From NCBI GenBank assembly GCA_009885955.1, contig VFJS01000083.1, positions 1 to 55,883 of the forward strand: 55,883 nucleotides of DNA. Reading direction: 5' to 3'. Positions within the stretch are counted from its first letter, which is position 1. Every line of letters begins with the position of its first letter. Made by a program: the position numbers and the translations under genes. The DNA comes from Spirochaetia bacterium (GTDB lineage Bacteria > Spirochaetota > UBA4802 > UBA5550). This document shows, one piece after another, positions 1-55,883 of this stretch. The notes below the pieces were generated by a model. The model searched no databases. It was not told the origin of the DNA and saw only the letters and a list, made by a program, of their open reading frames with translations.

Positions 1-99
1 CTGCCATATGCAAAAACGGAAGAAGAAATGAGGGTTTTGCTCCCGAATGTTATTGATGTTGAAATTATTCAAGAATTTCGGAAGGGTGCAGGTAACTGA
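1..99 (+). CDS. 3' end of an unidentified CDS (partial)
   Basis: An open frame enters from the left edge and stops with TGA at 97-99, giving 32 residues that end in EFRKGAGN. The residue mix is ordinary for coding sequence, and the chalcone-isomerase-like gene begins 37 bases later on the same strand, so the two may share an operon. The fragment is too short for me to assign a family. Confidence 0.55.
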   Translation: MPYAKTEEEMRVLLPNVIDVEIIQEFRKGAGN

Positions 100-136
100 A
101 CGCTTACAATTATACTTTATCAAGGAATTAATTGTT

Positions 137-712
137 ATGAAAAATAATTTATTTTTAATAAGATATTTCTGTTTTATTTTTGTATTTATTTTATTAATAT
201 CCGTCCCTTCAAATTCAGCTGAAATTTCAGGTGTTAAGTTCAATACTGAATATATCCATAAAGATAAGAAGTTAACCCTAAGGGGCTATTCAGTTTTAAA
301 TTATATGTATGTCATTAAAGCCTATGCAGGAGCTTTTTATCTGGAAGAAAAAAATCCAATTAGCGAGTCCCTTGGAAAAAATGCAAGAATTCTGGAACTT
401 GAATATTTCCAAAATATTAAAGCAGTTGATTTTTCTTTCGCGACTGCAGAAATGATAAAAAAAAATATAAGCTCTGAGGAATTTATAAAGATGGAAGAGC
501 GAGTGAAAAAATTCAACTCGCTTTACCGGGACGTTAAGCCCGGAGACAGGTATAGAGTTCTATATATTCATGGTGAAGGCACATTCCTCTATTATAACGG
601 AGTTTTACTCGGTACTGTCGGGGGTGAAGATTTTGCTTTTGGTTTTTTTTCAATCTGGCTTGGTAAAAATCCCATAGATAAAAAATTCAAGGCGGAATTA
701 CTGGGAGAATAA
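137..712 (+). CDS. Chalcone isomerase-like exported protein
   Basis: The product is 191 residues from the ATG at 137. A start at 47 is also open, but only the internal ATG gives a normal signal peptide: a short basic n-region (MKNN), a hydrophobic core, and a likely cleavage near SNSAEIS. The mature part reads like the bacterial chalcone_isomerase-like family (GVKFNTEY, then LRGYSVLNYMYVIKAYAGAFYL, cut short here to its key residues Y, K and AGAFYL). These bacterial members are periplasmic, and catalysis is not established for them. It is followed directly by an MFS gene (stop at 710-712, next ATG at 713), so the two are surely co-transcribed. In other bacteria this family often travels with DUF1295 and MFS genes in lipid-modification clusters, as here. 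Confidence 0.75.
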   Translation: MKNNLFLIRYFCFIFVFILLISVPSNSAEISGVKFNTEYIHKDKKLTLRGYSVLNYMYVIKAYAGAFYLEEKNPISESLGKNARILELEYFQNIKAVDFSFATAEMIKKNISSEEFIKMEERVKKFNSLYRDVKPGDRYRVLYIHGEGTFLYYNGVLLGTVGGEDFAFGFFSIWLGKNPIDKKFKAELLGE

Positions 713-2068
713 ATGACAGAAAAAAAATTAACGATGCTGGAAAAAATTTCCTACGCCATACCGGCGTTTTCACTGGCTGTGATTGGAATCCCTGTTTACG
801 TTTATATTCCTAAATTTTATTCCGATGTGATCGGACTTAACATTGCATATTTAGGCACAGTTTTACTATTCGCGCGAATATTTGATGCCGTGACAGATCC
901 TGCCATAGGCCTGCTTTCAGACAGGACAATGTCAAAGTTTGGACGGAGAAAACCCTGGATAGCGGCAGGCGCTATTCTTACAGCAATAACCGTAGTGCTT
1001 CTTTTCAACCCGCCATCAATTGAATTTCCTTATTTAAAATTATGGTTTGCAGCCAGTATATTTTTACTTTTCTTTTTCTGGACAATTGTTGTTGTCCCAT
1101 ATGAGTCATTCGGGCCTGAGCTTACGTTTAATTACAACGAACGCACTTCTCTCTTCAGTATCAGGGACGGATTTTTAATAGCCGGGACCCTTGCTGCCGC
1201 AGCATCGCCGGCAATTGTAAAAGCAATATTCGATGTAGAACAATCAGCTCAGGGAGAACGGTTTACTTTTTTTTTCCTGTCGGTACTTTACGCGCCCCTC
1301 ATTGTGGCATCATGCCTTTGGGCCGTTAAAATACTTAAAGAAAATAACGTCAAAAAAATCAAAGAGCAGATCAGCATATTAAAAGGATTTAAATATGTAA
1401 TTAAAAACCGTCCTTTTTTAGTGCTGCTTGCCTCATATACGATTAGCGCGATCGGAAACAACCTGCCTGCGACCCTCATCCTCTACTATGTGCAATATGT
1501 ACTTGGGTCCAGCCATGCCGACTTGTTTCTTCTTCTCTATTTCATGACTGGAATTCTTTTTTTGCCGGCATGGATAAAATTTTCCGAAAAAAAAGGAAAA
1601 AAGACCGCCTATCTAACTGCAATGGGAATCAATACCGGCGTTTTTACCGGGGTTTTTTTTCTCGGTCCAGGTGACGCAGCAATATATGGAATACTAGTGG
1701 TTTTATCCGGAATAGGGTTCGGGGCCACGCTCGCGATCCCTTCATCAATGCAGGCTGATGTTATTGATTATGATGAAATGCTTTCAGGCGAAAGGAGGGA
1801 AGGCCAATACGTCGGGATATGGTCTTTTTCAAAAAAACTGGCTGCCGCTTTCGGTGTGGGAATAGGTTTGTCAATACTGGGGGCGGCTGGATATGTACCT
1901 AATGCGGTTCAAAATGAATCTGTTATTTTTACACTGCGGGTACTCTATGCCCTTGTCCCATGCATTTTTAACGCGGCAGGTTTTGTGATAGCATTGTTTT
2001 ATCCTATTACAGGAGCGGAATTCGAAAAAATAAGGAAATCGATAGATTCAAAAAAACTAAGTAATTAA
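713..2068 (+). CDS. MFS transporter, GPH (glycoside-pentoside-hexuronide) type
   Basis: A 451-residue protein with about twelve hydrophobic segments. The family signature is visible in the first half: FDAVTDPAIG at about residues 57-66, followed by the loop DRTMSKFGRRKP at 70-81, which is the GPH/MFS_2 form of the MFS loop 2-3 motif. A second diagnostic stretch, MQADVIDYDE, lies in the C-terminal half. It begins one base after the chalcone-isomerase-like stop and ends 59 bases before the DUF1295 gene. GPH members usually import sugars with cations, but lipid-cluster MFS proteins of this type may handle other substrates, and the substrate cannot be read from the sequence. Confidence 0.85.
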   Translation: MTEKKLTMLEKISYAIPAFSLAVIGIPVYVYIPKFYSDVIGLNIAYLGTVLLFARIFDAVTDPAIGLLSDRTMSKFGRRKPWIAAGAILTAITVVLLFNPPSIEFPYLKLWFAASIFLLFFFWTIVVVPYESFGPELTFNYNERTSLFSIRDGFLIAGTLAAAASPAIVKAIFDVEQSAQGERFTFFFLSVLYAPLIVASCLWAVKILKENNVKKIKEQISILKGFKYVIKNRPFLVLLASYTISAIGNNLPATLILYYVQYVLGSSHADLFLLLYFMTGILFLPAWIKFSEKKGKKTAYLTAMGINTGVFTGVFFLGPGDAAIYGILVVLSGIGFGATLAIPSSMQADVIDYDEMLSGERREGQYVGIWSFSKKLAAAFGVGIGLSILGAAGYVPNAVQNESVIFTLRVLYALVPCIFNAAGFVIALFYPITGAEFEKIRKSIDSKKLSN

Positions 2069-2127
2069 TTATTCTGGTAATCCAGAATTATTATATTTTT
2101 GAAGAATATATTTACAGGAGGATATAT

Positions 2128-2913
2128 ATGGAAAATACAATTCAGATTTTTTTAATAAATCTTTTTGCTGTTATAATTATGATGTTCACCGGTTGGTTAT
2201 ACAGTCTGAAGAAAAACAATGTCACGATAGCTGACAGCCTATGGGGGCTTGGCTTCGTAATCATCACCTGGCTCACGTTTATTCAGTCCGATGGATTTAT
2301 ATATCGGAAAATACTGATAGCAACCATGGTTACACTTTGGGGATTGAGGCTTTTCATCCATATTACTAGAAGAAACAGGGGAAAAGGAGAGGACCCGAGA
2401 TATACTGAATGGCGGAAAAAACATGGAGATAATTTCAAATATATAAGCCTGTTCAAAGTATTTTTAATTCAGGCTCTATTCCAATGGATGATATCTTTTT
2501 CACAGCAATTCGCCCAGATATCAGGAATCCCTGAGAATCTTACGCATTTTGATTTTATAGGGCTTGCAATATGGATATCCGGTTTTTTAATTGAGACATT
2601 TGCGGATCTCCAGCTTTCGTCATTTATAAAAAATCCTGATAACAAGGGAAAAATAATGAACAAAAAATTGTGGCGTTACAGCCGGCACCCGAATTATTTC
2701 GGAGAGTCGACTATGTGGTGGGGTATTTTTATAACTACTCTATCTATACCCTATGGATATTTTACTATAATCAGCCCAATGATTATAACTTACACCCTTC
2801 TTAAAATTACAGGAGTTACATTGATGGAGGAAACAATATTTGGGAATAATCCTGAATACAAGGAATATGTGCGGAAGACAAGTTCATTTATCCCATGGTT
2901 TCCAAAAAAATAA
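2128..2913 (+). CDS. DUF1295 family integral membrane protein (steroid 5-alpha-reductase-like)
   Basis: The product is 261 residues with about six membrane segments. The C-terminal half carries the hallmark YSRHPNYFGE at residues 184-193, preceded by LWR and followed by a WWG segment, which is the pattern of DUF1295 and the related steroid-5-alpha-reductase/isoprenylcysteine methyltransferase fold. A strong ribosome binding site (aggagg) stands 7-8 bases before the ATG. The family is thought to reduce or modify membrane lipids with NAD(P)H, but most bacterial members are uncharacterised. It closes the + strand cluster. A copy of the 165-bp dispersed repeat begins about 85 bases after its stop. 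Confidence 0.85.
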   Translation: MENTIQIFLINLFAVIIMMFTGWLYSLKKNNVTIADSLWGLGFVIITWLTFIQSDGFIYRKILIATMVTLWGLRLFIHITRRNRGKGEDPRYTEWRKKHGDNFKYISLFKVFLIQALFQWMISFSQQFAQISGIPENLTHFDFIGLAIWISGFLIETFADLQLSSFIKNPDNKGKIMNKKLWRYSRHPNYFGESTMWWGIFITTLSIPYGYFTIISPMIITYTLLKITGVTLMEETIFGNNPEYKEYVRKTSSFIPWFPKK

Positions 2914-2997
2914 TGATCTTGATGCAGAAATAAATATATGAGAAAATGTTAAAAATAAAATTAGGAGCTTCGGACTTTCCTATAGTTTTTAAAAAAC

Positions 2998-3162
2998 AAA
3001 TTTTAAGGCAGAGAGCATAGGTTTGCTTTTTTGTCATGAACATTCAGTTTCTGATAACTTTTATTCTGTCCTATACAGGGGGTATTGTGAAGTACTTTCT
3101 GTTTTTTTAAACTGATTCCTGGGTCTGCTTTTATCTTGTATATACTGAAAATCCTGGGTATA
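2998..3162 (-). repeat. Dispersed 165-bp repeat, copy E (inverted)
   Basis: Read on the minus strand, this stretch matches the repeat copies at 5941, 7824, 8885 and 9205: GATAAAAGCAGACCC, then AAAAAAACAGAAAGTA, then a CCCTNTNNNAGACA block, then TTCATG...GAAA, ending in GTCTTAAAATT-like sequence (here CTGCCTTAAAATTT). It is the only copy in this orientation and lies between the convergent DUF1295 and TudS-like genes. Confidence 0.7.
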
Positions 3163-3189
3163 AAAAATGCTCCGCAGTTCATACGAGCT

Positions 3190-3786
3190 CTATTCGCCAT
3201 GATCCCTCTCTAAAGCGCCCGACTCTATGGTCTTACGAAAATTCCCCCAGAATTTATTTCTTTTTTCTGAATCCTGCGGCGACAAAGCGGGAAACTCCAA
3301 GAACGGCATGTTGATATTTTCTTTTGCCAGTTCTTCAGATAATATTTCAGCCATAATCCCCATAAGGACAGGTTCATCTGGTGAGGGATGATCTACCGGA
3401 TTTGGAGATTCAGTCTGATACCGGTTTACTTTATGCTTGCCCCAGTGAATGCCGCAGGTAGGGCTATTCTCCAATCCCAGGAAACAGGTCAAACGGTAAT
3501 TGTTCTTAATGAACTCTCTAACCATTAACAAAGGAGTCTTCAACAGATCTTTACAATGGTCACGAAAAAAAATACTATCATACTGTTGTCTGCCTTGAGG
3601 GTTGCGCATCAGCCCCATAGCCGTCGTCTCCGGACAAAGATACTGGATTATTCCCACTTTGTTTTCCATGAGGTAGTTCACGATCTCTTTAGACAAAGGG
3701 AAATTCTGTCCCAATACATGTACGCGGCAATAAGGATTGACCAGGCACTGAGCAATGAGAATGATCTTCTTGTCTTTTTTACTCAT
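3190..3786 (-). CDS. TudS-like (DUF523-related) putative desulfidase
   Basis: A 198-residue soluble protein. It begins IILIAQCLVNPYCR, with C14 and C20, continues with a CPE motif at 51-53 and later has SPTCGIHWG. This spacing of cysteines and the CPE triplet resemble DUF523/TudS thiouracil desulfidases and their CD3072-type relatives, in which three cysteines hold an iron-sulfur cluster that removes sulfur from a substrate. No DUF1722 extension is present. The ATG at 3786 lies 3 bases from the stop of a decayed intron maturase fragment, so its original promoter may have been replaced. The substrate is unknown. Confidence 0.65.
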   Translation of the reverse strand: MSKKDKKIILIAQCLVNPYCRVHVLGQNFPLSKEIVNYLMENKVGIIQYLCPETTAMGLMRNPQGRQQYDSIFFRDHCKDLLKTPLLMVREFIKNNYRLTCFLGLENSPTCGIHWGKHKVNRYQTESPNPVDHPSPDEPVLMGIMAEILSEELAKENINMPFLEFPALSPQDSEKRNKFWGNFRKTIESGALERDHGE

Positions 3787-3789
3787 GCT

Positions 3790-3975
3790 TTACCACTTAT
3801 TCACTGCTATTTTAATTTCTTCAATTTTGGGGCTGTGCCAATATCCCTTACTTGTAGCACCGCAACTGATCGCTAATTTTTCCGGTACCCCAAGTTTAAT
3901 AAAATTACCTACTTTCGTGCGCGGCCTGCGCTATTGTTTCCAACTATCCGACGGTCGGTTTAAGATTGGATTTCA
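3790..3975 (-). pseudogene. Decayed C-terminal tail of a group II intron maturase
   Basis: On the minus strand, one frame reads WKQ, an in-frame TAG, then RRPRTKVGNFIKLGVPEKLA, and goes on to SKGYWHS before a TAA at 3790-3792. The typical bacterial group II intron reverse transcriptase/maturase ends with WKxWKRPRTxxxNLIKLGV followed by SRKGYWR, so this is a remnant of the X/D-endonuclease end. The TAG stands where a tryptophan codon is expected. No domain V follows, because the TudS-like gene starts at once. The reverse transcriptase part is also missing upstream, where the sequence turns AT-rich. This is a decayed insertion, not a working element. Confidence 0.65.
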
Positions 3976-4286
3976 GGAGCATAAAAAGAACATCCTTTAC
4001 ATTTGTTTTTAATAAAGCATAAAGGATAATAATTTGTTAATACATAATGAAAAATAATATTATTAATAAAGATCACCTGTTTAGCCGAATACATATATAT
4101 TTTCACCTTTTAGTCTGTTATATTTGAGAGCATTTGAACTATCAATATTTTTTACATTTACGATGTTTTTATATAAATGAATATATATCGACTTTGTGAA
4201 TTTACAAGGTTTCAAAGATTCAACACGTAAATTATATCCAAAATTTTTGTATACTTGATTTTGATCCTATTTATATTTCGGATTAG
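3976..4286. other. AT-rich intergenic stretch
   Basis: This stretch lies between the intron-maturase remnant and the stop of the SDR gene. It is strongly AT-rich with scattered stops in all frames. I see no gene, clear terminator or repeat in it. Confidence 0.5.
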
Positions 4287-5729
4287 CTAAACAGCATTAG
4301 TTGTACTGTATGCATTCTTAATAATTTTTCTTATCATCCCCCTAAAAATCAGGCAGTGGAATGGAAAAAGAATATACCAGTAAAGCCTGCCGCCAAGTCC
4401 CACAGGTATAAAATAAGCAGTCTGTATTAAATTGCCCTTTTCTATTACAAATTCAAGCCAAGCTTTGCCTGGCAGTTTCATCTGAGAAAGGAGCAAAAGC
4501 CTGCGATTGTGTTTTAAATCCGCAACCTTCCAGAAATCAAGGGCATCCCCTATTCGGAGAGTAGTAAGAGATCTCCTCCCCCGGTTTAACCCGTATCCTC
4601 CTATAAGTTTATCAAAGAGACCTCGTAGGTGCCATAATAAATTATAACTGAACCATCCGTTGTATCCGCCGATTGATAGTATCGATTTGAATAATACAGC
4701 CGAAGAAATTTCCCCAGCACTAATAATCCTTTTATCAATCTTCACCGCATTGGATAATTTTTCCTGTGCCGTGATATCACATATAGCTTCGGATGTGCTG
4801 TCGCACCATCTGCTTATAATCCTGTCGTCACCTGCTTCATTAAGCGCTTTATTAAACGATTCGATATATGATTTCGGACGTATTTCAGGGAAATATTTCC
4901 CGGCATTATCATTTTGAACAATAGTCTCGGATTTTAATCCCATAATAAGAGCTGAGGCAATCCTATATGGAACAGGTGAAAAAAATACTAGCCAATAAGA
5001 GGAAAGCGACGGGGAAAACAAAAACACCGGAATGATCAGACGTTTCAGTCCGAGAACATAAGCTGCGTCTTTAAGCATTTTTTCAAAAGTAATTTGTTCA
5101 GCTCCCAGATCAACTATAAGGTTGCCATGCATATTAAGGTGAATAGCCCGATGAAGATATTTCAGTACATCATCTACTCCAATGGCTTGGGTCTTTGTTC
5201 TTATCCATCTTGGTGTAATCATGACCGGAAGTTTTTCAACGAGGTTTCGAATTATTTCGTAACTCGCGCCTCCCGAACCGATTATAATACCCGCACGGAA
5301 CCAGAGTGTCTGTATTTTATCAGGATATTCGCTTAATATTTCACCTGTTTCGATTCTGCTTTTGAGATGTTTGCTAGCGGTTTCTTTGATACCGAGTCCG
5401 CCGAGATAGATAATCCTCTTGACGCCGTTTTCAATACATGTGTTTCTGAAATTAGCGGCGCTAATGCGGTCAAGTTCTGTATAATCCCCGTCCTTGGCAG
5501 CCATTGAGTGAATTAAATATATGGCGACGTCTACACCTTTAAGCGCAATGGAAAGCGCTTTAACATTAAAGGTATCCCCTTCATATACCTTAACACCTGG
5601 AATATCTTCGATACCGGCAATTTCTTCACTTCTAATGAAAAGACGAAGATCTATTGCGTTATCTATGAGCAGAATATTCTTTAAACGTCTGCCTATATAG
5701 CCGGTTGATCCTGTTAACAGTACTTTCAT
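4287..5729 (-). CDS. NAD(P)-binding SDR-family protein with C-terminal DUF2867
   Basis: The product is 480 residues. The N-terminus MKVLLTGSTGYIGRR gives the Rossmann GxxGxxG at residues 7-13, typical of atypical/extended SDR (NmrA/YbjT-like) proteins, and YLGGLGI lies where the epimerase core continues. The last ~150 residues (SIGGYNGWFSYNLLW, then RIGDALDFWKV and later LPGKAWLEFVIE) match DUF2867. Proteins of this arrangement are predicted oxidoreductases or epimerases of unknown substrate, often found beside photolyase and lipid genes. A free-standing DUF2867 protein is encoded at 17928 in the same window. The gene seems monocistronic. A hairpin (5757-5793) and a 14-bp inverted repeat (5812-5846) lie just upstream. 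Confidence 0.85.
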   Translation of the reverse strand: MKVLLTGSTGYIGRRLKNILLIDNAIDLRLFIRSEEIAGIEDIPGVKVYEGDTFNVKALSIALKGVDVAIYLIHSMAAKDGDYTELDRISAANFRNTCIENGVKRIIYLGGLGIKETASKHLKSRIETGEILSEYPDKIQTLWFRAGIIIGSGGASYEIIRNLVEKLPVMITPRWIRTKTQAIGVDDVLKYLHRAIHLNMHGNLIVDLGAEQITFEKMLKDAAYVLGLKRLIIPVFLFSPSLSSYWLVFFSPVPYRIASALIMGLKSETIVQNDNAGKYFPEIRPKSYIESFNKALNEAGDDRIISRWCDSTSEAICDITAQEKLSNAVKIDKRIISAGEISSAVLFKSILSIGGYNGWFSYNLLWHLRGLFDKLIGGYGLNRGRRSLTTLRIGDALDFWKVADLKHNRRLLLLSQMKLPGKAWLEFVIEKGNLIQTAYFIPVGLGGRLYWYILFPFHCLIFRGMIRKIIKNAYSTTNAV

Positions 5730-5756
5730 TTACGGACTCCAGATTTTTTAAATTAT

Positions 5757-5793
5757 AAGGGAACCTCGAATAATTAAGGTTTGTGGTTCCCTT
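5757..5793. repeat. 9-bp inverted repeat upstream of the SDR gene
   Basis: The arms AAGGGAACC (5757-5765) and GGTTCCCTT (5785-5793) are perfectly complementary around a 19-base loop. It sits 28 bases upstream of the SDR-DUF2867 start codon, so it could be an operator or a leader hairpin. No T-run supports a terminator. Confidence 0.5.
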
Positions 5794-5811
5794 GAACGCA
5801 CAAATCAAGGA

Positions 5812-5846
5812 AATAATCAAAATTTTTGATTAAAATTTTGATTATT
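5812..5846. promoter_or_regulatory. Perfect 14-bp inverted repeat, candidate operator or hairpin
   Basis: The arms AATAATCAAAATTT (5812-5825) and AAATTTTGATTATT (5833-5846) are perfect complements with a 7-base spacer. It lies about 83 bases upstream of the minus-strand SDR gene, where a promoter is expected, and may be a binding site for a dimeric regulator. AT-rich symmetry alone could also arise by chance drift. Confidence 0.45.
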
Positions 5847-5940
5847 AAAGGTGCCTATAAATGTGACATATACCAATTATTATTTGCTATAATGAAACTT
5901 TTATCACATTTCTGTAACTAATGCAACATATTTATTGATA

Positions 5941-6105
5941 TATACCTATGAATTTCCGCAGATGCATGATTAAAACAGGCCCCGGAAACAGCTAAAAAAA
6001 ACAGAAAGTATCTTATATGGACCCTTTCATGAGACAGAAAGAATCTTCTCGGAAACGGTGTTTTCATGGACAATATGAAAACCTATGCATAGTGTCTTAA
6101 AATTC
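5941..6105 (+). repeat. Dispersed 165-bp repeat, copy A
   Basis: The shared blocks are present in order: GATTAAAACAGGCCCCG, AAAAAAAACAGAAAGTATC, CCCTTTCATGAGACA, the small hairpin TTTTCATG...ATGAAAA at 6061-6081, CCTATGCATAGTGTCTTAAAATT. It ends 7 bases before the stop codon of the SOUL gene on the opposite strand. Together with copies B and C it repeats the pattern of the repeat facing the 3' end of a minus-strand gene. Confidence 0.75.
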
Positions 6106-6111
6106 ATCCCC

Positions 6112-6774
6112 TTAAGGAACTTGAACCGGTATCAGCACTTCATTTCGCCTGAGGAACCACAGCGTAAAGGGCGAGTTATAGCGTGCGAGGACAGGATCGC
6201 CAAGGGGCTGCAGCTTCTTTTTCTGAATATATGTCTCCAGCAACGCCCTGTGCTTCATATACCGCTCCCTGCTCCAGGACCCGGAGTAGGCTATCGCGGC
6301 CATGTGGCGGGGCGGCACATGCCGGAGAGAGACTTTCGGGTCCAGAGGCTGCGGCAGCATGTCCATGGTATATTCCGATGGCATCACAAATGCGATCCGC
6401 CATTGTCCGCCTGTTTGTTCCTGACTGACCGGCGCTGTCATGGCTATCTTCTCCGACCCCGTTTCTTGAGATACGGGCGTAGTCATGGCAATGGACTGCT
6501 TTTTTTGATTCTCCCCGGAAATGTACTTGAAAAGCCGCCGGAAGCCTTCATTCCCGGCTTTGTCAAAGTCCCCATCCACTTTGGTCTCGGCAACGATGTG
6601 CGATTCGTACTGCCTCAGCTCAAAGCTCTCCTCTTTCATGATCACGGTGTATTTTGCCTCTTCAAGTGCCATAATCTCTCCCGTAGTTACAAACAACATC
6701 GCGCAACAGATCAAATAGCGAATGAATTGAACCTGCCGTCCATTCGGAACTATCTTTAGCCGGCCGCTATTCAT
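6112..6774 (-). CDS. SOUL-family heme-binding protein
   Basis: A 220-residue product. The SOUL/HBP pattern is clear: KYTVIMKEESFELRQYESHIVAET, given here only as its key part FELRQYESHIVAET, followed by GFRRLFKYISGENQ and the repeated IAMTTPVSQE / IAMTAPVSQE motif that typifies the family. The N-terminus contains a hydrophobic stretch (IRYLICCAMLFVTTGEIMA), so it is probably exported. SOUL proteins bind heme or other tetrapyrroles. Its ATG overlaps the stop of the upstream lipocalin gene (ATGA at 6771-6774), which points to translational coupling. Base composition is GC-rich compared with the flanks, suggesting transfer together with the next two genes. Confidence 0.88.
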   Translation of the reverse strand: MNSGRLKIVPNGRQVQFIRYLICCAMLFVTTGEIMALEEAKYTVIMKEESFELRQYESHIVAETKVDGDFDKAGNEGFRRLFKYISGENQKKQSIAMTTPVSQETGSEKIAMTAPVSQEQTGGQWRIAFVMPSEYTMDMLPQPLDPKVSLRHVPPRHMAAIAYSGSWSRERYMKHRALLETYIQKKKLQPLGDPVLARYNSPFTLWFLRRNEVLIPVQVP

Positions 6775-7292
6775 AGCGCCCTCTCTTCCGGCCAGCGCTG
6801 CGGCACCTTCTGAGGGAGCGGTGTTTCGTAGCCCTGGGCGGCAAGCCCGGCAACCAGCCGGGCGTAATCCTCATCGGAAATAGCGGGTGTACGGGCCATA
6901 ATCCAGACATAGTCCCGCTTGTTCCAGCCCTTGACGGTATGGGTATAGCTGTCGTTCAGATGGGTGATGAGGTATTCCGCCTTGATGGGCCAGAGAAAGC
7001 GCATCCCCCAGACCGCGGTGCTGGCCGAATCGACAATGAATCCCAGCAGCGTATACTTCTTGAGCGGATCGTCGAAAGCATCTTTGTGGAACGGAAAAAT
7101 CGTATCGATCGACCCGTCCGTATCGAGCCGGTCGGACTCTATCGCATTATGAGCAACCTTCCCGATGAGCGTCGGGATGTTCGCGATCACGTACCAGTCG
7201 CCCATGAAGCGCGGGATGTCGGCCGTTGCGACAGTCTTGAGGAGCGGCAGTTTAGGGCCGCAGCCGAAAATAAATACTGATGCGAAGATCAT
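6771..7292 (-). CDS. Lipocalin-family lipoprotein (Blc-like)
   Basis: With the ATG at 7292 the product is 173 residues and starts MIFASVFIFGC, where C11 is a likely lipobox cysteine. A longer frame to 7493 exists but runs into the PNPOx gene and has no sensible signal peptide, so I reject it. The lipocalin signature is GDWYVIANIPTL (GxW motif), followed by YTLLGFIVDSAST, YLITHLNDSYTHT and VWIMARTP, the order seen in Blc-type outer-membrane lipocalins. These bind lipids or hydrophobic ligands. The n-region lacks a basic residue, so a non-ATG start slightly upstream is possible. It lies between the PNPOx and SOUL genes in one GC-rich operon. Confidence 0.82.
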   Translation of the reverse strand: MIFASVFIFGCGPKLPLLKTVATADIPRFMGDWYVIANIPTLIGKVAHNAIESDRLDTDGSIDTIFPFHKDAFDDPLKKYTLLGFIVDSASTAVWGMRFLWPIKAEYLITHLNDSYTHTVKGWNKRDYVWIMARTPAISDEDYARLVAGLAAQGYETPLPQKVPQRWPEERAL

Positions 7293-7401
7293 AACTGCCG
7301 CCTCCCGTGCGAGATTTCCCTTACTATGTGTAGAACGAGTTTGAATCCGTCTTCCACCTCGGGCCGAGCGTTGCCTAAAGACACATGAGCCGATGCTGAA
7401 G

Positions 7402-7806
7402 TTATCGAGTAACAGGCGGCGCACCGCTTCCGATGAGAGGCAGGACCTTTGCAACAGTAAAGTACACAAGGTGCTTCGGCCCTTTTTGCGCATCGAGCTC
7501 GGGAGTCAGATGCCTCCGGGTCATGCTGGCGATAAGCTCGGGATTATCATCCTCACGTGTCTTTTTCAGATAGAGTCGCAAGCCTTTATGCCCGGGGACA
7601 GCCTCATGGAAAAGATAGGTGGCAAAGGGATTAGACCGGAGGTTCTCGTGCGTCAGGCGTTCCCGCATGATGAACGCAACGGTCCCATCGTCCAACACAT
7701 GGGGTGTTGAGTAGATCGCAGCATCCACGTTTCCGCTGGCATCAGCGGTCGCCAGCACCCCGGTCCCTGATGACGTTTCGAAGTACTGCTTTAAAGTCAT
7801 GGTCAT
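7402..7806 (-). CDS. Pyridoxamine 5'-phosphate oxidase-like FMN-binding protein
   Basis: A 134-residue protein whose N-terminal half (GVLATADASGNVDAAIYSTP, then IMRERLTHENLRSNPFATYLF) follows the split-barrel flavin-binding fold of general-stress/PNPOx-like proteins. A good ribosome binding site (aaaggag) precedes the ATG at 7806, and that leader overlaps the beginning of repeat copy B. It heads the GC-rich operon PNPOx-lipocalin-SOUL. Activity on pyridoxamine phosphate is not implied; such short proteins commonly bind FMN, F420 or heme, and heme binding would fit its SOUL neighbour. Confidence 0.8.
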   Translation of the reverse strand: MTMTLKQYFETSSGTGVLATADASGNVDAAIYSTPHVLDDGTVAFIMRERLTHENLRSNPFATYLFHEAVPGHKGLRLYLKKTREDDNPELIASMTRRHLTPELDAQKGPKHLVYFTVAKVLPLIGSGAPPVTR

Positions 7807-7823
7807 TGATGTTCTCCTTTGTT

Positions 7824-7985
7824 TATAATAGGAATCTGCAGAAAAAAATGATAAAAACAGATCCCGTAAATCGATAAAAAACCAGAAAGTATTTTAAACA
7901 GCCTATGCATGAGACATATAGAATCTACTATGAATCAATTTTCATGGTTAATGAAAAGATTTATGCACACTGTCTTACAATTTTT
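7824..7985 (+). repeat. Dispersed 165-bp repeat, copy B
   Basis: The stretch contains, in order, TATAATAGGAATCTGCAG, GATAAAAACAGATCCCGTAA, AAAAACCAGAAAGTATTTTA, CCTATGCATGAGACATATAG, the hairpin TTTTCATGGTTAATGAAAA and CACTGTCTTACAATTTT. It ends about 22 bases before the stop codon of the TPR gene and its left end lies directly in front of the PNPOx ribosome binding site. It shares long runs with copies C and D. Confidence 0.8.
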
Positions 7986-8007
7986 CATGTGAATGACATG
8001 ACGGGGA

Positions 8008-8784
8008 TCACTTCTGAAAGTCGCCGCTCCCGGGAAATACCTCTTTTGAAAAAAAGTCCAGGAACTCTCCCTTTGTTTTTGGATTGTAGGTCCTGGAATC
8101 TTTTTTTATCTCCTCACTGCCGGCGCATCCCCCTTCGAAATATATGATGACCGCAACTCCAATCCCGTCAAATAACCAGTTTCCACCGGTATACCTGTAG
8201 CCGCAGGGGACCGTGTTGGAAATCCGGCCGCTTGCTTCCACGGTACCGTCTCCCCTCAGCTCTGTCTCCAAATGATCGTTATCCCAGGAGGACTTTAATG
8301 AATAGATGAATTTTGTATTCAGCACCTCATTGACCCAGTGGTTCTGCGGGTCATAGAGCTTCACGAGGCTCATATACCTGCTCTCTTTCCTCAGGGCGGC
8401 GAGGTCGGAATCGTTCTTCACCCAGGCGATCACTTTCACCCTGTCCTTTTTAAGGATCATTTCAACATATGCAAGAGATATCTCAATCTTACCCTGCATG
8501 GCCGTGGCGCATGCCAGGTTAAAATAGGCCTCCACCCATGTGGGATCAATCCTGGCCGACATTTACCACAGCTCCTCCGATTTGGGATAGTTTTTTTTCG
8601 TATGTTGTTCCATGGCCCTGGTATGGAGATCCTGGGCCTTTTTTTTGTCGTTTTCGCCGACGCTCCCGTATATTCTGATTAAATTTTCCAATTCATGCAT
8701 GCGGATCGATGACAGGTCATCAGCCATGGTTCCAACGGAAAAAAAAATTAAACAAATGAAAGATGTAATTATTCTTTTTTTCAT
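8008..8784 (-). pseudogene. TPR-containing exported protein interrupted by an in-frame stop
   Basis: Two frames in the same register, 8784-8563 (73 residues) and 8562-8008 (184 residues), are separated only by a TAA at 8563-8565. The first part has a signal peptide (MKKRIITSFICLIFFSVGTMA). A tetratricopeptide repeat pair runs straight across the stop: NYPKSEELW, stop, then SARIDPTWVEAYFNLACA. The simplest reading is one ~258-residue TPR protein broken by a nonsense change. Restart at the ATG right after the stop is conceivable, because GGAGGAG lies about 9 bases before it, but that product would lack export and half a repeat. The C-terminal domain (residues after the TPRs) is not recognised. 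Sequencing error remains possible. Confidence 0.6.
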
Positions 8785-8884
8785 AAAGAACCCCTTTGAC
8801 AGCCGGTTGTAAGATATAGGTCAGATATTAATCACATTCCTGCGCAAGTGTCAAATCATTTTGGTCAGAAACTGGTTATTGTTC

Positions 8885-9050
8885 TATATATAGGAATAGT
8901 GGAATCTGCTGAAAAAAATAATAACATATCCCGTAAAAAGTTTTAAAAAAACAGAAAGCATTTTAAACAGCCTATTCAAGAGACATATAGCATTTTATTA
9001 ACATCAAATTTATGGCAAATGAAAAGATTTATGGTGTCTGCCTTAAAATT
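8885..9050 (+). repeat. Dispersed 165-bp repeat, copy C
   Basis: Shared blocks are TATATAGGAATAG, GGAATCTGCTGAAAAAAATAAT, ATATCCCGTAAA, AAAAAAACAGAAAGCATTTTAAACAG, CCTATTCAAGAGACATATAG, ATGGCAAATGAAAAGATTTATG and GTCTGCCTTAAAATTT (each quoted in short pieces). It is the closest relative of copy B. The interval from here to copy D holds no convincing gene. Confidence 0.75.
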
Positions 9051-9204
9051 TATATTGTAATTTTACACGACACCTGCATGATGAGAGCGCGTGAGGAAAA
9101 TACATGAAAAGTCTCCGGTGTGCTCCGCCTGCGGAGATGCGTATTAACATCCCTGGTTCAAAGTGCTGGAAAATATCAAAATCAGGAACATGGGGGGAGA
9201 TTTT

Positions 9205-9305
9205 AACATATAGGAAAATACGCAAATAAATGATAAAAACAGATCCCGTAATACGTTAAAAAACCAGGCAGTATTTCATGTAACCCTATTCAAAAGACTT
9301 ATCGG
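9205..9305 (+). repeat. Dispersed 165-bp repeat, copy D (left part only)
   Basis: It matches the first ~100 bases of copy B: TAACATATAGGAAAATA, TGATAAAAACAGATCCCGTAA, AAAAAACCAGGCAGTATTT and CCCTATTCAAAAGACTTAT in short runs. The second half, with the TTTTCATG hairpin and the GTCTTAAAATT end, is absent. It is therefore a truncated copy, broken off before the toxin-antitoxin promoter. Confidence 0.65.
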
Positions 9306-9386
9306 ATTAAATCGGAATCGGCTTTAATTGACAAAAAATAGGTTTTATAAACCCGGTATACAAAATTTTAAAATGTATAATTCAAA

Positions 9387-9413
9387 TTGACAAAAACTGA
9401 TGGATTATATACT
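9387..9413 (+). promoter_or_regulatory. Likely promoter of the Phd-VapC operon
   Basis: TTGACA at 9387-9392 is followed after 15 bases by TATACT (9408-9413), about 40 bases before the antitoxin start. A second AATTGACAAAAA lies at about 9326. The TAGCTAAGTTTAG run at 9415-9428 has partial symmetry and could be the antitoxin operator, as such operons are autoregulated. Confidence 0.45.
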
Positions 9414-9427
9414 TTAGCTAAGTTTAG

Positions 9428-9684
<257 letters not shown>

Positions 9685-9685
<1 letters not shown>

Positions 9686-10071
9686 TGATCCTTCTTGATA
9701 CCTGTGTACTGTTATGGCTGGCGTCCGATCAAAAAAAAATATCCAAAGGAGCGGTACAATCAATCAAAAAAAATCCCGGGGGCCTCTATGTCTCGTCAAT
9801 ATCTGCCCTGGAAATAGGAATCAAAAATCATAAGAAGAAGCTCATTCTTCCAAAAGAGCCTATGGATTGGTATGAGGATGTACTGAATTTTCATGGCATA
9901 GGCGAGATTCCGGTCGATTACAGAGTTGCCATAATTTCATCAGGTCTCACTGGTTATCATAACGATCCGGCAGACCGGATGATTATTGCCACGGCTCAAA
10001 TCTACAACTGCCCTATTCTTACTCCCGATCCATTGATAAAAAAATATTCCCAAGTCACTGTAATCTGGTAA
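9685..10071 (+). CDS. VapC-like PIN-domain toxin
   Basis: From the ATG at 9685 the product is 128 residues. A longer start at 9667 exists, but the overlap with the antitoxin stop and the GGAGGA at 9673-9678 favour 9685. PIN-domain acidic residues are in place: D5 in MILLDTCVLLW, a glutamate in SSISALEIGIK, and aspartates in YHNDPADRMIIATA. Such toxins are Mg-dependent ribonucleases that cleave tRNA or rRNA when the antitoxin is lost. The pair follows truncated repeat D and stands alone. Confidence 0.9.
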
Positions 10072-10310
10072 GATTTTGTATCGATCTTTAAATGAAAATT
10101 TTTGATTTATAAAATTCCCATCACTTCAGCATCTCCAACAGCGGGAAGTTGAAAATCTTCAAATTCTTTCGAAACCTCTTGGCCCGGAACAGGTTCTATG
10201 TATTGAACGGGATATGAACTTTGGGCCGGAAACACAGCGAACAAAATAATTAACCGTCTTTATGGTGAAGTTCACATTACCGCGGCGCCTGTGTTAAAAT
10301 TTAGCCGGAT
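10072..10310. other. Intergenic stretch, possible gene remnant
   Basis: About 240 bases of mixed composition separate the PIN toxin from the convergent lipoprotein gene. One + strand frame is open for about 40 codons (from about 10127), but I recognise no family. There is no clear terminator hairpin. Confidence 0.3.
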
Positions 10311-11426
10311 TTAATTCAGAAGAGTTGGCGTTGCAAAGCTCGTACCGGGCGTTCCCGGACTAAACATCATTTGTACCGGCCATCCGCTACTTGTAGTATC
10401 AAATCGAATAAAAAGCATATAGTTTTCTGAACGGTTAAATGTGGGTTCTCCCCAAACAGCTAAACCCGAAGGATCACTAAAACCCGTGATTGGAATGGTT
10501 GTTAAGTTTTCCCAGGAGGAACAGATATCAGGTCTCGTCATCTTTCTAAGCGAGGTGTCTCCACTAGGCCCTCGCGTATTAAATAACAAGGTGAGTTCAT
10601 CTCTTGAGACCCAGGGCTGGGTATTGTGCTGAGCGCCCATACTCTCCATGCCGGATAATAACACCGGTACGTCCCAGCTGCTCCCGGATTTTTTTCCATA
10701 GAGAAGAGTTGCGGTGCCCGCTGTGGTGTTGGACTCCCATAAATACAAATCTCCTGAAGCTGTCTTGTGGATATCATGACGATAAGTGGAAGTCGACTGA
10801 TTGCTGCTGCCATAGTCTCCGGGAAGCAATGTCGGAGCTCCCCAGGGGGCATCTCTATTTACCCTGATTGCCATAAAATTTCCACGGGGCCCCAGGGCGG
10901 GAATATTAAAAGTGTCACGATAAAAAATAATCTCGGTTTCAGAATCATCAAGCCACATGCAGCACTCATTGCCAAGCGAGTTGACCTGGCTGCCATCAAA
11001 CGCGCTTCCCGCATTGATGGGTGTAGACCATGAACTTGAGCTGGCAATCCACTGAATATAGTAAAGATCGGAATTGTAATCGAGCCCGGCCCCTATGGTA
11101 TGCCCTGAAAGCTGTGTTCCTGTAGCCATTCCAAAGGTTAGTCCCACAAAGTCAGTAGCAGTCAGGTATGAATGGGTAAAATAAATTCGATCCCCCAAGG
11201 AGTTGATAAAAATAGAATCTGTATATCCATCCACAGGCATGGCAATTGATGCGGCAGCAAATCTTCCATCCGTTGGAATGGCTGAATTAACAGGCCCCTG
11301 ACCATTGCCGGCACACTGGGCCGCGGCTGGAGAGATGGGCTCTTCCCCGGACTTTGCACAGGAAAAATGTATAACTATAATACATGCCAGGAGACCAAAA
11401 ACGAAGCCTTTTACCAGAATATTCAT
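10311..11426 (-). CDS. Lipoprotein with PD40-type beta-propeller-like repeats
   Basis: The product is 371 residues with a lipoprotein signal peptide ending at C23 (IHFSCAK). Below it the sequence contains several strand-rich units of the PD40/TolB sort, such as INSLGDRIYFTHS, LGNECCMWLDDSETEIIFYR and WVSRDELTLLFNTRGPSGD. These resemble propeller blades, in which a short loop precedes a beta strand ending in aromatic residues. It is probably anchored to the outer membrane. The role is unknown. It stands alone between the toxin gene and a divergent methyltransferase gene. Confidence 0.65.
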   Translation of the reverse strand: MNILVKGFVFGLLACIIVIHFSCAKSGEEPISPAAAQCAGNGQGPVNSAIPTDGRFAAASIAMPVDGYTDSIFINSLGDRIYFTHSYLTATDFVGLTFGMATGTQLSGHTIGAGLDYNSDLYYIQWIASSSSWSTPINAGSAFDGSQVNSLGNECCMWLDDSETEIIFYRDTFNIPALGPRGNFMAIRVNRDAPWGAPTLLPGDYGSSNQSTSTYRHDIHKTASGDLYLWESNTTAGTATLLYGKKSGSSWDVPVLLSGMESMGAQHNTQPWVSRDELTLLFNTRGPSGDTSLRKMTRPDICSSWENLTTIPITGFSDPSGLAVWGEPTFNRSENYMLFIRFDTTSSGWPVQMMFSPGTPGTSFATPTLLN

Positions 11427-11712
11427 GGTTATATTGTTTCCTTGAAAAAATTCAATGTATATACAGGATTCAGTTAGTCAAGTATTATGCAATACGATTA
11501 ATGAAATCAGATAAACAACATGTTCAAATAATAACGTTTCAATCAGGATGATATGTCTGATAAATAATCAGGGCATGAAATAATTTATCCATGGATTTAC
11601 AACAGCAAAAAACTTTATATATCATAAATAGTGCTTTGATTTACGTATAAAAATATTCTATGATAAATATTATTTAATATCCTGAATTCAACTATGTCAG
11701 AAAAATTAATAC
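11427..11712. other. AT-rich divergent intergenic region
   Basis: This is the 5' region between the divergent lipoprotein and methyltransferase genes. It is AT-rich with no open frame of note and no repeat that I can see. Promoters of both genes should lie here. Confidence 0.5.
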
Positions 11713-11740
11713 TTGACAGTTTCTCCCCGGGTCGTCTATT
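11713..11740 (+). promoter_or_regulatory. Likely promoter of the methyltransferase gene
   Basis: TTGACA at 11713-11718 is followed after 16 bases by TCTATT (11735-11740), about 42 bases upstream of the ATG at 11783. The -35 box is a perfect consensus match and the -10 box is partial. Confidence 0.4.
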
Positions 11741-11782
11741 AAAAGACAGCTGGCTATAAATACAAACAATATTAAAACACGT

Positions 11783-12526
11783 ATGGCAATAATAAAAAAT
11801 ATAAAAAAGAAATTCTTAATTCCAGTAAAGAAATTTGTACAGAGGAATCATAAAGACTTAAAAGCAAAAAAAAGCCTTGCCTTGGAGCTGTTAAAAAAAA
11901 GTGACAGGGTTCATCTCGGTTGTGGAGATATAATAAAAAAGGGCTTTATAAACGTGGACTACCGGACGACTCTTGCCTCCGACATATCCTATGACTGCAG
12001 CGATCTTTCTATTTTCCCGTCTAACAGCTTAAAAGCTATTTTCAGCAATGCTTTTTTTGAACATCTCTACAAGGACGACCGTATCCCGAGCCTTAAGAGC
12101 ATATATACGGCTCTTAAGCCTGATGGCGAAGTTATATTTATCGGCATTCCCGATTTTGAAAAAATAGCAAGGGCATATATTGATAAAAGAAAAGGCCTTC
12201 TCTCTGAAACCTTTGACTTATATCATGTTTACCGGTTTACCCACGGTGACCCCGAGCATGTCAGCGGTTGGTGGCTTGAGCAGCTGCACAAGTCCCTCTT
12301 TGATAAAAATGAAATGGAGCATCTGCTCGAAGGGGCAGGGTTCAGGCACTATATAATTTTTGATTATGCATATAAAAATGATGAGCTTGTCCTGTCCATG
12401 GGTTTTATAGCGTTCAAAAATAAACCTCAAATAAAACTGAACAAGGAATGGCTTATCAGGCATATTGCCGAATACTCAGCCGATGTGCGCGGAAACAGCA
12501 TTGAGATCCTCTCGGTTAAAAACTGA
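11783..12526 (+). CDS. Class I SAM-dependent methyltransferase
   Basis: A 247-residue product. The SAM-binding motif I reads VHLGCGDIIKKGFINVD and the acidic end of strand 2 (NVDYR) is visible. Motif IV-like sequence AIFSNAFFEHLYKDD and then LKPDGEVIFIGIPDF are typical of Methyltransf_11-type enzymes, including those that act on sugars or polyketides and those encoded beside glycosyltransferases. The substrate is unknown. It has its own promoter and is followed by a convergent gene. A rather basic N-terminal ~35 residues precede the catalytic domain. Confidence 0.8.
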   Translation: MAIIKNIKKKFLIPVKKFVQRNHKDLKAKKSLALELLKKSDRVHLGCGDIIKKGFINVDYRTTLASDISYDCSDLSIFPSNSLKAIFSNAFFEHLYKDDRIPSLKSIYTALKPDGEVIFIGIPDFEKIARAYIDKRKGLLSETFDLYHVYRFTHGDPEHVSGWWLEQLHKSLFDKNEMEHLLEGAGFRHYIIFDYAYKNDELVLSMGFIAFKNKPQIKLNKEWLIRHIAEYSADVRGNSIEILSVKN

Positions 12527-12567
12527 CTGATTCTTTATTTCCTAATTGTTTTTCATCATTCGGATCA

Positions 12568-12610
12568 AAAAAAACGGCTGAGACTCTCCACGAAATGAAG
12601 CTCAGCCGTT
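12568..12610 (-). terminator. Intrinsic terminator between convergent genes
   Basis: The perfect stem AACGGCTGAG (12573-12582) / CTCAGCCGTT (12601-12610) is flanked on the left by a run of A, which becomes a run of U after the hairpin on the minus strand. It therefore suits termination of the lipoprotein gene that ends at 12648. It may also help stop the methyltransferase transcript from the other side. Confidence 0.75.
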
Positions 12611-12647
12611 ATATGTTTCAACACCGACTTTTTAATAAAACATTTAT

Positions 12648-13022
12648 CTACTTACTGGTTACCCAGGTTGGGCATGCTATCATCTTGTCTGCTACATTAA
12701 GTTCCCATGTAAATGTTTTATCCTCCTTAAGCGGATTATCAAATTGTTCATAGCAATAGAAAGGGGAAGTATCGTCAACAGCAAGAAAATCATAAGTGCC
12801 CTTAGAAAATTTCATTACTACTGATCCTCCGTTGGGTATAGTAGCAGTAAGGATATCATTCCCCCATGTATCTGAAACCGAAGGAGTAACATAAACAGAT
12901 TGGATTCCATAACCAGTGGTATTAACAATATTTAGTTTTGGTTTTTCATGTGTAGTATCGCATCCAATAAATAATACAATTGAACAAATAAATACTGAAC
13001 AAATAAAATTTTTCATAAACAC
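12648..13022 (-). CDS. Small lipoprotein of unknown function
   Basis: The product is 124 residues with a clear lipoprotein signal peptide (MFMKNFICSVFICSIVLFIG, lipobox cysteine C21). The mature part, LNIVNTTGYGIQSVYVTPS then WGNDIL, has the form of small secreted beta-sandwich proteins that I have seen repeatedly in diderm bacteria and cannot name. It is transcribed alone and followed by a strong terminator. Two cysteines in the last 40 residues might form a disulfide. Confidence 0.7.
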   Translation of the reverse strand: MFMKNFICSVFICSIVLFIGCDTTHEKPKLNIVNTTGYGIQSVYVTPSVSDTWGNDILTATIPNGGSVVMKFSKGTYDFLAVDDTSPFYCYEQFDNPLKEDKTFTWELNVADKMIACPTWVTSK

Positions 13023-13220
13023 CTCTTTTTTTATAAATATACAGTTACGTATAAAAATATATTAATTTTAATTATAATGAAAAAGTAATAAATTGTCAAT
13101 TTATTTAATAAATATGTAATGAAAGCTACTTTTTGTGTAACAAATAACATCTAATCGGAATTTTACATGAAACTAATATAAGTACCATTCCTTATATTTT
13201 CGGAATTTTCGCTTTGAATG
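13023..13220. other. AT-rich intergenic stretch
   Basis: Very AT-rich sequence with no gene or repeat that I can support. It separates the truncated PpnP-like gene from the small lipoprotein gene and should contain the latter's promoter. Confidence 0.4.
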
Positions 13221-13361
13221 TTATTTATCCCTGACAGTAAATTTCTTTACATATAATTTATATTCACCTTTTTCCATAACCCCAATAGTGGCAGGCCCCT
13301 CAACACTCTGGAATGATATCGATATTACCCTGCCGCCAAAATATTCATTTATCTTCAGCAT
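13221..13361 (-). CDS. PpnP (DUF1255)-like mini-protein, probably truncated
   Basis: A 46-residue frame starts at the ATG on 13359-13361, preceded by AAGGAG at good spacing, and ends with TAA at 13221-13223. It begins [17 protein letters not shown] and continues [14 protein letters not shown], which matches the N-terminal third of the PpnP/YaiE nucleoside phosphorylase family (about 95 residues, MLKxNEYFxGxVxSIxF then GVMxxGEY). After GEY the sequence diverges and stops within 13 residues, so half of the cupin is missing. It is either a decayed gene or a shortened product. The good ribosome binding site suggests that it is still translated. Confidence 0.55.
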
Positions 13362-13559
13362 TTTTTTCTCCTTATGTTTTTTAGTTAAAACAAGATCAGA
13401 AATATTTATTCAAAAAAAAGTAACCTACTTGCATATTCCATAACATAAATTCCACTACCCGCATCAAATAAAAAAAACAGACATTATATTGCCTGTTTGT
13501 TCAATTTATATAAATATGTTTTTAAAGTATAATAAGTTTGAAAGGTTTCATAAAGATGA

Positions 13560-14132
13560 TCAATCAAACATAGCTGTTTCATTTTTCTCAAAACCTAATT
13601 TAGCTTCAACTCCTGTTAGTGCAAGTTCAATTGATTGGGATGTTACTACTCTATAGGTTAGGTTATATACCAGTAATTTTATAAATTCATGAAACCTGGT
13701 ATAATCACCAATACCATGCTCAATTTTTTTCTTCATATCATAAATAATACTAATAATAATAAAAGCACAAAACCATTCATTAATACTATCAAGATAAGGT
13801 TTATTTTTAATTTGATCTTTTGTTAATGTAACATTTATATTTATTGGTTTTCTTTTATAAACCCAATATGCTAAATATGATGCTATTTTTAATGAATTTA
13901 CTCTTTCTATAGGATGAAATTGTTTAATGCGTGATATATCCGCGAAATAATCAACAGTAATATTATATAAAACACTAATGCTTATACTAACTATTGATTG
14001 GATGTCTCTGTTATTAATAAAAGTTTCTGCTAACTTATAAAGAAATAAAAATCTATCTTCGAATTTTGTTTCCCCAAATTCTTCAATTAAATAAATATAT
14101 GTTTCATCTCTACTTATTTCTGTCATATGCAT
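13560..14132 (-). CDS. Hypothetical protein, second gene of an unknown two-gene unit
   Basis: A 190-residue AT-rich product of mostly helical composition, with no signal peptide and no motif I recognise. Its start region (ATG at 14132, or 14126) overlaps the end of the 69-residue gene upstream by 17-23 bases, so the two are likely co-translated. The low GC content and lack of recognisable family recall small accessory or defence genes, but there is no direct evidence of that. Confidence 0.6.
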   Translation of the reverse strand: MHMTEISRDETYIYLIEEFGETKFEDRFLFLYKLAETFINNRDIQSIVSISISVLYNITVDYFADISRIKQFHPIERVNSLKIASYLAYWVYKRKPININVTLTKDQIKNKPYLDSINEWFCAFIIISIIYDMKKKIEHGIGDYTRFHEFIKLLVYNLTYRVVTSQSIELALTGVEAKLGFEKNETAMFD

Positions 14133-14319
14133 CAGCTATTATTTTATCAAATACACCAGACTCTGATAAAACCTCAGCATTTTTGAATACCTTTTCTTCA
14201 TCGAAATCGCAAGAAGTATTGGGTAAAACCTGTTTTTTTATTGTACCATCTTTAATCCAAGAGGTAAGATTACTTGCTGCTTGAATAACTTCTGGCGATA
14301 CATAATCTCTTATACTCAT
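14110..14319 (-). CDS. Hypothetical small protein, first gene of an unknown two-gene unit
   Basis: The product is 69 residues, soluble and mixed-charge (MSIRDYVSPEVIQAASNL at the start, DRNK at the end). A purine-rich GGGGG-containing ribosome binding site lies about 9 bases before the ATG at 14319. It overlaps the following 190-residue gene. The size ratio of a small first gene and larger second gene is like a toxin-antitoxin unit, but I see no family motif in either, so this stays open. Confidence 0.55.
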   Translation of the reverse strand: MSIRDYVSPEVIQAASNLTSWIKDGTIKKQVLPNTSCDFDEEKVFKNAEVLSESGVFDKIIADAYDRNK

Positions 14320-14459
14320 ATTTATCTACCCCCTCTCTTATGTTATAAAAAAAATAAAAAATACGTTAATATATATATTATAGTGATAACTAATTAACAT
14401 ATCAAATTTTTTGTCAATAAAAAAAATAATATCATTACTGTCAAACAATTTATTAATCC

Positions 14460-14864
14460 CTATTTTCCCCTTTTCAGCCGGTATTGCCAATTGAAATTAT
14501 TCCGATGCGGATCATCTATGACCTTATCAATACCAGATCCGGCAAGATACAGAAAATCTCCAGTGATGTGGAAATATGCCTTAATACCGTATCCCCCTCT
14601 ATAATCAGTCTCTATCCTGTTGCCCGTTACTGAATACCGGTATGTCCCGCGGAGATTGTCCCTGACCGGATAATCATCCCTAGCCCTGATATCCAGGATA
14701 AAGGTGCCGTTATTTTTGAACTCTACGGTTCCTCTCACCGAAGTATTCTTTGTGGTGCATTGATCGTAGGTCCAGATTCCAGTAAGTAAATTGTCTCTAT
14801 GTTCCAGATTCCTGCCTGTCCCTGCGCATCCCAGCAGAAAACAGATAATTAGAAGTTTTTTCAT
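14460..14864 (-). CDS. Small lipoprotein, lipocalin-like
   Basis: From the ATG at 14864 the product is 134 residues, starting MKKLLIICFLLGC with the lipobox cysteine at C13. An ATG 18 bases upstream (14882) would only lengthen the n-region. The mature part shows a GIWTYDQC strand, then GTVEFKNNGTFIL and LRGTYRYSVTGNRIETDY, the pattern of small lipocalin-like domains that measure excess over a baseline fold. The function is unknown. Confidence 0.6.
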   Translation of the reverse strand: MKKLLIICFLLGCAGTGRNLEHRDNLLTGIWTYDQCTTKNTSVRGTVEFKNNGTFILDIRARDDYPVRDNLRGTYRYSVTGNRIETDYRGGYGIKAYFHITGDFLYLAGSGIDKVIDDPHRNNFNWQYRLKRGK

Positions 14865-14993
14865 CGTCCGCCTGGCATTCATTCTGAATGATAATACATT
14901 AGATGAGATCCCTTTACCTGTGCCGCTTATTTGACTTTCTATTTATGGAGGCCCGGCCCGGGACTTTATATTTGGACCGGCCTTATAAATAAG

Positions 14994-16031
14994 TTAAAAC
15001 CTGACCCCTGTATAGAATTCGAGAAACATGAGACCTGATCCAACCTTGACGGTTGATCCGGTGAACTGGGATGTTACGGTGAAATCCAAAATAATTGACG
15101 ATCCTATATAGAACGATACTGTGTTGAATCCGATGCTGTATTTCGCGTTGACCTTATAGATGTCGGTGGTTTTTGCGTCCTCGCCCTCCCCGGTCCTGCT
15201 CTTTGCGTAAGATACACCTCCGCCCATCAAAGCAAAAAAGGTCATGTACATATACGATTCAGGGAGATATATGATGCCGATACCCGGCATAACGGCAAAA
15301 TTCAGATATTTGCCCCCCCGGTACCCGGCATGTTTACCCGGGGCCGAGTCATAATCCAGAGGCATCAGGGAGCGGTCGCTGTCGATGGTAAAGTATGAAG
15401 TTGATGCCCCCAGAAGAAATGTGACGGCTGTTTTTTTCTGGTTTTCCGACTGCTTGAACGCAGCCTTCAGGGAAAAATTATCTGAGAATATGTAGTACGC
15501 GTTCATGCCGGTATTCAGCATTTTCATGTCGCTTCTTACCTCACCTTCTATGAGTGAATTCTCCCCGAGCTTCGAATAGAACCCCTTATATTTTTGATAA
15601 AAGAGATCGACCCCGAATTTACGGGAATAATAATAAACCTGATAATCATCGGAATCGGTCTTACCCCTGGTATCTTCATTCTTTTCACTTCCTGGAATTT
15701 TATTATTCAGGCCGAATCCAAAATTATCATAGGATACATCAATTCCGTAATTATTGGAATTATTTGGCAGATAATCGATTAATTTTGTCTCGCCGCCATA
15801 GATCGACAGGGAGAGACGATTTATATTCACGGAAGGCCGAAGGCTGAATTTACTGTTATAACTTTCGATATAGGTATTATCATCATCCCCTGCCAGGGCA
15901 TTTGATGTAAAAATAAATATTGAGATAATCAGTAATACCGGTAATTTAATTTGCAGATATCCAAGCTTTTTCATTTGAAATAATATAGAATCCAAGCCTG
16001 GAAATTGAATTAAAAACAAAAATATTTTCAT
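14994..16031 (-). CDS. Putative outer-membrane beta-barrel protein
   Basis: A 345-residue product. A signal-peptide-like segment (LPVLLIISIFIFTSNALAG) lies at about residues 29-47, so the mature start is DDDNTY. The rest is made of alternating strands with aromatic residues (YYIFSDNFSLKAAF, YLNFAVMPGIGIIYLP), and the last residue is F (LEFYTGVRF), as usual for barrels inserted by the BAM complex. The ATG at 16031 has a GAGAGG leader; an ATG at 15974 would place the signal peptide nearer the N-terminus and may be the real start. The ligand is unknown. Confidence 0.6.
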   Translation of the reverse strand: MKIFLFLIQFPGLDSILFQMKKLGYLQIKLPVLLIISIFIFTSNALAGDDDNTYIESYNSKFSLRPSVNINRLSLSIYGGETKLIDYLPNNSNNYGIDVSYDNFGFGLNNKIPGSEKNEDTRGKTDSDDYQVYYYSRKFGVDLFYQKYKGFYSKLGENSLIEGEVRSDMKMLNTGMNAYYIFSDNFSLKAAFKQSENQKKTAVTFLLGASTSYFTIDSDRSLMPLDYDSAPGKHAGYRGGKYLNFAVMPGIGIIYLPESYMYMTFFALMGGGVSYAKSRTGEGEDAKTTDIYKVNAKYSIGFNTVSFYIGSSIILDFTVTSQFTGSTVKVGSGLMFLEFYTGVRF

Positions 16032-16094
16032 AGATGCCTCTCATTATTAAAAACTATTTTTTCTACCATAAAATTCATAAAAAAATTTATTCAA

Positions 16095-16283
16095 TCAGCA
16101 TATGGTATAAAAAAATATAAGACAATAATTATTTATTTTCAACCATTTTGACGGATTACCGTACATTTCCTTCATATCCGGTTTTTCAGTACAGAAATAG
16201 CGGGGCCATACAAAAAGATGATGTATAAGCGCCATGCATAAACCCAGGGTGCTTTCATAATAAAAACCGGGATGATACAGCAT
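16095..16283 (-). CDS. Doubtful 62-residue frame, possible gene remnant
   Basis: The frame gives a hydrophobic, aromatic-rich peptide (MLYHPGFYYESTLGLCMALI at the start) that reads more like protein than noise, and it stays open beyond its ATG towards the membrane-protein gene. There is no good ribosome binding site and I do not recognise it. It fills the 286-base gap between the barrel gene and the membrane-protein gene. Confidence 0.15.
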   Translation of the reverse strand: MLYHPGFYYESTLGLCMALIHHLFVWPRYFCTEKPDMKEMYGNPSKWLKINNYCLIFFYTIC

Positions 16284-16317
16284 CAGTAACAGAATGGGAA
16301 TATCATCACCTTTCCAT

Positions 16318-16833
16318 TTACTTCATGAAGATGTTCCCATATTTACTGAACACCGGAATTAAAGCTATACTAACTGAGAGTAGATTTGCCATAAAAATCA
16401 ATAGACATTTCTTTCTGACGAATGTAATTTTATAGATACCCCTCAAGGCCAGAAATTCAATTATGGCATTTGATACTATTGCCAGAAAAAATGTAGCAAT
16501 ATAGGTCACCGGATTGAATGTGCCGATGTTAAAAAATTTATACATGATTATACCGGGAAAAATTTCCCATATAATTCCGAGTAAGGGGATCAAAACAATC
16601 CCGATAACCGCTGATATGGCATTGCTGATGAGCACGGCGTGCAGAGATTTAATTAAAATTTTATTTACCGTAAAATAATAAAACGGAAGTTCAATGACCA
16701 GGCCCAGGGCAATGACCCACCAGGTCAGCAGGCTCCCTTCAAAATACAGGGCAGGCCAGACAACATCACAGAAAGAAGTATGGGGATTTAATAAGAACAA
16801 AACAGTAAAAAAAATGATTAAAAGGTTTTTCAT
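16318..16833 (-). CDS. Small integral membrane protein of unknown function
   Basis: A 171-residue protein with an N-terminal hydrophobic segment that may be a signal peptide and about four further membrane segments. The region after the first segment, DVVWPALYFEGSLLTWWVIAL, is a stretch I have seen in small uncharacterised membrane proteins (key residues: WP, LL, WW). It is transcribed alone, with its ATG at 16833 preceded by an AAGGAAT-like leader. No enzyme motif is visible. Confidence 0.6.
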   Translation of the reverse strand: MKNLLIIFFTVLFLLNPHTSFCDVVWPALYFEGSLLTWWVIALGLVIELPFYYFTVNKILIKSLHAVLISNAISAVIGIVLIPLLGIIWEIFPGIIMYKFFNIGTFNPVTYIATFFLAIVSNAIIEFLALRGIYKITFVRKKCLLIFMANLLSVSIALIPVFSKYGNIFMK

Positions 16834-16906
16834 ATTATTCCTTCCCGATTCAGTTTAACTTCTCAATAAATCATCGTATTTCCCCTCAGCTGAGCGCTCA
16901 TGCGAA

Positions 16907-17677
16907 TCAATCCCTGAAACCCTCGCAAAAGGCCTTAACCGACTTGGCCATTTCAGGGAAATTGTAGCCTCCCTCAAGTAGGGCATATCTCCTGCCGGAA
17001 CAATTGGCCAGCGAATATTTCTTCATCATGGCGCCTATCGAAAAATAACTCTCAGGCGACAGGAGGCCTCCCCAGTCCGATATCCCCTGGTCGAACCCGG
17101 CCGAGGCAACGATAATATCCGCGGGCCCTGCATTTTTGAGAGAGAGCTCAACCTCGTAGAGATAATCCCTTTCATTGGGGGCAGCAGGATTGATGACTTC
17201 ATAGCCGCTGAAATTCCCGAGAATGTTGATATTCCCGTCCCCGGTATGAAGGTCGAAGTCAAGGACCACGCCCCGTGTGAATCCGTACTTTTCCCGGACA
17301 TGGAGCAGTGACACTGCAATGTTGTTGAAATAGCAGAAGCCCCAGCATGAATCCCCGGATGCATGGTGCCCGGGCGGACGGATGAGCCCGAAGGCAGGTA
17401 TCCCTTCAGCGGCAAATTCAGCGCACATCATCGCCCCTCCTGCGCCAAGGAGCGATATGTCAAAAAGCCCGCTGCCGTAATTGTTGTTTTCCACCTTCCT
17501 GATATGCCCGTTGCCATGCGCTCTATGTATAGCCTCAATGGGAGCCGGTTCTGGGATCACAAACTCATAGGTGGGGTCTTTCATCAGAACTGAAAGAGAA
17601 GGTTCAAGCCGGTTTGAGGCTCCGGCAGGAGTGTCGTCATAGGCAGGAAGATATTTATCATGGAAAACTATTTTCAT
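16907..17677 (-). CDS. Histone deacetylase-like amidohydrolase (AcuC/polyamine deacetylase family)
   Basis: From the ATG at 17677 the product is 256 residues (MKIVFHDKYLP at the start). The in-frame GTG at 17704 adds only nine unlikely residues. The family motifs are in order: RPPGHHA at about 100-106 with the two catalytic histidines, CYFNNIA, the zinc-binding DFDLHTGDG at about 140-148 (usually D-H-H-G-D-G; here threonine replaces the second histidine), and SAGFDQG with the third zinc ligand near residue 197. At 256 residues it is shorter than AcuC (~310-380). It probably removes acyl groups from a small amine rather than protein. The gene is transcribed alone. Confidence 0.85.
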   Translation of the reverse strand: MKIVFHDKYLPAYDDTPAGASNRLEPSLSVLMKDPTYEFVIPEPAPIEAIHRAHGNGHIRKVENNNYGSGLFDISLLGAGGAMMCAEFAAEGIPAFGLIRPPGHHASGDSCWGFCYFNNIAVSLLHVREKYGFTRGVVLDFDLHTGDGNINILGNFSGYEVINPAAPNERDYLYEVELSLKNAGPADIIVASAGFDQGISDWGGLLSPESYFSIGAMMKKYSLANCSGRRYALLEGGYNFPEMAKSVKAFCEGFRD

Positions 17678-17927
17678 ATGAATTCCCGCAAGATTCACTC
17701 CCACCCGGAATTTAATTTATCCCAAGTTTCTCCTCTGACATATTCAGGATAAAATGTAATTAAGCAACTATATTTTTTTATGGTTGCAAGATTCCAACAA
17801 AAAAATTTCATAATGGTTATGCTTCCGGAATCTTACAATTTTTTCCTGACTTGTCTTGTAATACCCGGGCACATGGCGTATCTGCTTATATATACAATCT
17901 ATCATTATCTTAATAGAAGGTGTCTAA

Positions 17928-18554
17928 ATGCGAATAGATAAAAAAATCCATTCTTCACATCCATGGAAGGTCAACAAAATAGCTGAAGACTTTATCTTAT
18001 GGGATGTCTGGGATATCCCAATATCCGCTGATAATTCAAAAACACAAAACTTCCAGGCATTTTACAGAATTGCCATGGAAACTTTCGGGAAGATTCAAAA
18101 AAATAAAAGTCTTGCGAACTTTCTTTTCGCTCTGAGGAATTGGCTGGGCAAAATTTTCCCTCTTGATAAAAATATTAATACCCTGCCGGTACCCGGATGC
18201 CTGGAAACATCCGTCAGGAGCCGCTTAAAAAGTAAAGACCTTGGGAAAAGCAAAAAAGGTAATGCCATTAAACTCAACAGCAGCGGCCTGGAATTCCGCC
18301 CTGTGTACCTGTATAAAGACGAGAGCCTCCATGAACTTTCCAATGATACGGTACACGCCCTTATACATGTTGGTTGGATTAAAAAAATGGATACTGCTTA
18401 CAATGCCACGCTGGCCATTTATGTAAAGCCAAGGGGTCTCTACGGAAAGATATATCTGAAATTGATTGAGCCCTTTCGCCGTTATATTGTGTATCCCGCT
18501 ATGATGAAGGCAATAATGGCGCGGTGGGGAAAATACCTTTTATCTCTGAATTAA
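17928..18554 (+). CDS. Stand-alone DUF2867 protein
   Basis: The product is 208 residues. The sequence from FRPVYLYKDESLHELSND to HALIHVGWIKK and the C-terminal FRRYIVYPAMMKAI follow the DUF2867 family, which otherwise is found fused behind SDR domains, as in the 4287-5729 gene. It lacks the Rossmann domain. The start ATG at 17928 has an AAGGTG leader 8 bases upstream. DUF2867 is a SRPBCC/START-like domain of unknown ligand in my understanding, and that fold assignment is an inference. Confidence 0.7.
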   Translation: MRIDKKIHSSHPWKVNKIAEDFILWDVWDIPISADNSKTQNFQAFYRIAMETFGKIQKNKSLANFLFALRNWLGKIFPLDKNINTLPVPGCLETSVRSRLKSKDLGKSKKGNAIKLNSSGLEFRPVYLYKDESLHELSNDTVHALIHVGWIKKMDTAYNATLAIYVKPRGLYGKIYLKLIEPFRRYIVYPAMMKAIMARWGKYLLSLN

Positions 18555-18668
18555 CATCCGGTTTCCCTGCAGGGTCATTCACACGTCAAGACATTATCAT
18601 CCCTCGTTGTTTTCGGAGGAAACTCTTTTGGGAAAAGAGTAAATAGAATAGCGATAATAGTATGTATC

Positions 18669-19874
18669 CTATTGCATAATCCATTCAATTGCAGGGGTTC
18701 GCAAAAATTCTTCAATGGATATTCCCTGGCCTCCCACCAGCAGTTTTCTCTGCGGTTTGAATGTCCTGGCGAATTCCTCCATTCCGGGAAGGATATTTTT
18801 CACTTTTCCGCTCTTTACCTCAATTGCGGTAATCGATTTTCCCTGCCTGAGTACCATGTCTACTTCACGGTTTCGTTCCCGCCAGTAAAAAAGTTCCACT
18901 CCGGTTCCGGCGGCGCTGTTTATCAAGTGCGCGCCTAGCGCCGATTCCACAAGCCTTCCCCAGAATTCATGATCTCTGCGGGCTTCTTCAAAGGAGAGCC
19001 CACTGTTAACGCTCATGAAGGCACTGTTGAGAATCTGCAGTTTAGGACTGGAAGCACGCTGCATTATTCTTTTTCCTGAAAATTTAGGGATTCCGGTTAT
19101 CATGCCCGCACCGGAAAGAAGTTCAAGATAATGGGCTAGTGTCGTGGTATTGCCGGCGTCCTGAAGCTGGCCGAGCATTTTCTGATAGGATAAAATCTGC
19201 CCGGAATACTGACAACCGAGAAAAAAAAGACGCCGCAAAAGGGCCGGTTTATCCACTCTGGTCATGAGAAGGATATCCCTGGATATGGCAGTCTCAATAA
19301 GAGAATCAAGAATATACCGGGCCCATCTCTGCATGTCTCCAATCAAACCGGCCGCTCCCGGATATCCGCCGAAAAAAATATACCGGTCTATGTCCCAACC
19401 GAAAGCCCTGTTCATTTCATCAAATGACCAGTGCATCACCGGGATCATCTCAAATCTTCCGGCAAGGCTTTCGGAAAGCCCCTTCTGGATGAGCAATGGA
19501 GATGACCCCAGGATAACCACTTTCAGAGGCATATTTTTCCGGGAATCCTCATCCCAGAGACGTTTGACGATCTCCGACCATCCGGTAATTTTCTGTATTT
19601 CATCGAGTACGAGTATCGGGTTTACTTTCGTTTTACCGGAAATTGACTTCATCCGCCCAATCTCCCACTGCTGTTCTAACCATACGCCGGACTGAAGAGT
19701 TGGCCCATCAGCAGCGGCGTAATGAGAAGGGGCTTTAAGCGATTCCAGGACCTGGGTGACAACCGTTGTCTTCCCCGTCTGCCTGGGCCCGGCCACCACC
19801 TGAATGAAACGGCGGGGCTCTTCCAGACGCGAAAGAAGGGTATGGAAAACGGGGCGTTTATACTTTTTAGTCAT
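18669..19874 (-). CDS. AAA ATPase with DUF4143 (AAA_14 family)
   Basis: A 401-residue protein. Walker A is GPRQTGKTT near residue 30, Walker B is ILVLDEIQKI near 90, and the C-terminal part (YWRERNREVDMVLRQGKSITAIEVKSG, quoted only by its key residues R, E, VD and EVK) is the DUF4143 PD-(D/E)XK-like domain. These archaeal and bacterial ATPases are numerous and mostly of unknown function; some are associated with mobile or toxin-like units. Two 18-bp palindromes in tandem lie just upstream (19903-19942), which suggests tight control. It is transcribed alone. Confidence 0.88.
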   Translation of the reverse strand: MTKKYKRPVFHTLLSRLEEPRRFIQVVAGPRQTGKTTVVTQVLESLKAPSHYAAADGPTLQSGVWLEQQWEIGRMKSISGKTKVNPILVLDEIQKITGWSEIVKRLWDEDSRKNMPLKVVILGSSPLLIQKGLSESLAGRFEMIPVMHWSFDEMNRAFGWDIDRYIFFGGYPGAAGLIGDMQRWARYILDSLIETAISRDILLMTRVDKPALLRRLFFLGCQYSGQILSYQKMLGQLQDAGNTTTLAHYLELLSGAGMITGIPKFSGKRIMQRASSPKLQILNSAFMSVNSGLSFEEARRDHEFWGRLVESALGAHLINSAAGTGVELFYWRERNREVDMVLRQGKSITAIEVKSGKVKNILPGMEEFARTFKPQRKLLVGGQGISIEEFLRTPAIEWIMQ

Positions 19875-19902
19875 ATTAATTTAATCACGATGAATTACAA
19901 AT

Positions 19903-19942
19903 TACTCAATATCCTGAGTAAAATTACTCAATATTCTGAGTA
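19903..19942. promoter_or_regulatory. Tandem palindromic operators TACTCA(N6)TGAGTA
   Basis: Two copies of an 18-bp palindrome, TACTCAATATCCTGAGTA (19903-19920) and TACTCAATATTCTGAGTA (19925-19942), repeat at a 22-bp period, two helical turns apart. They end 28 bases before the ATG of the DUF4143 ATPase on the minus strand and overlap its expected promoter. The arms are perfect in both copies, so a dimeric repressor is likely. Confidence 0.65.
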
Positions 19943-20034
19943 GTGTCAAGGAGATTTTTCAGAAGAAGCCGGGGAGGTCTGTTCTTAAATAATTGATATA
20001 AGGGAAAATATTTTTTTCCTGGTTATTCTTCAAT

Positions 20035-20102
20035 CCTCTCCGCGTTCTCCGCGCCCTCCGCGTGAAACATCTTTTTTAGAACCACCGTGATTTTCGTGGT
20101 TC
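20035..20102. repeat. CTCCGCG short tandem plus GAACCAC hairpin
   Basis: Three 9-base units, TCTCCGCGT, TCTCCGCGC and CCTCCGCGT, stand at 20037-20063, and a hairpin GAACCAC...GTGGTTC follows at 20079-20102. Strings of this kind are scattered in intergenic DNA of many environmental bacteria. It lies just downstream of the SulP gene and may help end that transcript, though it has no clear U-run. Confidence 0.45.
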
Positions 20103-20113
20103 ATTATACCCTC

Positions 20114-22333
20114 TTACCCCTCACCCAGGGCCAGGAGCTCAATATTGTTCAGGCGGAGCCGGTGTGATATTTCCAGGGCCAGCCGCTCAAAAAATATTCC
20201 GCCCAGTTCGGGATATTTTTCCACGGCCTTATCGAATTCGCTTCTCGACAATAAAAAAATTGAAGTGGGCGCCTTGCACAGGGCGTTTGCCGATCTGTCG
20301 GCCTTATCAAGAAAGGACATGTCTCCAAAGAAGTCCCCCTTGCTGAATGTGGCAATATGCAGTGAGGTGCCGTCGTGCATGGGCAGGAGGATTTTCACCA
20401 TGCCGCTTCTCATGAAACAGATCTCGTCGCTCTTCTCGCCCATTCTGAATACGTACTCATCCTCCTCAAAGGACTTCTCTTTCACATGTTCCGACAGCAT
20501 CGCCAGCACCTTCTCCGAGGTCCCCTTCAGAATTTCGATTTCAGAGAGAGAAAGCATCCTGCCGGCAAGGGCTTTTTCATGGGCGTACTTTTCAAGAATA
20601 TCCTCCTCACTCCATTCAAGGGCCGCGTCGATATCATGAAAAAATTTCAAGTCCGTTGTTTCTGAAAATCCGAGCCGGTCAAGATATTTTTTTATATTCT
20701 GCCCGGTGGCCAGGTTCATGGGTATATTCGAGAGCATCATGTAGCCGCTTTTCCCCTTGATGCGTTTGTGAATCTGGTTCAGCATATTCGCTGCGCTGAA
20801 ATCTACCGACTGCACACGTTTCATGTCGAGGATGATATAATCACATATGCTGATATACTTTTCCATTTCGGTAAACAGCTGGTCCGTGGTGCCGAAAAAG
20901 AGCTGGCCCTGGAGTTCAAATACGATGATGCGCCCCCCTTCTTTTTCAAGGACGGCAGCCTCATCGGAGAGCCGCCTTTTTTTTGAGAATGATTTGCCCC
21001 CGGTTATTTTCCGCCGTACGACCGAGGAATTGATCTGCCCCCTGAGAAAAAGAACAATGGCCAGTGCGATTCCCACAAGGGCCGCTGTCAGGAGGCCGAA
21101 GGCTACGGCCGAGAGCACCACCGAAAGCACCACGAAATAATCAAAACGGGTGGACCGGTGCCTCACGAGGCGCGCGCTTTTGAAATCGATCATCCGCACA
21201 CCCACAACCATCAGAATTCCGGAAAGCGCTGCCACCGGTATCCAGGCAATCAGATTTCCGAGAAGGAGCAGGAGAAGAAGGCCGAATGCGCCGGCAAAGA
21301 CACCCGACATCCTGGTGGCGCCTCCGCTGTTGATGTTGACCAGTGTCGCCCCCATGGTCCCCGCGCCGGGAATGCCGCAGAGAAGTCCGGAGGCGATGTT
21401 GCCGAGCCCCTGCCCCATGAGTTCACGGTTTGAATCATGCCGGGAATAGGTCAGGGAATCGAGCACGAGACAGGTTTTCAGGGTATCGATGGATAAAAGC
21501 GTGGCAAGGGTTAGCATGGGAAAAATGAGCATCGCAATACGGCCAGGTTCCACATCGGGAATACGCATCCAGATGGCCGTTACAACATGGGCCATGTCAA
21601 GGACCGATACCGGGATTGCGCCGATGACAAAAGGGTTCTGTTCTAAAGTGTCCAGGCCAGGGTTAAAAAGCGCCAGGACCTGGTAACAGGCTATGCCGGA
21701 AATGAGCGCGAGGATGGTTGCCGGTACCTTTTTTATAATCCGGGGGATGCCGATCATCACAATCATGGTGACGAGCGCGACAACGATACTTTCCCACTTC
21801 CAGAGGGAGGCGTCGCTGATTCCATCCCGCAATTTCAACCCCTTCGGCACACCGAGAAAATTCAGGATCTGCCCGGAAAAAATCAGTATCCCCACACCGC
21901 TCAAATATCCTGTAACGACCGGATAGGGAATGTATTTTATCAGCCTGCCCCCTCCGAGAAAACCTGATAATAACTGGATCGAACCTGCAGCGAGCGCTGT
22001 AATGAGAAGATATACCGGGATCATCTCCGTATCACCCGGACGCGCGGCAGCCATCTGCGCTACCAGGACCGACAGGACTGCGGCAGCAGGAGCGCACGGG
22101 GCAGATATAAGCTTCGGTGTCCCCCCGAAAATGGAAGCGGTGATGACGATGATAATTGTCCCGATGATGCCGCCTACAACGGCGGTGCCTGAAAAGCCCT
22201 GGCCCGCTGCCGAATAAATAATCAGCCCGAATGCGATGGCCGCAGGGAGAGCGACGAGCATGCTGGCCAGGCCGCCGAATATATCGCCGGACAGGGAATC
22301 GAGGGTATATGATTTTTTGACCTCTTCAGACAC
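20114..22333 (-). CDS. SulP-family anion transporter with STAS and cyclic-nucleotide-binding domains
   Basis: A 739-residue membrane protein. Residues ~10-430 hold the SulP transporter core, with the N-terminal LSGDIFGGLASMLVALPAAIAFG and the GIPGAGTMGATLVNINSGG motif (quoted by key residues only). A STAS domain follows (~460-570; IVFELQGQLFFGTTDQL), then a cyclic-nucleotide-binding domain (~600-735; EDEYVFRMGEKSDEICFMRSG, then GDMSFLDKADRSA). The C-terminal pair suggests that a second messenger gates transport of sulfate, bicarbonate or another anion. It is a single gene between the ATPase and the defence island. Confidence 0.9.
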   Translation of the reverse strand: MSEEVKKSYTLDSLSGDIFGGLASMLVALPAAIAFGLIIYSAAGQGFSGTAVVGGIIGTIIIVITASIFGGTPKLISAPCAPAAAVLSVLVAQMAAARPGDTEMIPVYLLITALAAGSIQLLSGFLGGGRLIKYIPYPVVTGYLSGVGILIFSGQILNFLGVPKGLKLRDGISDASLWKWESIVVALVTMIVMIGIPRIIKKVPATILALISGIACYQVLALFNPGLDTLEQNPFVIGAIPVSVLDMAHVVTAIWMRIPDVEPGRIAMLIFPMLTLATLLSIDTLKTCLVLDSLTYSRHDSNRELMGQGLGNIASGLLCGIPGAGTMGATLVNINSGGATRMSGVFAGAFGLLLLLLLGNLIAWIPVAALSGILMVVGVRMIDFKSARLVRHRSTRFDYFVVLSVVLSAVAFGLLTAALVGIALAIVLFLRGQINSSVVRRKITGGKSFSKKRRLSDEAAVLEKEGGRIIVFELQGQLFFGTTDQLFTEMEKYISICDYIILDMKRVQSVDFSAANMLNQIHKRIKGKSGYMMLSNIPMNLATGQNIKKYLDRLGFSETTDLKFFHDIDAALEWSEEDILEKYAHEKALAGRMLSLSEIEILKGTSEKVLAMLSEHVKEKSFEEDEYVFRMGEKSDEICFMRSGMVKILLPMHDGTSLHIATFSKGDFFGDMSFLDKADRSANALCKAPTSIFLLSRSEFDKAVEKYPELGGIFFERLALEISHRLRLNNIELLALGEG

Positions 22334-22534
22334 GGATACTGGACTCCTTATAATTTATATCAATACTGTTTTGACTTGAATGTCATCTGATGCCTGCACA
22401 GTGTTTCCTTATTAAAAAATTCCAGTCAATATGTAAATGTTAATACAACAGGTATAGTTAATTTTTTCATGAATAGCAGTGACGATAGGATTTATTCTGC
22501 CTCATTTTCAATTACACCATTTTTCATTCCTTGA

Positions 22535-25500
22535 TCAGATAGTCGGATTATACTCTTCATAAAGGTCTCTTAAAAATTCATGGCCATTATCATCTTTGAT
22601 TCTACTTGGGCCATAAATATTACAGATTTGAATTGTTTTATCCTTTAAAATAAAATCTTTTTGAAGTTTACTGATTTCAAAAAGATATTCTACAATGGCA
22701 AAAATATTTTTTTTATCATAATCAGGGATAAATGATTTTAATATTTCGAGAAAAATATCGGCTACAAAATTGGCAACTGCAGCTTTATTATCACCTTTAT
22801 CTTTCAGATCATTTAAATATTCTATAAAAAAAGGTGCGTTAAATTCAATTTCTATATAAGGGGCTGAGAGTTTCATCCAGGTGCAATTGATTTCATCGAT
22901 CTCATTTAAAAATATTGATAATTTCGCTGATGAACCAAGAATTTTTTTATCTTCAACAGTCAAATCATCAGAAATTTTATCCTTATATCGTTTGTATATT
23001 AATTCCCAAAATTTTAGGATTCTATCAATATATTTTTTTTTCGTCTCCTGAGATTTTTTGTCATCCCCAGAATCATCTTTCGTTAAATAATCTCTCTGCA
23101 TCCAGAAAAAACCGACCATCTCTTTTATATGTAATGGGTTCCATTTATCTGCCACAATTTTATAGAGAGATTGATCGAGTTTATCATCTATATCCCGAAG
23201 ATAGCCTATGGCAATATGGTGTGTTAATTTTCTGTGAAAGCTTTCATCGCTAGATTCTTTTGTAATCGCTATTTCGTAATGCCGGGCCATCAACACATAT
23301 ATATCATTGTAAACTTTGCTTGAAAAAAGATAGCCTTCCATAAATAAATTCCACAGAATATCTTTTTCATTATATTTTTTCAGATTGTTTATTTTTTCTT
23401 CTGTCCATTTTTCATCCAGGTAATGAAAATTGCTGAGATATTGTCCGAATAATGTATAGGCTTCTTTTATGTTATTCTTCAATGCAGTCTCATAGAAATT
23501 TTTAGCCCTGCTGTTCCAGCGTTGTCTTCCGCTATTCGGAGATTTGTCAAAATGACGGGCATCTTTTAATGAAAGATTGATAAGGGCCGATAGAATTTTT
23601 CCGAATGAAGAATTTAATGCGTATGTAACCGAATCGAAGGAACCCTTTTCATCTTTTATCTCAAGTTTATTTAATATAATTTCAATGATATCCAGAGCTT
23701 TTTCATTGAGTTCCTGCGCAAAGGTATGTTCATCTTTCTTTGTTCCATCTTGTATTAAAGTACCAATAACACCGGAAACCCATCTTTGATCCGATTTTAA
23801 GTCACCTTTTATAGCCAGTTCATTATTCCAAAAAACTTCAAGGTTTATATAATTATATATAAATTCAAGCATTGGTTGCCAATTAAATGTTTCATCATTA
23901 TTCCAGGCATCAGTTAATCCCCAAAAGATATAATAAATATAAAAATATGCGGTATTTATAAAAGGCATCATATTATCAATAAATTTCAAGGGATTGGATC
24001 TGGCAATTTGCTTTAATTGATCAGCCAGTCCTCCTTCAGTGGGGCCGTCCCAGGGATCTGTGGTTTTGAATTCTTTCAGATGATGAGCCAATTTCTCATT
24101 ACTCATTTTAAACATATCTTCTTTGGAAAAGGGAGAAGGCCCAGGGCCTACACGTGATTCACCCATTTGTATGGCCGGGCCTAAATCGGGGTCTACACCG
24201 GTTTCATTTTTTAATTTCAGATATTTATCATTAAATTTCTCAATATGAGAAAGAGCTTTATAATAACGTTGTTTCCAGCTTTTCATATATTTTATATCTT
24301 TTTCAATTGCAGCGCGTATTTCAAATTCTTCTTCAATTTTTTTCTCTATCAAATCTGTTATTTCTTTACTTTCAGAATTTATTTGTTTAAAAATTTCCCC
24401 AATTTCGTCGCCAAAGTATGTGGTTTTAAGAAATAAATTATTTGTGTCCTGCTTAATATAAGCACAAAATAATTCTTTTAGCTCATCATAATGCAGCCCA
24501 ATGATATAAAAAGCGCATTTAACCAAATAAAGATATTTTCCATAAAGGAAAGAATGTAAAACATCTTTAGTTTCTTCAGGGAATTTTTTTATTCTCAGTG
24601 AAATTATTGTTTCAAGGAAAAAATGAAATACTCCAAAGGTTTTGTTAAAATAGATGGTTTCTTTGTTATAAAATGACTCATATGTTTCCCCATCATAAAG
24701 CCCTAAATGTAAATGCATTAAGAATCTTTTTAATTCTGCTTCACGGTCTTTGAATTCCGGATAAATATCAATTGTAAGATTGCACGAAACATCTAAGAAT
24801 TCTGTTAATGATGAAATATTTATTAGTTTTTCGAAGGATTTTTTTGCATTATTTAATATATCAGTTTTTTCCTCCTCTCTCAAATCCCTGAATAAAATAA
24901 AAAGCTCATCTTCAGATAGTTCTTTTTCGAATTCATAGATTTCTAATAAATAATTTTCATGGGATTTTAATGAAAAGAGTAGAGTATGATTATGATAATT
25001 TATTATATCCCTTGAGCTATCTTCCTCAAGCAGTTTTTCTATTTTCCTCTGAAGATCATATATTACTGAGTTGGAACATTTATGAGCTATTTTTTCCGCG
25101 TTTTTTTCTAAAGCCTCAGAGAGCCAGTATCCGTCTAAAAGGGGCATATATTTTTCTTCATGAAATTTTTTTTCTTTTTCTATCTGCTCTTCCGGTTTTC
25201 TTTTAAGTTCTGTCAAATATTTAATAATCAATTCGGCCTTTTGAATATCCTCAGGTTTATCACTATCCAAAAACTTCGGCAGAAGGCGGTCCGTTATTTC
25301 TTTGCCCTGTAAGGATGCCCCGAATGGTGAATCGAACCAATTAGGAATGAAGTCAATTAGCTCATTGGTTATATTTTCAATTGGTAGATTCGATATAATC
25401 TTGGCAAAATACCACCATGTCTTAAAATTATCCTTTGGGCCGTTTTGGGTTACATCTATAATTATCTCAATTATATCTTTGGTGTATTCTCTATTTTCCG

Positions 25501-26224
25501 GTTTATTAGCCTCTTGTGAAACACGTTCAAGATAATCGAGCACATTCCAGAATGGTATTGTAATGTATCCTTCTTTATCGGATTTAATTGAGCCTGGGGC
25601 TTTTTGGGAGGAAAAATATTTTTTTTCTTTTAGAATTCCAAACCAAATAAGTATATTAATTTTTTGAAAAAAATAATGATTATATATTTCTTCTTGAATT
25701 ATTTTTAAAATAAAAGCAACTTCATGTTTCGTGGGATTTTCTTTTCTAATAATGATATCGATGTGTTCAATGTTATCAAAATATCTATCTTGAAATTCAT
25801 GCAATGAATTTAATTCGGATTTATCTAATAATACTTCAATAATTTTTTTATATTCATGTTCATCAATTATATTATTTTTAAACTTTGCACCATATATATC
25901 CATCATAAGTGGTGGCAATAAATTTGGTTCAATATTCAATAATATTGGAATTATTTTTATGTCTTTTTTTAGTAATTGTCTCATTAGTGTTGCATTAATT
26001 TCTTTTTTTACCCAATCACTTTTAATTGAGTTTTCGGAAAATATTATGATAAAGAAATTGCACTCATTAAGTCCTTCATTGATTTTTTCAGTAATGGAAT
26101 CACCGATTTGTAACTCATAATCATCTATCCAGATGCTTATATTGTCTTTTTTAAATTTAATAATTAATTTATTGATAAATTCATGATCCAATGAGGAGTG
26201 ACAAATAAACATTTTATTCGACAT
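22535..26224 (-). CDS. TIR-domain protein with giant helical array (candidate NADase defence effector/sensor)
   Basis: A 1229-residue protein. Residues 1-~140 form a TIR domain: MFICHSSLDHEFI, IWIDDYELQIGDS and FSENSIKSDWVKKE, in which E75 is at the position of the catalytic glutamate of NAD-hydrolysing TIR domains. The remaining ~1090 residues have no NTPase motif. They read as a helical-repeat array like that of other giant defence-associated proteins: WNVLDYLERVSQEANKPEN around 230, then GPGPSPFSKEDMFKMSNEKL near 700 and EGGLADQLKQIARSNP near 740. The gene overlaps the SIR2 gene upstream by 11 nt and has its own GAGAGGG site, so the two are coupled. A plausible role is infection-triggered NAD depletion; this is inferred. 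Confidence 0.8.
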   Translation of the reverse strand: MSNKMFICHSSLDHEFINKLIIKFKKDNISIWIDDYELQIGDSITEKINEGLNECNFFIIIFSENSIKSDWVKKEINATLMRQLLKKDIKIIPILLNIEPNLLPPLMMDIYGAKFKNNIIDEHEYKKIIEVLLDKSELNSLHEFQDRYFDNIEHIDIIIRKENPTKHEVAFILKIIQEEIYNHYFFQKINILIWFGILKEKKYFSSQKAPGSIKSDKEGYITIPFWNVLDYLERVSQEANKPENREYTKDIIEIIIDVTQNGPKDNFKTWWYFAKIISNLPIENITNELIDFIPNWFDSPFGASLQGKEITDRLLPKFLDSDKPEDIQKAELIIKYLTELKRKPEEQIEKEKKFHEEKYMPLLDGYWLSEALEKNAEKIAHKCSNSVIYDLQRKIEKLLEEDSSRDIINYHNHTLLFSLKSHENYLLEIYEFEKELSEDELFILFRDLREEEKTDILNNAKKSFEKLINISSLTEFLDVSCNLTIDIYPEFKDREAELKRFLMHLHLGLYDGETYESFYNKETIYFNKTFGVFHFFLETIISLRIKKFPEETKDVLHSFLYGKYLYLVKCAFYIIGLHYDELKELFCAYIKQDTNNLFLKTTYFGDEIGEIFKQINSESKEITDLIEKKIEEEFEIRAAIEKDIKYMKSWKQRYYKALSHIEKFNDKYLKLKNETGVDPDLGPAIQMGESRVGPGPSPFSKEDMFKMSNEKLAHHLKEFKTTDPWDGPTEGGLADQLKQIARSNPLKFIDNMMPFINTAYFYIYYIFWGLTDAWNNDETFNWQPMLEFIYNYINLEVFWNNELAIKGDLKSDQRWVSGVIGTLIQDGTKKDEHTFAQELNEKALDIIEIILNKLEIKDEKGSFDSVTYALNSSFGKILSALINLSLKDARHFDKSPNSGRQRWNSRAKNFYETALKNNIKEAYTLFGQYLSNFHYLDEKWTEEKINNLKKYNEKDILWNLFMEGYLFSSKVYNDIYVLMARHYEIAITKESSDESFHRKLTHHIAIGYLRDIDDKLDQSLYKIVADKWNPLHIKEMVGFFWMQRDYLTKDDSGDDKKSQETKKKYIDRILKFWELIYKRYKDKISDDLTVEDKKILGSSAKLSIFLNEIDEINCTWMKLSAPYIEIEFNAPFFIEYLNDLKDKGDNKAAVANFVADIFLEILKSFIPDYDKKNIFAIVEYLFEISKLQKDFILKDKTIQICNIYGPSRIKDDNGHEFLRDLYEEYNPTI

Positions 26225-27149
26225 AAGCCCTCTCTTTGCTTTTTTCTACAAGTGGACTTTTTATTTTTAATAATTCTGAAACTACCACATCTGATAATGA
26301 TTTGAGAACATCAGATAAATGTTCATATCCATTGTAGTCGATAAAATAAGGTATTAATGAAATATTATAAGTATTTGATAAATTAGTTTTTTTTATCATA
26401 AATTTTGATTTACAGTCAATAGTTACACTTTCAAATGAAAAATGCTTTTTTGTTGAACCATTATTATTTGCTCTTGCAATAGTTTGTAGTATCTCAGTAT
26501 CTGTTAAGCTACATCCAAAAAAAATTACATTATAATTGATAAAAATATTCTCTAAAAAATCCATTAGATTACTGTTTTTTTCTAAATAGGCATCGTTATA
26601 ATTTTTTTGAGTAAATACCCATGATTCTGGTTTATCTACTCTACCATGTATATAAGTGAGTTTCTTCTTTATTCCGAAGTTTGGATTTATTGCTATTTGA
26701 GTATCTTGAATCCCAAGAGTTTCTTCTAAACCTTTATCAATATTTGTTTGAATTATAAAATTTTGTGTATTATTTGCTAATGCTAAATTACTAAATTCTT
26801 GATAAATTTCCGGGGTAGACTCTTTTTTACATTTCTCGAAGATTTTTTGGAGAATATTTTTGAACAGGTCTTTAGAAATATTATATAAATAACTAATAGA
26901 TTCAATATTATCTTTTTTTTCTAATGCTTCTTTAATATTAAAATTAAAGCGTACCTTCCAATCTTCAATTTGTTCTCTTTGATTCCAAAACTCCATAATC
27001 AATGAATTTTTCAATTCATACCACAATGGATATCCTGCGAGTTTTGATACTCCAGCACCAAGAAATATACATGTACCATTCACTAAAGCAGAAATAATTT
27101 CTTGATGTTCATATGGATTAAATTGCGGAATATTGTTTTTATAAATCAA
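26214..27149 (-). CDS. SIR2-like NAD-binding protein (SIR2_2 type)
   Basis: The product is 311 residues. SIR2 landmarks are FLGAGVSKLAGYP at 29-41 (NAD-binding GAG), TNID at 135-138 and YIHGRVD at 167-172 with the catalytic-type histidine H168. FGCSLTDTEI corresponds to the later SIR2 GxSxxD segment. No macro or SLOG domain and no APAZ or HerA partner are visible. The likely start is a TTG at 27149: an in-frame stop lies 15 bases upstream and no ATG is available before the domain. Bacterial SIR2 defence proteins degrade NAD on infection. Its stop codon lies inside the TIR gene start, so the two are one unit. Confidence 0.8.
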   Translation of the reverse strand: MIYKNNIPQFNPYEHQEIISALVNGTCIFLGAGVSKLAGYPLWYELKNSLIMEFWNQREQIEDWKVRFNFNIKEALEKKDNIESISYLYNISKDLFKNILQKIFEKCKKESTPEIYQEFSNLALANNTQNFIIQTNIDKGLEETLGIQDTQIAINPNFGIKKKLTYIHGRVDKPESWVFTQKNYNDAYLEKNSNLMDFLENIFINYNVIFFGCSLTDTEILQTIARANNNGSTKKHFSFESVTIDCKSKFMIKKTNLSNTYNISLIPYFIDYNGYEHLSDVLKSLSDVVVSELLKIKSPLVEKSKERAYVE

Positions 27150-27280
27150 ATTTTTTTTATATTATTATTTTAAAATCATCGTTTGAAAAGTTATAAACAT
27201 TCATTCCATCTCCTCAACCCCATATATCTCCTCAGCATCATCTCATCTCTCTTTTACAAATAGATTGTCGAAAGCATTTA
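27150..27280. other. Intergenic gap before the SIR2 gene
   Basis: A gap of 131 bases separates the protease stop from the SIR2 start. It is CT-rich on the + strand (so purine-rich on the coding strand) with no clear terminator, so read-through from the restriction enzyme operon is possible. Confidence 0.4.
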
Positions 27281-27754
27281 CTAATCGCATATTACAATTG
27301 AACCATCAGGTCCGTTATATGTTAAATGCCAATGTTGGAGAATATCTCTTCCGATTAAACAAGGAAAACCCTTAATTTCACATGAGATAATAGGAATTTC
27401 TTTGCCGGTTCCCCATGGGAAAATAATGAATCCAAAAAAAACAGGTCTATCCTGCTCATTATGCACTGACGTCACTTTTTGATAACCTGTATGGACTAAA
27501 TTCAACTGTTCCGCAACGGCTGGACTTATCACGCTGCTGCTCGCTCCGGTATCTATTAGGGCCTTGGTTTTATATGCCGGAATATTTTCATTATTTTCTC
27601 TCAGCTTTTCCTGGACGGATTTGGGATGCGTTATCGTAACATCGATAAATGCCCCCATTTTAGTTAAAATGATTGATGGAGGTATATTGATAATTCGTTC
27701 CTGGCCTTCTTTGCTAACTTTTGATTGACCGCCGTATCTGTAAGTATTAATCAT
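27281..27754 (-). CDS. Retropepsin-like aspartic protease
   Basis: A 157-residue protein with the single aspartic-protease motif ALIDTGASSSVIS (DTGA at residues 68-71) and the later hydrophobic-hydrophobic-glycine LIGRDIL about 80 residues on. That is the one-domain retropepsin arrangement, active as a dimer. The start ATG overlaps the stop of the DUF5678 gene by four bases (ATGA at 27751-27754). The pairing of these two small proteins, and their place between a restriction enzyme and the SIR2-TIR genes, hints at a regulated protease, but no substrate is known. Confidence 0.8.
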   Translation of the reverse strand: MINTYRYGGQSKVSKEGQERIINIPPSIILTKMGAFIDVTITHPKSVQEKLRENNENIPAYKTKALIDTGASSSVISPAVAEQLNLVHTGYQKVTSVHNEQDRPVFFGFIIFPWGTGKEIPIISCEIKGFPCLIGRDILQHWHLTYNGPDGSIVICD

Positions 27755-27990
27755 AATATCGCTTCCATTACAAAATTTACCGGTTGAGTGGATGTAATGT
27801 AATAGACCAAAAAATCCTCTTCCAAACCGAAAAGTCTTACACCTTCTTCTGCCGCTGTCTCGTATGTGTCATAGGAGTTTATTATCTTCTCTTCAAATAC
27901 CAATAGATATTTATTGTTGTATTCTTTGAGAAGTGTATCTTTGTTTTTATCGATAAAATCGATATTTTTGGATAAATTTTTTACTGTCAT
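27751..27990 (-). CDS. DUF5678-like small protein
   Basis: A 79-residue soluble protein. The order DKNKDTLLKEYNNKYLLVFE, then INSYDTYETAAEEG and FLVYYIT matches the small DUF5678 family, whose members commonly sit next to a retropepsin-like protease gene. It starts 58 bases after the restriction enzyme gene and overlaps the protease gene by four bases, so it is probably the protease's dedicated partner. It could be an inhibitor or a substrate; this is an inference. Confidence 0.7.
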   Translation of the reverse strand: MTVKNLSKNIDFIDKNKDTLLKEYNNKYLLVFEEKIINSYDTYETAAEEGVRLFGLEEDFLVYYITSTQPVNFVMEAIL

Positions 27991-28048
27991 AAATTATCTC
28001 CTCTAATCAATTGATGTATCCCATAACTAATGTACAAAAAAATTATAT

Positions 28049-31015
28049 TCATTTCAAATAAATCCTCTCCACTAACTCATCAATCTTCTTCTCCAGAAAA
28101 TCCGCATCAGCCTGTTTCTTCTCATCTTTTTTCAGAATTAAAATTTGCTTCACCAGCTCTTCGATTTTTTTGGATAACTCAAATTTTTCTTTTTCTGTTT
28201 CATCGGGAATATATATTGGTAGTTTTTCTAAATACTGGCGGTTGCATGACCAGAACCCTCCACGGAAGGGAGTTGATATTTTTGAGAGGTATTTGCTTAA
28301 AATTTTTGAATTTAAAAGGCCAAGGATATAATGGATAAGATGTCTGTATTCTTTTTTCAGAATGACTCCTCCAACATCGACATTATCAAGGCACCATTCA
28401 CCATTTTCATCATATATAGCTTGTATTTCCTGAACGAGGCGAGGGACACAGATTTTTGATTTATTTTGAATAGCCATATTTTTTAAATATACGAACCCAT
28501 ACCATTTCTCACCTTTCATTTTTCCATTTTCACGATTTTCAAGAATTTTTTTATTATTATATAAATATTCCCATGTCTTTGGTGCATCTGATTCAAAAAT
28601 TTTTTTTGATATAAGTATCGGTTTTTCATTTTCAATAGAATATGGGAAAATAACATACTGACGGTTTGTTGGAGTGCCATATTTTTTTACATCAACCCCT
28701 GAAATGATATGACGAAGAAAACTTTTCTCAAGCTCAATTTCTTTATACAGTGATTTTGAAAAAAGACGGTAATATTTTTTAGTTTCTGAAATATAATCCA
28801 GAATATAAGCCTTATCTGCGCTTGTTTGAATTCCTACGAAAATATTATCACAAAGAGAGCCAAGATTCGGGTGTTTCACAAATTTATCAAGAAATGCGAT
28901 ATCTTCAGATCCATGTAGTGCCCAAGGTGATGAGTTGAGACGGGATGATTCAATTCGTGAAAAAGTAATATTCATTTCATCATCAGAACATTCGGAATAT
29001 TTAAAGTCTTTATTGGATGCTTTTGTTAAAAATAAAAGGGAGGTGTACGTAGATGACCCTTTAAATATTTGATAGTCTTTAAAATTTACAATTTGTGTAA
29101 CATGATTGTTTTTTGATAATATTTCTCTTATTGGTTCTCCATATTCCTGCTGCATAAACTTATTCGGCAGAATCATCCCGAAAATTCCATCTTCATTGAG
29201 GAGGGAAAGTCCCTTCTCAATAAAAAGAACATAAATGTCGAAATTCCCCTTACTGCCCGATGAAAATATTTTTTTGTAAAGAGCGGCCTCTTCTGGATAC
29301 CAGAGGTTCATCTCCTGGATCCGAATATAGGGTGGATTCCCGATTACGCAATCAAAGCCTTCTTTTTGGTCGAATATATTGCCGAAGCCATGTACCTCAT
29401 CCTTCCAGTCAAAGGGAGTTATTGTTTTATTGCCGAACATAGCTTGTTCATAAAGATCATTCCTGGTTATTAATGAATTCCCGCATTTAATATTATTGGA
29501 GAGGTCGGGCAGCACATGCCCCTTCATGAATATAAGAGACTGCCCCTCATAAAAGCCGTGTTCAAGGAGTTTAAGGTATAAGCTCATCACGGCGACTTCC
29601 GAAGCCTCTCTGTCTATGTCAACGCCAAAGATGTTATTAATGAGAATTTCCCCTTTTTTCGCCAGCGTCAGCCGGACTTCTTCATCGCCGGTCTCAAAAA
29701 AATCATCCTTATATTTTTTATTCTTTTTATTTTCGGAATAAAATTTTTCGTAGTGTTTTATAATATAATCATAGGCTCCTATTAAAAAACTCCCGGAGCC
29801 ACAGGCAGGATCAAGGATTTTAATATTTATGATCTCCTCAGGTGTAAGTCCGTCAATTAATTTTCCTACGGTGTTCCTGACTATATAATCAACAATATAC
29901 TGCGGTGTATAATAAACTCCGCCAGCGTGGCGCACCTCCGGTTTTTCCTCAACCTTCGCCTGGTGATTTTCCGTGAGCCTGATTTTTGAGCCTAGAAATT
30001 TTTCATATATTCTTCCCAGAATTTCCGGCTCAATGACGTCAAATTGAAAAGGGGATTCGGGATAGCACATGGATTTAATCATGTCTTTGATTGTTTTATC
30101 ATCTACCTCAAGCTCTTCACTGAAATGTTTTTTGAATAAAATTCCATTATATTCCCTGTCAAGTTCTGAGAATATGGGAATCAGGCCGGCGTAAATATTC
30201 TCCTTTAACCTTGCGATGTTTAATAACCGGTCTTCAGGCTGAATATTCCTGTCTTCGAGGTTACGGATAAAAATCAATCTGTCTAATATTCGCTGCACTG
30301 ATTCGTTTATTTCATTGACCGAAAGATTTTTATTCCTAATGGCGATATTTCTCGCAAGCGTTTCCCGCCAGGAAACTATATCTTTTAAAAATTCATCGTC
30401 AAGAGTTCTGGTGGCTTTGCTGATTTTACCGCGAAGAATTTCGAGGCTACCGGACTCCACAGCTTCTTTTGAAAATGTACCATAGAGTAAATCCCATTTT
30501 TCAATAAATTTATCGTAAGTAAGATCGAATTCCTTAATCAATCCCTGCATTGGATTATTAAACACCGGGCGTTGAAGCGAATTAAATACTCTGAATTCCT
30601 GAAAATCGGTAATAACAACTATTGGAGCCCGACCATTCGTTGAAAAGGCATACCTTTTTGCCTGGTATACCGGGGCGCTGTCGGTTAAGGAAACCCAGGG
30701 AGCTTTCGCTTCCACGAAAAATTTGAGTTTCCCTTTTAATCGGAAAGCATAATCCGGTTTCTTTGTGCTGGAATTATCCTTTTGCGAATATTCCCGGTGC
30801 ACATCCCACAGGTATCGTTTAATGCCTGTTTGCTCGAATTCCCAGCCCAGCGCCTTGAAGAATGGATCGATAAACCTGTTCCTTGTTTCAGTCTCCTGGA
30901 ATGATTTATCCAGATACATCTTTTCATTTTTTTGAAAGTCCGCGACCTTCTGTTCAACCAGTTCTTTCCCTTCGTTATAATTCACGATTTTTCCTTGCTT
31001 GTAAGAATGAAACAA
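28049..31015 (-). CDS. Eco57I-type (type IIG-like) restriction-modification enzyme
   Basis: A 988-residue fusion. The N-terminus holds a PD-(D/E)XK nuclease: D88 in KKPDYAF, then VEAK with E102 and K104. The central part is the N6-adenine methyltransferase: ILDPACGSGSFLIGAY near residue 400 (motif I) and CVIGNPPYIRIQ near 560 (motif IV NPPY). The last ~350 residues, ending in the helical LSKKIEELVKQILILK, resemble the TaqI-like target-recognition domain. One polypeptide therefore cuts, methylates and recognises DNA, and no separate specificity subunit is needed. It is the first gene of the minus-strand defence island. The recognition sequence is not predictable from here. Confidence 0.9.
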   Translation of the reverse strand: MFHSYKQGKIVNYNEGKELVEQKVADFQKNEKMYLDKSFQETETRNRFIDPFFKALGWEFEQTGIKRYLWDVHREYSQKDNSSTKKPDYAFRLKGKLKFFVEAKAPWVSLTDSAPVYQAKRYAFSTNGRAPIVVITDFQEFRVFNSLQRPVFNNPMQGLIKEFDLTYDKFIEKWDLLYGTFSKEAVESGSLEILRGKISKATRTLDDEFLKDIVSWRETLARNIAIRNKNLSVNEINESVQRILDRLIFIRNLEDRNIQPEDRLLNIARLKENIYAGLIPIFSELDREYNGILFKKHFSEELEVDDKTIKDMIKSMCYPESPFQFDVIEPEILGRIYEKFLGSKIRLTENHQAKVEEKPEVRHAGGVYYTPQYIVDYIVRNTVGKLIDGLTPEEIINIKILDPACGSGSFLIGAYDYIIKHYEKFYSENKKNKKYKDDFFETGDEEVRLTLAKKGEILINNIFGVDIDREASEVAVMSLYLKLLEHGFYEGQSLIFMKGHVLPDLSNNIKCGNSLITRNDLYEQAMFGNKTITPFDWKDEVHGFGNIFDQKEGFDCVIGNPPYIRIQEMNLWYPEEAALYKKIFSSGSKGNFDIYVLFIEKGLSLLNEDGIFGMILPNKFMQQEYGEPIREILSKNNHVTQIVNFKDYQIFKGSSTYTSLLFLTKASNKDFKYSECSDDEMNITFSRIESSRLNSSPWALHGSEDIAFLDKFVKHPNLGSLCDNIFVGIQTSADKAYILDYISETKKYYRLFSKSLYKEIELEKSFLRHIISGVDVKKYGTPTNRQYVIFPYSIENEKPILISKKIFESDAPKTWEYLYNNKKILENRENGKMKGEKWYGFVYLKNMAIQNKSKICVPRLVQEIQAIYDENGEWCLDNVDVGGVILKKEYRHLIHYILGLLNSKILSKYLSKISTPFRGGFWSCNRQYLEKLPIYIPDETEKEKFELSKKIEELVKQILILKKDEKKQADADFLEKKIDELVERIYLK

Positions 31016-31471
31016 TTTCTTCTTGTATAAAAATAAATTTCAATTACTTTTTTGTAGGTCACAGGAAACTGGGTTTTAATGATTATACCATATCAACCGT
31101 CGGTCTAACTAATTAAGATTAAATATTCGAGGTTATCTAAAAAATGTTTCTGATACGTTTCAACCTGACTTATATTTAACAGAGATTTTTGATAATACAA
31201 TTAAATGACTCATTCCGGAATGTTAGGAAATCGTATATACTATATACTTTTTATTAACATAAAATGCCCTCACCCCCATCCCCTCTTATTGAATAAGATT
31301 GATAATATGTCAAATCCACCCCTCTCCCTATTTCGGGAGAGGGGACAGGGGTGAGGGCATGGAGTTTAAAAAAAATTATTATATTTTCCCAACAATACGG
31401 AAAGACTCAATGATATTATTATACCATGGTTTCCTGGGATACAAAGAAGAATACATTGTCCTGTATCCGGT
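31016..31471. other. Intergenic region with dispersed hairpin repeat
   Basis: It includes the promoter region of the restriction enzyme, an AT-rich run, the palindrome ATTCCGGAAT near 31212, and the long inverted repeat described at 31208-31360. Open frames here are artefacts of the repeat. Confidence 0.5.
31208..31360 (+). repeat. Composite hairpin repeat, left of map (copy 1)
   Basis: The unit starts with TCATTCCGGAATGTT (31210-31224) and ends with an inverted structure: ATGCCCTCACCCCC (31264) pairing with GGGGTGAGGGCAT (31348-31360), and inside it CCCTCTCCC / GGGAGAGGG around TATTTC. The same arrangement recurs at 32523-32795, on the other side of the methionine aminopeptidase gene and in the same orientation. 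Such CCCTCACCC hairpins are common mobile-type repeats in environmental genomes. Confidence 0.6.
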
Positions 31472-32425
31472 CTATCCCGTGAGGACTTCAACTCCCGTTT
31501 CAGTAACCCGTACCGTATGCTCCCACTGGGCCGAGAGCTTCCCGTCAACGGTTACCGCGGTCCAGTTGTCGATAAGGAGCCTGGAGCCGTGCTTGCCGGC
31601 GTTGATCATGGGCTCAATGGTGAAGACCATATTGGGGAGCATCATTATCCCCCTGCTTTTTCCGCTGTAATGGTGAATATGCGGCTCTTCGTGAAAAAGG
31701 AGGCCTATGCCGTGGCCCCCATAGTCCCTGACCACGGAAAAGCCGTTCATGCTGGCATGCTTTTCTATGGCATTGCCGATTTCCGAGATATCGCGGCCAG
31801 GCATCACCTGCTCAATGCCTATAGAGAGGCATTCCTTTGCAACCCGCACAAGCTTCCCCGACTCTTCGGAAGGATTTCCCATGAAAAACATCCTGCCTGA
31901 ATCTCCGTAATAACCTCCAAGAATGGTTGTCACATCAACATTTACGATATCACCGTTTTTTAACACGGTATCGTCCGGTATTCCGTGGCATATGACATCA
32001 TTTATTGATGTGCAGACGCTTTTTGGAAAACCGTTATAATTCAATGGAGCCGGCACAGCGCCATGACTTACGATATATTCATGCACCCATTCATTTATCT
32101 CATTCGTGGTTATGCCAGGCTTTATTCTCTTCTCCACCATGTCGAGAATTTCCTTTGTGAGGCTGCAGCTTTTCCTTATGCCTTCGATCTGTTTTTCCGT
32201 CTTGATTGTAATCCCATGGGTGAGGGAGAGGGGCTGCTTAGCGTCACGGGAGGAGATCAAATCGGATTCGAGATGGCATTTTTTATATTTAAGCCCGCTT
32301 CCACACCAGCATACACTGTTTCTTGTCAAGCCCTTCACGATAGATCCCCATATAAAATAATATTCATTATTTCTAAAATCCGTCCCATTGTCAAGCATAT
32401 ACTTTATTTTAGATTCCCCCTGCAT
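31472..32425 (-). CDS. map: Type I methionine aminopeptidase with SEC-C zinc-binding N-terminus
   Basis: A protein of about 310-326 residues. The N-terminal extension holds a SEC-C motif, CWCGSGLKYKKCH (four zinc ligands), which may help binding to the ribosome or to partners. The catalytic part is complete for a metallo-aminopeptidase: NVDVTTILGGYYGDSGRMF with two aspartates, GGHGIG with the histidine, TIEPM and QWEHTV with two glutamates. It removes the initiator methionine from new proteins. No good ribosome binding site settles the start: ATGs at 32425 and 32398 and a TTG at 32452 are all possible. The gene is flanked by two repeat copies, suggesting past rearrangement. Confidence 0.9.
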   Translation of the reverse strand: MQGESKIKYMLDNGTDFRNNEYYFIWGSIVKGLTRNSVCWCGSGLKYKKCHLESDLISSRDAKQPLSLTHGITIKTEKQIEGIRKSCSLTKEILDMVEKRIKPGITTNEINEWVHEYIVSHGAVPAPLNYNGFPKSVCTSINDVICHGIPDDTVLKNGDIVNVDVTTILGGYYGDSGRMFFMGNPSEESGKLVRVAKECLSIGIEQVMPGRDISEIGNAIEKHASMNGFSVVRDYGGHGIGLLFHEEPHIHHYSGKSRGIMMLPNMVFTIEPMINAGKHGSRLLIDNWTAVTVDGKLSAQWEHTVRVTETGVEVLTG

Positions 32426-32452
32426 GGGAATGACTTTGCATCTGCGAACCAA

Positions 32453-32880
32453 TCGTTCATTACAAAAGAATTAAAAATTCTGAAAATTTAATTTCACACA
32501 AATTATAATAATAAAAAATATGGGTCATTCCGGAATGTTGGGAAACAAGAATCTTCCATTCTAATAAATCTGATGCCCTCACCCGCGCTCCGCGCACCCT
32601 CTCCCAGTAGGGCGAGGGTTTATATATCTTTAATACCTTGCAATAATTATCTTTTCAAAAAACATTTATCAATATAACATTTTTATCCTAAATAAGTGGC
32701 ATCAAGCGGTCATATAATTATATGTTTTCAAGAAATTATAAATGTAACAAACACCCCTCTCCCTATTTCGGGAGAGGGGCCGGGGGTGAGGGCATCAATA
32801 TCTGTAAATCCCAAGATTCCTGAACGAGCATTAAAAAATATTGGAGGATTGTACAGCTGCATGCCGGTTACGATATTATT
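32453..32880. other. Intergenic region with dispersed hairpin repeat
   Basis: The gap contains the map promoter on the left and repeat copy 2 in the middle. I see no gene. The centre of copy 2 (32615-32750) is unrelated AT-rich DNA. Confidence 0.5.
32523..32795 (+). repeat. Composite hairpin repeat, right of map (copy 2)
   Basis: It opens with TCATTCCGGAATGTT (32525-32539), has TGATGCCCTCACCC at 32571-32584 and ends with CCCTCTCCCTATTTCGGGAG followed by GGTGAGGGCATCA near 32795. The two CCCTCACCC / GGGTGAGGG arms are separated by about 190 bases instead of the ~60 in copy 1, so this copy may have gained an insert or is made of two units. Confidence 0.55.
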
Positions 32881-33222
32881 CTAATGCTGAAAATCTATGA
32901 TATGTTCATCAGAGTAGGTCACAATATTTTTCAGAAAAATATAGCTGTCAAGATCGATATTGACGAATTTTACAGCCAGGCCATCCTGGGATGATCTCAA
33001 AATTGAACCGTGCAATTTCAGGGAGATATCTGTAGTTGAGCCTGAGAGGTTGATATCCACCTCCACATCGGTTCCCTCATCGAGCTTTTCCGTGGTTATG
33101 ATAAAAACTCCCTTCAGGCTCAGGTCTTTAATTCCGCCCTGCAGTTGAAAGTCCTTTTTCTTTAACGTCGCGCTGGTTTTAAAAGGGACCCTGCTGATAT
33201 TTCGTTTTTCCTGATCTTTCAT
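32881..33222 (-). CDS. PilZ-domain protein
   Basis: A 113-residue single-domain protein. The c-di-GMP contact motif RxxxR is present as R7-NIS-R11 and the second motif as IKDLSLKGVFI (D/NxSxxG). Both are the residues that clamp c-di-GMP in PilZ proteins. It is probably a small effector that changes partner activity in response to c-di-GMP, for example in motility or exopolysaccharide production. It is transcribed alone, away from any flagellar gene in this window. Confidence 0.85.
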   Translation of the reverse strand: MKDQEKRNISRVPFKTSATLKKKDFQLQGGIKDLSLKGVFIITTEKLDEGTDVEVDINLSGSTTDISLKLHGSILRSSQDGLAVKFVNIDLDSYIFLKNIVTYSDEHIIDFQH

Positions 33223-33333
33223 GGCGATAGCCTTTTATTTATTTGGATTAATATTAATATATATCATCCCTGTTCTTACGCAACAACTTTTTTTCAATAA
33301 ATGGGAAAAGATTGTAAATAGTGAATTTTTTTC
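33223..33333. other. Intergenic region between divergent PilZ and trp genes
   Basis: The first part of the 452-base gap between PilZ and trpE. It is AT-rich, with the PilZ promoter on the left. The rest of the gap holds the trp promoter with tandem operators and a folded leader, listed separately. Confidence 0.45.
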
Positions 33334-33388
33334 TTGACAAAATATGGGTGTTCTTATCAATAGAAACATGTTCTTATTTATAGAAACA
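33334..33388 (+). promoter_or_regulatory. Likely trp operon promoter with tandem 20-bp operators
   Basis: TTGACA at 33334-33339 is followed by two directly adjacent 20-bp imperfect palindromes, TGTTCTTATCAATAGAAACA (33349-33368) and TGTTCTTATTTATAGAAACA (33369-33388). The first covers the expected -10 region (about 33357-33362, TCAATA). Tandem sites overlapping the -10 box indicate repression by a dimeric regulator. About 300 bases of leader separate this from trpE, so a different transcript start cannot be excluded. Confidence 0.45.
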
Positions 33389-33467
33389 TAGGATGATATA
33401 AAATCACTCCTCACTTATAAGGTTTATTTCAACCAACAAAAGTGTAAGAAAGGGGGATTAGGGGATG

Positions 33468-33535
33468 TTAGAGATATGGGGATAAAAAATGGCATACTTA
33501 AAATCATATGTGCCATTTCTGAATGATCTCTCTAA
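33468..33535 (+). promoter_or_regulatory. Nested hairpin in the trp leader
   Basis: An outer stem, TTAGAGA (33468-33474) with TCTCTAA (33529-33535), encloses an inner stem, AAATGGCA (33488-33495) with TGCCATTT (33511-33518). A G-rich block (GGGGGAT near 33453) can pair further out with ATCCCCC near 33581. No tryptophan-codon leader peptide and no T-box GGTGG element are visible, and there is no U-run right after the stem. It could be a leader structure or a relic of a small mobile repeat. Confidence 0.4.
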
Positions 33536-33674
33536 TTTATTGTTAAGCATTATTGCATTTTTTCATCTCCTTATCTCGACTATCCCCCTATCTCCAATTT
33601 TTTAACACATATGTGTAGGTAGAATTAAGCATATCAGAAGGAGAGGAAAAAGGTCAGCACCCAAGGAAAAAAAT

Positions 33675-35150
33675 ATGATGTATCCCGATTTCAGCACATT
33701 CAAAATCTATTCAGAAAAATTCAAGCGGGTCATGGCCTACCGGGAGATTGCCGGAGACCTTATCACGCCCATCAGCCTCTTGAAAAATTTTGCTGACCGG
33801 AAATACCTTTTTCTCCTGGAGAGCGCCAATCTTGATAAAAGTTTTTCCCGGTACACCTATTTCGGCTTTAATCCGTCCAAAGTAATAAAGTATAAAAATA
33901 ACAAACTTCTCATCGAACATCCCGGCAGGGGCTTGGAAGAGCTGGACATGAACCCCATTGATTACATGGCCTCTGAACTCGAAGGGGCGCATTCATCCAG
34001 GGAGGCCAGCCTCGGTGATTTCTGCGGCGGATATGTGGGCTTCATGGGGTACGACATGGCAAATTACATGGGAGTCCTGAGAGATAAAATCCGTGAAGAA
34101 AAAGAGAGCCTCCTCATGGCCTTTCTACGTACCGATGAATTCTATGTATTCGACAACCTCATGGGAAAACTCTATGCCGCGATTTCAGTGGAAATCAATG
34201 GCGGCCCGGAAGAGCTCTATACATGTGCCGGGAACAGGACCTCGGAGATGGCAAGCGAAATAATAGGTACCTGCCGTGAGTTCCTGAAATCCGGCGATTC
34301 CATGGAGTGCGTCCAGGACTTCGACAGGGAATCATTCATGGAGACCGTTGAGTCCCTCCGCAGGGAGATTATCAACGGCGAATGCATACAGGTAGTCCTC
34401 TCCAACAAATATGAGATGAAATCCAGGATTAACCCCCTGAACCTCTACAGGCTCATGCGGAATATCAATCCGTCGCCTTATATGTTTTACATCAAGCTCG
34501 ATGATGAAGTCCTCTGCGGCACTTCGCCTGAAATCCACCTGAAGATCTCCGACAGGACTGCAGTCCTGAAACCCATTGCCGGAACTTACAAGTTCGATGA
34601 AAACAACATTGAAGAAGTAAAGGAAAAACTCCTGAAAGATAAAAAGGAGGTTGCCGAGCACCTGATGCTCCTGGACCTGGCCAGGAACGATCTCTATACC
34701 GGATGCGCCTACGATTCCGTGAAAGTGGTAAAGTCCTTCAGCCCCGAAGCCTATTCCCATGTAATCCACATAGTATCCGAGGTCCACGGCAGGCTCAGTG
34801 ACGGGATGGAACCCATGCGCCTCTTCTGCAACACCTTCCCTGCCGGCACCCTCTCCGGCGCGCCGAAAGTGAGGGCAATGGAGCTTATCGACCGGTACGA
34901 GCGATCGCCCAGGGGATTCTACGGAGGCTGCGCCGGATACTTTTCATACAGCGGCGACGTGGACACCTGCATCATCATCAGGAGCGCCTATGTAAAACGG
35001 GATTCAGCCGCGTTCAGGGCCGGCGCGGGAATCGTTTTTGACAGCATCCCCGACAGGGAATACAGCGAAATCGGCATGAAGCTCGGGTCCCTGTTCGACG
35101 CCCTGAAAAATATTCCCCGCCTGGAGACCAGAAATGTTTTTAATGATTGA
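33675..35150 (+). CDS. trpE: Anthranilate synthase component I
   Basis: The product is 491 residues, the usual length. Family markers include FIKLD-like YIKLDDEVLCGTSPEIHLK, the substrate site GTYKF (GTxxR/K type), LLDLARNDLYTGC and the closing TFPAGTLSGAPKVRAMELID (short extracts). It converts chorismate and ammonia to anthranilate, with glutamine amidotransfer supplied by the next gene. The ATG at 33675 is followed by another at 33678; the leader AAGGAAAAAAAT gives a fair ribosome binding site. Its end overlaps trpGD by 17 bases. It is the first gene of the operon trpE-GD-C-F-B-A. Confidence 0.96.
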   Translation: MMYPDFSTFKIYSEKFKRVMAYREIAGDLITPISLLKNFADRKYLFLLESANLDKSFSRYTYFGFNPSKVIKYKNNKLLIEHPGRGLEELDMNPIDYMASELEGAHSSREASLGDFCGGYVGFMGYDMANYMGVLRDKIREEKESLLMAFLRTDEFYVFDNLMGKLYAAISVEINGGPEELYTCAGNRTSEMASEIIGTCREFLKSGDSMECVQDFDRESFMETVESLRREIINGECIQVVLSNKYEMKSRINPLNLYRLMRNINPSPYMFYIKLDDEVLCGTSPEIHLKISDRTAVLKPIAGTYKFDENNIEEVKEKLLKDKKEVAEHLMLLDLARNDLYTGCAYDSVKVVKSFSPEAYSHVIHIVSEVHGRLSDGMEPMRLFCNTFPAGTLSGAPKVRAMELIDRYERSPRGFYGGCAGYFSYSGDVDTCIIIRSAYVKRDSAAFRAGAGIVFDSIPDREYSEIGMKLGSLFDALKNIPRLETRNVFND

Positions 35151-36690
35151 TAACTACGATTCCTTCACCTGGAACCTCTATGCCCTCTTCAGGGAGCGCG
35201 GGGCCGATGTGAAGGTGATAAAAAACAGCGAGTATATAAACGCCGACGGGTATGACGGCTTGATCCTTTCTCCCGGCCCGTCAAGGCCGGAAAATTCCGG
35301 GACTACCCTGAGATACCTGGCCGGGTATTTAGGCAAAAAGCCCATATTCGGCGTATGCCTCGGCATGCAGGCCATTGCCCATATCCTTGGTTATAAAGTC
35401 CGCCATGCCAGGAGCGTGATGCATGGAAAGATTGATGATATTAAGATAGTTAAAAAGTCACTCCTTTTCAGGGATGTCCCCGATACACTTAAAGTCGTCC
35501 GGTATCACTCCCTTGCCGTGGATGCCGATGACAGGATTGTTACATCGGTTTCGGCAAGCGACGGCGAAACCATGTCAATAGAGGATCCGGAAAAAAAATT
35601 CTTCGGCGTACAATTTCATCCCGAGTCTATATCAAGTGAATGGGGGGCGCAGATTGTATCAAACTTTCTCGACTTCGCGTACAACAGGAGGACAGGCGTG
35701 GGCCAGTTGATAAGCAGGATCAATTCAGGAAACAAGCTCGATTATAGTGAATCTGTAGATTTTTTTGAAAGTATGATCACCGGGGGGCTTACCGATTCAC
35801 AGATTGGTTCTTCCCTCGTTTCCATGAAACTCAGGGGTGAAACTTCAGACGAACTTGCCGGCCTTGTCACTGTTTTAGAGAAGCATAAAAAAGTATTCCA
35901 ACACAAGTCCCCGGTGAGCATCGACACCTGCGGCACAGGGGGAGACGGCAAATCGACTGTGAACATCTCGACTGCAGTGAGCATCATCATGGCTGCCCTG
36001 GGATATAATGTGGTAAAGCACGGGAACACGGCCCAGAGCGGGAAGGTCGGCTCGGCCGACATACTTGCAGAGATGGGAATTGACATCCAGTGCAGCGACA
36101 GCGATGCCCGGGACTTCTTCAGGGACAACAATTTTGTCTTTCTCTTTGCTCAGAGGTACCATCCGGCCCTGAAGGAAATCGGCAGGGTAAGGAGGGAACT
36201 GAAAGTCCCGACGATTTTCAACCTTGTCGGCCCCCTGGTGAATCCGGCAGGCCCGGACTACCAGGTCATAGGGCTGAGCAGGAGGGAGAGGCTGCAGTTG
36301 ATGGCGGAAACAATACTCCGGCTGGGGAGAAACAACATTACCGTCTATTCATCCTTTGACGGCTTCGACGAGGTTTCCTCTGCGGACAAAACAGAATGCA
36401 TTACCATAAAAGACGGTAAGATGATACGGTTCATCATCAGCCCTGTCAACTTTTTTGAACCCTTTGCCATGCCCGTGGTCGGCTCGAAAGAAGAAGCCAT
36501 GGAGATGTTCATGAAAGGCCTGAAGGGGGAGGATGATAAACTCACAAACCTCTTCTCCCTGAATGCTTCCCTGGCCATAAGCACCATTGACGGCATCGGA
36601 ATGAAAGAGGGATTTAACAGGGTCAGGGAGGCAATTTTATCCGGGAAGGTAAAGGACAAGATTAAGAGTATGATAAAGGATAAGGCATGA
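35134..36690 (+). CDS. trpGD: Fused anthranilate synthase component II / anthranilate phosphoribosyltransferase
   Basis: A 518-residue fusion. Residues 1-~190 form the class I glutamine amidotransferase: nucleophile C75 in FGVCLGMQA and HPES at 162-165 (H162, E164). Residues ~200-518 form TrpD: DTCGTGGDGKST at 265-275 binds PRPP phosphate, and KHGNTAQSGKVGSAD is the anthranilate loop (most relatives have KHGNRAxSSxxGSAD; here T and G replace R and S). It hydrolyses glutamine for TrpE and then joins anthranilate to PRPP. It overlaps trpE by 17 bases and trpC by four (ATGA). The fusion is also known from E. coli and other lineages. Confidence 0.95.
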   Translation: MFLMIDNYDSFTWNLYALFRERGADVKVIKNSEYINADGYDGLILSPGPSRPENSGTTLRYLAGYLGKKPIFGVCLGMQAIAHILGYKVRHARSVMHGKIDDIKIVKKSLLFRDVPDTLKVVRYHSLAVDADDRIVTSVSASDGETMSIEDPEKKFFGVQFHPESISSEWGAQIVSNFLDFAYNRRTGVGQLISRINSGNKLDYSESVDFFESMITGGLTDSQIGSSLVSMKLRGETSDELAGLVTVLEKHKKVFQHKSPVSIDTCGTGGDGKSTVNISTAVSIIMAALGYNVVKHGNTAQSGKVGSADILAEMGIDIQCSDSDARDFFRDNNFVFLFAQRYHPALKEIGRVRRELKVPTIFNLVGPLVNPAGPDYQVIGLSRRERLQLMAETILRLGRNNITVYSSFDGFDEVSSADKTECITIKDGKMIRFIISPVNFFEPFAMPVVGSKEEAMEMFMKGLKGEDDKLTNLFSLNASLAISTIDGIGMKEGFNRVREAILSGKVKDKIKSMIKDKA

Positions 36691-37484
36691 AAGATTCAGG
36701 CAATCCCCCATACAACAAATACCTTGCCGAAATTGTCAGCCATAAGAGAACAGAAATTCTCTCAATGAGTGCCGATGAACTGAATAGAAAAAGAAAATCA
36801 TTCAATCCGCTGGAGCGCCTGAGGGAAAAGCCCTTTATTGCCGAGGTAAAAAAGGCATCTCCCTCCATGGGCGAAATCAATACAGGAGTAGACCCCGTGA
36901 AACAGGCCGGGTTTTATGCAAACGGGGGAGCGGGTGCCGTAAGCGTCCTCACTGACATGAAATATTTCAAAGGGAGCTTTGATTTTCTTGAAGATATCGG
37001 GAAACATATTGACATACCCCTGCTGTGCAAAGATTTTGTCCTGAGCAGTATTCAGATAGAAAAAGCCTACAACGCCGGTGCGGATTTCATCCTCCTCATA
37101 ACAGCCATTCTTGATGAAGAGGAGTTGATGGAGCTATCGATGAAGGCCTCATCATTGGAAATGAAGGTACTCTATGAAATTCACGGAATCGGCGAATTCA
37201 GCAAAATCAAAAAACTCAATCCTGAAATGGTAGGGGTCAATTCAAGAGATTTAAAAACCTTTGAAATAAATTTCACCGCAGCAGCGGATACAATCAGAGC
37301 GCTAAAAGATATGGGAGATTTTATCATCATCGCCGAAAGCGGCATTGAATCCCCTGATGATGTACGGTATTTTAAAAATGCAGGCGCCGATGCATTCCTG
37401 GTTGGAACAGCCCTGATGAAATCGGGCAATCCTGAAAAAAAACTGAAAGACCTCTACAAAGGGCTGTCATTATCATGTTCATAA
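36687..37484 (+). CDS. trpC: Indole-3-glycerol-phosphate synthase
   Basis: A 265-residue TIM-barrel protein. The N-terminal LAEIVSHKRTEI and FIAEVKKASPSMGEI mark the family, with the catalytic lysine of the EVKKxSPS motif. Later come LLCKDFVLSSIQI, DFILLITAIL, VGVNSRDLKTFEI and ESGIESPDDV, in the expected order of strands. It closes the ring of carboxyphenylaminodeoxyribulose phosphate to indoleglycerol phosphate. It overlaps trpGD by four bases (ATGA) and trpF by ten. It is a separate protein, not fused to TrpF as in E. coli. Confidence 0.95.
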   Translation: MKDSGNPPYNKYLAEIVSHKRTEILSMSADELNRKRKSFNPLERLREKPFIAEVKKASPSMGEINTGVDPVKQAGFYANGGAGAVSVLTDMKYFKGSFDFLEDIGKHIDIPLLCKDFVLSSIQIEKAYNAGADFILLITAILDEEELMELSMKASSLEMKVLYEIHGIGEFSKIKKLNPEMVGVNSRDLKTFEINFTAAADTIRALKDMGDFIIIAESGIESPDDVRYFKNAGADAFLVGTALMKSGNPEKKLKDLYKGLSLSCS

Positions 37485-38017
37485 AAGTTTGCGGATTAAA
37501 AAATTTTGACCATATTGACTGGGCCGTAGACCTGGGATATACTGCAATGGGCATTGTCCTCCACCGCCAGAGCCCGAGGTACTGCAGTACTGAAACTGCA
37601 TTGAAAATGTCAGATTATGCCAGAGGGAAAATAGCCACGGTTGCAGTTGCGCTGAGATATAAGGATGTAAAAGAAATTGCGGCAGACTTTGATTTTATCC
37701 AGATCTATGAAGAGGTTGCCCATAAAAACCTTATTTTCGCGGGAGACTCCCCGCCGGCAAAAATTTCATACCGCTATTTTTTATACGACAGGAGCATGGG
37801 GAGCGGAGATGAGACCGGTTTTCCCGATTGGCTCTCTGACATACGGGAGAGCCTGATTATTGCCGGGGGGCTTAACCCGTCGAATGTGAGCGGTATCATT
37901 AATACCTACCATCCCTTTGGAGTTGATGTTTCAAGCGGGGTGGAAATTGACAGAGGCATTAAGGATTACCATCTGATGAAAAGATTTATTGAAGAGGTGA
38001 AAAATGCATCCCAATAA
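37475..38017 (+). CDS. trpF: Phosphoribosylanthranilate isomerase
   Basis: The product is 180 residues, shorter than the common ~200-210. The start [18 protein letters not shown] has the catalytic cysteine (KVCGL). The end [19 protein letters not shown] has the second catalytic aspartate (VDVSSGVE) and the phosphate-binding turn, while [13 protein letters not shown] gives the preceding strand. It performs the Amadori rearrangement before TrpC. The middle of the barrel (around residues 90-120, [11 protein letters not shown]) is compact, which explains the short length. It overlaps trpC by ten and trpB by fourteen bases. Confidence 0.93.
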
Positions 38018-39176
38018 TGGATTCTACGGGGAATTCGGAGGCCAGTTTACTCCTGAAACTCTCATACCCGCGCTGGATGAACTGGAAGGGGCATTCAACG
38101 AATTTAAAAAAAGCAGGGATAATGAATCGGAACTGGCCCGTTATTTGAAATACTTCGCAGGGAGGCCCACGCCGGTATACAAGGCGGAAAACCTGTCAAA
38201 AAAATATGGCGTAACTATCTATCTTAAGCGGGAAGACCTGCTCCATACCGGGGCTCATAAGATAAACAATGCCCTGGGGCAGGCCATGCTCACCAGGTTC
38301 ATGGGAAAAAAACGGATCATAGCCGAGACCGGCGCCGGCCAGCACGGTGTGGCCACCGCCACCGTTGCCGCACTGTTCGGGCTGGACTGCGCCATTTACA
38401 TGGGGAGCGTCGACGCCGAACGGCAGATGCCCAACGTGAAAAAAATGAAGCTCCTGGGAGCCGGGGTAAACCTTGTGGACACCGGCCTCAAGACATTGAA
38501 AGACGCAGTAAGCGCTTCTTTGAAAGACTGGGTCGCCAATGTCACCGATACCCATTACCTCATAGGTTCCGCAGTGGGCCCCCATCCCTTTCCCGAGATA
38601 GTTTCATATTTTCAATCGGTCATTGGAACCGAGTCCAGGGAACACTTCCAGTCCCTGGGCTTCATGCCCGACTATGTCATCGCATGCGTAGGCGGAGGAA
38701 GTAATGCAATCGGGATATTCCAGGCCTTTCTTGATACCGGTACCCGGCTGATTGGAATTGAAGCCGGAGGTCGGTCCCTTGATCCCGGAGAAAATTCCGC
38801 AACCCTTGCACGGGGAAAAAAAGGAATTTTCCAGGGAACTCTCACCTATCTTTTACAGAATGATAATTTCCAGATAGAAGACGTCCATTCCGTTTCTGCG
38901 GGGCTCGACTATCCCGGCGTGGGCCCCCAGCATTCCTGGCTGAGGGATACCGGCAGGGTTGAATATTCCCATGTCTTTGACAAAAGCGCGTTGCATGCCT
39001 TCAGAGAACTCACGAGGCTCGAAGGGATCATCCCGGCCCTGGAGTCTTCCCATGCGCTGGCATATGTGCTCGATAACAGCAGCCTATTCCACGGTAAAAA
39101 TGTCCTGGTGAATCTCTCGGGAAGGGGCGACAAGGATTTCGGCATTGTTGAAAAATATAATCTGGAGGAACTATGA
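38004..39176 (+). CDS. trpB: Tryptophan synthase beta chain
   Basis: A 390-residue protein. The PLP lysine is K86 in [20 protein letters not shown] (20 residues or fewer quoted). Next come [17 protein letters not shown], the phosphate loop [10 protein letters not shown], and [11 protein letters not shown]. The C-terminus has [10 protein letters not shown], the serine-rich PLP contact. This is the standard TrpB1 type that pairs with TrpA. The N-terminus [15 protein letters not shown] is also typical. It overlaps trpF by fourteen and trpA by four bases (ATGA). It condenses indole with serine to give tryptophan. Confidence 0.96.
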
Positions 39177-39889
39177 GAGGGATTTATATACTCGGAGGAT
39201 ATCCTGACAGGGAAAGTTTTAAAAAAAGATTTCTTGCCGTTGCGGAAACCGGATATGATTTCATTGAGGTGGGTCTCCCGTTCAACGACCCCGTTGCTGA
39301 CGGACCTGTCATAGCAGGGGCCCATAACCGGGTTATAAACAATGGGACAACAATTCAATCCATCATCAATGATATCATTGATTTAAAAAATATCAGTATC
39401 AAAAAATATATCATGACCTATTCGAATATCATCTATTCCTACGGCATAGATGCATTCTCTAAAAAGCTTGATGGATATATTGACGGTCTGATTATTGCGG
39501 ACCTTCCCAACAGAATGATCGGCTTTTTTTACGGCAGGGGCCTGAAAATTCCGATTGTACCCTTTGCCACTCTTGAAACACGAAACAGTGATTTGGATAG
39601 CATCATACATTCAAAGAGCGATTTTATCTATTTTGTCGGGATACGGGGAATTACCGGGTCAAAGGCTGACTTGACATCAAAGGAACTTCTTGAAAAAATA
39701 AAAATGCTCCGGGCGGTGACAGACAAAAAAATCATTATCGGATTCGGGATAAAGTCGCCGGAAGATGCTGCAGCAGCCCTGATAGCCGGGGATGGATTTG
39801 TTGTGGGAACAGAATCGGTCAGCAGGCAGGAAGATCCGGTTAAATTCGAACGTTACATTAAATCGCTTATGGTCGCCTCTAAAAATTAA
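39173..39889 (+). CDS. trpA: Tryptophan synthase alpha chain (N-terminally short)
   Basis: A 238-residue protein against ~260-270 in most bacteria. It begins directly at the first barrel strand (IYILGGYPD) and so lacks the usual N-terminal helix 0. The catalytic glutamate and aspartate are kept in [18 protein letters not shown]. The barrel then follows the family: [39 protein letters not shown] and VVGTESV. It cleaves indoleglycerol phosphate and feeds indole to TrpB. The start ATG overlaps the trpB stop (ATGA), so an alternative earlier start is unlikely. It is the last gene of the operon. Confidence 0.93.
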
Positions 39890-40380
39890 AATTAGCCCCA
39901 AAGGGTGAAATTAAGGATCTCCGCATCAAACCTGAAGGGGTCTTACTATTACATTGCATAAATATTAATATAAACAAATTTAAATATATGCTTGTATAAA
40001 TGCACCCCTATCTAATAATCGACTGCCGGAAAAACAGCATGTGAAAATTATACCAATATGCTGAAAATCAATCATCCAATTGTGATAAATTTGTAATTAC
40101 CATGATTTTGCATATTATTTGGATATTTATTTTTTATTATCACGTAATTTTAGTATATTTATATAGAAATTTTTCTGCCATTTATTCATTTTGTCTATTC
40201 AGTTCAGCTGAGAATCAAAGGGATTTGAAATTTTTTGAATCCTTGAAAAAACAATTGATTATTCTATATTTGTATGATAGAATCCAAAAATTGATTGGTA
40301 TTAAACAAATTTATAAAATTATACCAGTTAAAATTTAAAATACATGAATAATAAGCTCTTTCAATATAAAGGAGAAGAAA
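39890..40380. other. AT-rich gap after the trp operon
   Basis: The gap has 491 bases with no supportable gene. A weak hairpin (AGCCCC...GGGGTCT, about 39893-39943) follows trpA and may end the trp transcript. A 78-codon open frame at 40102-40338 is rich in I, Y and F as expected from random AT-rich DNA, and has no ribosome binding site. Confidence 0.5.
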
Positions 40381-40581
40381 ATGAATGATAATACGAAAAA
40401 AGTCTTTTATATTCTGGGCGCGCTTGTTGCCGGATACATAGTTCTTGTTTACATAATCCCTCTAATATTTAAAATCATCGGGATTGTCATCGGGACACTA
40501 TTAAATATAGCAATATGGGTAATATTAGTGCTGGCGCTGATATTAATAATCCACTATATCATAAAATCAGTAAAAAAATGA
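40381..40581 (+). CDS. Small two-span membrane protein
   Basis: The product is 66 residues. After MNDNTKK come two long hydrophobic spans (about residues 8-30 and 36-60, rich in I, L and V) and a basic tail ending IKSVKK. A good ribosome binding site (AAAGGAG, 6 bases before ATG) and the charge distribution support a real gene. The function is unknown. The PBP1A gene starts 123 bases downstream on the same strand. Confidence 0.65.
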   Translation: MNDNTKKVFYILGALVAGYIVLVYIIPLIFKIIGIVIGTLLNIAIWVILVLALILIIHYIIKSVKK

Positions 40582-40704
40582 CAGGTTATGTGTATAGTTA
40601 TTGAGAAATAATCAGTAATAATTATAAATAGATTTCCAGTATATTCAAATTTGGAGAATAATATCATCCCTTTGAATTGAGATTATAATTGAAATAAAAA
40701 GACT

Positions 40705-43098
40705 ATGGATAAAAAAACACTATTAAAGATCGAAAAAGGGGTATTAATTATTTTTATAATATTCTCAATCCTTGGCGGTGTAATTTTTGGATATATTACC
40801 GCTCAGATTAAGAATTATGCCGGCATTGAGAACCTGAAAAAGTTCCAGCCAAGCGTCCCCACCCGCCTTTATGACATACACGGGCAGCTCATTGCAGAAC
40901 TGTTCCAGGAAAAACGCGATCTCGTTTCATTTAATGAATTGCCGCGGACAGTGATCAATTCATTCACCGCGGTTGAAGACAAGGATTTTTTCGAACATTT
41001 CGGGATATCTCCCCTTGCCATAACACGGGCAATGATTAAAAATACAATCGCCTCGGCATCAAATATGAGAATAATGATAGTCCAGGGCGGTTCTACCATA
41101 ACACAACAGCTTGCAAAGAGGCTGTTTACTGCCAGTGAACGGACATTAGCCCGGAAGGCCCTGGAGGCTGTTCTTGCATTTCAGATTGAAAAGAGATTTT
41201 CCAAGGAGGAAATTCTGGAGATGTATCTCAACCAGATATACCTTGGGCACGGCTGCCATGGCATAGCAACGGCATCTAAATTTTTCTTTAATAAAGACGT
41301 TAAGCACCTCACAGCGGCTGAGAGCCTGCTTCTGGCCGCGCTCCCATCAAAGCCGACGGGGAATTCACCCTTAAAATATCCAAGGGCTGCCTTTGAAAAA
41401 AACAAGGATTCCTTCAACAGAATGGTTGAAGCCGGTTTTCTGCCGAAGGATATAGCCGAAAAGGCATTCAATCAATTCTGGCCCACTTTTCTTGAATCAC
41501 TGAAAACAGAGTTCCCCACTAAAACGGCTGTCTCTAAAGAAATTGACAATGCCCCCTATTTTACCGATTACGTGAGGCAGATCCTGATATCACGCTTCGG
41601 AAAGGACGTTGTATATAACGACGGCCTGAATGTCTATACAACCCTCGATTTGAAAAGACAGATGATAGGCCAGGAATATCTTCAGAACGGGGTTAAGGAG
41701 CAGAACCACATATCCTCCAGGGAAAATGAATACTACGACAGGGCTGTGGACAGGGGCCTTATCTGGTCATATGACACACTCAGGCTCATATTCAACCTCC
41801 CGGGTGTTATTGTTAAAAACGATATTAACACAAATTTTAAAAAAGAGATAGTTGAGAATATCGTTGACCAGGCTGATGTTCTATCGCTGCTTGTAGGCGA
41901 ATCTGCGACGAATAAAACCATAGATAATTTCCGCGCCCTCACAGCCAGCGTTTCCACATCGCTGAAAGTGGAAGGGGCGCTCATTGCCATTGAGCCGAAG
42001 ACCGGTTATATTACAACAATGGTCGGCGGTTCCGAATTTGAAGTATCCAACCAGTATAACAGGGCTGTTCAGGCAAGGAGGCAGCCTGGGTCATCCTTCA
42101 AACCCTTTGTCTATGGAGCGGGGATAGAATCAAAACGGATCAATACGGCAACAGTATTACCCGATGCCCCGATAATGGACATTGATGCCCAGGGTGAGTC
42201 CTGGTCGCCGAACAATTATGAAGGCGAATTTACCGGGATGGTTTCTTTACGTCAGGCCCTTGCCATGTCCATCAATATCATTTCCATAAGAATATTCGAC
42301 GTTGTCGGGGCTGATAAAATCATAAATTTCGCCTCCAGGATGCTCAAAATACCTGAATTCAGGTTTACGCCCAGCCCGTCGCTTGCCCTTGGCGCAACAG
42401 AAGTGACGCCTTTTGAAATTGCCTCGGCTTACGCAATATATGCGAACAGGGGCAGGGATGTGATTCCCTTTGCAGTCAGGTATGTTACCGACAGGGATGG
42501 GTCGGAACTGGCAAATATAGAAGAGGAAGTCGGAAGGGTGATAGCGCTGAAGGAGCTGAACGGCACAATTCAGATAGTTTCAGAGCAGGTGGCATATATC
42601 ATGCGGAACATGATGGAAGAGGTAATTAACAGGGGTACGGCAGCCAGCACCATCAGGGACAAAACGCGCTTTTACAAACAGGCTGCAGGAAAAACAGGTA
42701 CAACCTCAAACTGGACAGATGCATGGTTCTGCGGATTCACGAATGACATTTCAGCAGTGGTATGGATCGGGTACGACAGGTCATTCATGTCTCTCGGGAA
42801 GCATCAGGCCGGCGCCACGGTCGCTGCCCCTATCTGGGGAAATTACATGCGTGAAATTTATAACGGCATGAAAGACCCCATATTCCCTCCAATGCCCCAT
42901 GATGTTGTCGGAGCAGGCGTATGCAGCTATACGGGACTCCTGCCGGGACCAAAATGTGAAAAAATTTCCAGCGGCTACGGCCTGCCTGGAAGCGGCCTGG
43001 CATATAAAATATGCGACGGAAAGCACTATGAGATGAGAACGGTTCTTGAAAGATATATGGAGACAGAGGGCTTAACAACAGGCGAGGAGAAAGAATAA
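40705..43098 (+). CDS. Class A penicillin-binding protein (PBP1A family)
   Basis: The product is 797 residues: a short cytoplasmic start, one membrane anchor (~residues 12-32), a GT51 glycosyltransferase domain and a transpeptidase domain. GT51 markers are AVEDKDFFEHFG with catalytic E91, and QGGSTITQQLAKRLF. Transpeptidase markers are RQPGSSFKPF with the serine nucleophile S463 and K466 (SxxK), the SMN-type SINI, and KTGTT at 663-667. Both peptidoglycan polymerisation and cross-linking activities should be present. It precedes CarD by 25 bases, perhaps in one operon with it. Confidence 0.92.
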   Translation: MDKKTLLKIEKGVLIIFIIFSILGGVIFGYITAQIKNYAGIENLKKFQPSVPTRLYDIHGQLIAELFQEKRDLVSFNELPRTVINSFTAVEDKDFFEHFGISPLAITRAMIKNTIASASNMRIMIVQGGSTITQQLAKRLFTASERTLARKALEAVLAFQIEKRFSKEEILEMYLNQIYLGHGCHGIATASKFFFNKDVKHLTAAESLLLAALPSKPTGNSPLKYPRAAFEKNKDSFNRMVEAGFLPKDIAEKAFNQFWPTFLESLKTEFPTKTAVSKEIDNAPYFTDYVRQILISRFGKDVVYNDGLNVYTTLDLKRQMIGQEYLQNGVKEQNHISSRENEYYDRAVDRGLIWSYDTLRLIFNLPGVIVKNDINTNFKKEIVENIVDQADVLSLLVGESATNKTIDNFRALTASVSTSLKVEGALIAIEPKTGYITTMVGGSEFEVSNQYNRAVQARRQPGSSFKPFVYGAGIESKRINTATVLPDAPIMDIDAQGESWSPNNYEGEFTGMVSLRQALAMSINIISIRIFDVVGADKIINFASRMLKIPEFRFTPSPSLALGATEVTPFEIASAYAIYANRGRDVIPFAVRYVTDRDGSELANIEEEVGRVIALKELNGTIQIVSEQVAYIMRNMMEEVINRGTAASTIRDKTRFYKQAAGKTGTTSNWTDAWFCGFTNDISAVVWIGYDRSFMSLGKHQAGATVAAPIWGNYMREIYNGMKDPIFPPMPHDVVGAGVCSYTGLLPGPKCEKISSGYGLPGSGLAYKICDGKHYEMRTVLERYMETEGLTTGEEKE

Positions 43099-43123
43099 TT
43101 GATGTTTCTTTTTGGAGTAAAAT

Positions 43124-43633
43124 ATGTATAATGTTGGAGATGAGATAGTTTACCCTATGCATGGAGTCGGGAGAATTGTCGGTATTGAAAAAAAGCTGGT
43201 TTTGGGTAAAAAAGTCGATTATTATTTAATCACTATTATCAATAGCGGCATGAAGGTAATGATTCCTGTTAAAAATGCCGACACAATCGGGATCAGAGGC
43301 ATTATAGCGAAAAAAGACATTAAAAAGCTGTTAAAGGTCCTGACAGAGAATGATGTGCCGGTTGAAGAAGACTGGAAGCAGCGGTATCAGAACAATATCG
43401 AAAAAGTTAAAAGCGGGTCAATCTTTGAGGTTGCAGAAGTTGCAAGAGACCTGTACAGAAGGGGACGGGTGAAAGAATTGTCGATAATGGAGAGGAAATT
43501 ATACGAGAATGCCTATCAATTGATTTCTCATGAATATGCGCTGGTGAAAAAAATTGATATTGAAGATGCCGGCAACTGGGTTTCAGAGGCCCTTTCAACT
43601 TTTGTACAGGACCAGAATTCCCAGGAAAAATAA
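43124..43633 (+). CDS. CarD-family transcription regulator
   Basis: A 169-residue protein. The N-terminal RNA-polymerase-interaction (Tudor-like) domain is clear: YNVGDEIVYPMHGVGRIVGIE, cut here to GDEIVYPMHGVGRIVGIE, followed by YYLITIINSGMKVMIPV. The rest is the helical C-terminal domain (ERKLYENAYQLISHEYALVK) that binds the upstream edge of the -10 region. CarD stabilises open promoter complexes. It lies between PBP1A and the PIN/TRAM gene; CarD next to a YacL-like PIN/TRAM gene is a conserved pair in several phyla. Confidence 0.92.
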   Translation: MYNVGDEIVYPMHGVGRIVGIEKKLVLGKKVDYYLITIINSGMKVMIPVKNADTIGIRGIIAKKDIKKLLKVLTENDVPVEEDWKQRYQNNIEKVKSGSIFEVAEVARDLYRRGRVKELSIMERKLYENAYQLISHEYALVKKIDIEDAGNWVSEALSTFVQDQNSQEK

Positions 43634-43736
43634 TTTACCTGACACTTTTCTCATCTGCAGCATATTATTTTCTTTTTTCAATTCAATAATATAAAGTTTT
43701 TATATTTATCTTATTATTATTACGGGGTAACCCTAT

Positions 43737-44732
43737 ATGATTATTTTGTTTAGAATCATCTTTATTGTTTCATCAATTATTCTCGCAGGTATGCATTTAA
43801 TCAAAGACTCCCTGAATTATGCCCTGATTGCCGGTGCAGCAGCTGGAATAATTTCACTGGGCATAATAATAGTTGTCGAATATATATCACACACCTATTC
43901 TGCCAGGCTTTTACTCGCATCTATTGTCGGCCTTATCACCGGCCTCCTCATTGGACATCTATTGACAATTGCAGTCAGCGCAATTGATGTTGATTTTATA
44001 AAAAACCATATGTCTGTTATAAAACCTCTCCTGTATCATATATTCGGCTTTGGTGTAATGATGTTCTTTGCAATCAATAACGAGTCCCTTGGATTTTTCG
44101 GCAAGATCCAGCCTGGAGTAGCGGAAAATAATAACAGTCAGATATCATACAAGATACTCGATACCAGTGTTATCATAGACGGCAGGATTGCCGACATATG
44201 CGACACAAAATTCATAGAAGGGATCCTGGTCATACCCAATTTTGTACTTAATGAGCTCCAGATGATTGCAGATTCAGCGGATTCAATTAAAAGAAACAGG
44301 GGGCGGAGAGGCCTTGATATTCTGAATAAAATGCAGAAAGACCAGTCAATAAAAGTTAAAATCTCAGACATAGATTTTGACAACACCTCTGAAGTTGACG
44401 CAAAGCTCGTTAAACTGGCAAAAGTGATGAATGCGAAAGTTGTAACAAACGACTTTAACCTGAACAAGGTTGCTGAATTTCATGGAGTCCAGGTACTGAA
44501 TATTAACCAGCTTGCCAATGCCCTGAAGCCGATTGTTCTGCCGGGAGAGGAGATGAGGGTATCACTCATTAAGGAAGGGAAAGACCCCGACCAGGCCATA
44601 GGCTATCTCGATGACGGAACCATGGTTGTCGTGGAGAATGGAAGGAGACGGCTGAACCAGGATGTGGAAGTAACCGTTACATCGGTGCTTCAGACAACTG
44701 CCGGGAGAATGATATTTACGCGGTTAAGGTAA
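43737..44732 (+). CDS. YacL-like membrane protein with PIN and TRAM domains
   Basis: A 331-residue protein. Four hydrophobic spans fill residues ~1-125. A PIN nuclease domain follows: KILDTSVIIDGRIAD with D142, then VVTNDFNLNKVA with further acidic residues. The C-terminal ~70 residues (PGEEMRVSLIKEGKDPDQAIGYL, quoted to GYL; then GTMVVVENGRR) form the RNA-binding TRAM domain. Homologues next to CarD are conserved, and the combined PIN and TRAM domains suggest membrane-associated RNA processing; the target RNA is unknown. It is the third gene of the PBP1A-CarD-YacL stretch. Confidence 0.9.
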   Translation: MIILFRIIFIVSSIILAGMHLIKDSLNYALIAGAAAGIISLGIIIVVEYISHTYSARLLLASIVGLITGLLIGHLLTIAVSAIDVDFIKNHMSVIKPLLYHIFGFGVMMFFAINNESLGFFGKIQPGVAENNNSQISYKILDTSVIIDGRIADICDTKFIEGILVIPNFVLNELQMIADSADSIKRNRGRRGLDILNKMQKDQSIKVKISDIDFDNTSEVDAKLVKLAKVMNAKVVTNDFNLNKVAEFHGVQVLNINQLANALKPIVLPGEEMRVSLIKEGKDPDQAIGYLDDGTMVVVENGRRRLNQDVEVTVTSVLQTTAGRMIFTRLR

Positions 44733-44755
44733 AAAAATCCTTGGAATAATTTTCC

Positions 44756-46033
44756 ATGAGACTGATTTCAGAAATTATTATAATCATAAACAAGGGATTG
44801 ATGCCGCAGGTAACTTTTGATATTTACAAGAGCGGGTGTCAGATATATTCCCTTAAATTCATTGAGGATGTAGAAGAAAATGAAAAATATTCCCTGGAAA
44901 TTGTCTACAGCAACAGGGAGAGTTTTCTAGATTTTGTAAATAATCTGGACAACCATCCGGATAAATTCACCGTTCTTTCTGTCGCAAACGCGCTGGAAGG
45001 AAAAATTAAAGGCGGGCTTCTCACCATATCAGGAAAACTCCCGCTTGAAACGATAACCGATTATGAAATCAATCTGCTCGGGGCAACAGGCCTGATTCAG
45101 AATAAAATAAAAAAAGGCTCCGGCGCGGAATATTCAGGCATATCAACGAATATAGGCGTTATAGGATGCATTAAATCCTATGATGATCCTGTCAATGAAC
45201 ATTACCTCAATGTATATCTGGCCGGCGAAAAAGATTCGGTAATAATAAGCTCACTGACTGAATATACTCCGATTCCCCTTGTTGTCGACTATTCTCTTCC
45301 CGAAGACCTCATTAAGACCATCAAAAGAATTGAAAAATCCTTTGCCGGGATTAGGCTCATCCATGTGGATGAACCCGCTCTCAACATCTATGAGCAGATT
45401 TATTCAAATATCAACAGACCCATGGTATCATATCTCTATGACGATGTACCTCTGGCACTGCTGACAATACTCGGGAAACTTCTATCCAGAAACAGGCTTA
45501 AAGCAGGCGAAATAACCATGGGGATTATAGGCCTGAATGTGAGTCTATTGAGGATTACAAGAATGCTTGTGGAAACCGGTTATTACAGGGTTCTGGGTTA
45601 TGATTTCAATGAAAATATGATGCTCTCCTTTGAAAATAACGGGGGCCTGGGCACAACAACTGAAAACATCCTCAGCAACGCCGATATAATCATTCTTGTA
45701 AAAAATTTCAGTGATTCCACAGACATGAACAAAGTCCGTCCCGGGCAGTATATTTTAACCATGCCCGATTATGACGCGATAGATATAAAGCAGATTAAAA
45801 GCAGGGGGATCAGGGAGCTCATAAGGATTGATAATTCCAACCTTACCTGCCTGTATCCCGGATTATTAAAGGGCCTGATAAAAAGCGGCGCGAACTGTAT
45901 TGATGATGCCTCAATCATTAAATTATCGGGCAAGCTGATAAAATCTATATCAGATACATATCAGTTTCCTGATATATTCAGCGGCATTCATGAAAGGATC
46001 AGTGAATTTATCAATCAGGTTGTCGATGGTTAA
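44756..46033 (+). CDS. ACT-like N-terminus plus NAD-binding domain protein (malic-enzyme-related, uncertain)
   Basis: The product is 425 residues. The first ~80 residues (MRLISEIIIIINKG, then YSLEIVYSNRESF) have the beta-alpha-beta feel of an ACT domain. A Rossmann-like segment occurs at about residues 258-305: MGIIGLNVSLLRITRMLVET, then YRVLGYDFNENMM and NADIIILVK. This arrangement recalls ACT-containing NAD-malic enzymes, but I cannot find the malic enzyme catalytic Tyr/Lys region, so it may be a degenerate or repurposed relative. It starts 24 bases after the PIN/TRAM gene and is followed by the oxidoreductase gene. Confidence 0.5.
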   Translation: MRLISEIIIIINKGLMPQVTFDIYKSGCQIYSLKFIEDVEENEKYSLEIVYSNRESFLDFVNNLDNHPDKFTVLSVANALEGKIKGGLLTISGKLPLETITDYEINLLGATGLIQNKIKKGSGAEYSGISTNIGVIGCIKSYDDPVNEHYLNVYLAGEKDSVIISSLTEYTPIPLVVDYSLPEDLIKTIKRIEKSFAGIRLIHVDEPALNIYEQIYSNINRPMVSYLYDDVPLALLTILGKLLSRNRLKAGEITMGIIGLNVSLLRITRMLVETGYYRVLGYDFNENMMLSFENNGGLGTTTENILSNADIIILVKNFSDSTDMNKVRPGQYILTMPDYDAIDIKQIKSRGIRELIRIDNSNLTCLYPGLLKGLIKSGANCIDDASIIKLSGKLIKSISDTYQFPDIFSGIHERISEFINQVVDG

Positions 46034-46077
46034 TTCTGCGGCTCAATTCAGAGCTAGTAAATAAAGGAGGCCTCAAT

Positions 46078-47241
46078 TTGATTAATATCGGGATAATCGG
46101 CCTTGGCGACATGGGACTTGCCCATGTGAGAGGATTTAATATGCTTGATGATTGCAGGGTCACTGCAGTCTGCGACACGGACATAAAAAGAATTGATGCT
46201 GCGCGGGAGGTTCTGGCCGGGAAAAAATTTGAATCCCATGCTGATTACCGGGACCTCCTGAAACAGAAAAACCTGGATGCCGTGGTTATAGCTGTTTATA
46301 ATTACAGGCATGAAGAAGTTTCCCTTGCCGCTTTAAAGTCCGGCAGGGACATATTCCTGGAAAAGCCGGTTGCCCACACAATTGAATCATGCGACAATAT
46401 TATCAAAACATGGGGAGCAACCGAATCTATTCTCCAGATTGGCTTTACCTACAGATATTCAAGCATGTACAGGCATGTGGCCAGGATGATAGAAAAGGGG
46501 GCGCTCGGTGAAATAATGATGGCCTACTGCATTGAGTTCAGGGATAACTTCCCCCTCCCATGGTTCTTTGATGAGGAAAAATCGGGTGGAGCCATTGTTG
46601 AAAAAAACTGCCATCACTTTGACATTTTCAACTGGATGATAAAATCCAGCCCTCTTTCTGTCTATGCAGCCGGAGGGCAGCATGTCGTTAAAGGTAAAAA
46701 TTATGAAATCAAATGCTCCTATGCAAGGGAAAAAGGGATAAGGATTGATAACCCGTCCATTGTCGACCATGCCTTTATCACCGTGGCGTATGAAAACAGC
46801 GCAGTGGCAAACCTGGGGCTCTGCATGTATGAGAGCCCGCCGATCGATGGCCTCAGGATCGGAATGGTAAGCGTCAGGGGGGAGCATGCCGTAATAGACA
46901 GGGACAGTTCTCTTGAACTGGGAGGTGGGCCAAAAGGAGAGAACAAAAAATATTCATTGGATATGAAGCTGGAAACATTTGGAATCGGGCATATCGGATG
47001 CCAGCTTCAACGCAGTGATTTTTTAAAAAGCATAAAAAAAAGGTCGCCGCCCTTTGCAGACATTTTCACGGGCCGCGACGCGGCACTGATCTGCTATGGA
47101 GCCGAAAAGTCGATAAAAGAAAAAAGGCCAATTCAGATATCAGAGTTTGATGACCCAATCATATCAGAACTGTCATTCAGGAAAGGGCACGCTGGCGCAC
47201 GGCCCACGCCAGAACCGGCAAATCCGCTTTTAAAGGGATAG
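46078..47241 (+). CDS. Gfo/Idh/MocA-family oxidoreductase
   Basis: A 387-residue protein. The nucleotide-binding GLGDMG lies at residues 8-13 and EKPVAHT marks the conserved lysine-proline (EKP) of the family. The C-terminal part (GGAIVEKNCHHFDIFNWM) has the histidine region that faces the substrate. It starts with TTG at 46078, supported by a strong AAAGGAGG site 7 bases upstream; no nearer ATG exists. The substrate is probably a sugar or inositol derivative, but the sequence does not tell which. It lies 17 bases before the ChaN-like gene. Confidence 0.85.
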   Translation: MINIGIIGLGDMGLAHVRGFNMLDDCRVTAVCDTDIKRIDAAREVLAGKKFESHADYRDLLKQKNLDAVVIAVYNYRHEEVSLAALKSGRDIFLEKPVAHTIESCDNIIKTWGATESILQIGFTYRYSSMYRHVARMIEKGALGEIMMAYCIEFRDNFPLPWFFDEEKSGGAIVEKNCHHFDIFNWMIKSSPLSVYAAGGQHVVKGKNYEIKCSYAREKGIRIDNPSIVDHAFITVAYENSAVANLGLCMYESPPIDGLRIGMVSVRGEHAVIDRDSSLELGGGPKGENKKYSLDMKLETFGIGHIGCQLQRSDFLKSIKKRSPPFADIFTGRDAALICYGAEKSIKEKRPIQISEFDDPIISELSFRKGHAGARPTPEPANPLLKG

Positions 47242-47258
47242 AAAAACGATACATACAT

Positions 47259-49016
47259 ATGGCCAGGAAAAAAAATACAAGTCATGATAATTTTCCCGGC
47301 GACTGGGTAATCCTGAAAATTGATGCAGGGATTACATTCCCCGGCTCAGAAAAGGGAATATTTTATCAGACAATTATCCTTGAAAAAAAATCATCAACCA
47401 GCCTTTCATACAGTATAGTGATACGCCAGGGCTCCATGAAGAATGGGCCCCTTAGCAGTTATAAAAAAAATGTCAGCATTAAAAATATAACAGCCCCCTT
47501 CTGGCTCCCCCCCTCTATTATGAATATCATCACTGCGGATTTTAAAAAAAAATCCGCAGTGGCGCGGAAGGACATGATAAAACTGAACGGTGTGACATTC
47601 AATTGTAATGTTCTTGAAAACAAAACCGAAAATGGCGATATCATAAAACAATGGGAATGCGTGAATTCCCCGTTAAATGCCCCTTTAAAGATATCAATAA
47701 AAAGCAATGGGAAAGAGAAGGTTATACTATCCCTTTATAAACATGGGGATCTTACACATAAAATCCCAGGCGGTAAAAAGTCATATATCCCGAAATATTA
47801 CTCCCCCGATTCCCTGAAACTCAATATAAACAGGAACGGCCTTGATAATTACCTTCATACACAGGCTGAACTTTTATACAAACACAGCCTCTCAATGAAG
47901 GGAATTATTCTTGATACGCACAGTAAAAAAATTATCAATTTTAATAATGTAATTAAAGCCTTAAGGCATATTGATGTCATATGTATTGGCGAGATTCATG
48001 AATCTGCGGAATGTCATAAAATGGAAATTGATATCATAAAAAACATGCACCGCGTGAATCCCCGTATCATCATCGGGTTTGAGATGTTTTACCGGACCTT
48101 TTTTATTCAGAAGGGCCTGGATGATTTTGTATCAGGAAAAATCGATGAGGATACCTTTAGAAAAAAAATTTATGATACCTGCTGGAACCCCCGGTGGTAC
48201 TGGCTCTACCGTGAAATTTTTCTTTTCGCCCGGGAGAAGGGGATAAAAATGACAGGCCTCAACCCCCCCAGGGAACTCATGAAAAAATTCAGGGAGAATT
48301 ATCATGATATGACCTCTGCTGAACAGGAATGGTTTGCCAGGGAGATCGATTATACGGATGAACGGCACAAGGCAATAACCATGAGAAATTTCAGCGTAAT
48401 GGGTAACATGGGGATGGTTACGGAATCGCTCTACCCGTCGCAATGCATATGGGATGATACAATGGCAGAATCCATTGTCAATCAGATACGGGAGAACCCC
48501 GGGGCTCAGGTGATTGCATTGACAGGCGGTTTCCATGCCGGATTCCGTGTTACCGTGGAGGGGCGTGCATTGAAGAAGGCGGAGAGTGCAGGCATATCCT
48601 TCTCAAGCAGGGTACTCTTTCCCCATGAATCCGCCTGGCTTGATTCCTCCTGCATCGAGGAGTTCGTGAGGCTTGATATAGCAGATTACATCTATTATGT
48701 CGATCCGAACGAGGAAATGAACGGATATGACGGGGATAAGGATGACAGGCTGAGCTGGATGAAGGCATATAAGCTTCTCAATGACGGCATGATCGATGAA
48801 GCTGAATCCTCGCTTAAAAGTGATGATTCCGAAATGGGCGAAAAAATTCTTATGAGGATCAGAATCTTCAAAAAAGCGAAACAGCTTGCCATGGGCGGCA
48901 AATATGACGAGGCCATATCCCTTGCCACAGAAATCCCGGAAGCCTATGCCAGGGGGAGGATGATATGGCTTGATAAAATTCATAAAACCGGAATTACAGG
49001 AGTATGGCCCGATTAA
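47259..49016 (+). CDS. Protein with C-terminal ChaN-like (heme-binding, DUF399) domain
   Basis: The product is 585 residues without a signal peptide. From residue ~225 onward it matches the ChaN family: VICIGEIHESAECHKMEID, IIIGFEMFYR, ARE- and GLNPPREL-like segments, VTESLYPSQCIWDDTMA and IALTGGFHAGF. The last two carry the histidine and aspartate-rich surroundings that bind heme-like or metal ligands in EreA/ChaN-like folds. The first ~200 residues are a separate, unrecognised beta-rich domain, and the last ~80 residues are helical, TPR-like. Usually ChaN is an exported lipoprotein, so a cytoplasmic version with extra domains is odd. Confidence 0.65.
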   Translation: MARKKNTSHDNFPGDWVILKIDAGITFPGSEKGIFYQTIILEKKSSTSLSYSIVIRQGSMKNGPLSSYKKNVSIKNITAPFWLPPSIMNIITADFKKKSAVARKDMIKLNGVTFNCNVLENKTENGDIIKQWECVNSPLNAPLKISIKSNGKEKVILSLYKHGDLTHKIPGGKKSYIPKYYSPDSLKLNINRNGLDNYLHTQAELLYKHSLSMKGIILDTHSKKIINFNNVIKALRHIDVICIGEIHESAECHKMEIDIIKNMHRVNPRIIIGFEMFYRTFFIQKGLDDFVSGKIDEDTFRKKIYDTCWNPRWYWLYREIFLFAREKGIKMTGLNPPRELMKKFRENYHDMTSAEQEWFAREIDYTDERHKAITMRNFSVMGNMGMVTESLYPSQCIWDDTMAESIVNQIRENPGAQVIALTGGFHAGFRVTVEGRALKKAESAGISFSSRVLFPHESAWLDSSCIEEFVRLDIADYIYYVDPNEEMNGYDGDKDDRLSWMKAYKLLNDGMIDEAESSLKSDDSEMGEKILMRIRIFKKAKQLAMGGKYDEAISLATEIPEAYARGRMIWLDKIHKTGITGVWPD

Positions 49017-49142
49017 TAATTTTGTTGACATGATTATTTTTTCATCAATCGAATCAATAGAATGGTATCCCGAATATTGAAAATAGCAGTTTCTGCAAAG
49101 GTACAAACAATTGGAAATATTAAATTCTAAGGGCTTAAAAAT

Positions 49143-50747
49143 ATGAAATACCTTGTCATGACGTTCATCTCTTTATCCCTGGTAATTCCTGTATGGCCGC
49201 AAGGCCGTGGAATTTTCGATGCTGCGAAGAAAGGCGACGTTACAACAATAACATCTCTGATTAACAGCGGTACGGATTTGAATGGAAGAAATTCATACGG
49301 GGATACCATCCTTCATGTTGCCGCACTGAAAGGGTATCTTTCCATTGTCCAGCTTCTTATAAATAAAAAATCCGATGTACATTCTGAAAATTCAGGAAAA
49401 AGTACGCCCCTTCATCTTGCTGCTGACAGGGGGCACCTGGATGTTTTGGAATTTCTGATAAAAAGCGGTGCCAGAGTAAATTCCAGGGACAAATGGGGCA
49501 GAACACCACTGCATCTTGCTGCTGGAAAAGGGCATGGTGAAGTGGTAAAAAAACTTTTATCCCTTGGTGCCGATAGCGGGATAAAAGATCTATCCGGAAA
49601 GACCCCTCTCTACCATGTATGCAGATTAAAAACTCTCAATAGAATCCATATTAATATTGTATCGATGCTGATAAAAAACGGATCCGATGTAAATATCCAG
49701 ATTTCAAGGAGCACTGAAGGATATGTAGAGAATGAAAATATACATTCATCGGAAATTGGAAAAGCGCCTCTGCACTGGGCTGTAATAAATGCTAATACTG
49801 AATTAGCCGAGTTACTGATAAACAGCAGGTCAAAAGTTGATATAGCGGACGGTAATGGCGTTACACCCCTTCATCTGGCCGCATATAAAGCTGACAGTAA
49901 AATTATTGAAATGCTTATTCTCAAAAGTGCCAGCATTAATTCTAAGGATAAAGAAAATGACTCCCCGCTCCATCTTGCAGTCAAAACCGACTTCCCTCTT
50001 AATGGTAATTACTGGGGAAGGAAAAACTGGATAAAAATGCTTAACGGACGGGATGCTTATTTCAATGCCCTTGATAAGAAAAAAAACAGGCTGGGAATAA
50101 CTGCCCTTCTAATAAAAAAGGGAGCTGATGTAAATGCTGAAGGTAAAAGCAAAATGACTCCGCTTCACTGGGCCTCGTATAACGGCTTTATTGAAATTGC
50201 GAAATTACTGCTGCTGAACAAAGCAAAAATTGATCTAAAGGACAGAGACGGCATGACTCCCCTTTACCTCGCCCTTCGTGAAGGCCACAGGGAATTATCC
50301 CGATTCCTTATACTCAGTGGCGCTGATGTGAACAATGTTATTCCCCGGCTGCCCGATGAGGAAAAGGAAAAAAACAGTGCGGAGGAAATAAGGGCCATAA
50401 CTCCCATGCACAGGGCAGTTGAAAACGGTTTTGCAGATATCGTTGAGATGATGCTTAAAAAAGGGGCCAGGTTTGATATTAAAGACAAACACGGCAGGAC
50501 GCCGTTATACATCTCACTGCAGAAAAATCAGACCGGAATCTGCAAACAGCTGATACATTCAGGAGCTTCTGTCAATGTCAGGGATGAATACGGGAATTCG
50601 CTCCTTCATATTGCTTCGGAAAAGGGGAACACTGAGATCGCAAGGCTGCTCGTAAAAAAGGGTGTTGATACAAAAGCAAAAAATGAAGAAGGCAAAACAC
50701 CTGGAGACCTGGCATCAATCAGGGAGATGAAGGATATTTTAAAATAG
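49143..50747 (+). CDS. Exported ankyrin-repeat protein
   Basis: A 534-residue protein with a signal peptide (MKYLVMTFISLSLVIPVWPQ). The rest is about a dozen ankyrin repeats with the usual TPLHLAAxxGH and LLxxGAD turns, for example TPLHLAADRGHLDVLEFL and TPLHLAAGKGHGEVVKKLL (each cut). Some central repeats carry inserts (residues ~165-200 and 290-320). It is probably a periplasmic or surface interaction scaffold. It is followed by a convergent VOC gene, and the intervening 70 bases contain a GC-rich hairpin-free spacer. Confidence 0.9.
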   Translation: MKYLVMTFISLSLVIPVWPQGRGIFDAAKKGDVTTITSLINSGTDLNGRNSYGDTILHVAALKGYLSIVQLLINKKSDVHSENSGKSTPLHLAADRGHLDVLEFLIKSGARVNSRDKWGRTPLHLAAGKGHGEVVKKLLSLGADSGIKDLSGKTPLYHVCRLKTLNRIHINIVSMLIKNGSDVNIQISRSTEGYVENENIHSSEIGKAPLHWAVINANTELAELLINSRSKVDIADGNGVTPLHLAAYKADSKIIEMLILKSASINSKDKENDSPLHLAVKTDFPLNGNYWGRKNWIKMLNGRDAYFNALDKKKNRLGITALLIKKGADVNAEGKSKMTPLHWASYNGFIEIAKLLLLNKAKIDLKDRDGMTPLYLALREGHRELSRFLILSGADVNNVIPRLPDEEKEKNSAEEIRAITPMHRAVENGFADIVEMMLKKGARFDIKDKHGRTPLYISLQKNQTGICKQLIHSGASVNVRDEYGNSLLHIASEKGNTEIARLLVKKGVDTKAKNEEGKTPGDLASIREMKDILK

Positions 50748-50816
50748 AAAATTTGTCTTTTAAAAAATTATCAGGATCTTCGGGCGAACATTAGCGCCAA
50801 TTTATTCAATGCCCCC

Positions 50817-51389
50817 TTATGTTATATTCCTGATACTGGAGACAAGTTCTTCCATCTCATCACTGTTCAAATTGAGATTAACCTTTCCCCCGCCAGGGTG
50901 CCTGAAACCGATCCTGCACCCATCCGCAGTCTTTTCTACAACAAATTTTCTGTTCCCGGAAAATTTAACATCCTTTGATAGCCAGTCATCGGCATTAAAT
51001 TCAGCAAACTGTATAAGCACTCCGAATGCATCCCTGGGATGGACAAATATTTCCTTCCATACACCGCCATAATCCTTTCCTTCAAAAAAAGGGATATTTC
51101 TTGTTTGTAGTAATTCCCTTGTTTTTTCAATATCATCCACCTGGAAGGTAATATGATGAACCCCGCCGTTTCTACCCTCGAGAAATTTGTCTATGAAACT
51201 CCCCTTTCCTGTGGGGGCGATAATCTCCAATCTGCTCAAGTCCCCAACGGAAAATATCTCCCAGAAAAATTTCTTATCATCATCTGAACCGTTGGAACCG
51301 GGAACAGCTCCAAAAATTTCCGAAAAGAACCCCTTTGCCTTTTCAAAATCATTTACTGCAAGCGAGACATGATCAATTCTAAGTATCAT
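50817..51389 (-). CDS. VOC/glyoxalase-family protein (methylmalonyl-CoA epimerase-like)
   Basis: From the ATG at 51389 (AAAGGA site upstream) the product is 190 residues. An upstream ATG at 51431 adds an unlikely basic leader. MILRIDHVSLAVNDFEKAKGFF starts the first beta-alpha-beta-beta-beta unit with the metal-binding histidine H7 (IDHVSLAV), and NGGVHHITFQVDDIEKT starts the second with its histidine pair. The glutamate of RLEII and DAFGVLIQF match the metal sites of methylmalonyl-CoA epimerases. The extra ~55 C-terminal residues (IGFRHPGGGKVNLNLN) are unusual for that enzyme. The substrate is uncertain. Confidence 0.8.
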   Translation of the reverse strand: MILRIDHVSLAVNDFEKAKGFFSEIFGAVPGSNGSDDDKKFFWEIFSVGDLSRLEIIAPTGKGSFIDKFLEGRNGGVHHITFQVDDIEKTRELLQTRNIPFFEGKDYGGVWKEIFVHPRDAFGVLIQFAEFNADDWLSKDVKFSGNRKFVVEKTADGCRIGFRHPGGGKVNLNLNSDEMEELVSSIRNIT

Positions 51390-51558
51390 ATACTTTTCCT
51401 TTTTTTCAAGCAGCCTTAGCTTTAAATCCAATATTATCAGACAGCAGAAGCATTTAAAATACTATGACATTATCCTAAACCCGAAAACGATTGGCAACAT
51501 TTTATTTCAGAATGCATAGCATTTAAAAGGAACTGAAATAAAAAATTATATTTTTTTC

Positions 51559-53169
51559 TTATAAAACAACTTTTCCACCAAGTTCAATCCTTTCCCTGTA
51601 TGATCTCTTCCCTGACAAATAACTCAAATACCTGACAAATAAATGATCCTTCTTATACCTGAATTCAAGCATTGCAGAAATCTTACCGGTTGTTTGATTC
51701 TCCACAGAGCCATCGGAGATAGACTCTGGATCATATTTCCCCCTTGAGTAGATAGTGTTGCCATTTATTATTGTGAGACGCTCATATTTCATCCTGATAT
51801 TCAAGTTATCGAGGAAATGAAGAAAAAATCCCCCGCCAAAATTACGGGAATAACCGCTGTACTCGGACCACTGGCATAGACCTGAAAATTCAAGTTCAAA
51901 GTTATCAACGACATATTTATTTGCATCGCCTTTTATCTGCCATTTCAAACTCCGCCCTTTGTCATTTTCATATGAAATTTTTGTCAGGTAGAAGGCGGCC
52001 TTTTCCTTCCTGCTGATTCCATATTTGAAAAATATTCCCTCCCTGATTATAAGAGGAAGCAGATAATCATACCTCCCCGGTGTAATCCTTTTTTCAGATG
52101 AAAGGACTGCCCCGGCTGTAACAGGATCATACAGCTTTAATGAACTTTCAAATTCAAACAGCTTTTCCGGATAATTCTTCCCGGAACTATAGAGGGAATA
52201 ATAGTTTATTCCAGTCTGCTTCCAGGCCATTGATAGGAAAAATAAGGGGAATTGAAATTTAAACCCGCACAAAAACCCGTAATCCATGGACAGTTCTTCT
52301 GCATTTTCTCCGGGTCTGAACTCCCTCCTGCTCATTCCAAGTTCAAAAAAAATCAGCGAATAGTCATCAGAATATTGTGAAAAGCACCCGTATCCGTAAA
52401 ACCTGTGAAGCCCTATACCGGTATTATCAGAATAATAGTCCCAGGAAATATTTTCTCTTCCTGTTCCCATAATTTCAGTCTGGAATGCGTAGGCCTGTAT
52501 TGAAAAATATTTCCCGTATTTAATCCCAGTCATGAACCCGATGTCATTTATAGATACCGGTTCAGGATGAGAAATATCCTTTTCAATTTTCGCATTTATT
52601 GAATTCAAGTTGCTGCCTGCAAACCCGTTATCATAATCATCCATGCTGATGTATCTTCTGCGGGTAGAATAAAAAATATTTATGGAAATTTCCATACTAC
52701 CCATAGGATAATTCCATAAACCGGCTATACCGTTGAATGAATAAATCGGATTTCCTGAATTTTCAGGCTGGAAGGGTTCACTCCTGGATACTGCCATTGA
52801 TGAAACAAACTGATCTGGCGGAATATACTTTTTTTTCCCCATGAGCAGTCCGGTTCCAAAATTAGCATTGTAATTGCCTAAAATAAATCTGTAATTTCTT
52901 GCAATATCAAATAAAATCAGATTCCATGTGTACATCCCCTCATTGTTGTTAATATACTGGTGGCAGAAATTAAAGCTGCTTAATTCACTGAACCTCACTC
53001 TGACTCTTTCCCGGTACAGGCTCTTTTCATTCTCATCATAATCAACGATATCTCTTTTATAGACCGCCTCAAGTTCAATCTCTTCAATGGAAGAACCCCC
53101 ATGGGATGCCGTCCCGGAAAATACTAATAACGCAAGGATTGAAAAAAATATGAATCTTATTCGAAACAT
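51559..53169 (-). CDS. Putative outer-membrane beta-barrel, last gene of an envelope operon
   Basis: A 536-residue product with a signal peptide (MFRIRFIFFSILALLVFSGTASHG). The whole mature chain is built of alternating strands with many aromatic residues and short turns (LYRERVRVRFSELSSFNF, YRFILGNYNANFGTGLL, WQIKGDANKYVV), consistent with a large barrel. Its start overlaps the stop of the helix-hairpin-helix gene by 13 bases, so the three genes 55529-51559 are one operon. No plug or TonB box is evident. The transported or displayed substrate is unknown. Confidence 0.65.
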   Translation of the reverse strand: MFRIRFIFFSILALLVFSGTASHGGSSIEEIELEAVYKRDIVDYDENEKSLYRERVRVRFSELSSFNFCHQYINNNEGMYTWNLILFDIARNYRFILGNYNANFGTGLLMGKKKYIPPDQFVSSMAVSRSEPFQPENSGNPIYSFNGIAGLWNYPMGSMEISINIFYSTRRRYISMDDYDNGFAGSNLNSINAKIEKDISHPEPVSINDIGFMTGIKYGKYFSIQAYAFQTEIMGTGRENISWDYYSDNTGIGLHRFYGYGCFSQYSDDYSLIFFELGMSRREFRPGENAEELSMDYGFLCGFKFQFPLFFLSMAWKQTGINYYSLYSSGKNYPEKLFEFESSLKLYDPVTAGAVLSSEKRITPGRYDYLLPLIIREGIFFKYGISRKEKAAFYLTKISYENDKGRSLKWQIKGDANKYVVDNFELEFSGLCQWSEYSGYSRNFGGGFFLHFLDNLNIRMKYERLTIINGNTIYSRGKYDPESISDGSVENQTTGKISAMLEFRYKKDHLFVRYLSYLSGKRSYRERIELGGKVVL

Positions 53170-54482
53170 ATTTTAATGATCTCTTTCTTCCTGGCTTCCG
53201 TAAGTTCAGGAAGGGTATGTATTACATTGATGAGTTGTTTCCGATCCCCCTTAATGGCAGCCTCTGAAATAATGAGCGATAGATTTGCGCTCAATCCTGC
53301 TTTGATAAGCCCCTCAAAAATTCTCTTCCTGGCATCAAGTGAAATACCTTTTGCTCCGGAACCGCCCCTGGTTTTATTCATCCCCTTTTTTTCATTTTTA
53401 TTTCCCCATTCCTTTTTATCCTCAACAAGGCCGAAAACAAAATCCATAAGCCTGTCAATATCCTTGCCGGTTAAACCAATCTGGCTAAGGGATTTTTTTG
53501 ACAGGGGCCCGATTATTTCCCTGTGCCTGGTAATCCTGTTAATAAGCCCGTCATTGAGTATGGGAATTTTTTTCAGTTCATCTTCTGAGCATGTATTGAT
53601 GTTGACCCTTTCAGACCTTATGTCCTCAGTATTTTTTTTTCCTGACCCGTAATAATCGATATTATCATACTTAACCCTGTTATAACATGTTGTGAACCCC
53701 AGTGAATGGGTAATCCCCAGGAATGAATGATATCGAACTGAATATGAAAGAATAAAATTATCATAAGCAACAGATAGCGCTGCTGCATATGTCGACGCCT
53801 CCCTTGAATAACCGCCGCGGAGCATGAGAAAAGGGAGAAGCCTCGTTTCAAAAGAGAAATAATCGGCAGTTCCGGTGATCGACCAGTTCCTGTTCCACGA
53901 CAGGGAGAAGCCGCGCACCGGCATCAGGGCAATGCCGAACCTTTTTTCCGGATAGAGAAGGTCTTCCCTGTTTCCATGTATCATGGAGATGATATTGTCC
54001 TGCTCATAAGAAAAATCAAGCCAGCTGAAGGGGGTTACATGAACAGACCCCCGGTAATCCAGGAGCCTGCTTTTAAATGAAATCTCACCTGATGTTATGC
54101 TTATACAGTAATAGCTTGCCCCTGCGCCTGCGGAAATCCATTTGACGGGCATTATCCCGGCATTGGCTTCAAATATATTCTCCATGTACTCCCGTATCCC
54201 GAACCTTCTCCATGCGAACTGATAGCCGTATATTCCCTTTGACGATCCCGCAGCGATATTGCTTGAATAGAGGCCGTCAATGGAGTAGGGATTGTCCATA
54301 GAAACATGAAGATAGGTATTGTCCGCCAGCGGGAGATATGCGGGATTGGTGATTGAGCCTCCGTCCTGGTACTGGGATACAGCGGTATAGGATGGAAAAA
54401 GGTTTACCGGTGAACCGCCTTTGTATTCAAAGGATGATATGACAATCCTGGCATAAAATATCAGCATCACTGACTTAATCAT
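53157..54482 (-). CDS. Barrel-like protein with C-terminal helix-hairpin-helix (ComEA-like) domain
   Basis: A 441-residue product. Residues ~30-270 are strand-rich with PorV/PorQ-like features (NPAYLPLADNTYLHVSM; YGYQFAWRRFGIREYM). After a linker comes VNINTCSEDELKKIPIL (helix-hairpin-helix, ComEA-type) near residue 295, then IGPLSKKSLSQIGLTGKDI. ComEA-type HhH binds DNA without sequence preference, so this barrel could be linked with DNA handling at the envelope. A short hydrophobic N-terminus (MIKSVMLIFYARIVIS) is present, with no classic cleavage site. It is between the lamin-tail-like gene and the second barrel. Confidence 0.65.
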   Translation of the reverse strand: MIKSVMLIFYARIVISSFEYKGGSPVNLFPSYTAVSQYQDGGSITNPAYLPLADNTYLHVSMDNPYSIDGLYSSNIAAGSSKGIYGYQFAWRRFGIREYMENIFEANAGIMPVKWISAGAGASYYCISITSGEISFKSRLLDYRGSVHVTPFSWLDFSYEQDNIISMIHGNREDLLYPEKRFGIALMPVRGFSLSWNRNWSITGTADYFSFETRLLPFLMLRGGYSREASTYAAALSVAYDNFILSYSVRYHSFLGITHSLGFTTCYNRVKYDNIDYYGSGKKNTEDIRSERVNINTCSEDELKKIPILNDGLINRITRHREIIGPLSKKSLSQIGLTGKDIDRLMDFVFGLVEDKKEWGNKNEKKGMNKTRGGSGAKGISLDARKRIFEGLIKAGLSANLSLIISEAAIKGDRKQLINVIHTLPELTEARKKEIIKICFE

Positions 54483-54494
54483 AATCGGGCCTCC

Positions 54495-55529
54495 CTACTT
54501 ATACCTGCTCAGGATTATGAATATTTTTTCAGCCTGTGATATTCTCCTGCCTGTTGAGACAGCTTCTATGTGCCCGATGTACATGGATGTATGGGAGGAA
54601 GCCCTGCTCATGAACGGCCTCCATTGTATTGAGAAGTCCCCTGGCGGAACAGACCTGTACAGCTGGGACTCGTGAATAAGAATGCCTGTTGAGGTGAAGA
54701 CCCTGAATTTAATGTTGCAGATGTCAAGGACCCTCAGTTGGATGTTTGTAGTGTCACTCCTGCCGCGGCCCGGGATAATAGTTATCCTTTTCCTGAGGCA
54801 TTTAAACAACCTTTTCCCGCCGGAATTACTTGAAAAAATATTCGGCTTCCCCGGAGTCTGGAAACTGGTGATTGCAAAATCATCAGGCCTGTTCGTATCA
54901 ATGAAGTCCTTTCTTGCTATGCTCATGTAAGGCTTCAGGCCGGTTTTCCCGATATCGACCAGGCCTGCCTGGATATTCGATTCCAGGATGTTTTTCCACT
55001 GGCCAGAGGAAATTGCATTGTCCACAGAGGACTGAATTATGCTGTTTGGATTGCCGTCGCGGTTTGAATAGGCAACAAAGTCAATGATACCACCGCTCGC
55101 GGGATTATCATCGGTATCTATTGCAACGACACCTTCAGAATTCCAGAGGCTCCCGTAGTAGTTATTGCAGTAAATATCGAGATACCCGTTATGGTTAGTA
55201 TCCCCGGTACGGTCGGTCTCATCCGGGATTCCAGGCGAGGTGAGATGGACAACGGCAAACCTGTCGTCATAGGGGGTTTCGGGCCTGTCATAGGAATAGA
55301 GAGTGATAGGTTCGGTTCCCAGGCTTTCATTTGTCCCGTAATACATGGTGACATAGAGCCTGGATATGTCAATTTTATCCCTTACGCTGCTGCTGAAAAA
55401 CAACTCCACCCAGTCGCTGCCTGTTCCCGTGGCGATTTCATTAATAATTAAACCGCTCTTTGCAGGAGATGCCACGAGTATAAATACACTGACCAGTAAA
55501 AGGCACAGGCTTTTTTTTAAACGATTCAT
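54495..55529 (-). CDS. Exported protein with lamin-tail-like (LTD) domain
   Basis: From the ATG at 55529 the product is 344 residues with a good signal peptide (MNRLKKSLCLLLVSVFILVA). A frame to 55694 is open, but those residues come from the GC-rich repeat. The mature start GLIINEIATGTGSDWVELFF is the beginning of the LTD fold (LxINEIxxxxxxDWVELxN). It continues with a D/N-rich segment (DRTGDTNHNGYLDIYCNN) that may bind calcium. The C-terminal part resembles a T9SS-style fold or flagellin-associated sandwich (IQWRPF). It is the first gene of the three-gene envelope operon; 12 bases separate it from the next gene. Confidence 0.72.
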   Translation of the reverse strand: MNRLKKSLCLLLVSVFILVASPAKSGLIINEIATGTGSDWVELFFSSSVRDKIDISRLYVTMYYGTNESLGTEPITLYSYDRPETPYDDRFAVVHLTSPGIPDETDRTGDTNHNGYLDIYCNNYYGSLWNSEGVVAIDTDDNPASGGIIDFVAYSNRDGNPNSIIQSSVDNAISSGQWKNILESNIQAGLVDIGKTGLKPYMSIARKDFIDTNRPDDFAITSFQTPGKPNIFSSNSGGKRLFKCLRKRITIIPGRGRSDTTNIQLRVLDICNIKFRVFTSTGILIHESQLYRSVPPGDFSIQWRPFMSRASSHTSMYIGHIEAVSTGRRISQAEKIFIILSRYK

Positions 55530-55569
55530 GTTATTAATACGATTGGATGGAAGGATTGATAAAAAAAAT

Positions 55570-55730
55570 TTATGCGGGCTGGCGCCCGGGTGGCTCAGAA
55601 ATGCTATTCTGCGGGCTGCCGCCCTCGAGGGGATGTCCAGGTTCCTGGACTGGTTCATGATAGGGGGCGTCTCCCGACGGCCGCCCCCTATCAACCCCCG
55701 CGTCGCTCTTGCAGAGGGCTGACTTTTTTT
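55570..55730. repeat. GC-rich structured intergenic element
   Basis: The stretch is far more GC-rich than its surroundings and packed with inverted repeats: GATAGGGGGCG (55659-55669) / CGCCCCCTATC (55682-55692), GTCCAG...CTGGAC at 55635-55650, and GCGGGCTG blocks that recur at 55573 and 55610. It lies between the group II intron 3' end and the lamin-tail-like gene, just where a promoter should be. Its frames give no known protein. It looks like a dispersed repeat of this genome. Confidence 0.5.
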
Positions 55731-55780
55731 ATAAATTGACTATTTATATTCGCCTGCGGATGGGCATCCTGCCCGTCCTG

Positions 55781-55883
55781 TAGAGTAGAACCCGGATCCC
55801 CCCAATAATGAGTTTCACCGGGCCCCCTCGTCAAACCGTACGTGCGGTTTTCCCGCATACGGCTTTCCTATGAATTTCATCTC
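55781..55883 (-). mobile_element. 3' end of a group II intron (domains V and VI), truncated by the window edge
   Basis: On the minus strand, 55866-55833 reads AAAGCCGTATGCGG-GAAA-ACCGCACGTACGGTTT (given here in parts), the 34-nt domain V with the catalytic AGC triad, GAAA tetraloop and CG bulge. After it, GACGAGGGGGCCCGG...CCGGGTTCTACTCTA fits domain VI and the 3' splice end near 55781. The maturase gene would lie to the right, beyond the window. The 3' exon begins with a GGGCA/TGCCC hairpin (55764-55776). Confidence 0.72.

What the first reader, a model, noticed from the sequence alone, without database searches (positions are those of the whole stretch)
51559..55529. Envelope operon: lamin-tail protein, barrel + HhH, second barrel
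One operon couples an LTD-type exported protein with a barrel that carries a ComEA-like DNA-binding HhH tail and another large barrel. A DNA-binding domain on a barrel suggests DNA uptake, DNA-containing matrix attachment, or an unknown secretion apparatus.
Basis: partly seen in the sequence, partly recalled or inferred. Interest (0 to 1): 0.5.

Follow-up and report, generated by a model that had tools for sequence, protein, structure and literature searches.

The report
Paired outer-membrane barrels with HhH tail
Three adjoining genes in an uncultured spirochaete encode a surface-type protein and two outer-membrane barrels, one carrying a fold like that of a DNA-uptake protein; they may move DNA, or a surface protein, across the outer membrane.

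Summary
Three adjoining minus-strand genes encode an exported lamin-tail (LTD) type protein with a FlgD-like end, a barrel with a ComEA-like helix-hairpin-helix (HhH) tail, and a second barrel. This order of genes is in 39 of 41 loci examined; the HhH-barrel gene is in 41 of 46 searched genomes of this spirochaete order. Predicted folds: a 14-strand FadL/PorV barrel and a 24-strand barrel most like pilus-usher pores. The tail is related to ComEA, but the first-hairpin DNA-contact motif (GhG) is absent in all order members aligned. Relatives in other spirochaetes, Elusimicrobiota and Bacteroidota carry HhH on the first, the second, or both barrels, which suggests the two barrels work together. 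One related operon starts with a signal-bearing PLD-type nuclease. My best reading (0.4) is an outer-membrane portal that brings DNA to the periplasm for ComEC; the chief rival (0.3) is a small T9SS-like device exporting the LTD protein. Neither is shown. I found no description of this gene set in the open-licence papers searched.

The parts
54495..55529 (-). LTD-type exported protein with C-terminal FlgD_ig/CTD-like domain (344 aa)
   Evidence: best conserved of the three (mean column identity 54% among 23)
53157..54482 (-). FadL/PorV-fold 14-strand barrel with ComEA-like HhH tail and a second helical domain (441 aa)
53667..54434 (-). barrel domain (residues 17-272, as used in alignment A7)
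53430..53621 (-). HhH domain, residues about 288-351
   Evidence: Pfam HHH_3, ComEA match, four helices at 300-345
53160..53345 (-). second four-helix domain, residues about 380-441; aligns with the second HhH of L101; no Pfam match of its own
51559..53169 (-). 24-strand barrel (536 aa), homologous to the barrel part of HhH-barrel proteins of other spirochaetes and Bacteroidota

Best explanation
The three proteins form one outer-membrane complex that lets DNA into the periplasm. The 24-strand barrel is the pore; the PorV/FadL-type barrel sits beside it and holds the HhH tail at the periplasmic mouth, where it catches or ratchets incoming DNA as free ComEA is thought to do elsewhere; the LTD protein, exported and kept at the surface by its FlgD-like end, is a receptor or gate; ComEC then takes a strand across the inner membrane. 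Shown by computation: gene order and its conservation, predicted folds, HhH relation to ComEA, homology of the pore to HhH-barrels of Bacteroidota, ComEC in the genome. Inferred: the periplasmic side of the HhH (even strand numbers), complex formation, DNA as the substrate, the role of the LTD protein.
For: ComEA relation. In relative L101 the same gene matches the PorV/PorQ family (E 7.1e-14, 52.1 bits, below its cut-off of 90) and ComEA repeats over cut-off (TIGR00426, 84.4 bits, cut-off 53.1). Pore: 24 strands; first matches are FimD and PapC translocation pores (Z 19.4, 5.0 A, 371 residues). The HhH changes place: on the first barrel only (window order), on both (L101, L166, L168, L169), on the second only (L170 and Parabacteroides L192), as expected if it works at one shared site. 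L170's operon starts with a PLD-type protein with a signal-like start, overlapping the LTD gene by 4 bases; NucT, a PLD relative, has a mild effect in H. pylori transformation (PMC5714352, passages). LTD occurs in extracellular nucleases such as ExeM (PMC6085458, passages). ComEC in 56 of 59 genomes, the window's included. G014 and G037, at least 90% complete, have the barrel gene and ComEC but no secretin match. The stretch from residue 288 to the end is net positive in 26 of 27 proteins. Precedent: Riemerella transformation needs a predicted outer-membrane barrel, an exported protein and an HhH protein without homologues in the standard machinery (PMC8459023; abstract, passages, one section).
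Against: GhG is absent at the first hairpin in 26 of 26 order members and present at the second in 2 of 26; L101 has it only at the second, the two Elusimicrobiota proteins at the first. The LTD core is acidic in 23 of 23, and in ExeM the LTD was dispensable for extracellular DNA degradation. ComEC is nearly universal and so does not discriminate. The genome also has a secretin and a separate small ComEA-like protein (L002). The nuclease was found in 3 of 10 module-bearing genomes and is linked in one only. Among the 14 commonest flanking gene clusters none looked competence-like by eye. G021 (97% complete) and G030 (89%) have ComEC and a secretin but no operon.
Confidence: 0.4

Rival explanations
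1. A small T9SS-like export device: the PorV-like barrel binds the FlgD/CTD-like end of the LTD protein as it leaves the 24-strand pore and anchors it on the surface; the HhH is a protein-binding domain.
For: The barrel fits PorV of T9SS (8gl6_F, Z 26.7, 2.5 A, 244 residues) as well as FadL (Z 27.3; tied). Related LTD proteins carry FlgD_ig over cut-off (L101, L164) or CHU_C and Por_Secre_tail-like ends below cut-off. The LTD gene is best conserved and first in 39 of 41 loci. GhG is mostly absent. HhH parts of relatives also match T2SSK and PsbU, some over cut-off.
Against: Matches to HHH_3 and ComEA are much stronger than to T2SSK or PsbU. FlgD_ig has 4 matches in 3 open frames of the genome at E <= 0.01, so few candidate cargoes by that model. 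SprA: 0 of 59 genomes, but no control genome rang, so not decisive.
Confidence: 0.3
2. Attachment to extracellular DNA, or uptake of DNA as food, with no genetic transformation.
For: As for DNA uptake; a figure legend on DNA catabolism in marine-sediment bacteria names LTD (PMC8289736, one passage).
Against: The HhH is inferred to face the periplasm, which speaks against adhesion; nuclease linkage in one operon only.
Confidence: 0.12
3. A transporter of another large or hydrophobic substrate, in which the HhH only holds the two barrels together.
For: FadL-type barrels carry hydrophobic substrates (general knowledge); the alginate exporter AlgE is among the lower matches of the second barrel (Z 16.6).
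Against: Does not explain the LTD protein or the ComEA-like HhH.
Confidence: 0.13

Closest known systems
ComEA (competence DNA receptor)
   Same: HhH domain alignable over 39-65 residues in the order-only profile; relative L101 is over the ComEA repeat cut-off
   Different: fused to an outer-membrane barrel; GhG absent at the first hairpin in this order; NCBIfam comE 12.8 bits, cut-off 152
PorV/PorQ of the type 9 secretion system, and FadL
   Same: 14-strand fold, aligned from residues 16-20 to about 270, Z 26-27; relatives match NCBIfam PorV/PorQ below cut-off
   Different: HhH tail; partner is a 24-strand barrel; no NCBIfam PorV match for the window protein at E <= 1
Pilus ushers PapC/FimD
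   Same: 24 strands, best fold match
   Different: 8% identity; no Pfam hit; three neighbouring window genes scanned are not pilus genes
HhH-barrel proteins of Bacteroidota ('helix-hairpin-helix domain-containing protein')
   Same: homologous barrel (hhalign E 1.5e-19 over 462 columns, with six spirochaete and two Bacteroidota sequences); in Parabacteroides a PorV-like gene just upstream
   Different: HhH lies on the pore-type barrel; no listed neighbour is named as LTD (gene tables incomplete); B. finegoldii shows no PorV-like gene just upstream
Riemerella anatipestifer transformation proteins RS04920, RS04915, RS02645
   Same: exported protein + barrel + HhH protein, unlike pilus machinery (PMC8459023)
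   Different: sequence relation not tested here; the HhH protein is separate there and RS09020 (DUF1343) is needed too

Membership tests
ComEA-type HhH domain | sequence match to HHH_3 / ComEA | tested here: met
   28.8 bits, cut-off 27; order-only profile to ComEA structures E 4.9e-6
ComEA-type HhH domain | GhG hairpin for DNA contact (recalled) | tested here: not met
   first hairpin 0 of 26, second 2 of 26; the window protein has neither
ComEA protein (NCBIfam comE) | score over the curated cut-off | tested here: not met
   12.8 bits, cut-off 152.35
Lamin tail domain | Pfam PF00932 match | tested here: not met
   no hit for the window protein; relation only by profile-profile
FadL/PorV barrels | 14-strand barrel with FadL-like N-terminal part | tested here: met
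   predicted model
Type 9 secretion system | SprA translocon | tested here: inconclusive
   0 of 59 but no control rang
Type 9 secretion system | C-terminal sorting domain on the cargo | tested here: inconclusive
   T9SS models below cut-off in relatives
Chaperone-usher pathway | usher family match in Pfam | tested here: not met
   no Pfam hit; chaperone and pilin genes of the genome not searched
Pilus-based natural transformation | a secretin present wherever the system is | tested here: inconclusive
   35 of 41 operon-bearing order genomes have a secretin match, 6 do not, 4 of these 6 under 90% complete
Natural transformation | DNA uptake phenotype | not testable with these tools
   needs a culture

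The most novel reading that the evidence does not exclude
A widespread, undescribed outer-membrane DNA portal: a PorV-type barrel and a 24-strand pore with the ComEA-like ratchet built in, plus an LTD surface protein, shared in varying forms by spirochaetes, Elusimicrobiota and Bacteroidota, and serving as the missing outer-membrane step of pilus-independent natural transformation.
Probability: 0.25. Interest if true: 0.85.

Novelty: new variant of a known kind. Interest (0 to 1): 0.6.

Why it matters
How DNA crosses the outer membrane in bacteria without a full pilus system is open: for five Endomicrobium genomes the authors write that it is not clear, though two have a near-complete Tad system (PMC8809381, passages), and Riemerella uses proteins unlike the standard machinery (PMC8459023). 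A compact gene set with a large barrel and a built-in ComEA-like domain is a concrete candidate that can be deleted and tested in Bacteroidota grown in laboratories. If it exports the LTD protein instead, it would be a minimal device related to PorV, also worth having.

Tried and rejected
Pfam and NCBIfam scans of the second barrel gave nothing. Its profile in the PDB gave designed toroid proteins (best E 1.4e-4), antibody and Mlh1 chains, which I take as chance (that alignment included the L101 protein). LTD profile: no PDB match at E <= 1. ComEC as a co-occurrence test was useless because it is near universal. The SprA search had no positive control. Flanking genes: 14 commonest clusters judged by eye only. 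The nuclease lead from L170 did not generalise, and its best NCBIfam match is the DISARM PLD protein DrmC (64.2 bits, cut-off 133), ahead of NucT (55 bits, cut-off 297). In the order of G181 the HhH barrel is in 2 of 31 genomes, G181 included. tblastn of the window's second barrel in plasmids: no match. Paper searches: (no paper); in the listings (20 of 2,437 shown, 12 of 22, 20 of 23) nothing describes this gene set. PMC10434189 (passages) names a PorV/PorQ and an HhH protein only in expression tables. Pore width was not measured, because model coordinates are not given to scripts. The VIA lists cannot exclude other folds. Odds left unchanged.
Full report
What is there. The window is one whole contig (G000:C66) of a 4.77-Mb, 117-contig draft genome. 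Three minus-strand genes run head to tail: 54495-55529 (344 aa), 53157-54482 (441 aa), 51559-53169 (536 aa); the first two are 12 bases apart, the last two overlap by 13 bases.

First protein. Pfam finds no LTD in it, but its family profile (23 order members) aligns with seven LTD-type proteins at probability 99.2, E 1e-19, through both the LTD and the C-terminal part. Of those seven, five are over Pfam's LTD cut-off and two below it; FlgD_ig is over cut-off in two. It is the best conserved of the three (mean column identity 54%; 39% for 26 HhH barrels; 36% for 28 second barrels). Its N-terminal core is acidic in 23 of 23 (-12 to -26) and its C-terminal part basic in 23 of 23 (+5 to +18); a conserved D/N-rich stretch suggests metal binding (inference). 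An acidic core speaks against direct DNA binding.

Second protein. AlphaFold2 with 30 sequences gives a 14-strand barrel (residues 56-266), helices at 300-345 and at 380-440, and low-confidence linkers. The barrel matches FadL (2r88_A, Z 27.3, 2.2 A, 240 residues) and, tied, PorV of the type 9 translocon (8gl6_F, Z 26.7, 2.5 A, 244 residues); chains of Bacteroidota BAM complexes follow (Z 22.8 to 23.7). The HhH: Pfam HHH_3 just over cut-off. By profile of order members alone the best PDB matches are EEPD1 (3.5e-13) and ComEA 8dss (4.9e-6) and 8dfk (6.9e-5); with L101 added 1.1e-17, 5.6e-9 and 1.2e-8. GhG is absent at the first hairpin in 26 of 26 order members and present at the second in 2 of 26 (L072, L082); L101 has it at the second only; Elusimicrobiota L157 and L164 have it at the first. 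From residue 288 to the end the charge is positive in 26 of 27.

Third protein. 24 strands by my count of the model's elements, pLDDT 87. The best matches are usher pores FimD (3ohn_A, Z 19.4, 5.0 A, 371 residues, 8% identity) and PapC (18.7); TonB-dependent receptors also score in Foldseek. No Pfam hit. Both barrels have even strand numbers, so both ends should face the periplasm (inference), and so should the HhH.

Conservation. The second gene is found in 42 of 59 genomes and the third in 41 of 59, the window's own counted. With a barrel-only profile the second gene is in 51 of 392 phylum genomes: 41 of 46 of this order, 10 of 346 outside it, some of the latter weak (down to E 5e-6) and possibly other FadL-type barrels (the profile includes L101). 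The five order genomes without it are G007, G021, G030, G038 and G043; of these only G021 is at least 90% complete. In 39 of 41 loci (window plus 40 of the 41 other genomes positive; G035 not fetched) the genes lie in the order LTD, HhH barrel, barrel on one strand; the others are L103 (contig ends) and the variant L101. In named genomes the LTD profile gave 47 loci: 34 of this kind (33 titled as spirochaetes, one 'uncultured bacterium'), of which 29 show all three genes as called frames, 3 show the two barrels just after the LTD match, and 2 are cut by contig ends.

Wider family. In other spirochaetes the third gene has an N-terminal HhH: over the Pfam cut-off in L101, L166, L167, L168, L169 and L170, below it in L171. 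The L101 form matched in 8 of 392 phylum genomes at E <= 1e-8, its own included, some over the HhH part only. Its barrel family is homologous to the window's third protein (hhalign 99.2, E 1.5e-19, 462 columns). tblastn with the L101 form finds four Bacteroidota records in the plasmid collection; the two with annotation there read 'helix-hairpin-helix domain-containing protein'. Their HhH is over cut-off in Parabacteroides distasonis (29.3 bits) and below in Bacteroides finegoldii (25.5). In P. distasonis the gene just upstream matches the order-only HhH-barrel profile (51.3 bits) and the barrel-only profile (63.8 bits), in a 10-sequence set, and NCBIfam PorV/PorQ below cut-off (35.6, cut-off 90). 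B. finegoldii has no such gene there. In 2 of the 13 non-spirochaete loci, both Elusimicrobia (L157, L164), the LTD protein is followed at once by a barrel with HhH.

So the HhH sits on the first barrel only (window order), on both (L101, L166, L168, L169), or on the second only (L170, Parabacteroides). A domain that can sit on either partner suggests that the two barrels work together.

Function. L170 adds a protein with a signal-like start and two PLD domains with HKD motifs readable in the sequence, overlapping the LTD gene by 4 bases; its NCBIfam matches (DrmC, NucT) are below cut-off. Among 10 module-bearing genomes a relative is found in 3 (G000, G169, G181) and is linked only in G181. 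ComEC is in 56 of 59 genomes, secretin in 43 of 59. Of 41 operon-bearing order genomes 35 have a secretin match and 6 do not; of the six, G014 and G037 are at least 90% complete and have ComEC. This allows, but does not show, a pilus-independent route. I put DNA uptake at 0.4 and T9SS-like export of the LTD protein at 0.3.

Literature (passages unless said). Riemerella transformation needs RS04920, a barrel, an HhH protein and a DUF1343 protein besides ComEC, DprA, ComF and RecA (PMC8459023; abstract, passages, section 20). Endomicrobium (Elusimicrobiota by recall) has competence genes but no clear outer-membrane step (PMC8809381). ComEA is proposed to retain DNA in the periplasm in pilus systems (PMC6877725). 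Prokaryotic LTDs occur with hydrolases and nucleases (PMC6085458; PMC5118699), though the LTD of ExeM is dispensable for extracellular DNA degradation.

Noticed in passing
window 55780-55867 (-): Group II intron match (Rfam RF00029, 52.6 bits), about 250 bases upstream of the operon and near the contig end.
   Followed up: partly
window 49143-50747 (+): Protein of 534 aa made largely of ankyrin repeats (11 Pfam stretches), with a signal-like start by eye.
   Followed up: no
window 50817-51431 (-): Glyoxalase-like gene downstream of the operon; of 41 loci only L065 has a homologue, also just downstream.
   Followed up: partly
window 47259-49016 (+): ChaN/Tiki-like haem-binding domain protein.
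   Followed up: no
L002 1486-1782 (-): Separate 98-aa ComEA-like protein with a signal-like start in the same genome, beside a TPR-like protein by eye.
   Followed up: no
L004 1444-3099 (-): Protein with a cysteine cluster like that of radical SAM enzymes (by eye) and a C-terminal HhH in the same genome.
   Followed up: no
L201 6921-7964 (+): The window's genome has a PLD-type nuclease relative (35% identical to the L170 one), unlinked to the operon; the search counted one TGA in the matched stretch.
   Followed up: partly
G342:C87:6521-7234: A genome of another family (f35) holds a strong match to the barrel (E 2.7e-71), with a 414-aa frame as in family f7: transfer or a misplaced genome.
   Followed up: no
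L192 8921-9700, L193 8890-9663: A radical SAM gene follows the HhH-barrel gene in both annotated Bacteroidota records.
   Followed up: no
L164 8699-9274, L157 3788-4369: A similar 191-193 aa protein follows the HhH barrel in both Elusimicrobia loci; no Pfam hit.
   Followed up: no
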